A DNA stretch of 64,000 nt from Chytridium lagenaria. Taxonomy: Eukaryota > Chytridiomycota > Chytridiomycetes > Chytridiales > Chytridiaceae. The position numbers were made by a program, and so were the translations under genes. Positions 1 through 64,000 of this stretch are shown here, piece by piece (the stretch's first letter is position 1; every line of letters starts with the position of its first letter). Under the pieces are notes generated by a model. The model was not told where the DNA came from. It saw nothing but the letters and a program-made list of their open reading frames with translations, and did no database searches. The stretch is taken from NCBI GenBank assembly GCA_025449115.1, contig JAHLKC010000104.1:1-64000 (forward strand), in the 5' to 3' direction.

Positions 1-2
1 CG

Positions 3-1087
3 CGTGGCCCTCGCCCTACTTCCAGGCGCGACAAAAGACGCCCTAACGGCCTCCCTTCCACCTTCAACCCAAACCGCATTGGTCAGAAGCAGTTCCAGGC
101 CTCTTTGAGCGAAACTAGTCTCCTCAATTCGCGCCTTAACGCGTTTTTCCACATAGCGGCTTCCCCTACTGCCCTCAGAACGTTCTGGAGTATCTCAAGA
201 CTGAAGCTCGTTCCGACGCTAAAGTCAACTTCCTTACCTTTGAGGACTGTCACCGTCTCGGTATCTCTCTCCTCCAGTCTGCTCCACCCACTCAGGCGGA
301 GCCTATTGACTCTAACGTCCCTCCACCTCCGTCCCCTCCCGCTAGTCGTAAGGACTCTGTCTCCTCTTACCTTGGTTCCCGCAGCTCTACCCCTCGTGTT
401 GAACCTGCCAAACCACCTACTCCTCCTAACTACTTTGGACGCCGTCCTCTCCCGGATTCGGCTTCAGAACAGATAAAGGAGATAGAGCAGCTTACTAAGT
501 CGCTGTCCACACTTCGGGTCGCCCCCGTTGATCTCCCCCCAATCGTTGAGCTTAAACGGACTCAGGAGCTTCGACTACACGCGTTAGAAGAGCTCCACGC
601 CCGTCGTTCTGATACTCGTCAGTTCCTCTACAATCAGTTGTGCAAAAACATCACTCGCCTCATTGGTGCTGGTCAGGGTCACTTGGTTCCACCTCGTCCT
701 TTGAAAGAGTTTACCGACAAGTCGTTGATTGCCAGCGCTACTAAGTATCAGAAGGCTATTTTTGATCATCTTCAAACTCTCATCAAACCTCCTGTTGAGA
801 CCTCTCAGTCTTCTAGTGATCCTACCCCTTCTACTATTACACTTGATAGTCCCGTTGCAGTCGACGAAGTTGACATTTCAGACAACTCTTCCCAAACCGC
901 ACCCTCCACCGTCAGCACCTCTTCTAAGAGATCCCGACGTCCCGTGCAGCTTTCTCTGGATACTACTGCTAGGTGCACCGCCTTGCAGCAATATTATCGT
1001 CATCCAAACGCTCAGAAAGCCCTGAGTGTTGACGCTCCTGCTTTTCACCCTGAATCCATGCAAGTTGACGAGCCATCTTCAACTTAA
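3..1087 (+). pseudogene. Retrotransposon ORF of unknown function, 5' partial, one frameshift
   Basis: An open frame runs into the window from the left, shifts once near 140-155 (next to a T run), then stays open to a TAA at 1085-1087. The product is rich in Ser, Pro and Thr in its middle and end, with a charged helical segment around 460-620 that could form a coiled coil. It contains a short motif NQLCKNITRLIGAG near 632-675. I recognise no family. It lies before gag on the same strand, with base composition like the rest of the element and 72 bp of spacer before the next ORF. It is therefore probably an element-encoded accessory protein or an N-terminal part of a long Gag, though a neighbouring host gene cannot be excluded. 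Confidence 0.45.
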
Positions 1088-1159
1088 TTGAATTACTGTG
1101 ATAGCTGTAAAAGTAATAATAAACGACGTTTCTACATTAAAACTAGTGTTTATTACATT

Positions 1160-2593
1160 ATGTCAGTACAGAAGCAAACATACTATGTTCTCTTCATGTT
1201 GGAAACCAATAGTCTTGGTTATCATCGACCTTATTGGTTTAGGTTTCGTTCAGAAGCCACCGTCCAGCCTCAAGAGACCATCGTCACTAGTCTTCTCGTT
1301 GACGTCGTCTTCTACATCCTACCCGATGGCTCTCTGGAGTTTCACAACCGCAAGTACAGTCCCTCTGACTTCAACCTTGGCATCCACATGCCTCGACGAG
1401 GCGCTTCCGCTGCGCTGGACTCTTACCTTAACCGGTTTTCCGCTCTCATCTATGATGAAGACGCCGTCAGACGCTCCATGGGATCCTCCTATGTAGCCAT
1501 TGCACCTGATATACCCTTTAAGGGTCGGCAAATAAACATTCTCCATTACTTATCTTTTACAAACCTATATGTTGAAGATGGTGATGGCTTCCGCATCTTA
1601 GCTAATGCTTCACTCACCTCCAGTCTCGTCCAGGAACCAGTCCAGGAGACTGTCGAAAGCTCCATCAACGATGAAACTCCTCCAGAAGGCATCGATGATG
1701 CCCTTTCTCCATCCATCGCCGCCGAATCACCTCATATTGGTGTTGTTGGTCATCCTGACTCTCCTCGGATCAATGAATCTAACGCTGATGAGACCTCGAC
1801 TGAGGCGCTCATCGCCACTCCAATCGATCATCTTGCCGATCGGTATCCTTCATTGACTCCTAGTCCTGCACCATCCATAAACCCGCCGGTTCTCAGCGAA
1901 ACCCCCCGGCGCCACTTTCTAGAGAATGAGCTTGTGGCGTTTGAATCCTCTTCCAACGCCACTCCCTTTCAACAATATTATGACGCCACCGAGGCTTCCC
2001 TTCTTCACGAATCAGTTTCGTCCCCTGAAGCTGACCATATTGTATCTTACCAAGATTACGTTTCAAGTCCCCTTGACCCCGTAAACACTACTGTTAACAT
2101 TTCAACAGTTGAAGGTACAACAAATAGTCTAAATATAAGACATACCTCCAACACCCTCAGGGACGTGATCTCTTTCCCTTTGCCCCAGCACGTTGAAAGA
2201 CAGTACCCTACTCTACAAACTACCATGGCCGACGATGCCTTTCTCTCTGGTCTCTTTAATCGGGGAACTTCCTCCTCAAACCCTGCATCCTTTGGTGGAC
2301 GTGGAACTCGACCCTCCATCTCTCGTTCCATGCCTGCACCTGTCTCGGGAGCTACTAGCGGTTTCCGCATAAACTCCCTAGAAGATCCACCTTCACCGCC
2401 TCCTGCAACTGATCCCGCGGCTCCCATCGTGCCTCCACCAGTCCCACCTGTCGCCGCCTCTGCGCCTCCTTCTGGGCCTGGACACCTACCCTCACCCCTG
2501 GTGTCATCGGATCCACTCTCGCTGGAACTACGCTCGCTCTGCCTGCTGGAACCACTCACGTCACTATCCCCCCTTCCTTGGGATCATTTGTGA
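1160..2593 (+). CDS. Retrotransposon ORF before gag, unknown function
   Basis: The frame starts at ATG 1160 (MSVQKQTYYVLF), the first methionine after the previous stop, and runs to 2593. The first 130 or so residues look folded, with alternating hydrophobic and charged residues. The remainder is low-complexity Ser, Pro, Thr and Glu, ending in a Pro/Ala-rich stretch. Near 2480-2590 another frame reads smoothly into gag, so this may be the N-terminal half of one long Gag polyprotein split by an indel rather than a separate gene. No known domain was recognised. Possible roles are structural Gag extension or accessory protein; nothing in the sequence decides. Confidence 0.45.
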   Translation: MSVQKQTYYVLFMLETNSLGYHRPYWFRFRSEATVQPQETIVTSLLVDVVFYILPDGSLEFHNRKYSPSDFNLGIHMPRRGASAALDSYLNRFSALIYDEDAVRRSMGSSYVAIAPDIPFKGRQINILHYLSFTNLYVEDGDGFRILANASLTSSLVQEPVQETVESSINDETPPEGIDDALSPSIAAESPHIGVVGHPDSPRINESNADETSTEALIATPIDHLADRYPSLTPSPAPSINPPVLSETPRRHFLENELVAFESSSNATPFQQYYDATEASLLHESVSSPEADHIVSYQDYVSSPLDPVNTTVNISTVEGTTNSLNIRHTSNTLRDVISFPLPQHVERQYPTLQTTMADDAFLSGLFNRGTSSSNPASFGGRGTRPSISRSMPAPVSGATSGFRINSLEDPPSPPPATDPAAPIVPPPVPPVAASAPPSGPGHLPSPLVSSDPLSLELRSLCLLEPLTSLSPLPWDHL

Positions 2594-4097
2594 GCACCGG
2601 ATCCGCCTCATCCATGTCCTCCAACTCGGGAAGGATTACCGATGGATACACCGCCAAGACGGCTCAGGAGAAGGTCTCTCGCCTCAAATTCTCTGGCACC
2701 TCCGACCATGAAGCTCTCCAGTTTCTCAGTGAATTCGAGGCCATTCTCACTCCCTTTGTGGCCACAGCCGACTTCCCTATTCGTCCTTTCTCCTCCTTGG
2801 ATGCCGCCTACCAGGCTACTTGGGAACCTAGCATCCTCAAGGTGATGCTGCCCTTCTTGCACCCATCTCGCGGTGCAAGACATGGAAGGAGTTTGCCGCG
2901 CTTATCCGCGGCCACTTTGCTTCCACTACTGACGACGCCTCCATCCAGGCTCGTATAGATCGGTTTACCTGGTCACCTTCGGCCATGACGCCGTCTCTTG
3001 CGCTTGCTCAGCTGCAAAACATTAACGCTTTGCTACCTTTTAGCGCTAAATATAACGACGCTTCTCTTAAAGATCGCCTCGTCAAATCCTGTCTGGACCT
3101 ACCTTGGGCTGCTACTGCTAAGGCTACTTCTTACCATGGTTTAGCCTGGACCGATCCTCAGCTCACCGCTCTGGACTTGCAACCATATGCATACCTCTTT
3201 GGACTCCATACTTCTGGATCTGGCACCACCTCGTCCAACGACATTCAGACCCTTGCGGCTCGATCTGATCGTTTGGAGCAGCTGGTTCTCGACATGAACA
3301 AATCGTTAAAGTCTTTTCAAAGACAAAACCGACCTTTACCTCGCCAAAACCTGTTAAGTTTTGCTGTTGAAGATGTTGGACTAACCCCACCTACTTATGA
3401 TATGAGCTCTACCCTTGTAGATCGCTTTGTCACCCTTACCGTTCAGGCCGCCTCTAAGGATGCCGCCGACAATGGTCATGATGGTCCCACCGACCTTGAC
3501 GTTGTCAACTTCCAAGCTCAGGTCGAGGCTATTCGACGTGGTGATCAGCCGTATCGATCCGGCTACCCTCGCAACCAACCCCAGCATGGGAACCAAAACT
3601 ATGATCGACCTGGACCTTCCCATGGTGGTTATTCCCAGCGCCCTCCTTACCAGTCTCGCCCTCCACAGTGGTGTCCCTTTCATAACGAAAATCACTGGAG
3701 TGATTGCCCATTCAACACACTTACCAAAGAGGATCTGGAAGCCTTGCTTTCTAGCAAAGGTAAGATTTACGATTTTCTTACAAACTCTAACCCTGGTGTT
3801 AGGAAAGAAACTGGCCCCTTAAGGGTTCCCGCACATTTGGTTTTTAGTGTTGTTCATCACTTTTTCCCAAACCAACATAAAATGCCTTCATGTTTATATG
3901 ATGTTTCAAATAAAACATACATGTATTCTGATGGAACACCTATTGTGCCTTTGAAGTCTTTATTTTCTAATTCTTTAGAAGAAACAACTTTAGAAAATAC
4001 AGTTTTTATACCAGAAAGTGAGAACAACTACTTCAATTTTTGTTCTCACTCCACGCGATACAATCGTCTTGTATCGTCATCACGCCTCCGGCTTTAA
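2578..4097 (+). pseudogene. Gag capsid and zinc-knuckle region
   Basis: The region is Gag by content and position. From about 2640 it reads KVSRLKFSGTSDHEALQFL, and after a frame change at about 2870 it reads WKEFAALIRGHF. This is the typical retrotransposon gag core, with a conserved Trp-Lys-x-Phe and a following helical stretch. A helical Leu-rich segment follows to about 3330, then an Arg/Gln/Pro-rich basic stretch, then a zinc-knuckle-like motif at about 3667-3710. Its spacing is C-x2-H-x3-H-x3-C (CPFHNENHWSDC) rather than the retroviral C-x2-C-x4-H-x4-C. Similar CHHC knuckles occur in some plant and fungal Gypsy Gags. The product would form the virus-like particle and bind element RNA. 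The tail to 4097 is not recognised. Confidence 0.75.
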
Positions 4098-4206
4098 CAA
4101 CCTCAGCAGCTGAGTTGCTGAGATCAATGTCATATAAGAACCTCTTTTAGTAAGATGCTCATTTGACTCTTTTCATATCCTGGCAACGGATATCAATAAA
4201 TTTTCG

Positions 4207-4881
4207 ATGGCATGGTGTATATCCGCTTCACCTACCTCTGAATACATCACTGACGACTTTTCCCCCTCACATGAAGTGGTACCTGTGGCTCCGTACGCCC
4301 CACCTTTCACTATGTTCAGTGTCCGCCGTGCACAAGGACTTAACACTACCATGCCCTTTATGAAAGCGTTAATGAGCTTAACACAACCCCGCATACGACG
4401 CGGTAATAATGTACCTGTCCCAATGTCGCAGAAACAATATGATGACGCGATATCACTCGCGTCTATGTCCGTGGAACTTCCCACCCCCCACCCCTCAATA
4501 CAAAACGTTCCAAAGGAACGCATTCCTCTCCTACAGCAATTCCTCAAAGAAACGGGGATGGTACGAGAAATGGAAAGAGATATCCTTCTCGCACACGTCT
4601 CTCAAGAAGTTGAGAGAAATTCTATACCAAATGAAAAATCATTGTCCGCAAAACCAACTATGGTTAGCGCCGGCGTTAATACTCATTCTACTGGAGTTGA
4701 AAATATACTGTCCAAAGTCACGTTTGTGGACAAAAGTAGTGAAACAGATATTAACGTTAATACCATTGTTGACGCTCCTCCTAAGCAGACATGCGAAATG
4801 TCGTGTCAGACTGACGATGTCATCATTAAAGATATTCCTACAGAATTAATAGAGCTGACGAACCGTGCATCGCTCAAATAG
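4207..4881 (+). CDS. Gag-Pol linker, unknown function
   Basis: An open frame starts with ATG at 4207 and stops at 4879-4881. It lies between the Gag tail and the protease. It is largely hydrophilic, with an acidic and Thr-rich C-terminal half that contains the short motif MSCQTDDV. The protease begins in another frame overlapping its last codons, so the two were probably one polyprotein before an indel, or are joined by frameshifting. No domain recognised. The 110 bp before it (4098-4206) carries no convincing coding frame. Confidence 0.4.
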   Translation: MAWCISASPTSEYITDDFSPSHEVVPVAPYAPPFTMFSVRRAQGLNTTMPFMKALMSLTQPRIRRGNNVPVPMSQKQYDDAISLASMSVELPTPHPSIQNVPKERIPLLQQFLKETGMVREMERDILLAHVSQEVERNSIPNEKSLSAKPTMVSAGVNTHSTGVENILSKVTFVDKSSETDINVNTIVDAPPKQTCEMSCQTDDVIIKDIPTELIELTNRASLK

Positions 4882-5229
4882 CCTGCCGCATTCAAAACAC
4901 ATGCGTCACCGATGCGTTGCTTGACAGCGGCTCTAACTGTAATCTTATTACTAAAAGTTTCCTCCTCAAGCTTTAGAACGAGGATAAGAATAAAGATCAC
5001 ACCCTTCTCAAACAAACGCTTCTCAAAAGGAATAGGTGGACGACAGCCCCTTCTTGGGCAATGCTCACTTAAAGTATCTCCTGGGCTAATGACCCCACGC
5101 ATTCGCAAAACTTTGACCTTTAATATAGTCGCCGCTTGCCCGCGTCCGATTATCTTGGGAACACCCACAATAAATGCTTTCCGTATGGATTTACTTGCCA
5201 GCGAAAACATTGTGCGGTATTACTACTAG
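4858..5229 (+). pseudogene. Retropepsin-like aspartic protease
   Basis: The catalytic motif reads ALLDSGSNCNLI, with the Asp codon at about 4923 inside D-S-G. About 75 codons later, in a different frame, comes the C-terminal hydrophobic-hydrophobic-Gly signature PIILGTPTINAF at about 5146-5181. This pair of motifs and their spacing match Ty3/Gypsy proteases, which cleave the Gag-Pol polyprotein inside the particle. The Asp frame ends at a TAG near 4974, so at least one indel separates the two halves. The reverse transcriptase frame starts within the end of this region. Confidence 0.75.
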
Positions 5230-7240
5230 ACAATAGTACTCAGAAACCCTCGACGGCTTCTGTTAAGTCACTTTATTCCTCGAGTGACTGCTCTTTCACC
5301 GATGACGGAAGTTCGGAGCCTGAAAGGCCACTTGACAAAGCAATACCGCCAAAAGTCTTCCATTACACCACGCCTATGAAGCTGGTCTCAAAAGGCTTTA
5401 CTTATCGTAATTCTTCACCTTTTGTACGCGTTATTGCTGTCCAGGACACCACTTTAGAGTCGGATATGACACATGCGGTAATGTGTAAGATAGACCGTCT
5501 TCCCGACGTCCCCAACTACACATATAATGTGTGTCCACGGAGCGATTTATCGGATATCGCCCCACAGTTTACTACCTTTGATCATGAAGATCTTTTCCCT
5601 GATGGCATGATTGCTCATGCCGTTAAAAGAAAGTGGAACAAAAAGGCGAAAGCCAAGTTTGAAGAAGAAATGGATGTCGTAATGAAACCTTTCCCTCTCT
5701 ACGTCACGTACACCGGGTCCTTACCGACTACGATACATGCTGGAATGGAACTTGGACGTCTTTATGACGAAGTTAAGAAATCCAATGATTTCGTTCTGAA
5801 CATCTCAGACGAGATTCAAAAGGATGAATCCATGCTTATGTCTTTATGGCTAGAAGCACAAATAAATAAGAAAATAAAGTCTCTCGACGACTTATATGTC
5901 CACTATTCTCTGTTGACGGAGCCTGAAAAGGTTTCTCGACGAGAACGACGCCGTTATCAAAGAACGAGCAAAGGACATTCAACTAAGATACCAAGGTCTT
6001 TACCTACCGAAACTCTCAAAAAGCTTCGGAAGATGGAGAAGACCGACCCCGCAATTGATGATCCCCTTATGGATCTAAGCGACAATGAGGCAGATGACCA
6101 AACTGCTCTCGCCAACGAAAGCATTAATTTACCTCCCTCAGACCTCAACGCTTTGACGGATAACGAGGTCATCGACCTTCTAAAACCATCTAAGGAAGAA
6201 GAGGAAGTTCTTTCTCGCCTCCAACCTCACGATACTACGAATGAAGATCGTATGGACTATCTTAAAAATATGATCCCTCAGTCTTTTGAAGATATCTGGA
6301 CCAAGTTTAACCTGGACCACCTTAAAAACAACCCTGAACGAATTGACGCCTTAGTGAAGTTCCTTCAACGAGGAAACAACGCTGATGTATTTCGAGAATA
6401 TATCACAACTGGCGATAAATCGCCTGGGAAGCATACTGTTGAAATTAAACCCTATGCGCGAGCACCTAACATGCCTCCTTACCCTGTGGGTTTGGAACGT
6501 GCTAAGATCATTCGCGATCATATTAGCGAAATGTTAAAAACGGGAGTCATAAGAGAGTCACGATCTCCTTACGCTTCCCCTGTATGTCTCGCCAAAAAGA
6601 AGGACGGAACCGTAAGGTTTTGCACAGACTTCAGGCGTCTTAATGAAATAACTATAAAAGATAAATATCCTTTACCAAGGATTGACGAAACCTTCGACCG
6701 ATTAGCCGGGTCAACCATATTCTCGTCGCTTGATCTGCTTTCTGGATTCTGGCAAATTCCTGTTGCGACAGAAGACCGACATAAAACCGCATTCGTCACT
6801 CCTGACGGACTTTATGAATACCTTGTAATGCCGTTTGGCTTAACTAACAGCCCACCCACTTTTCAAAGGTGCATGGACATGGTCCTTGCTGGACTGAAAT
6901 GGATAAATTGCATGGTCTATATTGATGATATTATTATCTTCTCTAAAGACGACGAATCTCACTTTGAAAATCTACAATGGTCTTTGATAGACTCTTGGAG
7001 TATAATCTAAAGTTGAAACCAAAAAAGTGTCAGTTCCTCTTTGAGGTTCTCCCATTCTTAGGACACGTCGTCTCCAAAGACGGCATAAAACCAGACCCAG
7101 ATAAGCTGACCAAGCTTGACGACTGGCCAACCCCCACCTGCTGTAAAGATGTCCAACGTTTCTTGGGCTTCACTAATTACTTTAGACGTTTGTCTACAAT
7201 TTCACTGAAGTCGCGTTCCCACTTTACAACTTGTTGAAGA
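5230..7240 (+). pseudogene. Pol: reverse transcriptase with N-terminal spacer
   Basis: The first ~1.2 kb is an acidic, Lys-rich spacer of unknown role. The RT proper starts at about 6430. Recognisable blocks in order are VIRESRSPYASPVCLAKKK, VRFCTDFRRLNE, the first catalytic Asp block FSSLDLLSGFWQI, FVTPDGLYEYLVMPFGLTNS, and the active site YIDD at 6918-6929 followed by IIIFSKD. All three catalytic Asp residues are present. A one-base deletion near 6975-6990 moves the thumb (block FLGHVVSKDGIKPD) to another frame, and another near 7190-7200 moves the RNase H. It copies element RNA into DNA. The sequence is clearly Ty3/Gypsy rather than Copia or LINE type. Confidence 0.93.
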
Positions 7241-7710
7241 AACAAAATAGTTTTACTTGGACAGATTCCTGCGAATCCTCCTTTAGACATCTTATCAAAA
7301 CATTAAAGTCCGAGGTTCAGCTCACGAATCCTCTGCCAGATGATAAGCTTGTTATTTCTTGTGACGCCTCCAAGTATGGAATTGGCGCCGCTTTATTCAT
7401 CAATAGAGATGGCATCTACCTTCCCGTTGCCTTTGCCTCGCGCACTTTGAATGAAGCTGAGCAAAATTACTCAAACACTGATAGAGAAGGTCTAGCCGTT
7501 GTATGGGCCGCAAACTTATTTGAACCCTATACATGGCATAAACCCTACCGTATAGAAACCGACCACTCTGCTCTTATCCCTTTATTTTCCAAAGGAGATC
7601 TGAAGGGCCGATTTGCTCGATGGGCTTACGCGCTTCAAGAGCATGAAATTGAATTGGTTCACATACCAGGTAAAAGTCAGGCTGTTGCCGACGCCTTATC
7701 ACGGGCTTTT
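7231..7710 (+). CDS. Pol: RNase H domain
   Basis: The domain carries the Gypsy RNase H blocks: SCDASKYGIGAALF with the first catalytic Asp at 7363-7365, PVAFASRTLNEAEQNYS, TDREGLAVVWA with the catalytic Glu, TDHSALIPLF, and the closing block VADALSRAF at about 7684-7710. It degrades the RNA strand of the RNA-DNA hybrid during reverse transcription. Like other Gypsy elements it lies between RT and integrase. What is unusual is what follows: the integrase does not begin for another 2.2 kb. Confidence 0.93.
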
Positions 7711-8926
7711 AAGCCAGAAGAAATCATAAAATCCGACGAGTCCGTCGCATCCATAATATCTGACTCTTCCCGCGCCCACATAGGTAAAAACGCGAAAGAG
7801 AAAAACAAAGCTTTACCACAAAAACATAAAGATGTAGCCAAACGCTACGACTTACAATATTCCCAAGAAGATGTTTTAATCATCACTGAAAGCGACCAAG
7901 TCGTTCCCTTACGATCTGGGTCTAAGAACTTCATCTTTTTAAGCTACCTTATTCCTCAACGCGTCCAACGCCTTTGGATAATGGAAATGAAGCCAAAGGC
8001 CGCATTGCACATTGTTGTGCAGATAGGTACTGTTCACCTCCCCGGCGAAATTACCAATAATGTAGGACTCGGCAATGCCGATTTCAACAAGGGACTTACG
8101 AGTTTCAATATGCCTATCCTGTTCACGGCGTATATGAACTCACCAAACCTTTGAAGCCTATTGACTTCAATATCTCCTTGGAGTTTGTTAACGAATCACA
8201 TTGGCGTCATATCCCAATGACGATATTTGAAAAACATCCATTAAAACGGATGAATAAACTTATAACCCACCCGCCCACCCTTGACGATTTATCTTCTCTC
8301 AAAAACGGGAGTTTGATGATAGTCATCAATGTCTTGTGAATGGAGTAATCAACCACTCACCTCCAAAGCAACTTTTTACTCCAGAGGATGTCGTTGATTA
8401 CTCCCCTCAAAAGATAGATCATTTAGAATCTGACTTTATCTTACGAATGAGCTCTTCGCGACTCCAGGATATCCTGACAGGTCAGCGAGAGTTTGAATAC
8501 CACAAGAAGGAGTTCCCGGGCATATCTAGCTTCTGGATTTGCCAGATTCCTGACGTGGAAAAGAACGATAATGGCGTAAGGAAGAAAACCCTGCCAGGGC
8601 GTATCTCACACGTTATTACCGTTGCAAAACCACTACCACCAGGAAGTGCCGACTATCCACAACCAGATAAGTATGGTCTCGGCAGCTACCTTGACACGCA
8701 TTATGCCTACCGCATTATTGAGGTACACGAAATCCCCGATGTTCTGATGGAACGAAGGATTGATAAAAATGAACCTCCCTCGTTACAAGATCTCTATAAC
8801 ATACCTACGACGCGAGGCATGCCCGCCGTCCCTCCAAAAATGATGCTTGACTATGCACCATCCCTATTAACAAAAGTGTTCCCTCCTGAGGAAAGGTCTT
8901 CCCCTTTCTTGAGCACTTCACTCAAA
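7711..8926 (+). pseudogene. Unrecognised ~400-residue spacer between RNase H and the nuclease domain
   Basis: The reading frame continues from RNase H through a Lys-rich stretch to 8154, then shifts to 8151-8339 and 8336-9034. It is not low-complexity. It contains hydrophobic, folded-looking segments such as FEYHKKEFPGISSFWICQIP and SHVITVAKPLPPGSADYP, and a run GSYLDTHYAYRIIEVHEIP. I recognise no family. It is coding in style throughout and continuous with the nuclease that follows, so it is probably part of the same Pol protein. Normal Gypsy elements have only a short tether here. Confidence 0.55.
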
Positions 8927-9720
8927 ATGGCGAGTTGGAACGTTAATAGCTTACATGCATTATGCAAAAAGTATTATAAACACAGAAAAGAAGATGAAGA
9001 TTATAACAAAGCTGAGTTCTTCGCGAATATCTAGAGCAAATGGATTACTCCATTGTATGTCTTCAAGAGACAAAATGGGCGAAGGAGCAAGAAAGCTCTG
9101 GGATCAACTTCATAACCTTTCAAAATGGAATGTTTATTCAGACGATATACGAGACGGTTCTAATGGTGTTGTAACCTTAGTCCGTAAACACATACCAGTA
9201 ATCTCGGTGCTCAAGGGCACTTCATTCACACCAAGCAACGACTTCGTTGAAGAAGGTCGCTGCCTTACCCTTTGCCTTCCTGGGCTCAACTTAGTTAATA
9301 TCTACGCACCCAATGGCACACGCCACGATCATAGACAAAAGTATAAGATGAAGTTTCTAAGCAGAGTTTATGACTTTGTGAAAGAACTCCTTCAAAAAGA
9401 TAAAACCATAGTTCTAGGCGATTTTAACATCGCGCATACCTCACTTGACGTCCGTCATCCCGCAAGGTTCCATGGATATTCTGGTTTCCGTTATGATGAA
9501 CGATCATGGCTTGACGCCTTTCTTAGACTCGGATTCTTTGACGGATTCCGAAAATGCCATCCTAACTTACCAGGATACACGTGGCATGACCCCCAACACT
9601 TTTACCAAGCTGTTTGGAGGATAGACTATGCCTTCATTGACTATAGAATACCCTGCAATTGGACTGTTGAGCACCGCTTTGTAGCCGGCCTCACTGATCA
9701 TAGCGCCGTTGAACTTACCT
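8927..9720 (+). pseudogene. ExoIII/AP-endonuclease-like (EEP) nuclease domain inside Pol
   Basis: The full set of exonuclease III/AP endonuclease motifs is present in order. They are ASWNVNSL (Asn ligand, about 8930-8953), VCLQETKWA (catalytic Glu, LQETK at 9061-9075), NIYAPNG (about 9296-9316), VLGDFNIAHTSLDV (GDFN at 9417-9428), SWLDAFLRLGFFDGFR, PGYTWHDP, WRIDYAFI (about 9615) and TDHSAVEL (catalytic Asp-His at 9696-9701). This resembles ExoIII/APE1-type enzymes, which cut DNA at abasic sites, at least as much as LINE endonucleases. Two single-base shifts, near 9030 and 9100, interrupt the N-terminal part. The domain sits downstream of RNase H and upstream of integrase in one coding stretch. 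Its role is inferred only: processing cDNA ends or nicking target DNA. Confidence 0.88.
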
Positions 9721-10860
9721 TAAGCAATGACGACGCTGCACAATACGAAGCTGACCAGTATGTCTCATTGCCCGCACTTGAAGTTGACGATGGGCCTCCT
9801 ACGAGGCTTCTACGCAAAAAGAAGAATAAAAATGCGCGTACTCAAACGCCAAAAAAGATACCCTCCGGTGCTGCTAGCAACGAGGATGAACCTGACGAAT
9901 TCTTTGCACTTGGGAAGATGTCTGATGAAATTCTCAAACTACAACTACTTGACCAAGACTTCAGAAGTTATCCAATTCCTAAAAGATGGAACTTTACCTG
10001 AGGAAGAAAATGCGAAAGCTATAGTGCTGAAAAATGCTCAGCATAGCATCATACGCGGTGAGCTTCTCTACCGCGTATTACACGTAAAAGAATATTTATT
10101 AAAGAGGTCGCCTGTGCGATTAGCTTTATGTGTCCCGCGCGGGCTCAGGCAGGTTGCCTTTGAACAAATACATGATGATATCATGACCGGTGGTCACCTT
10201 GGTGCACAGAAGTTGCTCACCACCACCCTCGAAAGGTACTGGTGGCCTACTATCCATCGCGATCTTATCAATTATGTGCGTGGATGTTCTACGTGCCAAA
10301 AATGTAAAGACTCTCTTAGGAGAGTTGGAGCTGTAAAACCCGTTCCCTTAGGTGATAAGCCTTGGGAACGCGTCGCCATAGATATTGTGGGACCACTTAA
10401 AGCAAGTAAAACCGGAAACAAGTATATTGTTGTACTGACTGATTACTTCACCCGATGGGCCGATGCTTTTGCCGTCCCTGATATAACTAGCTGACACCGT
10501 CTCCAAGATAATAGTGGAGCAATGCTTCTGCCGTTTTGGAATACCTCTGATCCTGCACTCGGATCAGGGGCAACCCTTTATTAGTGAACTTATGAAGAAG
10601 GTTAGCATAGTGCTTGGACTTCGAAGATCCTTCTCCTCACCTTACTGGCCTCAGGCCAATGGTTTGGTTGAAAGGACTAATAAAACACTATGCCAAATGA
10701 TCAGGGCATACATTAACCAAGATACCCACGATGATTGGGATGAAATCTTGCCGTACGTCATGTTCGCGTACCGAACACAGTCAACCCCACTACTCACGAG
10801 ACTCCTTTCTTGTTGATGTTTGGGCGAGACCCATTAACCCCCGCAGACCTTCGTTTTGGT
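9721..10860 (+). pseudogene. Pol: integrase (H2C2 zinc domain and DDE core)
   Basis: After a Lys-rich linker, the pre-integrase block VIQFLKDGTLPEEE appears at about 9966-10010 in a new frame. The H2C2 zinc domain follows: His at 10171 and about 10194 (HDDIMTGGHLGAQKLL), then RYWWPTIHRDL, then CSTCQKC with Cys at 10285 and 10294. The catalytic core has the first Asp in VAIDIVGPL (about 10375), the second in ILHSDQGQPFIS (about 10560, after a stop or shift near 10490), and the Glu in ANGLVERTNKTL (about 10660). It would insert element cDNA into the chromosome. All catalytic residues remain despite at least two indels. Confidence 0.92.
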
Positions 10861-11460
10861 ATATCTACTGACGATGTCTTTGCGGAAGAATATCCCGACC
10901 CGTCTACATGGGCTGGACAAGAACCACAATCTTAGTAAATACCTCTGTACCGTCGTTGAGGAAGAATCTGAGTTCCCTCGCGTGGCTGTTATGTACGCCA
11001 CTCAGAAACACGTTCTTACACAGCGTTTATCCAAAGCAGCACATGGCTTAAAGACACGCGCCGACAGAGACGATTGTCTTCTGGCTGGGGATCTACTCAT
11101 CAAATATAACTTGGACGCCTTATACCTGGTACATACCATGGCGTTTCCAAGACAACACTCCAAATTCTTCTGGAGAACTCAAAATGAACCTGATAGAGTT
11201 CAATGTACACCGCTTTCTCTAAAGTCAGTCTTACTCCCTCTGATGGGAAGAAACATTAGCCTATGTGAGTGTATATCACCTTGGCGGCCTAGTAAAGGAT
11301 CCTGCTGAAGGATTACACTTAGATAAAGAAATGAATCTCTTGTATAAAGGAAAGTGTATAGTTAGGCCTGAGGCCTTTGACGATCGTCTCGGCGTCCCCT
11401 TGAACGCTGAGGTCCCTTCAATCATGCTGATATCTTCGGCCAAAATACCGACCACAAGTC
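10861..11460 (+). pseudogene. Unrecognised insert between integrase core and GPY/F region
   Basis: Coding-like sequence in two overlapping frames (to about 11308, and 11265-11468). In Gypsy integrases the core is normally followed closely by the GPY/F segment. Here about 200 residues intervene, with segments such as RADRDDCLLAGDLLIKYN, LYLVHTMAFPRQHSKFFW and VYHLGGLVKDPAEGLHLD. It is not low-complexity and has hydrophobic and charged residues in a folded pattern. No known domain recognised. It could be a target-site or particle-related module. Confidence 0.45.
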
Positions 11461-12113
11461 GTGGCTAGTATTGCCAACGACACTGCAGAACTACCATTCC
11501 GAGATCATGAGATCTTTGCGAATACCAGAACAAAGCTGAAGAAAATTGTAAAGAAAGTATTCAAAGATCACATACCTGACTACAAGGATTATGTTGAAAA
11601 ACTTACCTCACGCTTAGCTTTTGCTAAGTCTGTGCTAATGCGTGAAGAACGAAAACGTATACAACACGCTAATGACCGCGCCAAAAACGACCGGCACCGG
11701 TTTGAACTTGGTGACCTTATATGGTTATCCGTCCCCCTACGCAGTGACTCCACGCGAGGAGATGCCATGCAGAATTCCAGTTCAGATGGGCTGGCCCTAT
11801 GAGAGTCATTGGACACTCAGAAGATCATAATCGATTTGATCTAGTTGAAACCTTACCTGATGGTCGTTTGTATCACGAACGCCAATGCGCCAGGATGCGC
11901 CCTTACCACCCAGCGCCACCTTTAGACAGTGCTAATGACGCCTCTGCTAGAGTCATTACTGATGACTTTGAAAAAGAAATTGAAGCATGGAAACAACTCA
12001 GAATGCTAAAACGACGCCCTCGAGTTCGAGTTGCTCTTGGCGTTAATAGAGAACTTTTTAGAAGATTCGACGCCGATGTTTTAGAAGCTGACATTGACGA
12101 TCCTGAGTATTAA
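11461..12113 (+). pseudogene. Integrase C-terminal GPY/F region
   Basis: A basic helical segment (11461-11700) leads to FELGDLIWLSVP, the usual opening of the Gypsy integrase C-terminal fold. After a frame change near 11760 comes RWAGPMRVIGH at about 11784-11816, which corresponds to the GPY/F motif. The following block, RFDLVETLPDGRLYHERQ and MRPYHP, is the normal continuation. The segment probably contributes to DNA binding and integrase multimerisation. The frame ends with TAA at 12111-12113, and the chromodomain continues in another frame. Confidence 0.75.
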
Positions 12114-12606
12114 TAGAGAAAATTGATGAGCATACTTTTAATGCTGATGATAAAACATATCAATACCATATAAAATGGTTAGGCCATGGTACTGCCACAA
12201 CCTTTGGTTGGATGAGGTAGACCTTCCCAAACTTATGATCCAAGACTATTGGACTAAAATAGCTACAACTAATCGACCTGAATATCGCGACAGACTTGCA
12301 TTCTTAAAGAAGCAAGGCATTCCTAGAAGACAAGTACCTGCACCCCGATATACAGTCGCTGAAGATAATGATGGATTTGAATCTGATAAAGATTCAGAAG
12401 TCCCTTTGACAAAGAAAACAGCACGCGCAGGCAAAAGTATTAAAAAGAACTTACGCGATGTTGCTACTAAAGATAATGAAAAACCTACCACGCTGGCTAA
12501 GCCATTAATACCACTACCGTTATATATTGACGAAGATGAATTACCACTTGCCATAGAATCCCTTAGAGATCCTAAGACAAATACCACCGATGTAAGTCTT
12601 ATATAA
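12090..12606 (+). pseudogene. Chromodomain and acidic C-terminal tail of integrase
   Basis: Around 12105-12192 one frame reads VLIEKIDEHTFN, then TYQYHIKWLGHGTATTFGWM. This matches the chromodomain pattern of an opening E-K-I strand and the hallmark Y-x-h-K-W-x-G, with an aromatic near the end. Chromodomains at the integrase C terminus direct chromovirus insertion to heterochromatin. The usual closing T-W-E-P is replaced here by FGWM followed by a stop. A second frame (12175-12606) continues with a Lys/Asp-rich tail. The assignment rests on a short match. Confidence 0.6.
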
Positions 12607-12623
12607 GGAGTTTGTCTCTTCTT

Positions 12624-12636
12624 AAAAACGGGAGAA
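12624..12636 (+). promoter_or_regulatory. Polypurine tract
   Basis: AAAAACGGGAGAA lies immediately before the TG that opens the putative 3' LTR, and 18 bp after the last stop codon of the element. It is all purine except one C. It is the expected primer site for plus-strand DNA synthesis. Confidence 0.65.
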
Positions 12637-12720
12637 TGTGAAGTTCTAGTGGTTTTTCACTTCACACCTTCACTTTAAGTACTAAAGTGATTCCTATTAC
12701 TTTACGTAAATGGACGCGAC
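12637..12720 (+). repeat. Left edge of 3' LTR (right end not determined)
   Basis: The LTR starts TGTGAAGTTCTAGTGG directly after the polypurine tract. The same ~63 bp occurs with few changes at 17010-17072, which shows this is a repeated terminal sequence. It holds inverted repeats: GTGAAG pairs with CTTCAC, and CACTTTA-AGTAC-TAAAGTG is a perfect 7-bp stem. The 5' LTR is outside the window, so the right-hand boundary cannot be set from this sequence. It probably lies somewhere in 12.8-13.2 kb. Confidence 0.6.
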
Positions 12721-13690
12721 TTACGCGGTCCCAAGTATAATACACGAAATCCTCTATTCTTTTCCCTTATGTTATAGGGTTTTTACTGGAAGGAGGTGAC
12801 ATAGACTTTACGCGCGTTCGAGGTATCGGCGCCGGTGTAAAGCTGTGTGTTCTGTGTTTTGTTTGTTTTTGGGTTGTATAAGTGTTTCCATTTCATGTAT
12901 TACGTTAATAGATGGATTGTTGACCTTCATTTCTGCTCTTTGAGATTTGAGGCTCCTCTGGGGCTCTCTTTGCCCATTGATCCCCCTTGCCATCCACCAT
13001 TAATATATTCAGGGAATGCCTGCCTAACCCTCTTGCTGTCGCCGCCAGGCTATTCCTCTCGCAGTCAGCTTACTGGGCTGAACCCAGGGAACAAAGGCAG
13101 CTTTGGAGCTGGTTCAATCCCAGTATTTTCGCCTCCTTAGCTGAAGCCTAGTTCTGATCCCCTATCCTTGATGGCAGGATCACGGCATGACGGGCTAGCC
13201 ATCACTCCTTCCTATGTCCCCCAATGACGTTGGCAGTTGATGCAGTGAGCAGATGCTGCATGCCCTGCTTTGCAACGTAGGCTGGAAAGGAAGTGCACAT
13301 ACAACTGGTGAAAAGGTGATTGAAGCATGGCGGAGAGTGGCTCCCCCACGGCGTGTTCTAGGACGCCAGGTGTACAAGCTACAAGGTATGTTATATGTGT
13401 TATTGCCCCTTTTATTACTAGAAACCCTTGATTGTGAGATGAGAACCCCATCCCTTGATCAGTTCACGAGAACCAAGCCAAATTAACGTCTGCTGGCCGA
13501 GCATCGAGAGTACATCGTCGACGCCGGAAACCAAGCAGGGACTTCCTACCTACAGAACGGCATGACCCATGTTCCGCTGTAGGCTCGGAACTCTAGAAGA
13601 CATCCACCCCATCTCCCCATTCGAACATGAGGACATATGGAGGGCCAGGTGTAAATAACCGATGATGTCGCAAGTTCGTTTAAACCCTAT
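12721..13690. other. Rest of LTR and unassigned sequence, no gene seen
   Basis: This stretch contains the remainder of the presumed LTR, including a T/G-rich segment at 12840-12900, and then non-coding sequence of mixed composition. Short open frames here show no recognisable domain. A T-arm-like string at about 13107-13123 was examined and rejected as a tRNA. Confidence 0.4.
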
Positions 13691-13707
13691 TTTACTCGTC
13701 TTTAACG

Positions 13708-13790
13708 GCATCCCCGTACGAGACGGACACTCCCGTACGTGCCGTACGGGACAGAACACTCCCGGCGGCCGTACGGGACACGACGTTACT
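13708..13790. repeat. CGTACGGG inverted and direct repeat cluster
   Basis: Within 80 bp the motif CCGTACGGG or its parts occurs at least five times. There is a perfect inverted repeat CCCGTAC-GTGCC-GTACGGG, and a direct repeat GCCGTACGGGACA occurs twice. Related strings recur at about 14530 (ACCGTACGGGCAGG) and 15070 (CCTACGGGACCCG). This may be the subterminal repeat of a DNA transposon or a protein-binding array. Function unknown. Confidence 0.5.
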
Positions 13791-14584
13791 GTACGTACCA
13801 GATGTATGTTTTCCTAACTCAATTTTTAAAAGACAGGATCATTCTACTTTGTTCCCCAAGTACGATCCGTCCTGTGTATCCTTTGCTTAGAGAGAAAAGA
13901 CCTCCGAGCGACAATATTGATGCTGTGAAGTGCCCAAAGTATTACAATAGGTCAAGAAAAGCAAAAACTCTTACGGCGGGAGCTATGGTTTTTCTATGCC
14001 GGCACCGTTTCTACATTGGTTTCCATATGTTTCCACATTTGAAAGTGTAAATGATGTTTTCTACAATGTTTACAAGGTTAGAACTACTTATGCTTATATT
14101 ATGAAGTAACTAAACGTTCCAAGATTCAAAGAATGCCCTCAGTACTGTGTGGCTGACAACAATTGCCATGCCGCAGATTATGTACTCTGCGAGAATTCAA
14201 ATTCTTTGAGAATTGCCGTTTCATGATTGATGACTTTCACTCGAATTCGCATAAAGGGTGCTCTGTGGCATCGCATGCAAAACATTATAGAGCTGACGTG
14301 AAAGTTGGAGACTTAAATACTAGTTATCCGGAATCAGCGAATAATGGAATGGGCAGATAGGGAACTCCACTGCTTATATGAGTGAAAGTCACGCCATCAT
14401 GACGGTTCAGACATATGTATGTATGAGCAACAGAAAACAACATCAGAAACTTGATTCAATGGGAGAGGAAAGGTTTTTGGACCAATACAGATGCCGACAG
14501 AGCAGATAAAGAATAAAGTAGCGGAGTAGGACACCGGACAACCGTACGGGCAGGGGTGACCGGTACCTCAATAATAATTTTTTT

Positions 14585-15055
14585 TTGAAAACTTTTCATC
14601 AAATGATATACGGTTAGAGGTATCTGATGCTGCGATGTCTCCACAGTCTGCTGGCACCACGGCATTTAGAGCGCTGGAAGCAGTACAAGATGATTGTGGA
14701 GATTCTGGAACATTTGTTGAGGGTTTAACGCGGATTGCTTGCGATTTGGTAAAGCATTACGAGAGAATGTATTTTCGTCGAGGATAGGCATATAATTAAC
14801 GACGGCCCGTCCGGGCCCGGTCAGACCGGTCCTGCCATTTTCAATTTTTTCGAAAATTTTGATCAAATGATATACGGTTAGAGGTATCTGATGCTGCGAT
14901 GTCTCCACAGTCTGCTGGCACCACGGCATTTAGAGCGCTGGAAGCAGTACAAGATGATTGTGGCGATTCTGGGAACATTTGTTGAGGGTTTAACGCGGAT
15001 TGAGTGCGATTTGGGCAAGCATTACGAGAGAATGCATTTTCGTCGAAAGAGGAAT
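14585..15055 (+). repeat. Tandem duplication, ~200-bp units offset by 264 bp
   Basis: The sequence from ATCAAATGATATACGG at 14598 to about 14785 recurs almost exactly from 14862 to about 15050. The two units are separated by a ~65-bp GC-rich spacer. Within the unit a short frame reads MSPQSAGTTAFRALEAV and continues to KHYERM. It looks like a piece of a coding exon, and the second copy differs by an extra G that breaks the frame. I do not recognise the protein. It is a recent local duplication in a repeat-rich region. Confidence 0.75.
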
Positions 15056-15236
15056 GTACTCTTTACGTTGACCCCTACGGGACCCGTATCACCAGAACAA
15101 AAATTTATATAAATGTATCGAAATTTCGATTTGTCAGCGGTTTCTGCCCGACCCGCCCGCCGGGCCGTAGGGACATTCGAAAAACCGTAGAAAGGTTTTA
15201 GGTCGTCTACTAATTTTACCCCACTAGCTATCCCAA

Positions 15237-16010
15237 TGAAATGGGCGACCTTTCGGACAGCCTCGCGGTGGCAGCCCACGAGGGATGGATGGTCTTGCGG
15301 CAGTACGACGTCAGATGGCGTTTCTTAACGGCAATCTCAAGGAGGAGATATACATCAAGCAACCAGAAGGCTTTGTGATTGATGGGAAGGAAGACTGGGT
15401 TTGTCTTCTCTTGAAGACCTTGTACAGTTTGAAGCAATCACCTCTTGGATGGAACGAGGTGTTGGATGAGTTTCTCATCTCGATAAGCTTCACATGTTCG
15501 CTGTCGGATCCGTGTCTTTACCACCAATGTAACAGCGAGAGGTTGTCGTTACTGGTTGTCTATTTTGATGACCTGGTGCACGCTTGTGCTGATCCGGAAG
15601 AGGCAGACGCATTTCAAGACAATCTCAAGCGTCGGGTTACGGTCACAAACCAGAGAGAGCCAAGATCCGCGGTCGGAACCCAGGTTCGCTACAATCAACA
15701 CGAGAGGCATGTGCGTATCAAGCAAGAGGCCTACGTCATCTCAATGATGAAGAAGCTACGCGTTCCAGAAGGGCATCTCCAGAAGTTTCCGCTAAGGCCA
15801 GGAACGCGTCTCAGACGCGTTGAAGACAACAAGACTCCATTGAAAGAAGTGGAGGGACTAGCCTTTCGAACCTGGTCGGTTCATTGATGTACGCAATGGT
15901 TAATTCGCGTCCCAACGTGGCATTTGAGTTGGAATGCTGGCGAGCTATCAGGCGCGTCCTAGACACGAGCGCTGGGAGTGTGTGCGTGATTTTTTAGTCG
16001 GGTACATGAG
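15237..16010 (+). mobile_element. Ty1/Copia reverse transcriptase fragment
   Basis: The reading frame has the Copia RT blocks: ALAVAAHEGW-like start, FLNGNLKEEIYIKQPEGF, TLYSLKQSPLGWNE, SDPCLYHQ, and a catalytic box YFDDL in place of the usual Y-[AV]-D-D. After a frame change at about 15875 it continues with VGSLMYAMVNSRPNVAFELE, the conserved start of the region before RNase H. No integrase, gag or LTR was found attached, so this is an isolated, broken fragment. Confidence 0.85.
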
Positions 16011-16185
16011 AGAGCCCACAAAAGTTCGCTAAGAGATACCATCAACTTCTTCAACCACGTGGTCATCCTCAATGACACGTCCAAGGCAAAGTCCTTGCAA
16101 AATGGGGAGAAGCCGGCACTGGAGCTCTATCAACATGGATTTGATTTAAGCTTCCTGCTTGATGTCAACCTCCCCCATCTTCTTC

Positions 16186-16990
16186 CTACCTGTAACGAAC
16201 CTGAAGATTAGCCGCGTATGTAGGTTCTCCCTGACTGGTTGACTTGAAGCGTTGAAGAAGGTCCTTTTCAAAACATTCTGCTTCTTCACTGTCAGGAGCG
16301 GTTATGATGAGGTTGTCCACGTAGACCCGGAGCATGGTAATCGTTACGTTGATAGTAGAGAGACACTTGTCTGAGATTGAACGCGTAAAGCCAATGCTCA
16401 CTGAGAACTCGTGATGCTCGTTCCATTTAGAGGCGCGTGCTTGAGTCCGTACAGCAATTTTTAAAGGAGATAGACCCAGTCCTCCTTTCCCTTTTTAACA
16501 AATCCCTCAGGTTGCTCGATTTCAACGTCTTTGAGAAGACCATTGAGAAAAGCCGTCTTCCTGTTGTGTTGTCTCACCTCTCACATCTAGCTTTTAGGAA
16601 TCAACAAAGCTCTCTCTATCAGAGACTTCGGAATCCTTGTCTACATCCTCCTCTTCATCCTTCTCCTCCTCTTCCTCGGCGTTCTCAGAGTCACTGGACG
16701 CGACCTCCTTCCCTGTCGCGTCTTTTTTTCCATCCTGGTCACTTTCGTCGTCCACCTCAGTCCTCAACCTCCACAAGATCTCTTTGCCAACCTTTGACTT
16801 GAGACCTTACCATCCAAAGTTCCTTCGACTGTAACCCCCACCCTTGTCTCATCAATACTACTGACTTACTGCACACAATCCTTTTCTTCTTGGGGTTCCA
16901 CAGACAATATCCCATTGCCTTGTAACCAATGAAAATGCTGCTTGGGGAGTTTGTCGCAATGTTCTTCTGAAAAGCTATGAGGTGATTGGC
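16186..16990 (-). mobile_element. Second Ty1/Copia fragment, opposite strand, internally deleted
   Basis: On the minus strand, from right to left, an integrase C-terminal block FIGYKAMGYCLWNPKKKR then VVFDETR lies at about 16840-16960. A highly acidic linker (Glu/Asp-rich, about 16594-16776) follows. The RT blocks then begin directly at TAFLNGLLKDVEIEQPEGF (about 16500-16560) and continue with LYGLKHAPL and VYVDNLIITAPDSEEAE. The N-terminal ~100 residues of RT are missing, and stops and shifts are present. The box YVDN replaces the catalytic YVDD, so the RT would be inactive. It differs in sequence from the + strand Copia fragment next to it. Confidence 0.8.
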
Positions 16991-17009
16991 ACCTTAATCT
17001 AACATCCAC

Positions 17010-17072
17010 TGTCAAGTTCTTGTGGTTTTTCACTTCACACCTTCACTTTAAGTACTTAAGTGATTTCTATTA
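17010..17072 (+). repeat. Truncated second copy of the Gypsy LTR edge
   Basis: TGTCAAGTTCTTGTGG and what follows match 12637-12699 with only a few differences across ~63 bp, then similarity stops at CTATTA. It retains the inverted repeat around AAGTACTTAAGTG. It may be a remnant solo LTR cut by the inverted-repeat element that begins right after it. Confidence 0.7.
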
Positions 17073-18107
17073 ATGTTTGGTACGGCAAATTCCAAAATAC
17101 TATTTTGAAATATCACAATATTGTTTATAGAGTTTTCAAAAATCTCAAAAAAAGTGTTCGGTAGGACCACCAAATTGTATAAGGGGCAAAAAAGTGTTTG
17201 GTAGGGCCAATATTTTATCGCGTTTATAGCGATATTCCAAAAACAGCTCTGACCAGTTTTTGGAATATGATTTCTGGTTGTCTAAGACGCAAGTCTTACC
17301 GTGTCCAGCTAAAATTGAGGCATAAATGGGCAGTATCACAGTTCCATCCAACCCAACCACCATTAAATTGAAGAGGAGGAAGAGGGCAGAATGGTGATGT
17401 TTGGGATTGCCGTCACTTTGCATGTCTGACTTGATAAAATGAGAAATCCAGGGCCTAATATATTCCCCATCATAACATCCACCTTAACTGGATCCAGATG
17501 GCTCCCCCAGCTTACAATCGACCATCCACTATGGTGGCATGAGCTAGGGCTCAAGAGGAATACATTCATCTAAGTATCAGTCTCATCTATTGTCCTTTTA
17601 AACAAAGAAAGAAAACTAGCCAATGACTTTATTAAACATCTCCTCAGCAACAGAACGTCCAGATGAAATCTCAGGCCCCTCCTCCTCAGCAATAGTCACA
17701 GAAGCCCCAATCTGTTCACTAACAGCAAAATACTTTAAAGCAGCAGCAAGATGTCCATCAGCAACAGAACCCCCAGAAGTTACAGTCCGGTCCCTTTCTC
17801 AAAGAAACCATCATATTCTGGAGCTGCCGTCTTTTTATTCTCTCTGTCAACGGTAACATTTGACAACTCTTCAGTTCTCTATTTTTTTTGTTTATTTTGT
17901 GCCCTATCATCTTCCTACTATTTCAGTGCTCTATTTTCCCGCATTTTGCAATATCTCTTGTTGAAAACAGTATTTTGAAAAACGGTATATTGCAAAAAAG
18001 GGCAATTTGGTGCCCTTTATTCTATAAATTTTCAATATTCTATATTTTTTAAAAATACTACAAAAATTCATATTGCGTTTTGCCCCACCAAACACGGCCT
18101 TAGAAAT
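17073..18107. mobile_element. DNA-transposon-like element with imperfect terminal inverted repeats
   Basis: The left end begins TTAATGTTTGGTACGGCAAA. The right end, read on the minus strand, begins TAAGGCCGTGTTTGGTGGGG, so the tips share GTTTGGT-NGGGC and are flanked by TTA/TAA. Further GTGTTTGGTAGGGC copies lie inside at about 17156 and 17200. TTA flanks and GGCC-GTGTTTGG tips resemble PIF/Harbinger-type elements. No transposase was recognised inside, and short frames such as the one at 17145-17423 (minus) show no DDE motif. It may be a nested non-autonomous element. Confidence 0.45.
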
Positions 18108-19500
18108 TCAGGCAGGAAACAGTGCAGGGGCACAAATGAACTTAGTGAAATAAAGAATGCGGGTAAGTAAAACAAGCTAGAAAGATGAAACCCAACAAAG
18201 GTCTCAAGATTTTCCTTGAACAACCTGAAGAATTTGTAGTTGAAAGATTGGGTGTGCCTGTGCATGAAGAGCCTGTTTGGCCTTGTTCAAGCACCAATTT
18301 GTTTCAATATACCAACTTTTCTCGCGATTGATGAGAAGCTCCAGCGTTCTGCAGCTAATCCGCAGTAATTTGTTCCTGTGTTTATCAGATTTTAATTTTA
18401 TTGATTTGTTTTGCTTCTAACAGCATTTGAGAACGCACTTACCGCAATGTATGTTTATTCACATGTTACAAAGAGGGATGGGAGGTCATGAGACTACCTG
18501 TATTATTTTTTGGAGTCAGTAAAAAGGAGGTCATCACCAGAGACCTTGTCAGCAGTTTAAGTTAGTTTAAATTAGTTTATTAGTCTTATATACTAATTAT
18601 ATAAGAGCCTTAACTCCTACAATTTTTGTGGGGACAACATCTCTCCCACTTTACTATGTATTTTTGCTGCTGTAAATAAGTTAGTCAAAAATAGATATAG
18701 TAAACATAAAATCAAACAAGAAACAAGAAAATATAAGCAATAAGCATATACCCCTGTAACAGAAGCATATCTGCTTGCTCCTAATACGTCTATGTAACAA
18801 TTAACAATGCCAATTAGTAATGGCAGTCATAAGCTGACAACAAACGAGTTATCATATAAGAAAATGTGTATTCCTGGGGACACAAGTGCTTTATACAACA
18901 AGACAATATTTAATAATCATTATATCTTTTATACATTAAAATATATCAAGTGAAATATAATAACTTGACACATTATTGTGTGTTAAGTTGTGCTAGCAGG
19001 TTGTCTGGTTAGTGTTGAAGCCGAAAGCATTCCTTTTGTCTCCTTTCTCAACTAAGGGCAAAAAATTAGTCAAGTTTATCTCTATCCTACACAAATTAAA
19101 GCAATTACATAGATCTTAAGGTAATGTCTTCTTTAAATTTAAAGGCCAAACTCATCAAATCATTCAACTGCGTGACATGTCCAAACCTGCTCCAAAACAA
19201 AAAAAATAAAATGGAGACGCACGTCAAGCGAATCGAGATCACGCATCGACAAACACCAACAGAGTGTAAACGACACTTTTTTGGATGTATTAAGTGAGAG
19301 AGGAGGCCCATATTCTATAACTAGGCACACCGATCACGCCAACTTCTTCTCCCACTGCACCTCCCCATTTAACTTCAACACCCGCATTTCGGTCAACTTC
19401 ACCGCCGCACACCCATAAGTACAACTCCCCTTCAACACAAGCGCCCAACCGCCCGTTTCCTAATCCCCGAACTCCCCAACCGTTCCTCCTCCTCTTGCGT
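18108..19500. other. AT-rich repeat-like stretch, no gene recognised
   Basis: The stretch is AT-rich, without a convincing coding frame. A possible short LTR-like unit runs from TGTTACAAAG (18474) to GGGGACAACA (18642). On the minus strand its end reads TGTTGTCCCCAC, like Copia LTR tips, and it contains a TATATAAG box. No target-site duplication was confirmed, so this is only a suggestion. Confidence 0.3.
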
Positions 19501-19521
19501 CAATCTCTCATATATTGGTAA

Positions 19522-19848
19522 TCAATTTTCAGCACCCGTCGGCCCATATCGATAATCCTGATTCAACGTACGAAAATTCAGGTGGACCCATGGCGAACAC
19601 GGCGGACATTTCGAGACCAGGGAAGTGACGGTCAAGATGGGGAGGGCTTGATGCATCAGGAAGGTGGCGGCGACGGGGACGCCGTGGTAGGTTGGGGAGC
19701 AGTGGAGAGGGGGGATGACGGTAAGGGTTGCTAAAGTTGTGATAGTGAGGGAAATGGGGGATGGCGTAGCGGAGGTGAGGGAAGATGGGGGTGTGGGCAC
19801 GGTGGTGATGGGCGTGTCGATGAGGATCGAGGCAGCTCTGAGGACCAT
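19522..19848 (-). CDS. Hypothetical protein, possibly spliced
   Basis: A minus-strand frame starts with ATG at 19848, 44 bp from the divergent NDUFA8 start. It reads MVLRAASILIDTPITTV, then a Thr/Ser/Leu-rich hydrophobic region and CPPCSPW. A further plausible coding piece lies downstream on the same strand at about 19370-19480 (KGSCTYGCAAVKLTEMRVL), which may be a second exon. No family recognised. The head-to-head position beside NDUFA8 is the main reason to keep it. Confidence 0.3.
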   Translation of the reverse strand: MVLRAASILIDTPITTVPTPPSSLTSATPSPISLTITTLATLTVIPPLHCSPTYHGVPVAATFLMHQALPILTVTSLVSKCPPCSPWVHLNFRTLNQDYRYGPTGAEN

Positions 19849-19891
19849 TGCTCTTATGGAAAAAAAATCAAAAAATTGTTAGTGGAATAGA

Positions 19892-20580
19892 ATGACGACC
19901 CATAGGGAAGGTGAGCGATGCCATTGATTTGGGATGGAGCAACTGATATGTCTATGGGAATGTAGGTATCTTTGTTGAAGGGTTGTGGGTTGACCCGACA
20001 CCTTTGTCGGCGGACATTCCGGCGGTGCCTGAAGTGGGATTGACCTCTGCACCACTGGAGTCCATGGCATTCCACTTTGCGCAATATTGCAAGTGAGTTT
20101 TCGTTTGTACATTCTTCATTGAGGCTTTGGTTTTGACGATGAGTGACATAGGCCGTTTGCGGAAGACTTTATGCTGTGTAAAGGAGAAAGCCAGGATCCT
20201 AAACACTGCTTAAAGGAAGGAAGACGGGTGACGCGGTGTGCTTTAAGCTTGTAAGAAGGATCTTCATACCGCTCGACTTTTGGTTGACTCTTTGTAGGAT
20301 CGAGAAGCTTAAGGCGAACTGTGAAGCTGAATGGACAAAGCACTGGCAATGTTTGGATATGAAGAATCACCAGCTCTACCAGTGCAGAGATCAAGAGAAA
20401 ACCTTCAACGACTGTGTTTTTACCAAGCTGGTATGGATGCTTCCTGTCCTCATCTCATTCAAATGTCACTTTGATTTCGCTATGCTCATGGAAGACTTCT
20501 AGGGAATCAGCAAAACGATACCCGAAACACCAGAGGGAAAAACTCAAATCCACCTCAAAGAAAAACCTTTGTTCCGATAA
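19892..20580 (+). CDS. NDUFA8: Mitochondrial complex I subunit NDUFA8 (19-21 kDa, CHCH protein)
   Basis: Five exons splice to a ~150-residue protein: 19892-19910, 19981 (or 19966)-20092, 20152-20250, 20298-20430 and 20503-20580. All junctions keep frame with GT-AG introns of about 47-72 nt. The N-terminal part carries TSAPLESMAFHFAQYCK. Two twin-Cys helical modules follow: DFMLCKGESQDPKHCLKEGR with VTRCAL, and EWTKHWQCLDMKNHQLYQCR with FNDCVFTKL. The tail IPETPEGKTQIHLKEKPLF is the fungal ending. It is an accessory subunit of NADH:ubiquinone oxidoreductase facing the intermembrane space, where the Cys pairs form disulfides. Start choice: ATG 19892 is the only Met that joins in phase. Alternative acceptors at 19966 and 19981 both fit. 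Confidence 0.9.
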
Positions 20581-21083
20581 ACCCCCCGACACCCCTTTGT
20601 TCTTACTCATTTCAACACGATATTATCTTACCACTAGATCTTCATATTTGGACAATTTGTTCGTGTTTGGCAACATTGAGATCATTTACTTTTTTTGCAT
20701 GCGAATGGGATTTGGTTTTGAACATCTATGAAGGGTAAAAGATTCAAGACAGCCGACAGCATAATGTGTCGATCAACACTGTCTGTCTTCCACGGACTTG
20801 CTGAAGATTGTCTGCGAGAAACGGTCCAGTCAGGATCCCAACAACGTTGGTAGCAAAGCGAGCCTTAGGGTGAGATATATTGACGGCTGTAATTCATTCC
20901 CGCGCTTCTATCTTTTGTAAAGAGTGAATCTCTACAATTCCTGTGCTCTTAGATAGATGCCGTAGTCCTACCTTATCACCAAGTTGCGATTCAAAGCCGG
21001 TTTTATTTTGGTATACGCTCATACGCAATCTACGGGAAACCATCAATGTCCCCCTCCTTATATTGCACAAACCTTTCTCTGAA
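20581..21083. other. Intergenic region between convergent NDUFA8 and ZNHIT2
   Basis: This holds the 3' flanks of the two genes. A minus-strand frame at about 20760-20880 (ARFATNVVGILTGPFLADNL) and one at 20894-21091 are open but unrecognised. They could be extra exons or chance. Confidence 0.3.
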
Positions 21084-22534
21084 CTAATCAACCCACAATC
21101 TCCTCAACCACCTCCACAACCGGCCGCCGTAACCCCCCATCTCTTTCTTCAATCCCTCCGCCGCCGCAACTACACTCGCCTTAAATAGTCCCAGCGCCTC
21201 CTCATCGTATTCATTCACGAGACTTAAAAAGAACCAAATCTTTTTCGCTGTCATCGCCGCTTTTTTACGTTCATCTTTGGAAATGTCGTGGATGGATTGA
21301 GACAGGGACTGAAACGCATGATGCATGTCGGAGAGCGCGGACAGAAGCGTGTTTTTTGTGGAAAGAAGCGCGGCAACGTCTTGAAATAGGATGTAGGTCT
21401 CCGTTCCGAGCAGCTCATTCGTTTTCATCTGATGAAAAAACACCGTCAACGGTTTGGAAAAAAAGGATTGAAAAAAAGATCATAAGTATTCACCTGCCGC
21501 ACTCTCGCCAAAGACGCCTCCAAAGCCTCCACCATATCCGTATACGCAAATGACTCCCAGGCCAAAGTTCTCGACACATTCCACGCGAAAAAGCAAAACA
21601 ACTGCGCACCACATTCGTCAGCTTCACCCTTTTGACAGGTGACGACGCCGTCGAGATGGCGGTAGATGATGGCGTAGGTGAAGAGGAGGTCGGCTGTGGA
21701 GAAGATGAGGGAGGGGTTGGGGGCACGGGATGTGAGTATAGATAAGGAGGGTATGGCCGCGCATGGTTGTGGTCGGGGGAGTGATTTTTTTGAGGTTGAG
21801 AAGGTGTCGAAGGGGAGAAGGATGGGGGACTGTGCGAGCCACCAGGGGTCGATTAGGGAAGCGACGTCGGAATGCCAGTCTTTGCTCTCAACGTATTTTT
21901 CGAAATCCTTCAGATCTTTGTCTTTTAAAAGCGCTAAAATATCTTCTGTGCTTGCGTTATCTGGGATATTTGAAATTTTATATATGTGATTTAACCTTTT
22001 TAGCGAGGATACTTACCAAGATCAATGTCATCAAACCTATTCACAATGTCATCTGTAAAAAAAATAAAGGTTTAGCTTAGTTTTAGTATACTCATTTTTG
22101 GCAAATATGTAAACATACCTCCATCTTCGTCATCCTCATCCTCATCGCCCCCGTCGTCCATATAACTCTGCAACATTTCCAACGCTTTCCGTTTCGCCTC
22201 ATCCGATGTTTTAACATTCTTCATTTCTTCCAACACATTTTCCTTGTAAAAAGTCTCACTGCAGTTCCCGTGTTTCTATTGAATGAAAAAAAAGTTGATT
22301 AGAAATGAGGGTTGATGAATGAATGAAATCAGTGACAGATTAACTTACTGGATTGTTGTAGCATGCGGAGGAGCAATAGTCGATACCGCATCTTGGGCAT
22401 TTGTACTTTGGACTTTGTGATTTTGAGCATCTTTCATACATACGGCAGTAGTCAGATTGATAGAAGCATGCAGTGAGTGTGCATTTGGTAATTATCAGCA
22501 CTTACATTCTGCAGAGGATCGCAGGCGCCGTCAT
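21084..22534 (-). CDS. ZNHIT2: HIT-type zinc finger protein ZNHIT2-like
   Basis: Six exons on the minus strand, 22534-22506, 22430-22349, 22275-22119, 22052-22017, 21960-21494 and 21428-21084, join in frame with no indel. The first two encode a HIT zinc finger: LCRICSKSQSPKYKCPRCG then YCSSACYNNP, continuing in exon 3 with KHGNCSETFYKENVLEEM. The pattern is CxxC...CxxC...CxxxC...H..C. An acidic linker (DDGGDEDEDDED) and a long helical C-terminal region with LIDPWWLAQSP follow. Human ZNHIT2 has the same finger followed by a W-W motif region. It acts with the R2TP/HSP90 co-chaperone machinery in assembling the U5 snRNP and other complexes. Nuclear or cytoplasmic. Confidence 0.85.
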
Positions 22535-22686
22535 TATTTTATGCTTCTTTCTACAAATGAATGTTGACAAGGTCTATTTTTTATACTCCTGAGCAACCAC
22601 TACAGCAGAGGCAGAAAGATATGGATAAAAACACACACTTTATTTGACACCCAAACACCCAAACAACAATAAACCCTGTAGATAAT

Positions 22687-23523
22687 TTACTTGTTGAGGA
22701 CAATGCCGTCAAACTAAACATAATCGAAAACAGTTAGCCAAAGTACATTCCGTGCAAGTAGCAAAAAATCAATAGAATGAAGATTAATTTACCCTCTTCT
22801 TGAACCACGCAACGGTCTCGTCCTTAGTGACCTTGTGCGAGAATCCAATGCGGCCGTACTTGTGCTTCTTACGGGCCACACGGTGTCCAGGGCGTCCCAT
22901 CACAACGTAGAAGTCCATACCTAAATAAATATTATACATTAATTAAACTAATCGAGTAGGTGTGGTAGAGAAGTAGTAATAATGGAATACTAGCAGTCGG
23001 TGAATGAGCTGTCTGAAGTATATCCAATAAAAGCATGTTTTTTTGTACACGCTTTTGACACGTCCCATATCCTCTCAGATAAATCCTGAGCACCAACATC
23101 CGCCCGCCCGACGGCCGAGTTCCGTCTCGCTACTTTCGAATGGCCATACGTACCGTAAATACCGATGGAAGGGTCGTACTTAATACCAAGATCGATGTGC
23201 TCCTGGATACCGAAACCAAAGTTGCCGGTCGCGGAGAAGTTGCTCTTCTTGAGCTCGTACTCCTTGACCTTAAGACCTCTCTCGAGAATCTCCTCAGCCT
23301 TGGCACCACGGACAGTGCAGTGGACGGCAATCTTTTCGTTCCTCCTGATAGAGAAGGTACGGACAGTGTACCTTGCCTTGGAGTAGACGGGAGCTTGACC
23401 AGTCAACTGCTCAAGGACCTTGGAGGCCCTGGTGAGACGATCACCAGACTCGCCGACACAGATGTTGAGGCAGAGCTTCTCGAGCTTGAGCTCGCGCATG
23501 ACATTTGCCGCCTTATCTTCAGC
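22687..23523 (-). CDS. RPL11: 60S ribosomal protein L11 (uL5)
   Basis: The main exon 23523-23154 reads [20 protein letters not shown] and [20 protein letters not shown], through [19 protein letters not shown]. It is followed by 22920-22793 ([18 protein letters not shown]) and a last exon 22713-22687 (FDGIVLNK, stop 22687-22689). Near-identity to eukaryotic L11 makes the assignment certain. L11 binds 5S rRNA in the central protuberance. The main exon starts in phase 0 after an AG acceptor, at AEDKAANVM. The start codon must lie in a tiny upstream exon I could not place, perhaps only ATG, or else translation begins at the internal Met about 8 residues in. Confidence 0.95.
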
Positions 23524-23556
23524 CTGTAGCGTCGAAATGGTGGGTTCCAGATACAA

Positions 23557-24202
23557 TTGAAGGTCGATTGTTGTTGGCGATTTAGAGGAGAGTAGAGAGG
23601 GAGAGGTTAGTGAATGCCGTCATTAAACCCATTTCTCCAAATTGTATCCATGTTGATGAGAATATTGCGTTGAGGCCGTCATTTGTCTAGTCATTACTCC
23701 ACACGTCCAACTATTCCTTAGGTGTCTGTCAAGCCCAAAATGCCATTAATTCGCTCATTCTCAGCCGTTTCAAAGTGTCGTTGTCCATACATCTAGGCTC
23801 CAGGCAATCTCTTACGACCACCGCAAAAAGTCAACTGTGATAATTCCATCCCATCTCATCCATCCCATCCATCCCATTGCATCTATCCTAGATTTTATTC
23901 TGAAGATCAACTCCACTTGAGCATTCCTCCTCCTTCCTCCGGTCTTCGTGGTTGATGATCCTTTCTTCCCTTTTGCAAAGACTGGATGACGGGGTGGGGA
24001 ATTGATGACGGCCTCGCTCACTGACCATTGCGAGGGGGGGCTCCTAAAATTTTCAAAAAGGTGGTACAGAAATGCAGATGGGAGACTATATGTCCTTTCC
24101 TCCAATTGATTCTAAACATAAGACTCTGTTCTGGACACTCAATCCCCAAGCCAAAAAGTGAAATTGCGAAGTTGAGAACCTCTCCAACTCACTACACGCA
24201 CG
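23557..24202. other. Divergent upstream region of RPL11 and SmB
   Basis: No supported gene. It must contain the RPL11 first exon and promoter, and the SmB promoter. It includes a short CATCCCATCCATCCCAT repeat near 23850-23880. Confidence 0.4.
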
Positions 24203-25417
24203 ATGGTCAGTAGCTTGACTCTCTGCATACTGCCCTTTGCTGCTACACGCTATCCTATACTCAATACTGACTCTTGTTTTTTTCTTTCTTTCTTGCGGTT
24301 ATTGCTCAATTATCTGTCGAACTTTGTCCTCTCAACAATTCTACTCGGAACTACGCAATCACTTGCTCTCTATTCTATCCATTCTCTTGCATCGCATCTA
24401 TCCTTCACCTTTATCCACCGACTTCTATCACCAATCATTACCACACAACACAGGCCAGCAGAAACTCCAAAATCGTTCAACTTCTCAACTACCGTCTCAA
24501 AATCACTGTCCAAGATGGCCCACCCTCATTGGCCAAATGCTCGCTTTTGACAAGCACATGAACCTCGTCCTTGCAGAGTGCGAAGAGTACAGAAAAATTA
24601 AGCCAAAAGCGGGGCAAGCGGTGGACAGAGAGGAGAAGAGAGCGTTGGGGCTTGTTATCTTGAGAGGAGAGAATATCGTGTCATTGAGTGTGGAGGCTCC
24701 GCCTCCGCCTTCAGTCGATGATTCAAAGAGGAGTGCCGCCAGTGCGGCGGCGAGTGCGGCGGTATTCAGGGAAAGCCTGCTGGGCGTGGGTTGCCTATGG
24801 CGAACATGGCTGGTGCTCCTGCAGGTATGTATTTCTATTAGTCTTAGCGAATTGAGTCTGAGCGAAGCGAAGCGTTGGGGCCGCGTGGGTGGGTTTGAGC
24901 GCAGCGAGAAATGTCTTTTACATAGTACTTGCTGAAGGCGAGTTACTATAAAGTGGGTGGGCGGGTTTTAACGAGGAGCGAGGATATACATGTTAAATGA
25001 CTTTTTACTCGTCGTAGACAAGCGCTATATTTATTTCTGTCATGTAGCATGATAAAATGTTCTTACCATTCCTATTTTCTTTCTACTTTTACTTAATCAG
25101 GACTTGCTGGACCCGTTCGAGGTGTTGGAGGTCCTATGGGTATGGTTCCCCCCATGGGCAGAGGAGGCGTCGCTGCTCCTCCTATGTCTTACGCGCGTCC
25201 ACCCATGCCCGGTATGCCCGGTATGCCAGGTATGCCTCCTCCTGGTATGCCCCCCATGCGCCCCGGCATGCCCATGCCACCCCCAGGCGCATTTGGTATG
25301 CCCCCTGGTATGCCTGGAAGAGGGATGCCGATGCCACCTCCTGGATTCCGCCCGCCTATGGGTATGCCACCTCCTGGAATGATGCCGCCTGGGTTTAGAC
25401 CTCCGCCGCCACAGTGA
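24203..25417 (+). CDS. SNRPB: Small nuclear ribonucleoprotein SmB/B' (two apparent frameshifts)
   Basis: The Sm fold is in exon 24454-24824: [18 protein letters not shown] (Sm1), [40 protein letters not shown] (Sm2). Exon 25101-25417 holds the conserved [12 protein letters not shown] followed by a proline/methionine-rich tail of PPGM and PPPG repeats. The start is probably ATG 24203-24205 as a one-codon exon, as the acceptor at 24453 is in phase 0. SmB is part of the heptameric Sm ring on U1, U2, U4 and U5 snRNAs. Two single bases appear to be missing, one near 24515-24520 (between VQDG and TLIG) and one near 24770. In such a conserved essential gene this suggests sequence error. Confidence 0.92.
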
Positions 25418-25706
25418 TTTGTTGTGTGTTGCTTTTTACAGAGTTGTGAAGTATATCTGGTTACTGTGTTCGTCAAATGGTAATTTATGTTTATTTTTTT
25501 TTTTTGTTGGTGAGGTGTTGATGCGCATGTTTTTCACCAAATTAAATTACGTGCTTGGATAAGAAGGACACCGTTCCTGTTGAGTACTCATGTCGCCACG
25601 GTTTGTAGATAGGGAATAGTGATGTCGAAACTCTGAACTACTGCTATCAAATACCTCCCAATATTCAACTTCAAAAAATATATTTTTGCATCCATCGTCA
25701 TTGGAC

Positions 25707-28700
25707 ATGGCCACCCTCGCCGATCGCTACCCCTTCCTCACCTTTGCCAACTTTCTCGACTCCATTCAAAGAGAACGAGCTATCAAAACCAAGCGCACAA
25801 AAATGTACCGCTTCATTAAGGTAACCCCAATCCTCGCCGAAGCAACTCCAAATTATGTAAGGAATGGCGAGAGTCCTGGCGACGACTTTTTCCCCGGCCC
25901 TCCGTCTCCTTGTCCCTCATCTTGACAAAGATCGCGCCACATACGGTATCAAAGATAAGATGCTTGCCACATTGTACATAGAGATCTTGTCAATACCAGA
26001 ATACATTGGATGCGGAGAGTCTTGTGAATTGGAAACGACCGGGGAGTGGAAGAGTGTTGGGGATTTTGGGAGATGCTTTACAGTGTTGTTAAGAACCGTG
26101 CTGTTAGTGGGGTGGGGCATGACGGTGGGGAGTGTGAATGAGAAGTTGGGATTGTTGAATGCTTGTGATAATACGTAGTATGGTTTACCTGTGATTCTCT
26201 TATTGTTGAAAGGAAGGAGAGAGGTGAAGTGATAAGGTACTTTGCGACGCATTGTACAGCTATCGAACAGAAATGGATTGCGCGTATCATTTTAAAAGGT
26301 TAGGCTACCCCGTATGCCCGTTACCGATTTTTGTAGATTTGCGATGGGAGTCACCGAAACCACCGTCTTCAACGCCTGGCATCCCGAAGCCGAAGATATG
26401 TTCAACGTCAGCAGCAGTCTATCCAAAGTCGCTCGTGAACTGAACGATCTTTCAAAAACCTTTGCATCAAAGGTATTCGCGCTTCCTTGACTTGATTTAA
26501 TTGACAAATAGGATATCGTGTTCGGGTCACCCTTTAAACCTATGCTCGCGAAAAGCTGTAAATCGGTATCAAGCGTTGAAAAAACTATGAAGGGGCAGAT
26601 GTTTTGGATACAGACAAAGCTGGATGGAGAGAGGATGCAGTTGCATAAAGAGGGAGATAAGTATATGTGGTTTTCGAGGTTAGGATTTTATGATCTGTTA
26701 TCTCGTGCACGTTTATTCATTATTTAAGAAATGCGAAGGATTATACGTCGCTTTATGGTGAACATGCGAACGAAAGTTTGCAAAATCCATTCACGGATGT
26801 TTTCATTCGGATTTGAACAAGTATCAGTTTATAATGTTGGACATGTGGAGTTGATATTTCATAGTTGTATTCTAGACGGTGAACTTCTTTCCTACTCTTC
26901 TCAGACCGGTCTTTTTGAAGGCTTCGGTGTACTAAAAACTGCCGCTAATCGATTAAACGAGCAAGGTGAAACAGCTTTCAATTTATACGCTAAAAATGAA
27001 ATAGGAGAAGAGGAAGCTGCTTCATGGCCCTGCTTTATTATATTCGACGTGTTATACGTCAATGGCCAAAGTCTTCTTACCTCACCCTCAACCATCGTTA
27101 CAAACTCCTTGAAAGGATTTTGACACCTCGAGAGAATTTCTTACAGATATTGGAGTACCAGGAATCCAAGACGACGCTGGATGTAATTCAAGGTCTCGAC
27201 TTAAGGATGATCCAACATCAGGAGGGGATTATCATTAAGACCCTACATCCCCATACCTTTTGAACGAACGTGGCGACAGTTGGTTAAAACTCAAGCCCGA
27301 CTACATTGATTCCCTCGGTGACGACGTTGACCTCCTCCTCGTTGGCGGTTTCTTTGGCACAGGTCGACGGAGCGGTAAACTCAGTCATTTCATGTGCGCG
27401 CTCAAAGTGGAGGAAGAGGGGGGCTTGACGCGGTATGTAAGTTTCTGTAAATTTGGTAGTGGTTTATACCATGAATGAGATTGAGGAGGTGTCACATGAG
27501 GGGGAGGGACATTGGAGACGGTTCGATCCGAAACGACCACCTTCATGGTTTGAACATCCGGTGGGGAGCAAGGAGAGACCGGATATGATATTGGCGCCGG
27601 AGCATTCGAGGGTTGTTTGTGTGAAGGCGGCAGAGATTGTGAGATCTGAGCAGTGAGTAATATGTATATGCAAAATAAATGTTGATGTTTGGTTGTGTTT
27701 AGGTATGCTGCTGGTTGGACGTTAAGGTTTCCGAGGTTCGTGAGGATTCGACATGACAAACGCGTTGATGATGTGATGTCTGTGGTGGACTTGCAGACGT
27801 ATATTTTGAGGAATAATGGACGGATGCAGAGTCGACGGCTTGGGGTTGATGGAGGGGAGAAGGTGAAGAGGACGAGAATTGCGGCGAGACGGGGTATTGC
27901 TGCGAGTGTGCCTATGGCTTATAGGAGTGGTGGGGAGGCGTTGTGAAGGAGAGTGAGGTGTTGGAGGGAGTTGAAGTTTGTGTTGTGCCTGGAGCGGTGG
28001 AAGAGAAGCATGGGTTGGAACAGCTGGTTGTGAGGATGGGAGGAACGTGCGTGCAGAATCCGAGGAGGGGAGAAAACAAATTATGTGATTGCAGATAAAA
28101 TCAGTAGGACTCATTTTTGTTGTGCTGTCAAACGATGATGCTTTTTTTAGTTGCGCGAGTATCAAAATCAGATCGATAAGAAGTATGATGTAGTTAAATC
28201 GCGATGGCTTAGGGATTGTTTGAAAAGCGGGAAGAAAGTTGCATTGCAGCCTCGACATATGTTGTATGCGACGGAGGAGACACCGGGCGTTGTTGTTGGA
28301 AAGTAATGATCGGTTCGGCGATAGTTATACGGAGAATGTGACCATTGAAAGCTTGAAAGAGGTGAGGTCTTTCTATACCCCCCTGTTGTTATTTTTTTTT
28401 GACGTTCGGGTAAAAAGTGCTTCGATTCTATCGATTATCCAACGCGAAAACGAAAGTCCGAGAGTGATTTTGAAGTGAGACTGAAGGCTGTAAAACTAGT
28501 TTCGGAGGTAGAGGAGAGAGTTTTTGGGATGGCGCCTATTCTAGGGAGCTTGTTCAGGAGAATGGTGTTTTATATGGATGGAGGTGGGGTGATCCTGGCG
28601 ACACCGAGTATGGTTGGTGGGGATATGGAGCGGGAATATGAGAACGTTAAATTGTCGGTGACGACGAAAAGAGGGTGCCAATTGAGCACGAGACGTATTC

Positions 28701-28974
28701 GTCTCTCGACACGCTCTCCGTTCGGATAAGGTGCTGTGGAGGAGTTGTGACGAGGGTTCTGAGCCCTGACGTCACGCATATTGTTGTTGAGACGGATGGA
28801 GATGTTGTGGGGACTGGGAAGAGGGTGAAATTGGGATGGAGGGAGAGACGGGCCGTGTTTTTGCGGTTTCTGGTGAATTACCCGGATAGGCATGAGAGAC
28901 GACCGCATGTTGTGACGACGGCGTGGGTGAAGAGGAGCGTTGAGCAGCAGAGCGTACAGCCTGATGAGCAATAA
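25707..28974 (+). CDS. LIG4: DNA ligase IV (NHEJ), multi-exon, several apparent frameshifts
   Basis: The gene starts at ATG 25707 (MATLADRYPFLTFANFLD). The DNA-binding domain includes FSPALRLLVPHLDKDRATYG and IKDKMLATLYIEIL. The catalytic core has the adenylation motif TKLDGERMQLHKEGD with the active-site Lys at 26617-26619, ILDGELLSYS, FIIFDVLYVNGQSL, HQEGIIIKTLHP and SWLKLKPDYIDSLGDDVDL. The OB-fold has KAAEIVRSEQ and WTLRFPRFVRIRHDK. Two BRCT repeats follow: about 27940-28290 (ending KYDVVKSRWLRDCLKSG) and about 28690-28950 (VLSPDVTHIVVE). That is the LIG4 layout. The enzyme seals double-strand breaks with XRCC4/Lif1. Frame changes near 26065, 26115, 27255, 28075 and 28305 are not explained by introns. 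Confidence 0.92.
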
Positions 28975-29285
28975 GATATTTAATCAAGTTTTTACATATG
29001 TTTTTAGTATCAGTATAAGTATATTCTATTAGGTACTTTAGCCTAACTATCTGGCTTGCGTCACTTTTGGCAAGCAGCAGCAGCAGCACCCTTAAATTTT
29101 GTTAAATAAAACTTTTTTTTCTTTTCCCTTCGTCCTTTGGTCCTTTTTACTCAAAACACCCTCATCTTTTACACAGAACCAAACTACCTACTGCTTGCTT
29201 GCTTGCTTGCTGTGCATACAATTCGGAATACACTGCCCGTCATCGCACCGCATCATCCAACAAGCAATTCAAGCGCATATTAACC

Positions 29286-32200
29286 ATGTTTTCGGGCTCA
29301 TCGTCTAACGGATGGCCTACTCCTCCTACATCTCCTCCTGCGGGTACCATCGGAGGCAATCCTGCTGCCACCGGATGGGGTCAACCACAACAACCTCAGC
29401 AACAGCGTCAAAGTGGCTGGAACAACAACCTCTCTGTTGGTGATGGTCAGGGAAGGGGTCGATCCAACTCGGATGTATCCAAGCCGTCATGGTAGATATA
29501 CCCTATTTCGCTGTCGTCGATGTGGGTGTGCAGGCGACTGACTCGATTTGTAGGGATTCTGTGCCGGGATGGAGCTCTAACGCTGCTGCTCCTGCTCCCC
29601 CTGCTAACACGATTGGGGGTTGGAATACTTCCCAACCCTCTGCACAAGCCGCTGGAGGCTGGAACCAGCCTAAACTTCAGGTAATTCCAAACTTTGCCAG
29701 ATCATGGCATGCATTCACCTTCATCTTTATGCACTCGCCATCACATTGAATTCGCGTTTATGCTCAATGTCTTTATTTTGTTTTGACGCCACCAGCATCA
29801 ACGCTCCTCAGACCGATTCACCGGAAGTTCCGCTCTCCCTCCTCCTCAATCCTCCTCCCAAAACAACTGGGGTCCTCCTGAACCAAAATCTGGGTGGGCT
29901 CCTGTCGGCTGGGCACCACTCCCCCCTACCCCGTCGTCAGGATGGGACGGAAAAGTTCCTGGAGCTGTGACGACCCCTGTCGCGCCTGTGATTCAGGTTT
30001 CGGGACCGACGCTGCTTTCGCCCAATCCGAGGTGGGATGGATCTGGAGATGGGGAGGTTAAGAAGGATTTGAGGAAGGCGAAGAGTGCGACAGGGCTGGA
30101 ACAGCAGAGGCAGTTCCAGGCGCCTGGGGGGCAGTACCCGAATAGTCGGTTGAAGGCTTCGAATAGGGCGAGCGGACAGGAGTCAGGTGAGTCAAATTCA
30201 TATGTTGTTGTATGAATATTAATTTATTTATCTGGTTTTTTTTTTAGAGGACGAGAAGAAGCCTAAGAAAGATAATAACCGTTCTCCACCCTCCATGCGT
30301 CTTTTCACCCGCTCGTTTGCCGAGGTGAACAAGTCTCTCGGACTTCCCGAGGAGGAGGTTAAGATCGTAAGTTGTTTTTTTATGACCATTCTCGTTTAGA
30401 GTGCTAAAATATGGACACTATTTATAGCGACGTACTGAGCGTCGCGCTGTTGGAGATGTGTCCAAGGCCGTGGGAGTCTATATTTATGGTCTTCCCAAGT
30501 GGGTGCGTGTTCCTGAAATCCTTGCCGTCTTTTCGGATTTTGGAGCGATTGTCAACGTTGCCATAGTCAGCAAACCCAGGAAAGACGATCAACGGGCATA
30601 CGGTTAGTCCTTTTTCCTCATTTCCTTTCGAAATCCTCTCCCAGTGTTTTATGGGATTTTTTATTCATGGTTCCGTTTGTGTTATAATCACAACGTGGTT
30701 CATGGATTTTCTTCTAGACATCAGTCACTCATCTATTTCGAACTCAGCCTATGTGGATTACGAAGGACCTGGGTCTGCGGCTAAAGCGATGGAGGCGCTG
30801 AAAGATAAGACGTTTTTCCAGATGAAGGAGCCGTTGGAGATGAGGCCTCATTTCGATGATTCGAGGGGGTTAGAGAGTGCTCCTAGGAGTGTGGAGAGTG
30901 AGTTGAAGGTGGAGAAGAAGCCTGCGATGCAGAAGAAGCTTTCGTCGAATGATGTGGGGAAGGAGGCGAAGGATGGCAAGGCCGGTGACAAATTAGAGAG
31001 CCAGGCGTTTGACTATAATACGTTACATTTGGCCAATTTACCCTCTACTGTCGACAAGGTGCGTTGTTGGTTTTTTTTTTTCCCTATCATATATTTTTGT
31101 AATTTTTTGTTACCGCATGACCTGATTCTCTCTTTTCTTTAGTCTGAAGTCGAAAAGCTGTTTGCCGGATTTGGGAACATCCGCCGAATCCATATTGTTC
31201 AACGCCCGAAAGACAACAAAGCTTTCGCCTTTGTCTCCTTCCGTCAGACGAATGCAGCCCGTGAGGCCCTTAAAGCCGTAAAAGACACCCGTCCCTTCAG
31301 CATGACCGAGAATCTGAAGGTGGAATACTCACGCGCTGACAGCCGCGAGAGAAGTCGCACTAAAGTTGACGAGAAGCCGTCTGTCGCCGCTGCACCTAAA
31401 CCGCGCAGCAAAACTCTTGAACGTGTTGAACGCCCACCCAAACACATGAGGAACACGAGGACGGTTGTGTTTGTTAGGGAGGTTGATGAAAAGAACAAGG
31501 AGAGTGTTAAGGATAAACTTGCGGCTGTGGGAGCGTTGAAGACGTTCCATGTTGTTCCCAGAGTCGATGGGAGCGGATTCTCTGCCGTAGTTTGCTTTGA
31601 AAAGGGTGAAGATGCTACCAAGGCCGTCAAAGACAAGGTTGAGAATGCTGTTTTCCCACGTCAACGACGGCTTACGGTTACTAACCTCCCGAAAGACGTG
31701 ACCGAAGGCGACTTGAAGACGTGGCTCGCGGGGACGGGGGAGATTCGAAGGGTTGATGTGGATGGGACGACGGCGGAAGTGGAGTTTTCGAAGGGGGATA
31801 GCGCTGTTGTGGCGTTCCATTTGATGCTCGAGACCATGATTAAGGGTGTGAGGGTCTCTGTGGGGTATTCGCCATCAAAGAAAAATGAGGAGGAGGATGA
31901 AGATGAGAAGGAGGAGAAGGAGGTTGCTGTTGCAGCGGAGGAGGTTAAGGTGGAGGAGGTGCATGTTGAGGTTGAGGAGGTTGCGGAAGTTCATCACGCG
32001 GGTGGAGATGACTACTTTGGTGCATCGTCGAGTGAAGATGAGGGGGATGTGGAGGTTGTGAATTTAGAAGATTTGGGGAGTGGCGCTGTTGGGGTTGAGG
32101 TTGAGGAGGTTGTGAGTTTGGAGGAGCTTGGCGGAGTTGCTGAGGAGGAGGTTGTGAGCTTGGAGGATTTGGCAGAGATGCCAGTTGAGAGTGCCGCTGT

Positions 32201-32300
32201 CACTGTAGAGGCTGTTTCTTCCGTTGAGGTTGTTGCGGAGAAGCCGGAAGTTGCTGTGGAGAAGCCCGCTGAGGATGTTGTCCCCGCTGTCTCTGCTTAA
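29286..32300 (+). CDS. RNA-binding protein with four RRM-like domains and an acidic tail
   Basis: Seven exons join in frame: 29286-29491, 29554-29680, 29796-30186, 30248-30366, 30428-30602, 30748-31058 and 31143-32300. The N-terminal third is Gly/Trp/Pro/Ser-rich with recurrent GWN and GW motifs. Four RRM-like domains follow, opening with VYIYGLPKWVRVPEIL, LHLANLPSTVDKSEVEKLF (with AFAFVSF as RNP1), RTVVFVREVDEKNKESV and RLTVTNLPKDVTEGDLKTWL. The last ~150 residues are Glu/Val-rich repeats (VVSLEDL, VVNLEDL, VEEV). Likely an RNA-processing or mRNA-binding protein. The four-RRM layout recalls Prp24/SART3, but I see no HAT repeats or Lsm-binding tail, so the family is left open. Confidence 0.85.
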
Positions 32301-34223
32301 CGACATGCTTCTTTCGTTTCGTTATCTTTCGGTTTATTGTTTTGATAGTATTTTCAGTGTTTAAAACTCCTTTTTTATTAGCCCCATCCCCAGTCCATCT
32401 CTCTCTCTCTCTCTCTCTCCCTTATATTCCCCCCTTTTATCTTTGCGCTTGTGCTATAATGCACCTCATGTTCGGAAATCAACTCTCTCTTTGTCCTTCC
32501 CTCATATATGCTTTCAAGTTGCTATACGTTCATCTGTTTTCGGTCCCGCTATCTTTTTCCTTTACGTCTCTTGTCGTTTGCAAGCTTAAGCGGCCTTTTT
32601 TTTTTTTTTTTTTTTTACAGTCTTTCTTGCTGGCTTCGTCTTTTTTGCATGTGCGTAAAATAAAATGGTAGAGTGGCGAGTAGATACTAGTGTTTTCTTC
32701 AAATATCTGGTTTTCTTAAAATATCGGGTTACTATATGCTTTTTGTGGACACCATCAGCGTATGCATATCGATGCTGAAAGGAATCTTACTAAAGCTCTA
32801 TCGGGCTGCAAGGGGATATTGCCGTCATGTTTTAGCAGCTGGTTTTCGGCCATGACCCCTGTGTTACTCAGCTTACAACAGCAGGAAAGCACTCTATCTG
32901 CATAAATATTCTTATGCAACTAAACACTTTCCCTTTCTTATTTCACTTCTGACTCATTTTCTTTTTGTATTTTAGAAATACATTCGGGTTATCGAAAAGG
33001 GCGATTTCAAAGTAAGCCTTTCTTTTTGTTTATTGCTTTAGAATTACTTTCTAAAATCGCTTGTTGTGGCCGGATAATGCTGAAACGTCTAAGGGGAGAC
33101 CTAATGGCCACGGCGTCAAGGTTCGTGCATTATTTATTTACATACCGCCAACCCTGATAATGATATCTAAATACAGAGCGGGTCTGCCTCGCTAAGCTCA
33201 AGTAAATTTGAGAATTATGGTTGACATTCAACTTCAAGAACTCATTTTCTACTAAGATTACTCCCGAATTTAGTTAGCCCCACTTTTCGTTTCTCTTGTT
33301 TATTTCCTTCCTTTTTATCGTATAACTTTTTCCTTTTTAATCCTGTGTCAATCTACCAGAGTTCCCTCATCCAACTTAGTTGTTTTGGTAGCAATTAACC
33401 TTTTTTTTAACACATATTCTATTAACATCATCGTTATTTTTTGCTTCGACTAAACCTATGTGTAGGCGACCTCTTCCAAGCTTATTGTGATCATTGTGGT
33501 TCAATCCACTTTCTGTCGTCTTATTCTGCTTCAAATCCATACGATTTTTATATCATGCCGAAAGATGATATGGATATTGGTGAAAGGCTTGGAAACCGCG
33601 CCCTGCATGGATCTGTAAGATTTACAGAATAAATAAATTGCCGAGATATAGGGTTGATTAATTTGCCCTGTCATCTCACGTATGTCAACATAGTTATCAC
33701 TATGACTTGAAGTCATTCACAGAGCTGTTTCGCGCTGTGATTGACACTGTCGAGATTGAAATAAAAAGGATTAAAATGATGAGCTTTGGGTGCCATAATG
33801 GGTAGGGCTTAACCTAAATGAGGATCGTCGTGTTGATAATGCGGTTGATATTTGCAGGAACGGATGGGGCTAATCGTTGGCGAAAGTGAGATGGCTTGAT
33901 ATCCATCAAAGCTGGCAGGCTGAAGTCTATCCAAGAACCCGTTCGGAAAAGGACATTTCGAAGAATGAACTTGAGAGATATAGTTTGTCACGTTGTGAAA
34001 ACATGGGAGTGGGTAAGAGGTAGGTAGCGTGAAGAAGCAAGAGCCTGAATAAAGTAATGGACATATATAAGTCGAGAAACGTAAAAAGGTCAATATATAG
34101 AAATTGCTAATCGCGGAACTGTATATTTATTCTTTATCTTATATGAGGTGGGACATAGGAGGGAAAACAAGAAAGAGCGGTCCCCTTACACGTAAGGGAA
34201 AGACGGAGCATCACCAGTAACGC
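32301..34223. other. Intergenic stretch without recognised gene
   Basis: This contains the 3' flank of the RRM gene with a CT microsatellite (about 32399-32419) and a ~22-base T run (32595-32616). Beyond that is AT-rich sequence with small open frames lacking any domain. A minus-strand frame at 33809-34093 is unrecognised. Confidence 0.5.
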
Positions 34224-36117
34224 TTAACATTTGGCACCGCAGACCTTGGAAACCTGTCCAACGCAGGTAGGATCCCAGGCCCATGCTCCACAGTAAGCGT
34301 CGGCGGAGATGATTCTGTCAACGCAGGCGTCATTACAGGCGTTAGTGAGGGGCCCACCGATCTGGCACTTATCATGGAGGCAGAGGGTGGTGGTGGGCGT
34401 GGGGCTAGGGATTGTGGTGGTGGTGGTGGTAGTGGGAGCGACGACAGTGGTGGTAGTGGGAACATTGGTAGTAGTAGTGGTCGAAACGATGTCAGTGGTA
34501 GTGGTAGGAACAGCGGTGGCAGTTGGTGCAGGGGGCAAAGCGGTTGTAGTGGGGTCACTTCCATAAACCTGCTCGGCAACATACTCCCAAAGCGCTTTAA
34601 CAGCAGCCACAGTCTCTTGACCAGAGGGGACAATCTGTGCTGGAGGAAGCTGGAAACCAAAGGCACCAGTATCGCGAAGCTCAGCGGTGTACGTAAAAGT
34701 GACGTTTGCAACGTTATAGACCCAGTCTACAGAAGAGCCAGAAGCTTGATAAATCGTGTTGCAGATATCGCCATTCTCAAATTCAGTGCCGTAGACTGAC
34801 TTGAGGGCAGCAACGGCCTTGTCACCACCAGCCTTGACGATGGTGTAGTCCTTGATCTGGACGGAGCAAGAGTAACCGTTGGCAAACATCCAGAGTTGAG
34901 AGTAAGAGTGGAAGTCGATAAAGGAAACAACGTTGCCAAGACTCAAGATATATTGACTGATGGCCTTGGATTCGGGAGCAGAGAAGGCCGAAGGGCCGTA
35001 GTACGTGTCAGAGCACTTGCTGCCAGAAGCACCAGGGAGAGACCAGCCATATCCCCAGTTTCGATTAGGGTCAGTACCGATACATGTGGATCCATCGTTG
35101 GGCTGACGGTTCTTGCGCCAGAGACGAGAGGTGGAGCGGGTGTAGGCGTATCCATCGACGTTAAGGACGGGTACAATGTGGAAGGTGAATTTTTGCAGAA
35201 GGGGAGCAGCGACAGGGTCGGTGGCAAGCCAGTTAGCGATGTATGAGGTGGTGGCCGGAGTAATCCATTCACTGTAAAAGAGCAGGACGTATTAGAAACA
35301 CTCTACTTAGTTTCCTTCAAAGGAAAAAAAAAAGGCACAATAAATCATAAGAATAATTCAAGCCTCACCGTGCGTGGATGCCGCCGTGAAAAAACGATAC
35401 TCTTTGGTCCATTTCCAACTTTGAAAACGGGAATATCAACTCCCAAAAATGACTTTCCGATAGAACTTTGAGTAATGCCAGGAATGCTGCTCAAGAACGC
35501 AACGTGGGTGTCAAGAGATTGGTAGTCACTAAAGAATTGCGAGGGAGTGGGGGCGACCTCTGGGTTGGCTTCGAGGAAGGCTTCGAGCTTAAAGGAGTTC
35601 TTGGAGGAGTAGGTGAGCTCCTCGTCAAGGTGAGACTTGACGTCGTCGATGAAGATCGAGCTGGGGACGCGGTCAAAAAGCTCAGCCTTCAGGGCGGCAA
35701 CTGCAGAGTCGGGAATCCTGTCAACCATGACGACTGGTAAGAAGATAGAAGCCTCACCACAGCGCAAAGTAATGAAAAGAAAGAGTAATGGGAAAGCATC
35801 TCATACATGATGTCAACCTTGCCCTTGACTCCGTGGCTCCAGTTATCGAGCGAGTACTGCGATTCATATCGCTAAACAGTTTGGTTAGGAAATGTTAACA
35901 TCAACAAAGGAGAAGATCTCTACCTACTAATATAAATGGAGTTGCAACTCACCTCAAGCACAGCTGCAACGATCTTAGCCTGATCAACGGTGTCAATGTT
36001 GAATCGATAGACTTTGTTGTTCTTGTACTGTTCGTTAATTGAGAACAAAGGCGCGGCAGCCGACGCGACGGTGGCTCCGGCGACAAGAAGAGCAGCAAGT
36101 GATGTGAAGGAGACCAT
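34224..36117 (-). CDS. Secreted M14 zinc carboxypeptidase with Thr-rich linker and Cys-rich C-terminal module
   Basis: The start at 36117 gives a clear signal peptide (MVSFTSLAALLVAGATVASA). A pro-domain follows with LDNWSHGVKGKVDIM and IPDSAVAALKAELF. The catalytic domain has the zinc ligands in HGGIHAREW (about 35373-35400, split by an intron) and FIDFHSYSQLW. Substrate-binding DPNRNWGYGW and the catalytic Glu in YTAELRDTGAFGF are also present, so the enzyme should be an active carboxypeptidase A-type exopeptidase. After it comes a Thr-rich linker, then a ~50-residue module with eight Cys (CLHDKCQIGGPLTNAC to VCGAKC). The T6 run before HGGIH has one T too many for the frame, and the exon junction near 35720-35810 is also off by one. 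Extracellular digestion is the likely role. Confidence 0.9.
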
Positions 36118-37561
36118 GGCTGATGTGGTGAGGGTTCTCTGCAATGAGGTATCAAGAAGAAATGTGCGGAATAGCCTCCAACGGTTTCTCTGCCCAGCTT
36201 TTTTATATTTAGAAGGCATGATGTACTTGAAAGGAGAGAAAGAAAAGTGATGGAGGGAAAACGCCTGCGCCAACGCTGCGAGCAAAGCTGGCAGTCACCC
36301 CTAAGTATTATGGAAACAACCAAAGGGCCCCACCCCTCCCATCCCCTCTTTAGTTGAATGGCGTCAGAAGTTGAAAGAGCCTGAATTCAAAATGGAAAGA
36401 GAACCAATCTCAAGTCACAAAGAGCCTGTTATCAGAATGCCCAAAAGCTCTCTACCTATCTGTCTGTTGACAATCACATTCATCACGTCCTATAGTCTCA
36501 TAGACCACCAATATCATGCAGATGCTGATTCGCAGGAGGTCTCTCAAAACCCACCGAAATCTGCATCACCATGCTCTGTCAACAAAACACGCGTTGAAGC
36601 CAATTAAGGAAACGGTGCAACAGTTCAAAGCTTGACGGAAGGCGCTCACCTTCCCAAGCTCCCTGCCACCAGAGAACCCACCCGCACAAGCAAGAGTGGC
36701 CCAAAAGTCTTGAGCCTTGAGAAAACAACCCTGGAAAGTTACCTCGACGTCCTCGCGTAGCCTGACAGAAGGAGCGCGTAAAAGCTAAATCCATATTAAA
36801 AATGTACGTAACACAATGAAGTCATATGTGAGGCTTCCATAACTATGGCACAAAAACAAGAACGCTGATCCAAAGAAAAAGAACTTTTACGAGCAATACT
36901 TTGGGATGGTTGCTCCAGGCTTATCATCATCATCTGCTCATTGAGATAATGATTCCGATATTGACTCTGACCCAAAACTGAGTAGAGGGCAGGAGCTGGG
37001 TGTTATGCGGTGGTGCAGCGATGAGCGTGGTTATATGGTGGTGGTAGAAACGACAAGAATATGTGAAGGTATTGAGGCAGCGGCAGCGATAATTGTGGTA
37101 AAAATCACCACAACTACTGTAGTAAAACGATCGAAGTAGTGCTGGCACGGGCTACGGTAACGAGGTCCATCAATTTGACACTTAATTATAGGGCACAATG
37201 GAACGTAGGGACGTTAATGGATGTTTACGGTAGTAGGGCAGCGGTGGCATTAGGAACGTTGGGAGGTAATTTACATAGTTTTTTGTACTTGCACCCCTAT
37301 ATATATCGCCTAACTAATAAAACACCGCTCGACCGCATGTGTCATGTACCCTCGAAAACCGGGCTCGACCCTTCTTGGCCAGTACCGGTCTCTTCATACA
37401 TCAAATTCCGCTATGTAAGAGAAAAAACAGAAGGTTATCACCCGCAAGGTCTAGGCAACCAAACAAAAAAAAAAAGGTTAAGACAAGTGTGTATGAAGGT
37501 TGTTGTATTGTTGTTGTGTTGATGCAGATTTAAAATACATGTTTCGCGAATGGCGCCAAGA
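36118..37561. other. Carboxypeptidase upstream region and gene-free stretch
   Basis: The 36.1-36.35 kb part is presumably the carboxypeptidase promoter. The rest has only short open frames with no recognisable domain, and I see no RNA gene. Confidence 0.45.
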
Positions 37562-39650
37562 TCACCTTACCCCAGTTCTCGGCGTAAATGCCTCCAATCC
37601 AAGATGTTTACAAATTCCGTTACAAATATGCTTCTCAAAAAACGTAGCAACCCCAACAATTCTATAGTTGGCGTCCATATCGTTATCTAACTGCTTCGCG
37701 AATGTACGGTCGACGGTATGTACGCCAGGGTCGGTAAGGATGACTCTCCTGTTTGCGGGATCAGCAGATCCTTGTAAGTCGGCAACGAGAAAGCGGCCTC
37801 GGGATGCAGCAAAGGACCAGTGAGCCATGGCGGAAAAGATACCCATGACTTCTTGATTTTCATAGTCTTTAGAGAATTCGCCAAAGTTGTCGACAAACTT
37901 ATAAAACGATAAACGATTAGTTAACAATGAAAAAAGTATAGAATAGAAGTCACAAACATTTATACGATTGTGGAAAGCAAAATGTTTATAACAAAAGCTC
38001 AACAAAAGGAAGATGAAGAAAATAATCGAGAATCTGGAATAAAATATAATTTAAAAAAACTTCAAGCAAACCTTCATAAACTGTCCTGGCAGAAACTCCT
38101 CAATCATCATACAAGTCGGGTCTCTCGTCAGATTCGTTTCAGAAGCAGCCGGCGCATACAATAAACTCACAAGTCGAACTGGAATACAATCAATAGTCCA
38201 TGTCCCAAATTTTGCTCTCTTTAACACTTCGCAAAACTTTTTCGCGACAACATCACAGATGACGGATATTTTCGCCATATTGATAGCACACTTCCGATCA
38301 GTCTCGAGACCGCGGATGGTATGAAAGACTTTTCCCATACATATGGTGTTGGTCTTGCAGTCCTTGACACGGTGAACTTGACGAAAATCGCCGGCTTCAA
38401 TCTATTAAGTGTTCAGAATATAAGTATCAAAAAAAAAACAAACTAACCGGTAAGCCCATATCGATACGATAAGGTCTCGTTGACTTACTCATCGTCACGA
38501 TATCGTCAATAAAGAATGTACCAAGATCAACTTCAGCGTAAGGTTTTGCAAGCGTCACTTCCAGAATCTCATACTCTTGTTCATAGCATCTACTCCAATC
38601 GAAAGTTTCCCACTTTTCGGTGGAAAAGCGGACAAGACCATTGTATCTACGCGTTTGCTCATCAGCAAAGTCCTTGCGGTGATCCAGATAGCTGTCCTCT
38701 TCCTTTTCGATTAAAGCTTCAAAGTTTAAAATAGCAAGCTTGGCGTCCTCTTCTAAGGTTTGGAAAACTTCCTAATAGAGTTGAAATGGATATAGAAATT
38801 AGAATTGGGGTCGAATCTGTAAGGCGGAGAGATTAAAGAAATTGCGGATACATGCCTTGGTTGTTTCCACAGTCGCTCGAATATTTTGCCGATGTGCCCA
38901 CCTCTTCAATCGCTCGGTACCAGCTCGAACGACCATTCTAGTTGCTTCTTCCAGTTGCTCTACAGTAACACCCTTTTCAACATCCACGCTATTCACATCA
39001 GTAGCAAGCGCCATCATCTGCGTATGTAGTTCCATGATCTGCTCGATGGACGTATTTAAACCATCGTAATAGCCCCTCTGTTCTTCCTCCAACTCTTTTG
39101 CCTTCCTAAACAAATCCACCTGCTGATTCTCGGCTTCGGCAATTCTTGGCGCAGCCTTATCAATAGCAGCCTGCTGTTGCATGGCAATTGTCGCTAGTCT
39201 CCGTTTCCACGCCCATAGATTCATATCTTCCCGTTGACATTCGAGCAGCTGACTTTCCAGCTCTTGAATCATCCTTCTCTTCGCCTCGGTCGATTCCTCG
39301 ATCCCTCTAATCTCCTGCTCAATCGATTCCTCCTCCTCCCTCTTCCCCATTTTCCTCGCAGCCTCCACTCTTAGCTTAGAGACTTCCTGTTCCATGGCTT
39401 TGAAGTCGGCTTCTCGGGCTTTCCGGGTTTTACGGACCTCTTTGAGACCGGCGCTGAGATGGGATACGGTGCGACGGGTTTCATCTTCAAGAATGTTGGT
39501 GATTGTGCTGAAGATGTTGTGGGAGGGGCGAGGAGAAGGGTTTGCGGACGGTTCGGAGGGTTCTTGGAGGGCTGGTGATCCACTGTGGCTGTTATTTTCA
39601 TCGTCGGATTCTGGAGAGTTGATGGTATATGGCTCATTGAGGTTGGACAT
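37562..39650 (-). CDS. Alpha-kinase with N-terminal coiled coil
   Basis: The first exon (39650 to about 38799) starts MSNLNEPYTINSPESDDE. It then gives a long Glu/Lys/Arg/Gln-rich helical region (about residues 50-230) typical of a coiled coil. Exons at about 38770-38450, 38400-38065 and 37905-37562 encode an alpha-kinase domain: MGKVFHTIRGLETDRKCAIN, MIEEFLPGQFMKF, AMAHWSFAASRGRFLVADLQG, VILTDPGVHTVD, and the zinc-binding end FFEKHICNGICKHLGLEAF (His, Cys-x3-Cys). This family (myosin heavy chain kinase, eEF2 kinase) phosphorylates residues in helices. The glycine-rich end seen in some members is not evident. The substrate is unknown. Coiled-coil plus alpha-kinase resembles Dictyostelium MHCK-A layout. 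Confidence 0.85.
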
Positions 39651-40169
39651 ATCTGGAAAAAGTTGATTTACCTCAGCCTCGGCTTGATATAGAAGATCCT
39701 GAGTCCACTGAATGAATATACAAAGTCATGGACTTACAAGAGAGTGTCTGTGCAATAATGTCGTTTTACCATATACTTTTGGAGGTACAGCACGTCAATA
39801 GATAGTCTAGGAAAGTTATGATAGGCGGCCACGATGCTGATAGAAGAAATTAAATCTATTATATAAAACTCATTCCGGCTGCATGCTGTAGATGCAAGTG
39901 TCAAATCGACGCTGGTGCTTGAAAGGGTTTACGTGAGTGATGATGGGGGAACGTATCGAATGTCATGTATCGAATGTCAACGGTGGGTGTCGAGACGCCA
40001 TGTAGCATCTTTAACAATAAAAAATCATCTTGCCATGCATGCTTCTTTTAAGTTAACTTTGACTGAGCATGCCGAAATGAGTATTGGTGGTATTCGTAGG
40101 AACCAAGTATGGAAACAGAAGGCGTTGGGTTGTGAGTTGTGAGGAGAGTTGTGAGTGTGATGCGATGTT
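39651..40169. other. Intergenic, no gene seen
   Basis: This is the upstream region of the alpha-kinase gene and the 3' flank of MRPS8. A short open frame at 39915-40142 (+) has no recognisable domain. Confidence 0.5.
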
Positions 40170-40643
40170 TTATGCAGCAATAAGCAGCACCTCCCCTCCC
40201 ACATTCTTTTTGAGTGCGTCCTTGAGCTCCAGAATACCGTAGATCGTATCTAAAACAGTAATTTGTCCCATCTCTTGTGGCTTAATCAAAGTGTTTTGCG
40301 TCCTCTTTGCCGAAGCCACAGCCTTAAGTTCTTCAAAGGTAGCAAAAACTCTCCGTGAAGGCACCGAAACAGCCGAAATCTTTTTTAGCACAGGCTCTCC
40401 ATTGCGGTACTTCAAGTTGAGCCAAATCCGCCGCCGAGAGACATTATCGGGAGTGATGGTAACCTCCTTGCCAGTCCTGTAAGGTCCAAGGACATCTCCT
40501 GATGCCACAGAGGAAAGGAAACCTTCTTCGTACAAAACTTGAACGACAGCTCTATTTGTCTTTGACTCTGGAACGGCGATGCGGTTAAAGTTCCAGCGGA
40601 ATGAGTTGTGAAGTTGAGAGCAGAGGTTGTGGACTGGCGGCAT
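40170..40643 (-). CDS. MRPS8: Mitochondrial small ribosomal subunit protein S8 (uS8m)
   Basis: A single-exon gene of 157 residues starts at ATG 40643 (MPPVHNLCSQLHNSFRWNF). It shows S8 family signatures: VVQVLYEEGFLSSV, RRIWLNLKYRNGEPVLKKIS, VPSRRVFATFEELKAV and the C-terminal GQITVLDTIYGILELKDALK with GGEVLLIA. S8 binds the central domain of small-subunit rRNA. The length and the divergence from bacterial S8 fit the fungal mitochondrial protein. Upstream methionines on this frame exist (to 40709), but the ATG at 40643 aligns with the conserved N terminus. The RPT4 gene starts 96 bp away on the other strand, so they share a promoter region. Confidence 0.88.
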   Translation of the reverse strand: MPPVHNLCSQLHNSFRWNFNRIAVPESKTNRAVVQVLYEEGFLSSVASGDVLGPYRTGKEVTITPDNVSRRRIWLNLKYRNGEPVLKKISAVSVPSRRVFATFEELKAVASAKRTQNTLIKPQEMGQITVLDTIYGILELKDALKKNVGGEVLLIAA

Positions 40644-40739
40644 CGTTGGTTGAAAGAAGAGCAAAAAAATTGTTGCAAGTTTGTTGAGCAAAGGGACACG
40701 CAACTTCACATTCCGTCAACTTTATCTACAAGGAATACC

Positions 40740-42282
<1,543 letters not shown>

Positions 42283-42411
42283 AATCTCAAAAACCGCCAT
42301 TACAAAAGTTCATAAATATACGCAACTCAAAATGTGTATCTTGTATATTTGTTGTATACCCTTTCAAGGCATAGAACTAGGGAAGGTAAAAATATTGTTG
42401 AAAAGGTGGGA

Positions 42412-42782
42412 TTATGTCTTCTTCTTTTTGCTGCCTGATCGGATCAGGACAAGTGAGATGAAGCTGACGATTACAAAGAGTCCGACGACGAGAAGTATGA
42501 CTGGGAGTTGGATAGCGAGGTAACGAGGAGGGAAGTAGTTGTGTAATGGTTTTGAATCCTCAAGGAAGGGCTGGATGGAGATGAATCAGCAACTGGCAGA
42601 ACAGAACAAAAATATGGACTCACGAGCAAAATCGCCCAGATGGTGTAATATGAGAAGACAAAGATGCTGAAAAGCAGCAAACCGCCTCCGACGAGACGGT
42701 CAGACTTGGTCTGGACAACGGATGGACAAAGGGTTAGTAATGGCGATGCATCAACACAGACGCTCTTTTATTTCATTACCAT
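42412..42782 (-). CDS. DPM2: Dolichol-phosphate mannosyltransferase subunit 2
   Basis: Three exons, a start codon alone (42782-42780), 42710-42624 and 42570-42412, splice to an ~83-residue protein. It has two membrane spans: GGGLLLFSIFVFSYYTIWAI and LPVILLVVGLFVIVSFISLV. They are separated by a lumenal loop PFLEDSKPLHNYFPPR, and the protein ends in a Lys-rich cytosolic tail (SGSKKKKT). The loop and first-span motifs (F-x-Y-Y-T-x-W, LLPF, K-Y/N-Y-F-P-R) are the DPM2 signatures. It stabilises the dolichol-phosphate mannose synthase catalytic subunit in the ER membrane, supplying mannose for N-glycans and GPI anchors. Splice sites are standard. Confidence 0.88.
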
Positions 42783-42833
42783 CAGGCTGAAGTCGGGATA
42801 TAAATACAAAAATGTTACACTTTGATTTGGATC

Positions 42834-43593
<760 letters not shown>

Positions 43594-43726
43594 CGTCAAT
43601 GTCTACTACCTATCTCATTCAGTGACGTCGAACTTGTCGCTCTGGGTGGTGCGACGAGTCTTTCCCTCACTGCAATTTTTTCTTCTTTTCCTTCGTCTCT
43701 ACAAGATCAACCCAAACCTCAAAACC

Positions 43727-43942
43727 ATGACCTCCGCCATCGCCCCCATTGTCGGCCGCTTCAGGAACAGGGTCCTCCGTGACCTCGTCCTTTCCATCTC
43801 TGCTGGCATTGGTCTCGGATACGGCTACTGGCACTTTGCCCACGAGCCCGCTTTTGCTCAATGGAAAAAGTACGACGCTCAAGTCGCTGCTGAGATCAAG
43901 CCAATCCATGACGCCTGGAGGGCTTCACAGAGCAAGGAGTAA
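43727..43942 (+). CDS. COX9: Cytochrome c oxidase subunit VIIa/Cox9-like, copy 1
   Basis: A 71-residue protein starts at ATG 43727: MTSAIAPIVGRFRNRVLRDL, then a single membrane span SISAGIGLGYGYWHFAHEP and a hydrophilic tail ending DAWRASQSKE. The IAPI-x-G-x2-x-R-R-V-x-D opening and single span match fungal subunit VIIa (yeast Cox9), an inner-membrane accessory subunit of complex IV. The frame is open further upstream to 43571, but that part overlaps the divergent OCA1 gene and is unlike the family, so the internal ATG was chosen. A second copy lies 0.9 kb downstream. Confidence 0.8.
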   Translation: MTSAIAPIVGRFRNRVLRDLVLSISAGIGLGYGYWHFAHEPAFAQWKKYDAQVAAEIKPIHDAWRASQSKE

Positions 43943-44153
43943 ATCAAGGAGCTTCTCATCTCGCCCTCTTGAATCTCTGCAGCTTCCCACGTCCGCCTCA
44001 CATCAAGTCTCTTCTTTCGGCACCAAGTCTTTCACAAACTAGACCTTGGGGAACCCAAACATATCAACCTTTACTTATAAACAACTGCCGGGTGTTTTCG
44101 ACAAATAAAGGATTCTAGTACAGCTATATCTCGTATCTCGTATCTCTGTGCAT

Positions 44154-44305
44154 TTCTCTTCTTTAGGATTATTTCTTTTGTTTTATTGCTACATGTCGCC
44201 TTGAAGTGGAGTATGATGACGATATGGCAGTTCTCTTCTTCAGGATTATTTCTTTTTGTTTTATTGCTACATGGACCCGAAGTGGACTATGATGGCGATA
44301 TGGCT
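44154..44305. repeat. Tandem 77-bp duplication
   Basis: TTCTCTTCTTTAGGATTATT at 44154 recurs at 44231 as TTCTCTTCTTCAGGATTATT. Similarity continues through GTTTTATTGCTACATG and GATATGGC. The repeat lies in the spacer between the two Cox9-like genes and contains no coding signal. Confidence 0.75.
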
Positions 44306-44854
44306 GGGGAATGCTGCTGGCTGAATGAGGAGAGCAGGTTGTTTAAGTATATGTGAGTAGCTTAGTTTAGTGAAGACCTGTAAATGTATTTCTGACCTTG
44401 GTAAATAGGTCAGCGTTTTTGTTACGAACCATTCCTTACTTTCTTTTTAAAGGATTGATTGTTTAACATTCTTTCTCCGATCATACGTCTTCCACCTTGT
44501 TTTATTACCGTTTCAAGTTTGTATGCTTGAACTGACACGTCCACATATATAAGTAATCTACAGTGTGTGTTATCATATGTGACCGCCGGAATCCATTCCT
44601 CTTCGACAAAGTCTGATTTGGTTGCTTTCTTTTATTATTTTTCGAGCTTGGCGATTATCAATATTGATGGATGTATCCTTTGAGTGCAGTTCATTATTTG
44701 GTGTGAAGGTGCGGGTGACAGTTCGTTGTAGCAATTTCTCCCCTTGCGCCTTCAATCTCTTCAGGAAATGACTAGAATGTGATGACTCACGTCACGTCCA
44801 AATTTTTCTGGTAGCTGCCATCCTTCCAATTCCCCTCAAGAACATCGCAAAACA

Positions 44855-45069
44855 ATGACATCTGCTATCGCCCCATCGTCGGTCGTTTCAGGAACAGAGT
44901 CGTTCGAGATCTCGTCGGCTCCATTGCTACAGGAATTGGACTAGGATACGGATTTTGGTACCTCTACCACGAACCTTCCTTTGAAGAATGGAAAAGATAC
45001 GATGCTCAAGTCGCTGCAGAGATCAAGCCGATTCATGACGCTTGGAGGGCTGCTCAGAAAAATGAATGA
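44855..45069 (+). pseudogene. COX9: Cytochrome c oxidase subunit VIIa/Cox9-like, copy 2 (one-base frameshift)
   Basis: The sequence begins MTSAIAP, like copy 1, then has GCCCCATCG where copy 1 has GCCCCCATTG. One missing C moves the rest to another frame: VGRFRNRVVRDLVGSIATG, GYGFWYLYHEPSFEEWKRYD and DAWRAAQKNE with stop at 45067-45069. Most differences from copy 1 are conservative or silent, so the copy has evolved under constraint. The single C-run indel could be a sequencing error in a working gene or a very recent inactivation. Confidence 0.75.
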
Positions 45070-47700
45070 AGTAAAAGGGTGAGTGTGCGTTGTATGTGAT
45101 AGTTGCTGAGCTCAATGCTGAACTATCTTTACACCATAAGCTGACCATCACGCCTCCTTTCGTAAGCAAGGCAATGTGATGTGAGTTTATTGATTTGAAG
45201 TACGTGCACATGTATATAAAAGTGGATTGAGCTGTGAATAAATACGAAGAGGTCACCTCTTTCCTGCAGTACCAAGCTTGAATGCCATTTTACGCTTTAT
45301 GTGGAAATTCTCTCTTTCAAACATTATCCCGAGGTTTGATGTTTTCCATCTTGCGACTAACATTGCTATTCATTTGAGTCTACAGAATGACAAAATCGTC
45401 TCAAAAGGTCCGTCGTGAACTTTCTGTTCATAGTACCGAAGATTGCATCTGATTTCATTCGACCTACCTCCATCCACACACGGCACAAGATATGCGCTTT
45501 GTATCAACCCAGTTTCGCGTTGGACGGAACCATCATTTTTTGGCCTTTTTTTTTGAGGTCTCATTCGAAACATATGGTTGACATCGTCGGAATTTCCTTG
45601 AGTCGGCTCCAGTGGAAGAATTTTGGAACTTTTTATCTGGCGGTCTACCTACCAGAGTATTACTGTCATTTATACGTTCCGTTGGCGAACAAGTCATTAA
45701 GACATGATTGACGAGGTTAGGGTTACGACATCCTTCGTGCTCTCCACTGTGCTGTCGCTTGCAACCAGCAAAGACCAACCGATGATCCTACCCCTTCACT
45801 CAAAAGTCACTCGATCTTGCGTTTGAAAGGTCAAACTGGACGTCATGGGCCATCTCATCTATCTGGAAATCCCTCCTATGGAATCGACCCGAATGGAGGT
45901 TGAGGGCAATCGGTTCTATATAGCTGACAGGAGAGGACCATGCCGTGTTGGGCTACGGCGGGTACCGCTAAGTATTCTTGTGACATCCGACTTCAAGGGC
46001 ACCACTGTTCTGATAAACGGGGGCTGTGAAGATGTTGCCAAAGACGACGCTTGCATCAAATGTCAGGATTCCTTGCTTATCAACATGGTCCAATAACAAC
46101 TTATACAACCCCAAGGCTTTTGGCGAATGCAGCTGTTTAGGATGGGCCATCAACGACTTATGTGGGCCATGGTTGAAGCTCGAAAAACGCAACTGATCAA
46201 ATAGTTTGAGCCATAAGCGAATCTTTGGCGCTTTATATGAAACGTTTGCAGCTGTTTTGCGCATACGTTTCGGTTGGAGTCATTACGATAACATTGCTGT
46301 GCCTGATACGTATTGGCAACCTTTGGGATATCGCCGAAATATTTCGGGCAGTGTTTCATCGTTAGAGGGATCTCCCGGAATTATCAGCAACCACAGACAT
46401 GTTCAGAGAATTTAGCCATTGTACGCCTAGTTAAGCTCCTGCCCAAAGGCGTCTGTAAAACCGATAAAGTTTATTTGAAACAATGGAGCAGGAGGTATCG
46501 TGATAGTGAATGCTGCAAAAATGAGGACAGCCGTCTTGATTATCGTAAGGACTTTCCTGAAGGGAACTTGCAGATATTATGGACAATGGATTTGAACGAG
46601 GCGTTTTGAAGAAGAACACATTTGTTATAATGTAAGTAACCTTTGGAACACCTTAGCTGACATCTTGGGCTATTATTTTGTGAAGATCAACAGGTCTTAA
46701 AGATAATTCGTATGATTCAGGTTTACAGTATGAATTTATTTCGAATTTCAAAATACTTTATAAGGAAGCTCCTTACTTTCATAAAGTTTTACGTCAAAGA
46801 CAGGAAGATTATAGCCACACGAAAAACGGTTTTCACACTATCTGTGGGGGACTTTAGGCGGATATATTCCATCAGGATGGCTTTTTGTGATATACGGCGG
46901 CGTAGCGAAAGGATGTTGAGATGCGAAATCTGAGACTTGCAATAATGACTGTGGTTCGGGCGAGTTATACTTGTGAGTTTATTTGTGTTTGGTTATGTTG
47001 GTCGAGTGATTTTTGCTGGTCCAAGAGAACCTTTTTTGTTTTCTATATTGAAACATGTAACCTTTTGACTTGATTCTTTTATTTTTCAAATATATGGAAA
47101 CCCCGAATCCCGCAGCTTTCATAATTATCTTGTTGCTTCACTTTAAATTCTTGTCTCAAAGCTTTCCTCCCGTTGCGATGAGCCTTTTCCATGGACTACA
47201 AAAATCATCATGAACGCCAGCGCCATCCTCTAAACCAGGGCATCGGAACCTCACACGGCATGAATGCCTTCCTCATCACGATGACCGGCAGACCCGCTTT
47301 TCAGCTTAACTACATCACAAATCCAGAAGTTGCTGCTCGTGCTTAAAAGATGGCTAAACGTTTCCAATCTCCCGCCACCATCGTAACATTGATAAAAAGC
47401 ATTATCAGCCGTCGATAAAGGCCAATCCGTCACCTATCAAGAACCTTCTTGAAGAAATAGGCCCCTGAAATGGTGACCTAATAAAATAGGATAACCAAAA
47501 GGTAAACTCTAAAAGTGCATAGGGAACGCCGTTTTAAAAGAGAAAATATGCATTTTAAATTGAATGCTTTTGTTAACCAAAAAAAACCTTTCACTTTGCG
47601 TAAACCAAGTGCAAAATCGTGCAAAATAAGGTATTTATCCAGGGAATGAGCGGTGATGACCATCAGTGCATAATTGTTTGGCAACGTCCACGCATCCACA
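45070..47700. other. Gene-poor stretch, no recognised gene
   Basis: Many short open frames exist on both strands, for example 45845-46096 (+), 45968-46264 (-) and 46206-46415 (+). None shows a domain, a splice-linked continuation or skewed composition that I can defend. A decayed gene or repeat is possible at 45.4-46.6 kb. Confidence 0.4.
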
Positions 47701-47777
47701 ACGAAAGATGCGTTTCGGGCTTCCTATAATTTTCTCGCAAACTCAATCTCGAAAAACCACTGCACACAAATTGGTTG

Positions 47778-48280
47778 TTAAATGCGTTGACCACCGACAT
47801 TTGGAAGTGCAGAGCTTGAAAAGATTAACGAGAAATTCTCTTGCTCACAGAAAAAATATCGAGGGATCAAGTCTATGATGGTGTAGGGTATACCGTTGAG
47901 GATTCTTGATTCGAACATTCTTCTGGTTATTCCATGTACGCCAATAAGAGAGTTTATGTTACCGTAACCGCCTTTTTCTCCCGTCCTCGCCCAAGTCAAA
48001 ATATTACCACTTCCTGTGGCAGCTGTGACAAAGGCCTTGTTGCTCTCTGGGATCGGAGACCTTGTATATTTTCCGCAAGTCGTCCCGGTAAATTGCTGTT
48101 TTGTACCTGTTTCCGTACATTCGGTCTTGTAGTATTTTGCATAGTTAGCGTCCAGATCGGTCTGGATCTGGTATCAGTAATTCCAAGGCCCGAAAAAACT
48201 GGGTGTCCAAAAATAATATATCGAGCTCGGTTTCCTGCAGAGGCCAAAACCCAACTTGACGCAAATAAGTTTGGGCTCGC
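47778..48280 (-). CDS. Hypothetical coding fragment
   Basis: One minus-strand frame reads coherently through about 70 residues: DLDANYAKYYKTECTETGTK, then FTGTTCGKYTRSPIPESNKA, then ATGSGNILTWARTGEKGGYG. It uses frames that stop only outside this segment. It has Cys, Gly and Thr typical of secreted proteins, but I recognise no family. Neighbouring exons, for example at 47251-47433 (FYQCYDGGGRLETF), may belong to the same gene. It may be a real spliced gene or a relic. Confidence 0.25.
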
Positions 48281-48750
48281 CAGGCCATCAAGTTGCCGCC
48301 CAAGAGTTCTTTGAAGCTGGTGGGAAATGGAATCGGAAGAAAGAACCATCAGCCGAATGTTTCATGGTTGTTCCTTCGACTCAACGATTCGACCGTCGCT
48401 CAAAAACCCTGAGCATCCAAAGACAACAGAGGCGTTTTCAGTATTGCCATCTCCTGACGGCTTGATATGAAAGGAGGAGGGGAGGGTGGAAGGAGGGTGG
48501 AAAGAGGAATGGAGGAGGGGCTTGAAATGGAAATCCACGAAAAAACTTTTGGCGCAGCGCAAACAGATTTGAACGAAATCTTGTTGGTTGGAATGCCACT
48601 TTTTCTAAATTTGGTGAAGGAAGACAACAGATTTGCGGATTAATTTGTTGGGAATGAAGAGAAAAGGACGGAGTTTAATAGGGGAGAGTGCTACTCCTAT
48701 GGGGAGGTTAGTGGAGGGAGCAGAAGGTTGATAGCGTAGGATGGGTGGAA

Positions 48751-49470
48751 AGAGAAGTTTGAGATGGGACCGCCATGAATAGCTGTGATGGAATGAAAGG
48801 AAAGAGAAAGGGAGGCGGCAAAGCTCAAATCGAAATCAAAGGGGAACAGCGGAATAGAATAACAGGGCTTACTTTCAGATTACTTGGTGAAGACGCAGCC
48901 ACTCGACGTCGACGTTGACCCCACCCCCAATCACGCCAACGCTATTGTATCAAAGCTTCTAGAATTCTGTTATAAACGATAACAAATAATGACAGGGGAT
49001 CATAAACGGCTTGGGTTGAAAAGAGAGGTTTGAGATAGGACCGAGCGGAGATGGATGGAAAACAAATGGGCATATCTTGAGAATACTTGGTGAGGACTTT
49101 ACCGCTCGACGACGTTGACCCCCCTCCCCAATCACGCAAAAGGAATGGGCATAACTTCCGAATATTTGGTGAGGACGTACCGCTCGACGACGTTGAACCA
49201 CTCCCAAGTCACACCAACGCTATTGTATCAAAGCGTCTAGAATTCTGTTAAAAAGCTATAATAAATAAGACAGGGAATGAGAAAAGGCCTGGGGTGAAGA
49301 ATAAAAAATGAGAGGTTTGAGATGGGAAGACGGACGGAATGGAAAAAGAAAGGAAGGTGACGAAGCTTAAATCGAAATCAAAGGGGGACCGTGGAATAGA
49401 ATAAATGAATGGACATACCTTCACGAATACTTGTTGAGGACGTAAATCACACCAATTAAACCTCGATATA
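48751..49470. repeat. Local degenerate repeat array
   Basis: Two sequence blocks alternate. Block A (TTTGAGATGGGA to AAATCGAAATCAAAGGGG and GGAATAGAATAA) is at about 48760-48861 and 49315-49408. Block B (TACTTGGTGA, CGCTCGACGACGTTGACC, AATCACGCCAACGCTATTG, TCTAGAATTCTGTTA) is at about 48890-48978, 49081-49142 (truncated) and 49160-49255. The shared TCTAGAATTCTGTTA strings are ~279 bp apart. It is non-coding as far as I can see. Confidence 0.7.
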
Positions 49471-49989
49471 CTAATGAGGAAAAAATAGAACAACAGGGAA
49501 GGATTATTTGGTTAGATCTCAACGAAGGTATGAACTGAATATCGGAACCGAATGAATGAACATACCCGCGGTTAGATTATTTGTGATGTCGTTTCAACTT
49601 GGCGAATCTAACGGAATAGGACGAAAGAACATTGCCAATGTAAGATCCTCTGTGATGACGGTCAACTTGACGATTCCAACAACTTTTCCAGTTGTTAAAA
49701 AAAGGCCGCGTGAGACGCAATGAATTATAGTTAGCAGGCACAGTCAAAGTAAAACAATACATACTGAATATTGAGACAATATGATTGCGAATGGACATTG
49801 CGGATACACTGATAGAGTTCCAAGAGTCTAGTGCGGGGCAAATAGGATTAAATTCCGTGGCCAGAGACAGTGAAGCAACGCAGCAGTCTATGAAGATGAA
49901 CCAAATCTCTCTAAAACGGACTGATGGAATGGTTTATGGGTAAAGAGATGAGACTCTTTATCACTTTTGAAGACGAGTTGTAAAACACG

Positions 49990-50770
49990 TAAGCAACTGC
50001 ATATGCTTCACACACACATACATACATACCATCATCCATGCACTCACTCACCCACCCACTCACTCACTCACTCTCACCATTCTATCTTTATATACTCTCT
50101 CCTCTATGCAACACAAGAGAGTAGAGTAGCCATGTGATTCAGAGGTAGCATGTAGCAGTAAACGTTTGTCAACCCCTTTAATTGAATAATAAAATAATAA
50201 TAAATTAATAATAAAAGCATTCAATAATATTAATATAATTATAATAGTGAGAATGGACGCATAACATGATTTATTCATTTATTTATTTAAATATTCATTT
50301 ATTTATTTATTCATATGTATTCATTTATCTATTCATATTCATTTATCCATATTCATTCATTTAATTAATAAATAAAGCTTTTGATCATCATATTCATCAT
50401 ATTCATCATATAATCCATCCATATCATACTAACAAACACCTTTTGATGTAATAATAACAAATCATAATAATAATAAATATACTATATAAATACATATCAA
50501 TTGATAACAAATGAACAGATCCACAACAACTCTATCCATATATTTATATGAAGCATGATCATTATCGCTACCTACTCATATGTAGACTATTTTATTATTT
50601 CTTTCACACCAAGCAGTATAGAGTAATAAAGAAATACTATTTATTTATATTTATAATTATTTATTTAATCAGAGATATTTATTTATATTTATAATTAATT
50701 ATTTAATCAGAGATGTTATTCAACACAGATTATTATTAGACATTATTAATTATTTATTTATTTTTATGTA
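49990..50770. repeat. AT-rich, microsatellite-dense block
   Basis: The block opens with CACACACATACATACATACC and CACTCACTCACCCACCC repeats. ~500 bp dominated by ATTTATTT, AATAATAA and TTCATATTCAT units follows. A ~38-bp unit (TTATTTATATTTATAATTA then TTATTTAATCAGAGAT) is duplicated at 50641 and 50679. No coding sequence. Confidence 0.8.
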
Positions 50771-51128
50771 GACAGACAGATAGGACAGATAAATACATGT
50801 TTACATACACGTGTCGATCATGTGTTGTCTCCCCGTCAGCCTCCAATTCCGCAGTTTTTTTATTTAATTATTGCAATTACCCACCCTGGTCTTGCTTTGA
50901 CACCTCAACCCCCTGGTCAATCAGCCTTTTTTTCTCTTTTTCTCTTTTGTTTTTTGTCTCTTTTTCTTTTTTTTCACTTTTTATAAGAGAGCGGACTTTG
51001 AAACTCCGCCCAAATATTTATATTCCCAAAGAGAAGGATCACCATTTCCTATTATTCTACATCATTCACTTCCCCCCCCCCTTCACAAACACGCAGAACC
51101 ACCTACACTATCCCCCCCTTCCCCCGTC

Positions 51129-52690
51129 ATGAACATGGATCCTACAGCGCTTGAAGCGTGGGAGTTGTTGAAGGACTCGGGAGTCGTCAACCTCATTCCC
51201 TCCCTCCCCCCGCTCTTCCATCATCACCATTCATTGTACCCGCCCTCCCCACTGGGCGCCGCAGAGACCCTCGTCTGATTGCCAGGGAGCGTCAAGCAGC
51301 TCTCCAGGCCGAGTTGGACAGCAAGACCAAGTCTGGCGTCATTCGTACCAAACAGTCGTCGTCGTCGTCCTCTGCTGCCTTCAGCAAGCTGGCTCTTCCG
51401 GATCGTGCCACAAGAAGAAAGATGGCCACCTCGTCAGACTCTGCCGTGCCTGTCAAGAAGCCTGCCAATGCCCCTCCCAGCGCGGTTCTGGACGCCCTGA
51501 TCAAGTCTGTTCGTGACATTAGCCTCAGCGCACCTGCAAGCATCCCCCGGCCAGGCACTCCTCCTCGTCCCACTGCAAGCATTCCCCAGCCAGGCACTCC
51601 TCCTCGGCCTACTGCAAGCATCCGCCGGCCAGACACTCCTCGTTGTACTGCAAGCATCCTCCGCCCAGACACTCCTCGTCGTAACTCTGTCCCCACCAAC
51701 ATGAACCAACTGGCCGCCGCCACCCTTGAGAACCCTCCTATCGCCAAGGTGACACAGCGGGACCCAAGAAAGCCTGCCAAGGTTGGATCAGCGTCCCAAG
51801 TCCTGGCCGCAAGCTCAAAGCGGCGTCACGACGACGATGAGGTTGATTGCGCTGGTCCCGAGTCTGAGGAGGGCGCGTCTCGCGTCATTGCAAAGAGGAA
51901 CAGACCCAACTCTTGCCGCGGGAGCTTGACGTTCACCATGGACGAGGCAAAGGTTCTTGCCAATGACTTTGAGCAGAGGATGGTGGAGCAGGGTTTGAAG
52001 GATAAGGTGGAGAGGGAGAAGATGGCAAAGCACATGGACAGTATGAAGGAGCTGAAGGAGCTCAGGGAGAGTTTGGAGGCAGAGAGGTTGGAGAAGGAGA
52101 GGATGATGGGGATGGTGGCAAAGAATTTGAAGGAGCTTTTGATGAGGCAGAAGATGAAGAAGGATGAGGAGGAGGCGTTGGAGAGGGAGAGGAAGAATCT
52201 CCTTGTTGCAAGGAACAATAGGAGAAAGTTGGAGAGAGAAAAGAGGGAGCTGGACGCATGGAAGGCTAGGACGAGGAAGGAGAGGGTGGCGGACAGGATC
52301 GCAACCCTCAAGAAGGAGTCGAGTAAGGCTGACCTCAACTCGGTGACCCTCGATCGCCTGCCCGTCGCGGCTAAGCCTGAGGATATCGACGTGAAGGAGT
52401 TGAGGGAGCTGTTTGCAAAGATGATATTGACGAAACTGTCGAAAATGAGATTGTGGTATTTAATTTTTTTGTTCTTTTGACTCTTCGAAATTTTTTGTCT
52501 TGGGATGTTAACATTTATCATTTCTTTTACCTTTAGAACCTCGCTTCCACATTGAGGAATACAATACTCGATTCTACTCCAAAGGATCCGCCGCTGTCTT
52601 GCCGCTTTCCCCGCCCCCGTCTCCACCAACGATGTCGGTGGAGGAGACGGTGGAGGGATGGCCGAGTCCAAGGTTCTTGTGGCGTGCAGA
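51129..52690 (+). CDS. Coiled-coil protein with proline-rich repeats, unknown family
   Basis: The start is probably ATG 51129 (MNMDPTALEAWELLKDSGVV). A C6 run near 51210-51215 then appears to shift the frame, and the main frame runs from about 51220 to 52480. It contains RDPRLIARERQAALQAELD, a Ser-rich stretch, and four ~13-residue repeats (ASIPRPGTPPRPT, ASIPQPGTPPRPT, ASIRRPDTPRCT, ASILRPDTPRRN) at about 51535-51690. A second QRDPRKP motif follows, then a long Glu/Lys/Arg-rich coiled coil (about 51950-52320). An intron at about 52456-52536 leads to a last exon with EEYNTRFYSKGSA. RDPR-containing low-complexity and coiled-coil regions suggest a nuclear scaffold, but I recognise no family. 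Confidence 0.6.
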
Positions 52691-53191
52691 GGGTTTCTCC
52701 TGTTTGATTGTTTATAGCTTTTATTTACTTTGTTGTTGTTTTTGTTTTTTTAATTTATTTTCATTCCGTCGTTTGTTTTCACTCACCGACGGTCGTGATG
52801 TTATTGATCCATAACCTCTCACCCCTCTGTTCATGTTTTGCTTTTTTAAATTATTTGCATTCCGTCGTTTGCTATTCACTCACCGATGGACCTGATCTTA
52901 TACCTCACTCCACTCACTCACTGGCTTGTTTTATTTCCGGCACTTTTTTTTATCTATTGTCTTGTCCCTACGTAACCCCTGCCGTGATGTTTATGTTTCT
53001 TGTTTTTGTTTCCTACCGCCTTTGCATTTGGCCAGCGGTATCATGACCCGTCGTTTAAATACATAAGCACAACAACTATAACCTTTTTTCGCTTCTGCTA
53101 GATGTGATCAATTATTGGTTATTTGTAGATGGCGGAGACAACCTCATCTTGAGCCAAAATACTTATTTTTCATTTGGACAAACTCATTGAC

Positions 53192-55295
53192 ATGGACACT
53201 CAAACCACCATAAACACCGACCTCCACACTCCAGCCGCATACCGCACCCTCGACCAGCTCGAGAACTTTCGCATCGTCGTCAAGCTAAAAAGATTGCGAA
53301 TCGACATATACCTAGGGGAAGGGTACTCGGTCTTTTGCAGTGGATGCATTGAGGGCTTACCTTTATTATCTAATGCAGGGTCCACACTGAAGGATGGATC
53401 AGCGCATGCTTCGTTAGGGTACCTCCCGCAACCTCTTGAAGAAACCATTCGATGGCAAAAGAAGATCCCGGGACCCAAGTACACAACATCCGCTTTACTA
53501 GATGCCTGACCATTTTTTAGGGACAAGGGCTTTACAAAACCACCCAAGAGTTCTCCTGGTACATAAAAACAACAATACAAGTATTTTAGTTGTGTTTCTA
53601 ACACTACCTAGATTTTATCTTTACGTACGTTGATACCGATGGTTACGAGGATGAAGAAAATACGGTCCGAAACTTGACGGACGGCATCAAAGACTGTCCA
53701 TCCATCCACCTAAAGAGACTTTCGGAGATGACCCAAATCCCAAAAGGGAAAGACGCAGCGCCCATGACGAAACCGAAAAGAAGGCCACTGTTGAACACGA
53801 AATACAGAATCATGCATATCATGGCTTGTCTGAGGATTGGAATGGTAAATGAGAGATATATATTTTATTCTTTTTTTTTTTTGTAACGAAATTGGGTATA
53901 AGGCATGCAGCTCTGCCTTTGAAAAAATAGACTCGCGAATCAACCTACGTTCAGTATAAGAAAAAGACTGTTGAGAACGGTTATGCACGATACGATGTTA
54001 CGATAACGGACTTGTATTGATGACTGTAAGGTTATTGAATACATGGAACTTTTACCTAACCCCACCCTTTACTTCAAAGCCTGGCATCTCTGCAACCGGT
54101 CAAACCAACGAATTTGTGATTGAAGATGATATATTCCAATTCACTATTGAAAACGGTTCAAGATCTTTATCACCTGAAGACGAAGAAAAGAATGGTCCAT
54201 CTATTCCGACTATCACTCAAAGTAAAACCCCACCCCCATAACATACTCACCCAAACCGTAGATACAAACTCTCCAAAACCCCACACACCGTCCTCCCCCC
54301 CTCCCAGACGACGTTGAGATCCTCCTACACATCAACGGTCAACTCCGATGCAGCAGAAACTTTATCAAAAGTAATCTATACGTCCGGTATTTCATGGACT
54401 TGCCGGGACCGTCTTGGGGGACGTTGGGGACGATGCCGTTTATCGGCTTGCACGCAGATATCGCAGTCTGTGTTTGATGGAAGACGGGTCAATGGGTGAC
54501 GCATTTTCGCGTTCCCGTTGGAGATGGAGGTGTTGTCGAAACGGGGTGGTATGATGTGATGTTGTTGTTTTTTTTTTTTTGGATGTGTCGTAGATATGGA
54601 ACAACCTTGGCCTAGACTTTTTTTGAGGTTGGATCGGTGGATTGGTGGGATCGGAATCGTGGAGGGTATGGGTATTTGGATATACCTAAAAAGTCTGGTG
54701 AATAGCTGGGTTTTTTTTGTTGTTGTTGAAACGGTGTTTGTAGGAATGTTTAAAGTGGATATACTACTTGGAAAACCCCTTGGAATCCATCACTGGTCGA
54801 ATGAGGAGTTACTTTATAGGAGGATCCGCGGAATTACAGGACGCGAAATACAATGCTGTTCCAACGGGGTTCAATGTATGGTATTTTTATGTTGAAACAT
54901 GCACTCATCCGTTTGCTTTTTTTTTTTTTTTTTTTTTTCGTAGGGCGCTGTGTTGAACAAGTATGGCTTGCAAAGTGAAAGCAGTGGATATCTTTGCATC
55001 GATTAAACGTCATCCAACACACAAAGTAACTTATTTTTTTTCGGAAAAGTGATATGCTTATCGTGGTTTTAGGAGAATCAGATTATAGATTCTGTAGAGT
55101 TTCAACCAGAGATCTTCAAAGGTACATTATATTAGAAAAGGTCACGACTTATACCCTTCTTTCTTTAGCTTGTTAAAGTCTCGTGGAGCTCCTGTTTTAG
55201 GTATACCTTGATAAAAGAATAAACTAACGAGCGTAGATGCGCTGTCGCGGGCAAAGGCGCGATTGCAAGAGCTTCGAGAAAAACATGAGAATTAG
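53192..55295 (+). CDS. MKS1: MKS1 homologue, B9-domain ciliary transition-zone protein
   Basis: The gene starts at ATG 53192 (MDTQTTINTDL) and is multi-exon. Blocks in the order of MKS1 are YRTLDQLENFRIVVKLKRL, RWQKKI, YVDTDGYEDEENTVRN, NTKYRIMHIMACL, DDIFQFTIENGS followed by PEDEE, and ILLHINGQLRCSRNFIKSNL with YVRYFMDLPGPSW. The B9 domain has GYGYLDIPKKSG, then MRSYFIGGSAELQDAKYNAV and KYGLQSESSGYLCIRLNVIQ. The last exon ends DALSRAKARLQELREKHEN at 55295. The FIGGS-EL-D block and G-Y-G-Y-L are B9 hallmarks. MKS1 is part of the transition-zone gate at the base of cilia, so this organism should build a flagellum. Some internal stops and shifts remain unresolved. Confidence 0.85.
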
Positions 55296-55664
55296 ATCTT
55301 ATCAATGGGCTCTGCTACCCCATCGAACTTTAAGCAATCCTACATTCACATCCTTATTTGCATATATGTGTTTAATACATACATCAGGTTGCTGATTTAA
55401 TGAATGTCGGCGCAAATGAATACGGTGTGAGGTCAAGAATAATCTATTGAAAGTATATGCAAAAATACAATATGGTAAAGCAGGAAGATCGTTGTGAAAG
55501 AAGGTGTAGGGGGAAGGTTGAGTTCAACTGTACTCTAATTGACGTTGGTAACAGGAGTCGAGAGTGTTGACATATGCCGAATCCAATGTCCATCGCTCTC
55601 CCCTCTATCAACAAAAACTCCATCAGCAATGCATAGTAACATCTCAACATCATCAAATAATTAC

Positions 55665-56069
55665 CTAAACAACAGTCTTTCCTTTATCATCCCCTCCAAC
55701 CTCCTCATCCCCCAACGGCTCAAACTCTGGCACATTCACCGACTCCCAAGTCCCATCCGCCGCATTCGCTAAAAAAAAAAACATCAGCCATCCCTTTGAT
55801 CATGTTCAACACCCACGATTTCCCTGCATCCACAACGTCAAGTAAACAACGGCATCATCCACAACACCCAATTGCTCCAAAATCCCTGTATCCTCTAATG
55901 TGTTGTATCCGTCTCCGGTTTTATTGGGGACGGATAATCGCATCTCTTTGATGTAGTCTTTGCCGCGCCCTAACATGCCGGCGAGACGGATTTTGAAGGA
56001 TTGGACGGTCTCGGTGGGTTCGCATGTGACGAAGTAGGTTGATTTTAGACGTTTGGCTCGAATGTACAT
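55665..56069 (-). CDS. ELOB: Elongin B-like ubiquitin-fold protein
   Basis: Exon 1 starts at ATG 56069 with MYIRAKRLKSTYFVTCEPTE, then ETVQSFKIRLAGML, LEDTGILEQLGVVDDAVVYL. An intron of about 45 nt, with a T11 tract at its 3' end, leads to a last exon with NAADGTWESVNVPEFEPLGD ending KGKTVV. The ubiquitin-like fold, with the VYLTL strand followed by an acidic extension containing W-E-x-V-x-V-P-E-F, fits elongin B. Elongin B pairs with elongin C in cullin E3 ligases and the Pol II elongation factor. It is short (~115 residues), as in the family. Other ubiquitin-like proteins cannot be ruled out. Confidence 0.65.
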
Positions 56070-56516
56070 TTTGTGAAGTTTGACAACTGATTATGTAGAT
56101 ATCTTTGTCTGCAAAGCTATTTGGGATCAAGGACCTGACGATATGTCAAGAACAGTGACCCGTGTTCAGCAACAAATAGATATGCTCACGGGTCGTGGGT
56201 GCATGCAGAGTAGATTCTTACTTTTTATCGACTAATATACTGGCCCCTCATAAATTCAACGCACGTCACCTATCCTTTGATTCAAATACATCATTCTCTC
56301 TCCTACTCAACAAAGCATCCGTAAACCGAGGACAACAATTTCAGAGTGCAGCCTTTCCTTCCATCTGACCCGTCCCACCCCGATCGAAATATCCGCCGTT
56401 CTTAAAGGACAGCAAAGGTGGTAAACAAAAAAAAGGAATATCGTAGCAATCCAAGAAATAATAACGAATCTGAGTATGACTATTTAACAAAAAACAAAAC
56501 AAAAAAAACTTGAATT

Positions 56517-57194
56517 ATAATGTTCCAGCCCCGCTGATACCCATAAACTTCCTCTTTGAAAAGCAAATCCACCACTTGCTGGGCTTATCTCCATCATACA
56601 CTTTCGCCATAAGCCTCACCCCATCTCCTGTCTCAACTGCGCAAAATACTGCCTCAACAGGTCTAACATTTAAAAATCAGCCTCAATCAAAGATGCATCC
56701 CATTTCCCTACCTGCATCCCCACGCGTTGCCGGCTTCTCATACATGGACGTCAACGGGAATCCCGCCTCCCCAGGAATAGCAAATTCTGTAAAGCATGAG
56801 TCGACAACAACTTTTGCCCTTCAACGACGGTTGGGCTCTTTTGTGCCAACTTTACAATACACTCCTGGATGAACAGCATAGGTAGATCAGGACGCGGTCA
56901 CCGCCTCCCTGGATTTCAAAGTTACGGAAAAAGGCGTTGGGACGGAATAGGAAGATGGCTTCATCGATGATGTCGTCTGCGTTGGATCTATGGGTTGTTT
57001 TTTCAGTGAGAGATTTTTGTTGGTGAGGGTACCTGTGATGGGAGGGCTGGACCACGGACTTTTGATTTGATGGGGATGATGGAGGTATTGCCGATAGAGC
57101 GAAAGTCACCCGTGTTGAAGTTGGAGTGGAAAGCCTGGATGGTAGTTGGTTTAAGTTCATGATACCGTAGACAGCTGCATGCACTCACAGGCAT
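56517..57194 (-). CDS. ARPC3: Arp2/3 complex subunit 3 (ARPC3, p21)
   Basis: The start is at 57194 in a two-codon exon (ATG CCT, 57194-57189). Exon 2 (57134-57033) reads [20 protein letters not shown] then [14 protein letters not shown]. Later exons have [65 protein letters not shown] and finally [20 protein letters not shown]. All are ARPC3 signatures (IPG-E-x-GFPL, PSKWW-x-CF). The Arp2/3 complex nucleates branched actin. One G seems missing in the GGGG near 56605 between RQEMG and VRLMAKV, and the exon 2/3 junction is off by one, again hinting at sequence error. Its start lies 36 bp downstream of the CatSper-like stop on the same strand. Confidence 0.85.
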
Positions 57195-57230
57195 GGTTTA
57201 CACACAAAAATTTATTCTTTCCAGAGGAGA

Positions 57231-59645
57231 TCAAGTGTCGTGAAGCTCCATGAGAGCACATGCTGGAAGACCCTTGTCAGGAGTTGGAGGCTGGAGTTTA
57301 ACTTACATGCTAGAAGCTGGAGCTCTTCGTATTCCTTCATATTCTCCTGTAGGATTTTATGGAAGTATTAAGATGGTGCATTGAGATCATTGCAAAAGGA
57401 AGGTATACCTGAAGGTTCTCCATCAATTGCAAATACTGTGGATACATTGGGTTAAGATTGTTATTTCCATCCATGACATACCTTAAAGAGAGTATCTCTG
57501 GGCCACATTGTCTCCGATTGGCTGGACGCCAGAGCCATCAACGTTTCTGCAACTGTAGCCTCCCACCCTGAATAGATGAAAGATGGAGTAAATGAGATGT
57601 TGTTTTCAAATACGTGTTGAAAACCCGAATAAAAGAAATTATTTTACCTCTGCTCATGCCGTGGCTTGCAACAAGTAGCTTTTGGATGGATTGAAGAATA
57701 TCATGATCTTTACTGTAAACCACGTAAGCTTTCTCTTTTACGAAAAAAAAAAAAATCTTACTCCATGTCCTTGAGTTCATTAATGTTGTTCTTTCCGTCT
57801 GCTTCTTCGCCTGCAAGAGGCTCATAACTTCCACCATCCGGATTTTTTAAATTCGTTCTTTTGAAAACAAGTCAGTTATTTCTCAACCACGTCTTGCTCA
57901 CAATGACTTTCGCATATTCCCCTGCACAGCCAACTCCTTATTCAACTTCCGTCTCATCTTCTCAAACCGTTTCAACTTCATAACCTCATCTTTTTGTTCT
58001 TTCAGGTTATCGCTGATTTTTTCAAAGTTGTTGACTGGAACCCTCATAAGATCGCGTTACAGAACAATGCGCCTACCCATGACTCCGACAAAAATATTTC
58101 TAAAAATGAATGAGCCGAGCCATACCCACGAGATAATGTAGAGTGTGACCAAATCGGATCAATAAAACGTGCTGCTTCACGGTTCAGCGGATCCCATTGA
58201 TCTAGAGTGAGTAGCTGGAAAAGAGTTTTGAACGAGGATCCAATGTCTCTGAGAAGATAATGTTAATTTCTTACTTACTAATCACATAGTACGTACTGGA
58301 AACTATCCCTGTAAACCAATTTTTCCACACGAGATATTGTCCAATTCTTGTAAAGGTATATGCCAACAATCGCATAGATGTATGCAACAACGATCACGAG
58401 AACTGTGATGTACGTCATAGACTAAAATCAAAGATAAACATTGAAACACTACCGCAAATCGCACCTGAAAAGCATGAATAATCGTTACCCACCACAATTT
58501 TCAGGTTCGCCGACCGCAAAACAATCTTAAACACTCTGACGATACGGAATGTCCTCCGATTCCACTCCAAAAATCCTCGAGAATTGCTTTTCTGCCCCAC
58601 TTAAATCCATAACTTCTGATATCATAGACTAACAGTGCTTAATGAAAGACTTTCGGGGCAAACACATACAATAGCAACGAGCGTACAATCAGCATGTTCC
58701 ACCCGGATTGCCAGAACTCCTCAAAATTATCGGTCCACTTTAAAGCAATCTCTATCAAGTACATGAAGAACGCGAATAAATGTAAAACACGACAGAATGA
58801 AAGAGTGCCCAGTAATTGTTCTGCGTTTTCCATAGTTCTTCGTAAATTAGATATCGAATAGCTTGTATTCAAATAACCTATCTCTACGCCCATAAATAAT
58901 GCATCTGCTAGAAGAAGGATCCAGACAAAGTTTGAAAAGTACGGGGCTTCATTGTTAGCGTTATGCAAAACTTGCCAAAAGCTTACTTTCGACTACCCAT
59001 CCTGCCCATGCACCGATGGGAAGAGAGTTTATGTTTCGTGTTCTTGTTAACCTGCGGTCGGTCTTTTGCACTCCATCGTTCTCCTTCTGAGAGCGCTTAA
59101 ACACCTACTCCTGTTAGACGGACCTCGTTCTCAACCGCCTTACTTGGAATTTGATAAGTTGATGAGGGTTCTCCAAGAAGAATTTTAGTTCGAGCCTTGG
59201 GGTCTGAAAAGCTGCTTAGTTCTGACCATGATGGCATGGCCTTTACCTGCAATGTCTCTAATGTATGTGTTGGAGCCGCGCCACGGCTGTTTTGGACATT
59301 GTCCAGAAGCTGGAACTCTTCCAGCAGCTTTGACCTGAATATCTTTACACAGCATGTTTGAATATCATCTCTATATCCTTGCATATCGAACATACCGTTG
59401 TCCGAGATGAGAGGTCATGGAATGTATTCTCTGGTGAGGTCGACAAGTTGTTGTTCTTCATGATTGTCAGGATTGTAAGTCCCACCCAGTTTTTCTGATT
59501 TTCGTTGAAGAGAAAACAACGGCATGCTCGTGCCTTCAGATCCACTGTCGCCTGTCTGGGCGGATTGGTCTGGTGAGTAAACAGTGAAGGAATGGGATAA
59601 AGTATTAATTTGATCCTTCATAGGAAGCGGAATTCCGATTGACAC
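57231..59645 (-). CDS. CATSPER2: CatSper2-like voltage-gated cation channel subunit
   Basis: A multi-exon six-transmembrane channel. The N-terminal cytosolic region (about 59645-58990) ends LPIGAWAGWVVES. S1 is NFVWILLLADALFMGVEIGY. S2-S3 run through FAFFMYLIEIALKW and EEFWQSGWNMLIVRSLLLYV. S4 is NRRTFRIVRVFKIVLRSANL with regularly spaced Arg. S5 is SMTYITVLVIVVAYIYAIVG. The pore segment is FKTLFQLLTLDQWDPL, and S6 contains WVWLGSFIFRNIFVGVM followed by VNNFEKISDNLKEQ. The T-x-D-x-W pore and IFR-x-I-x-VGVM/VNNF S6 end resemble CatSper2. The C-terminal tail has WPRDTLFK and YLQLMENLQ, with stop at 57231-57233. It is expected in the flagellar membrane as one of four pore subunits conducting calcium. 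The exact start is uncertain. Confidence 0.78.
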
Positions 59646-62600
59646 CTACGCAAAGTACAGACATAGACTTCGTCTTAGAGCTGTTGATCAGGTTGTTGAG
59701 AACCTGTTGCATCTGGAGTTTCATTTGAAGCCTTGGTGAGTTATAAACTCAATTCTTTTCAAGTAGAAGTAACTCATATTATTAACAAACATAAAAAGGA
59801 CGTCAGCAGAGCTGCTCCCAAGGAGAGTAGATGACGGCACAGCAAAAATACTGGGTGCATTCCAAGAGATTCACCAACGAGATCAAACCAGCGCATTGGG
59901 TGCCCAGTGGACCAAGGTGCCCTTCCTTCGCAAATGGATACCCACGAGCATGCACCACAACAAGTGAATGCCACTCAACTGTGATTTTGATGACAATCCT
60001 ATACGAGGGATTCGGACAATGATGATGGAGACGGAGGCTACGATACAATAATAAAACTGAGTACGCATTCTGTTTTCGATGAGTGATGAGTGAAGTGCTT
60101 TGTTGTAACGTCTGGAGTCCAGAGCATAGGTTACCGGAAATTCGTCACCGAGCACTTACAGCATTCATCTTCAAATGCGACGCAGGCATTATTCCTCTGG
60201 TAAGTTGAAGGTGGCAATACGGGTTTATTCTTACTATCCAGACTCATTGCAAACGATCCGTCCATTCTGGAATGCTTGCTTGTGGCGATAGATGACTGCT
60301 GTCGAGGCCAAGGCGGATGCCTTTAACCTGTCATGAGCATTGTCAAACTACTTAAGGCGCTCATCACGTAATGTTGCCATCATGAGTAAACTATTAAAGT
60401 CTTATAGAACGACCAAGTTAAGCAATACCTGATGCGTAATAAGCCGCAATATTATTGTCAAAGCTTGCGATGCAGAATTTGCGGACAAGGAGTTTAAGGC
60501 ATTATCAAAGGAATTGATTCAAGATCTGCAGAACCATCAAACTATTCCTTTCAAAATAGTTGAGAACTTTAGTGAAAACCACTTTTTAGCACTTTCCAAG
60601 ATTTTACACTTCAAAACAGCATTCCAGGAAAACTTGGTAGAACACATGTTAAAGGTTCTCTGACACTAAATTTGAAGTTGACTAACGATTGAGGTTAGAG
60701 GATAGTTCATTTTATGTTAAAGAGTCGGAGTGGAAAGAGTCAATTCACATTGGAAAAGCCGACAGGAAATGCCTGGAAATGTTGGAGGAATGAATTTACG
60801 GGCACAATATGGATGATGAACTTGCTCTTTTCAATCAAATTAGAGGCGACTTTGGCGCTGAAGTATTCCTTCAAGAGCGAAAATTATTTATGTAGATGCA
60901 CGCTTTTGCTTCTCATGAAAATTAGGCGATAATCAGCGGTTTCGAATCCGTAAACGACAGCCGATGCAGGCGCTCCATTATTTATGTTGACTTATTGCTT
61001 AGAGATTGGGTGCAATCACTACGCAACAGTCTGACCGAATGTCAGGGGTGCGTGTTTTTTTTTCATGCACCTTTTCTTTTGACCTCAATCGAGGTTCTAT
61101 ATTCCCGTCATTTGTTTGTGATAAATTGCATCTAAATGCTATGCAGGACGCGAAAGCAACCTTGAAAGAAAATGCAATTAAATGTCAAGCAGTAGCGTCT
61201 GCCTGTGACTACATTTACTTCAAAACCTTATCCTCTTTACCTTCATCACATATTTCCGCTGGCATCCTCCGAATCCTTCAAAACTCGGTGGCGATCCTAC
61301 CGTTCACATGCAAAGCATGATCAACGATGACACATACACGCCAGCAGAGCTTGACGAAAAGCTGAAACAGAAGTACTGAGTCCTTTTCAGAAGATGATAG
61401 ATTTGGTTGAGTCTAAGTCTTCGACGACGAAGATGCTTTTAACTGTTGAAATATTAATGGAAATAATGCTAGATCTTGTTGGCAACTTGATGTCGTTCGC
61501 AAAGGTATAAAGATGTTATTAAATGCCCTTAACGTCTAGACTCCATACTTCTTTTACGATGCTTTCAAGTGGATGCAAGGAAAGCCTTTTGGTTATATCC
61601 CGCGAAGATACATTCACTTTACTTGTCTGAACGGATTGTCTTCTCCGGAGGAAGCCCTTTTTGTCTCGGATATTTTTACGAGAAAGAACACGACGTTTGC
61701 CGTGGCAGCACTCGAGGTGTTCTATCAAAACATTGAAATTTGGATTCAATCGCATTGGACATTTCGAGTTATGGCTGATTTGATCGTGGTGGCTTCCCTG
61801 GCTTCCCTTCTTACCTCAGAACATAGCAAGGTTTGACATTTCCTGTTTCCATCCATTACTTATTTGTGTGGCAAATTCATAAGCTTCGCGAAATATCGCA
61901 ATCATGTATAGAAACGATTATGGAGAGGAGTCATGGAGATTCTTTACTGTCTTTAGCGGCTATTATTCAAGGCAGGTCGGCCCGACGTCCCGGTGCGGTT
62001 CTTCTATCTAGTGTATGTCAAAGATTGCATGCAGAGAGCGAAAATTTGTATATCGAGTTGCTTATCACCGGACTCTTTCATAGAGATGATCGGTGTGAAT
62101 CGTTTTTTTTTAAATGCAAATAACGTTGAAAGCTATCAATACTAAGGTTGTTTTATCAATAGGATACATAGCTCATGCTTGTCCGATTTACATGGCCTGT
62201 TCTCGGAGCATTCCGCATCGCCAAGGCTGCATGCTGGTCGCTCTCCTGTAATTTCTGTTGATACCAGTGACTTTTTGGTAGAATGGGAAGCATTTATTAA
62301 AGTTTGCCGAGAACTGGAGGCCGCAAGAGCAGATTTAAAAGGTATAAATCTACCTTTCAATCATCTGACCATATTGCTTTAGATTCTGTGGATGAGGGTT
62401 TGAGGAAATACGAGCATTTACTTTTTGACGGCAATTTCTTGGATGTTCTCGATTTTCTTCAAACTTCACCCCAAAGTATCTCGAGAGATATCTTTTTCAG
62501 TAGAAAAACGAATGTAGCAATATTTTTTAAGCGTAAGGAAGAATTTTGCTGGGCTTGCTGACCATTCTCTACCAGACCTCCAATCCGCAGATTTGACAAC

Positions 62601-64000
62601 TCAAACGCGGGCATCTATCATCATCTTTTGGCTTATTTCCTATCGATTTGGAATTAATTGACCTCGCTCACGAAGATGAAAGGTCTCCGCGATTTTGAAA
62701 TATTTAAAAAACTTGTCTTCACTTCCGGCGATATGGGTATCAGCAACAGCGATGATGTTGATAATGAAGCTTTGCAGACGGGCTTTCTCAGTTTTTGTAA
62801 AGGTAGTAAAATTCATTTGCTCTTTCTCATTTGATAGGTGCGACCAATACGCGTCCAGAGGAATGCATAGCAACTGCGTGGGATTCCGCCTTGAGTGATA
62901 TGGTCACAGCACGGAGTTTCAATCAATTCGAAGTTTCCTTTGATATTTTGGAGATATGCAATTACCATAGTACGAGTATCAACTCACTAAATCTTTCTAC
63001 CGTGTTCCCGGCTCTTAAACGGTGAGATCAATACCAACTCAGAAAACTCTAACTATGTATAAGTTTCTTGCTTGTTCCGCCTTCAAGCGGAAAGGATGAG
63101 GAGTTACTTGCTAGAATCTTAGAGTTCTTGTCGGGGCTACCGTCTTCATCGAATGCCTTCGAAGGCCTGATTGAGAGCGCTGAGGCTATAGTTTCAAATA
63201 TGCTGTTAAAAGTGCTGAAAGAATCCTTAATCATAGAAAATGGGGTCAGGACATTTAATAGTGTTAAACGGCGAAACCTGAATTGCAAGATTCTCATTTT
63301 TATTCGATCACTTCTGGATACAGTCGGTCCACCTTTCTACGACATCACAGCAAAAACAGGCTGTGCCACAGTAGTCATTGATTACATTGAAAGCATAACA
63401 CAAAGCCAAGATTTCGACGCACATGCTTATTGCGAGGTTTCTGAAGGACTGGAGTTCCTCTTAAATTTCGTCTACAAGGTAGACCACAGGTATCCGGAAC
63501 GAAGACTTTTCGAGATCAAGAAAATTACGGAAATGTGTGTCAAGCTCATGCACGATCTTCATGGATACATGACGAACCTAGAGAAAAACATATCGTTTGC
63601 ATATAACAGAAGGGGGCTTTATCGACTCGCTGCTCTCATTTTGAGAAGTAGCTCAAGACGTTTTCTTCAATGTACCAGCAAAATCACGAGGAATGATTGG
63701 GAGAAAATCTGGACTCATGACAAAACATCGACTATATCAACAATCTTTTAAACGACGACGAAGACTTATTACAAAAATGTGCGGTTGGAATGCTCGGAAA
63801 TTTCATATTGATGCCCCAAAGTTATGATCATTTAATGCCTCATTTAATATCCATGGCATTTGCAATCACCTGTGATCCTGAACGCGATTCAGGGTTGAGA
63901 AAGGAATGCCTCCTCTTGATCAAGAATTTTATTCTGGCGTTTTGTCTTGACCGCCATGATGGTTTATCTGATCTGAAGAAAGTCTCGTCAGGTGTTTCGC
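59646..64000 (+). CDS. Large helical-repeat protein, unrecognised, runs off the right edge
   Basis: A long multi-exon gene on the + strand, divergent from the CatSper-like gene. Exon-like blocks include DTYAKYRHRLRLRAVDQVVE (about 59640-59720), LGAQWTKVPFLRKWIPTSMH (59895-59965), MQDAKATLKENAIKCQAV (61141), SSPEEALFVSDIFTRKN (61640), DGNFLDVLDFLQTSPQS (62430), a long exon 63068-63751 (EELLARILEFLSGLP, SVKRRNLNCKILIFIRSLL) and NNLLNDDEDLLQKCAVGMLG (63735 onward). The amphipathic Leu-rich helices suggest ARM/HEAT-type repeats. Rotatin-like centriole proteins were considered because of the ciliary neighbours, but no signature decides. Several exon boundaries are unresolved and the 3' end is outside the window. 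Confidence 0.5.

What the first reader, a model, noticed from the sequence alone, without database searches (positions are those of the whole stretch)
8927..9720. ExoIII/AP-endonuclease-like nuclease domain inside a Ty3/Gypsy Pol, between RNase H and integrase
Seen: all EEP motifs in order (WNVN, LQETK, YAPNG, GDFN, RIDY, TDH) immediately downstream of a Gypsy RNase H and upstream of a Gypsy H2C2 zinc domain, on one strand, in coding-style sequence. Known: EEP/APE nucleases belong to LINE retrotransposons and host repair; LTR elements rely on integrase. Inference: this lineage acquired a repair-type nuclease, possibly to process cDNA ends, remove RNA or abasic sites, or nick targets. A dual integrase plus APE element would be a new retrotransposon architecture, or at least a rare one.
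Basis: partly seen in the sequence, partly recalled or inferred. Interest (0 to 1): 0.88.

Follow-up and report, generated by a model that had tools for sequence, protein, structure and literature searches.

The report
Retrotransposon carrying a DNA-repair nuclease
In a water fungus, a common family of virus-like jumping genes carries, between two of its standard enzymes, a nuclease of the kind cells use to repair damaged DNA, which suggests that the jumping gene brings its own repair enzyme for its DNA copies.

The parts
4885..5229 (+). protease-like stretch (DSGS at 4923, ILGTP at 5152, in different frames)
   Evidence: motifs found; assignment as retroviral-type protease is recalled, no profile matched it
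6594..6974 (+). reverse transcriptase core
   Evidence: PF00078 RVT_1 E 2e-28, residues 491-617 of frame 5124-7007
7336..7641 (+). RNase H
   Evidence: PF17917
8426..8923 (+). conserved stretch before the nuclease, predicted PUA-like (ASCH/YTH) fold
8924..9719 (+). exonuclease III/APE1-type EEP nuclease, broken across three frames in this copy
   Evidence: PF03372 E 3.3e-10; TIGR00633 108.5 bits over cut-off 99.05 from 9132-9719 alone; motif frames
10132..10311 (+). integrase zinc domain H2C2
   Evidence: PF17921
10357..10651 (+). integrase core, split over two frames
   Evidence: rve PF00665 partial matches E 0.075 and 8.4e-6, both under Pfam's cut-off
12624..12636 (+). polypurine tract
   Evidence: AAAAACGGGAGAA directly before the LTR; role inferred
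12637..13672 (+). 3' LTR, 1036 bp, TG...CA; the 5' LTR would lie before the start of the contig
   Evidence: 48 matches in the genome, many starting at query 78 and ending at 1113; ends read

Best explanation
A Ty3/Gypsy LTR retrotransposon lineage whose Pol polyprotein gained an exonuclease III/APE1-family nuclease between RNase H and integrase, in most of the members examined preceded by a PUA-like stretch, while keeping RT, RNase H and a DDE integrase. Shown: the architecture, its many copies, the intact active site, purifying selection and the ExoIII/APE1 relationship. Inferred: the nuclease is made as part of Pol, enters the virus-like particle and acts on the element's own cDNA, cutting at abasic sites and removing blocked 3' ends (and perhaps leftover RNA), so that intact LTR ends reach the integrase. 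It would work like the dUTPase that some retroviruses and retrotransposons carry in Pol, but would mend damage instead of preventing it.
Against: No biochemical, expression or particle evidence. Fold and active site fit AP endonuclease, 3'-5' exonuclease, 3' phosphatase and RNase H-like activities alike, so the substrate is not determined. TIGR00195, the stricter ExoIII model, is passed by 0 of 10. dN/dS rests on one unsaturated pair; most pairs are saturated. The complete domains were chosen because they have open frames. 26 of 56 Gypsy loci do without the domain.
Confidence: 0.5

Rival explanations
1. Target-site role: the nuclease nicks chromosomal DNA, or works at chromosomal abasic sites, giving the element a LINE-like or nick-dependent way to insert beside its integrase.
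For: EEP nucleases do this in LINEs (recalled); the domain sits next to integrase in Pol.
Against: The domain is ExoIII/APE1-type, not LINE-type: LINE nucleases of this genome score 3.1-13.4 bits on a profile on which C11 and P0019 score 129 and 185; ExoIII/APE1 enzymes are structure-directed (recalled). Integrase is kept, and the C109 copy has ordinary LTR ends and a 4-bp repeat.
Confidence: 0.15
2. Reader-nuclease cassette: the PUA-like stretch binds a modified base and directs the nuclease to it, in cDNA or in host DNA.
Confidence: 0.12
3. RNA role: the EEP domain acts on RNA, for example primer removal, RNA decay or deadenylation.
For: Some EEP enzymes act on RNA (recalled); the domain follows RNase H.
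Against: A CCR4-like host EEP scores 10.6 bits on the profile; structural matches are ExoIII/APE1 in 50 of 50 listed rows.
Confidence: 0.07
4. The nuclease is a LINE fragment nested in one copy, or an assembly artefact.
For: The window copy is broken and the genome has LINEs with EEP domains (identified by eye).
Against: Same order at 30 loci, open frames across it and relatives in other species. AU does not reject grouping with LINE nucleases on the tree (p 0.279), but family models and folds say ExoIII.
Confidence: 0.01

Closest known systems
Ty3/Gypsy LTR retrotransposons of the chromovirus type
   Same: RT, RNase H, H2C2 and rve in the usual order, LTRs, a weak C-terminal chromodomain match in C198 (20.7 bits, under the cut-off of 25.1)
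   Different: an ExoIII/APE1 nuclease, and mostly a PUA-like stretch, between RNase H and integrase; ordinary Gypsy loci of the same genome have 199-496 bp there
Exonuclease III / APE1 (TIGR00633 xth)
   Different: a domain of a retrotransposon polyprotein with its own clade, support 100/100; stricter TIGR00195 passed by 0 of 10
dUTPase-bearing retroviruses and retrotransposons
   Same: an enzyme that guards cDNA against uracil/abasic damage carried in Pol, in some retroviruses between RT and IN (PMC5408684, passages)
   Different: another enzyme and step: repair instead of prevention; the function here is inferred
LTR elements with captured enzymes: Dnmt3 in KnitGypsy (PMC5890265, passages), an RNA demethylase ORF in orchid Gypsy (PMC9289625, abstract passages), DEDDy exonuclease ORF3 in bdelloid elements (PMC5408684, passages)
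   Same: accessory enzyme gained by an LTR element; the Dnmt3 case also shows purifying selection (Ka/Ks under 0.2)
   Different: none of these is an EEP nuclease; ORF3 in bdelloids lies downstream of pol
LINE retrotransposons, and LINEs with two endonucleases (Kojima and Fujiwara 2005, seen only as a title in the reference list of PMC5348765)
   Same: an EEP domain in a retrotransposon
   Different: LINE nucleases form a separate branch (99/99) and hardly match the profile; LTRs and DDE integrase are absent from LINEs (recalled)

Membership tests
Ty3/Gypsy LTR retrotransposon | RT, Gypsy-type RNase H, H2C2 and rve integrase in this order | tested here: met
   C198 and C95 in one frame; window copy
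Ty3/Gypsy LTR retrotransposon | LTRs and target-site duplication | tested here: met
   C109: two LTR matches, TG...CA ends, AGAT on both flanks; the window's own 5' end is off the contig
Ty3/Gypsy LTR retrotransposon | chromodomain (chromovirus subgroup) | tested here: inconclusive
   Chromo E 0.00041, 20.7 bits, under the cut-off of 25.1 in C198
Exonuclease III/APE1 family | family model over the curated cut-off | tested here: met
   TIGR00633 passed by 10 of 10; TIGR00195 by 0 of 10
Exonuclease III/APE1 family | catalytic residues N, E, Y, D, N, D, D, H (identity recalled from APE1) | tested here: met
   11 of 11 domains complete in one frame; 5 truncated ones without substitution; the window copy cannot be read in one frame
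Exonuclease III/APE1 family | fold | tested here: met
Exonuclease III/APE1 family | AP endonuclease or 3' repair activity | not testable with these tools
   needs a bench assay
LINE endonuclease | groups with LINE EEP domains | tested here: inconclusive
   separate branch 99/99 and low profile scores, but AU p 0.279 does not reject grouping with group A
ASCH/PUA-like domain (stretch before the nuclease) | match to the ASCH family by sequence | tested here: not met
   Pfam 0 of 5 members; PF04266 no match in the genome; PDB profile only a ribosomal protein at E 1.7
ASCH/PUA-like domain (stretch before the nuclease) | PUA-like fold | tested here: inconclusive

The most novel reading that the evidence does not exclude
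A retrotransposon reader-nuclease cassette: one or two PUA-like modified-base readers joined to an ExoIII/APE1 nuclease inside Ty3/Gypsy Pol, which finds modified bases in cDNA or host chromatin (N6-methyladenine in DNA is reported to be common in early-diverging fungi; recalled) and cuts there, steering repair or integration. The second Gypsy group and P0019 would show that LTR elements took up such nucleases more than once.
Probability: 0.1. Interest if true: 0.92.

Novelty: new variant of a known kind. Interest (0 to 1): 0.78.

Why it matters
LTR retroelements are described with protease, RT, RNase H and integrase, and repair of their cDNA is left to the host. A lineage that keeps its own ExoIII/APE1-type enzyme, found at 30 of 56 recognisable Gypsy loci of this genome, suggests that abasic or 3'-blocked cDNA can limit retrotransposition, and gives a natural system in which to test it. 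It adds a repair nuclease to the enzymes that Pol is known to have taken up. It also warns that EEP domains in fungal genomes, attributed to LINEs in a survey of 1237 fungal genomes (PMC10799480, passages), can belong to LTR elements.

Tried and rejected
Nested LINE: rejected by open frames and multiplicity. Host AP-endonuclease as source: the one host-like relative recognised, an APN2-like gene on C26 (L074, by eye), scores 46 bits on a partial exon and was left out of the tree; the source of the domain stays open. Independent gain in group B (C11, C137, C115) is undecided: AU p 0.199 on the nuclease, 0.115 on integrase, 0.259 on RT. Grouping P0019 with group A is rejected on integrase (p 0.0085) but not on the nuclease (p 0.299). 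ASCH by sequence failed. A second tandem PUA-like copy in C198 and C324 has hhalign probability 68% only. A scan of viral contigs gave no relative. Endonuclease IV (TIGR00587) gave no match in the genome, but introns can hide a gene from that search.

Rows dropped before the nuclease tree: C120, C182 and C184 (truncated), P0101, the APN2-like and CCR4-like host genes. Of 333 proteins found only the best 120 were listed, and 22 of the P proteins held then went into (21 of them into the tree).

Paper searches for an LTR element with this domain; no listing or passage that I saw describes one. The library lacks most subscription papers and bioRxiv's own preprints; Repbase was not searched.

Full report
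What is in the window. The window is the first 64 kb of contig C104 of a 41.9-Mb assembly. P0001, a hypothetical protein of Chytridium lagenaria, comes from a contig of 611370 bases, which is the length of contig C3 here; the host is therefore most probably C. lagenaria, a chytrid. On the + strand lies a Ty3/Gypsy element: RVT_1 (E 2e-28), RT_RNaseH (E 3.6e-29), an EEP nuclease (PF03372, E 3.3e-10), Integrase_H2C2 (E 6.5e-19) and a split, weak rve, then a 1036-bp LTR at 12637-13672. The 5' LTR would lie before the start of the contig.

All six motifs are present in order, but in three reading frames: this copy is broken. The order is nevertheless real, because it occurs in open frames elsewhere in the genome: C76, 1145 aa from the RNase H tail to integrase; C95, 1604 aa with RT, RNase H, EEP, H2C2 and rve; C198, 2573 aa with the same and a chromodomain match under Pfam's cut-off.

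How common it is. DNA of 7700-10000 matches 37 places. From the coordinates of 82 RNase H, 84 H2C2 and 117 xth matches, 56 loci have RNase H followed by H2C2 within 3.5 kb on one strand; 30 have the nuclease between them (gaps 1222-2545 bp) and 26 do not (gaps 199-496 bp). Of 77 clusters of xth matches, 30 have both neighbours, 4 only RNase H, 18 only H2C2 and 25 neither; most of the 25 were not examined. The tool calls such counts lower bounds.

It lies inside a complete LTR element. C109 has LTR matches at 12941-13962 and 27732-28840 and the queried pol region between them. The LTRs begin TGTGAAG and end CA, and AGAT stands on both flanks, a duplication of 4 bp, or 5 if the shared A is counted. 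That copy has an insertion of about 4.8 kb between query positions 471 and 474, upstream of the nuclease; it does not explain the nuclease.

Evolution. The nuclease tree gives the main group (A, 12 rows) one clade at 100/100 on a long stem, and parts it from LINE nucleases at 99/99. Integrase (7 rows, 96/98) and RT (4 rows, 96/100) also recover group A, as one gain followed by inheritance would give. On the nuclease tree AU does not reject group A with group B, with P0019 or with LINE nucleases (p 0.199, 0.299, 0.279), so the source is unresolved. A second, very divergent Gypsy group (B: C11, C137, C115) also reads RNase H, nuclease, integrase. P0019, 2000 aa and of unknown origin, has the nuclease before RT, and its integrase is not in group A (p 0.0085). 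More than one capture is likely but, for group B, not shown.

Other species. Relatives were found in Phlyctochytrium bullatum (P0004: nuclease and H2C2), Dinochytrium kinnereticum (P0014 and P0095: partial proteins with the PUA-like stretch and the start of the nuclease, no other pol domain visible) and two unnamed ENA sequences: P0002 with RNase H, nuclease, H2C2 and rve, and P0003 with nuclease, H2C2 and rve. A search with the group B protein found 14 proteins, none with Gypsy domains among those listed. A scan of viral contigs gave none.

Selection. For C76 and C155 dN/dS is 0.11 for the nuclease (249 codons), 0.18 for integrase (319) and 0.41 for the PUA-like stretch (149). For C198 and C324 synonymous sites of the nuclease are saturated (pS 0.81) while pN is 0.18. 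Most other pairs are saturated and give no ratio.

Mechanism. Shown: an intact ExoIII/APE1-type active site inside Gypsy Pol, kept by selection, next to a kept integrase. Inferred: it is made with Pol, enters the particle and acts on cDNA. Repair is the most economical role, because abasic sites and blocked 3' ends harm reverse transcription and integration and are what this enzyme family removes (recalled), and because dUTPase, which counters uracil, is already known in Pol of some retroviruses and retrotransposons (PMC5408684, passages). Target nicking, an RNA role and a reader-nuclease role remain open.

What is known. The searches showed me no LTR element with an EEP domain. PMC10799480 (passages) attributes Exo_endo_phos in fungal TE fusions to LINEs; PMC3248453 (passages) mentions unspecified extra domains in complex copies; PMC6338049 (passages) and PMC12440569 (passages) list other accessory domains. 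Captures of other enzymes by LTR elements are published (PMC5890265, passages; PMC5408684, passages; PMC9289625, abstract passages). I rate this a new variant of a known kind.

Noticed in passing
L052 1030-2991 (C11), L053 (C137), L078 231-3689 (C115): A second, very divergent Ty3/Gypsy group also has the ExoIII-type nuclease between RNase H and integrase, directly after RNase H and without room for the PUA-like stretch.
   Followed up: partly
P0019 (unnamed Logan sequence, 2000 aa): Gypsy-like polyprotein with the nuclease before RT, followed by a stretch that matches Dam and PCIF1_WW weakly, then RT, RNase H and integrase.
   Followed up: partly
P0059, P0075, P0077, P0079, P0087: Proteins with an EEP domain at the start plus RVT_1 and group II intron maturase-type domains (PF13655, PF08388), so ExoIII-type nucleases may also have joined other reverse transcriptases (tree position of two of them).
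   Followed up: no
whole genome G000: No match to endonuclease IV (TIGR00587), while 10 of 14 control genomes ring; introns may hide it. An APN2-like gene lies on C26 (L074).
   Followed up: no
window 7850-8230; L041 4501-4902; L050 2938-3342: A possible second, tandem PUA-like copy before the first one in C198 and C324 (hhalign probability 68%); similar words are seen in broken frames in the window.
   Followed up: partly
window 14581-15046: Two tandem copies of a unit of about 265 bp, 93-96% alike.
   Followed up: no
window 17010-17072: A 63-bp piece 94% like the start of the LTR at 12637, perhaps a further LTR fragment.
   Followed up: no
G000 C109:18507-23334: Insertion of about 4.8 kb inside another copy of the element, between RNase H and nuclease.
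   Followed up: no
P0001 (C. lagenaria BC829DRAFT_438990): The public gene model holds the PUA-like stretch and the first part of the nuclease as a 735-aa hypothetical protein, so element sequence is annotated as a host gene.
   Followed up: no
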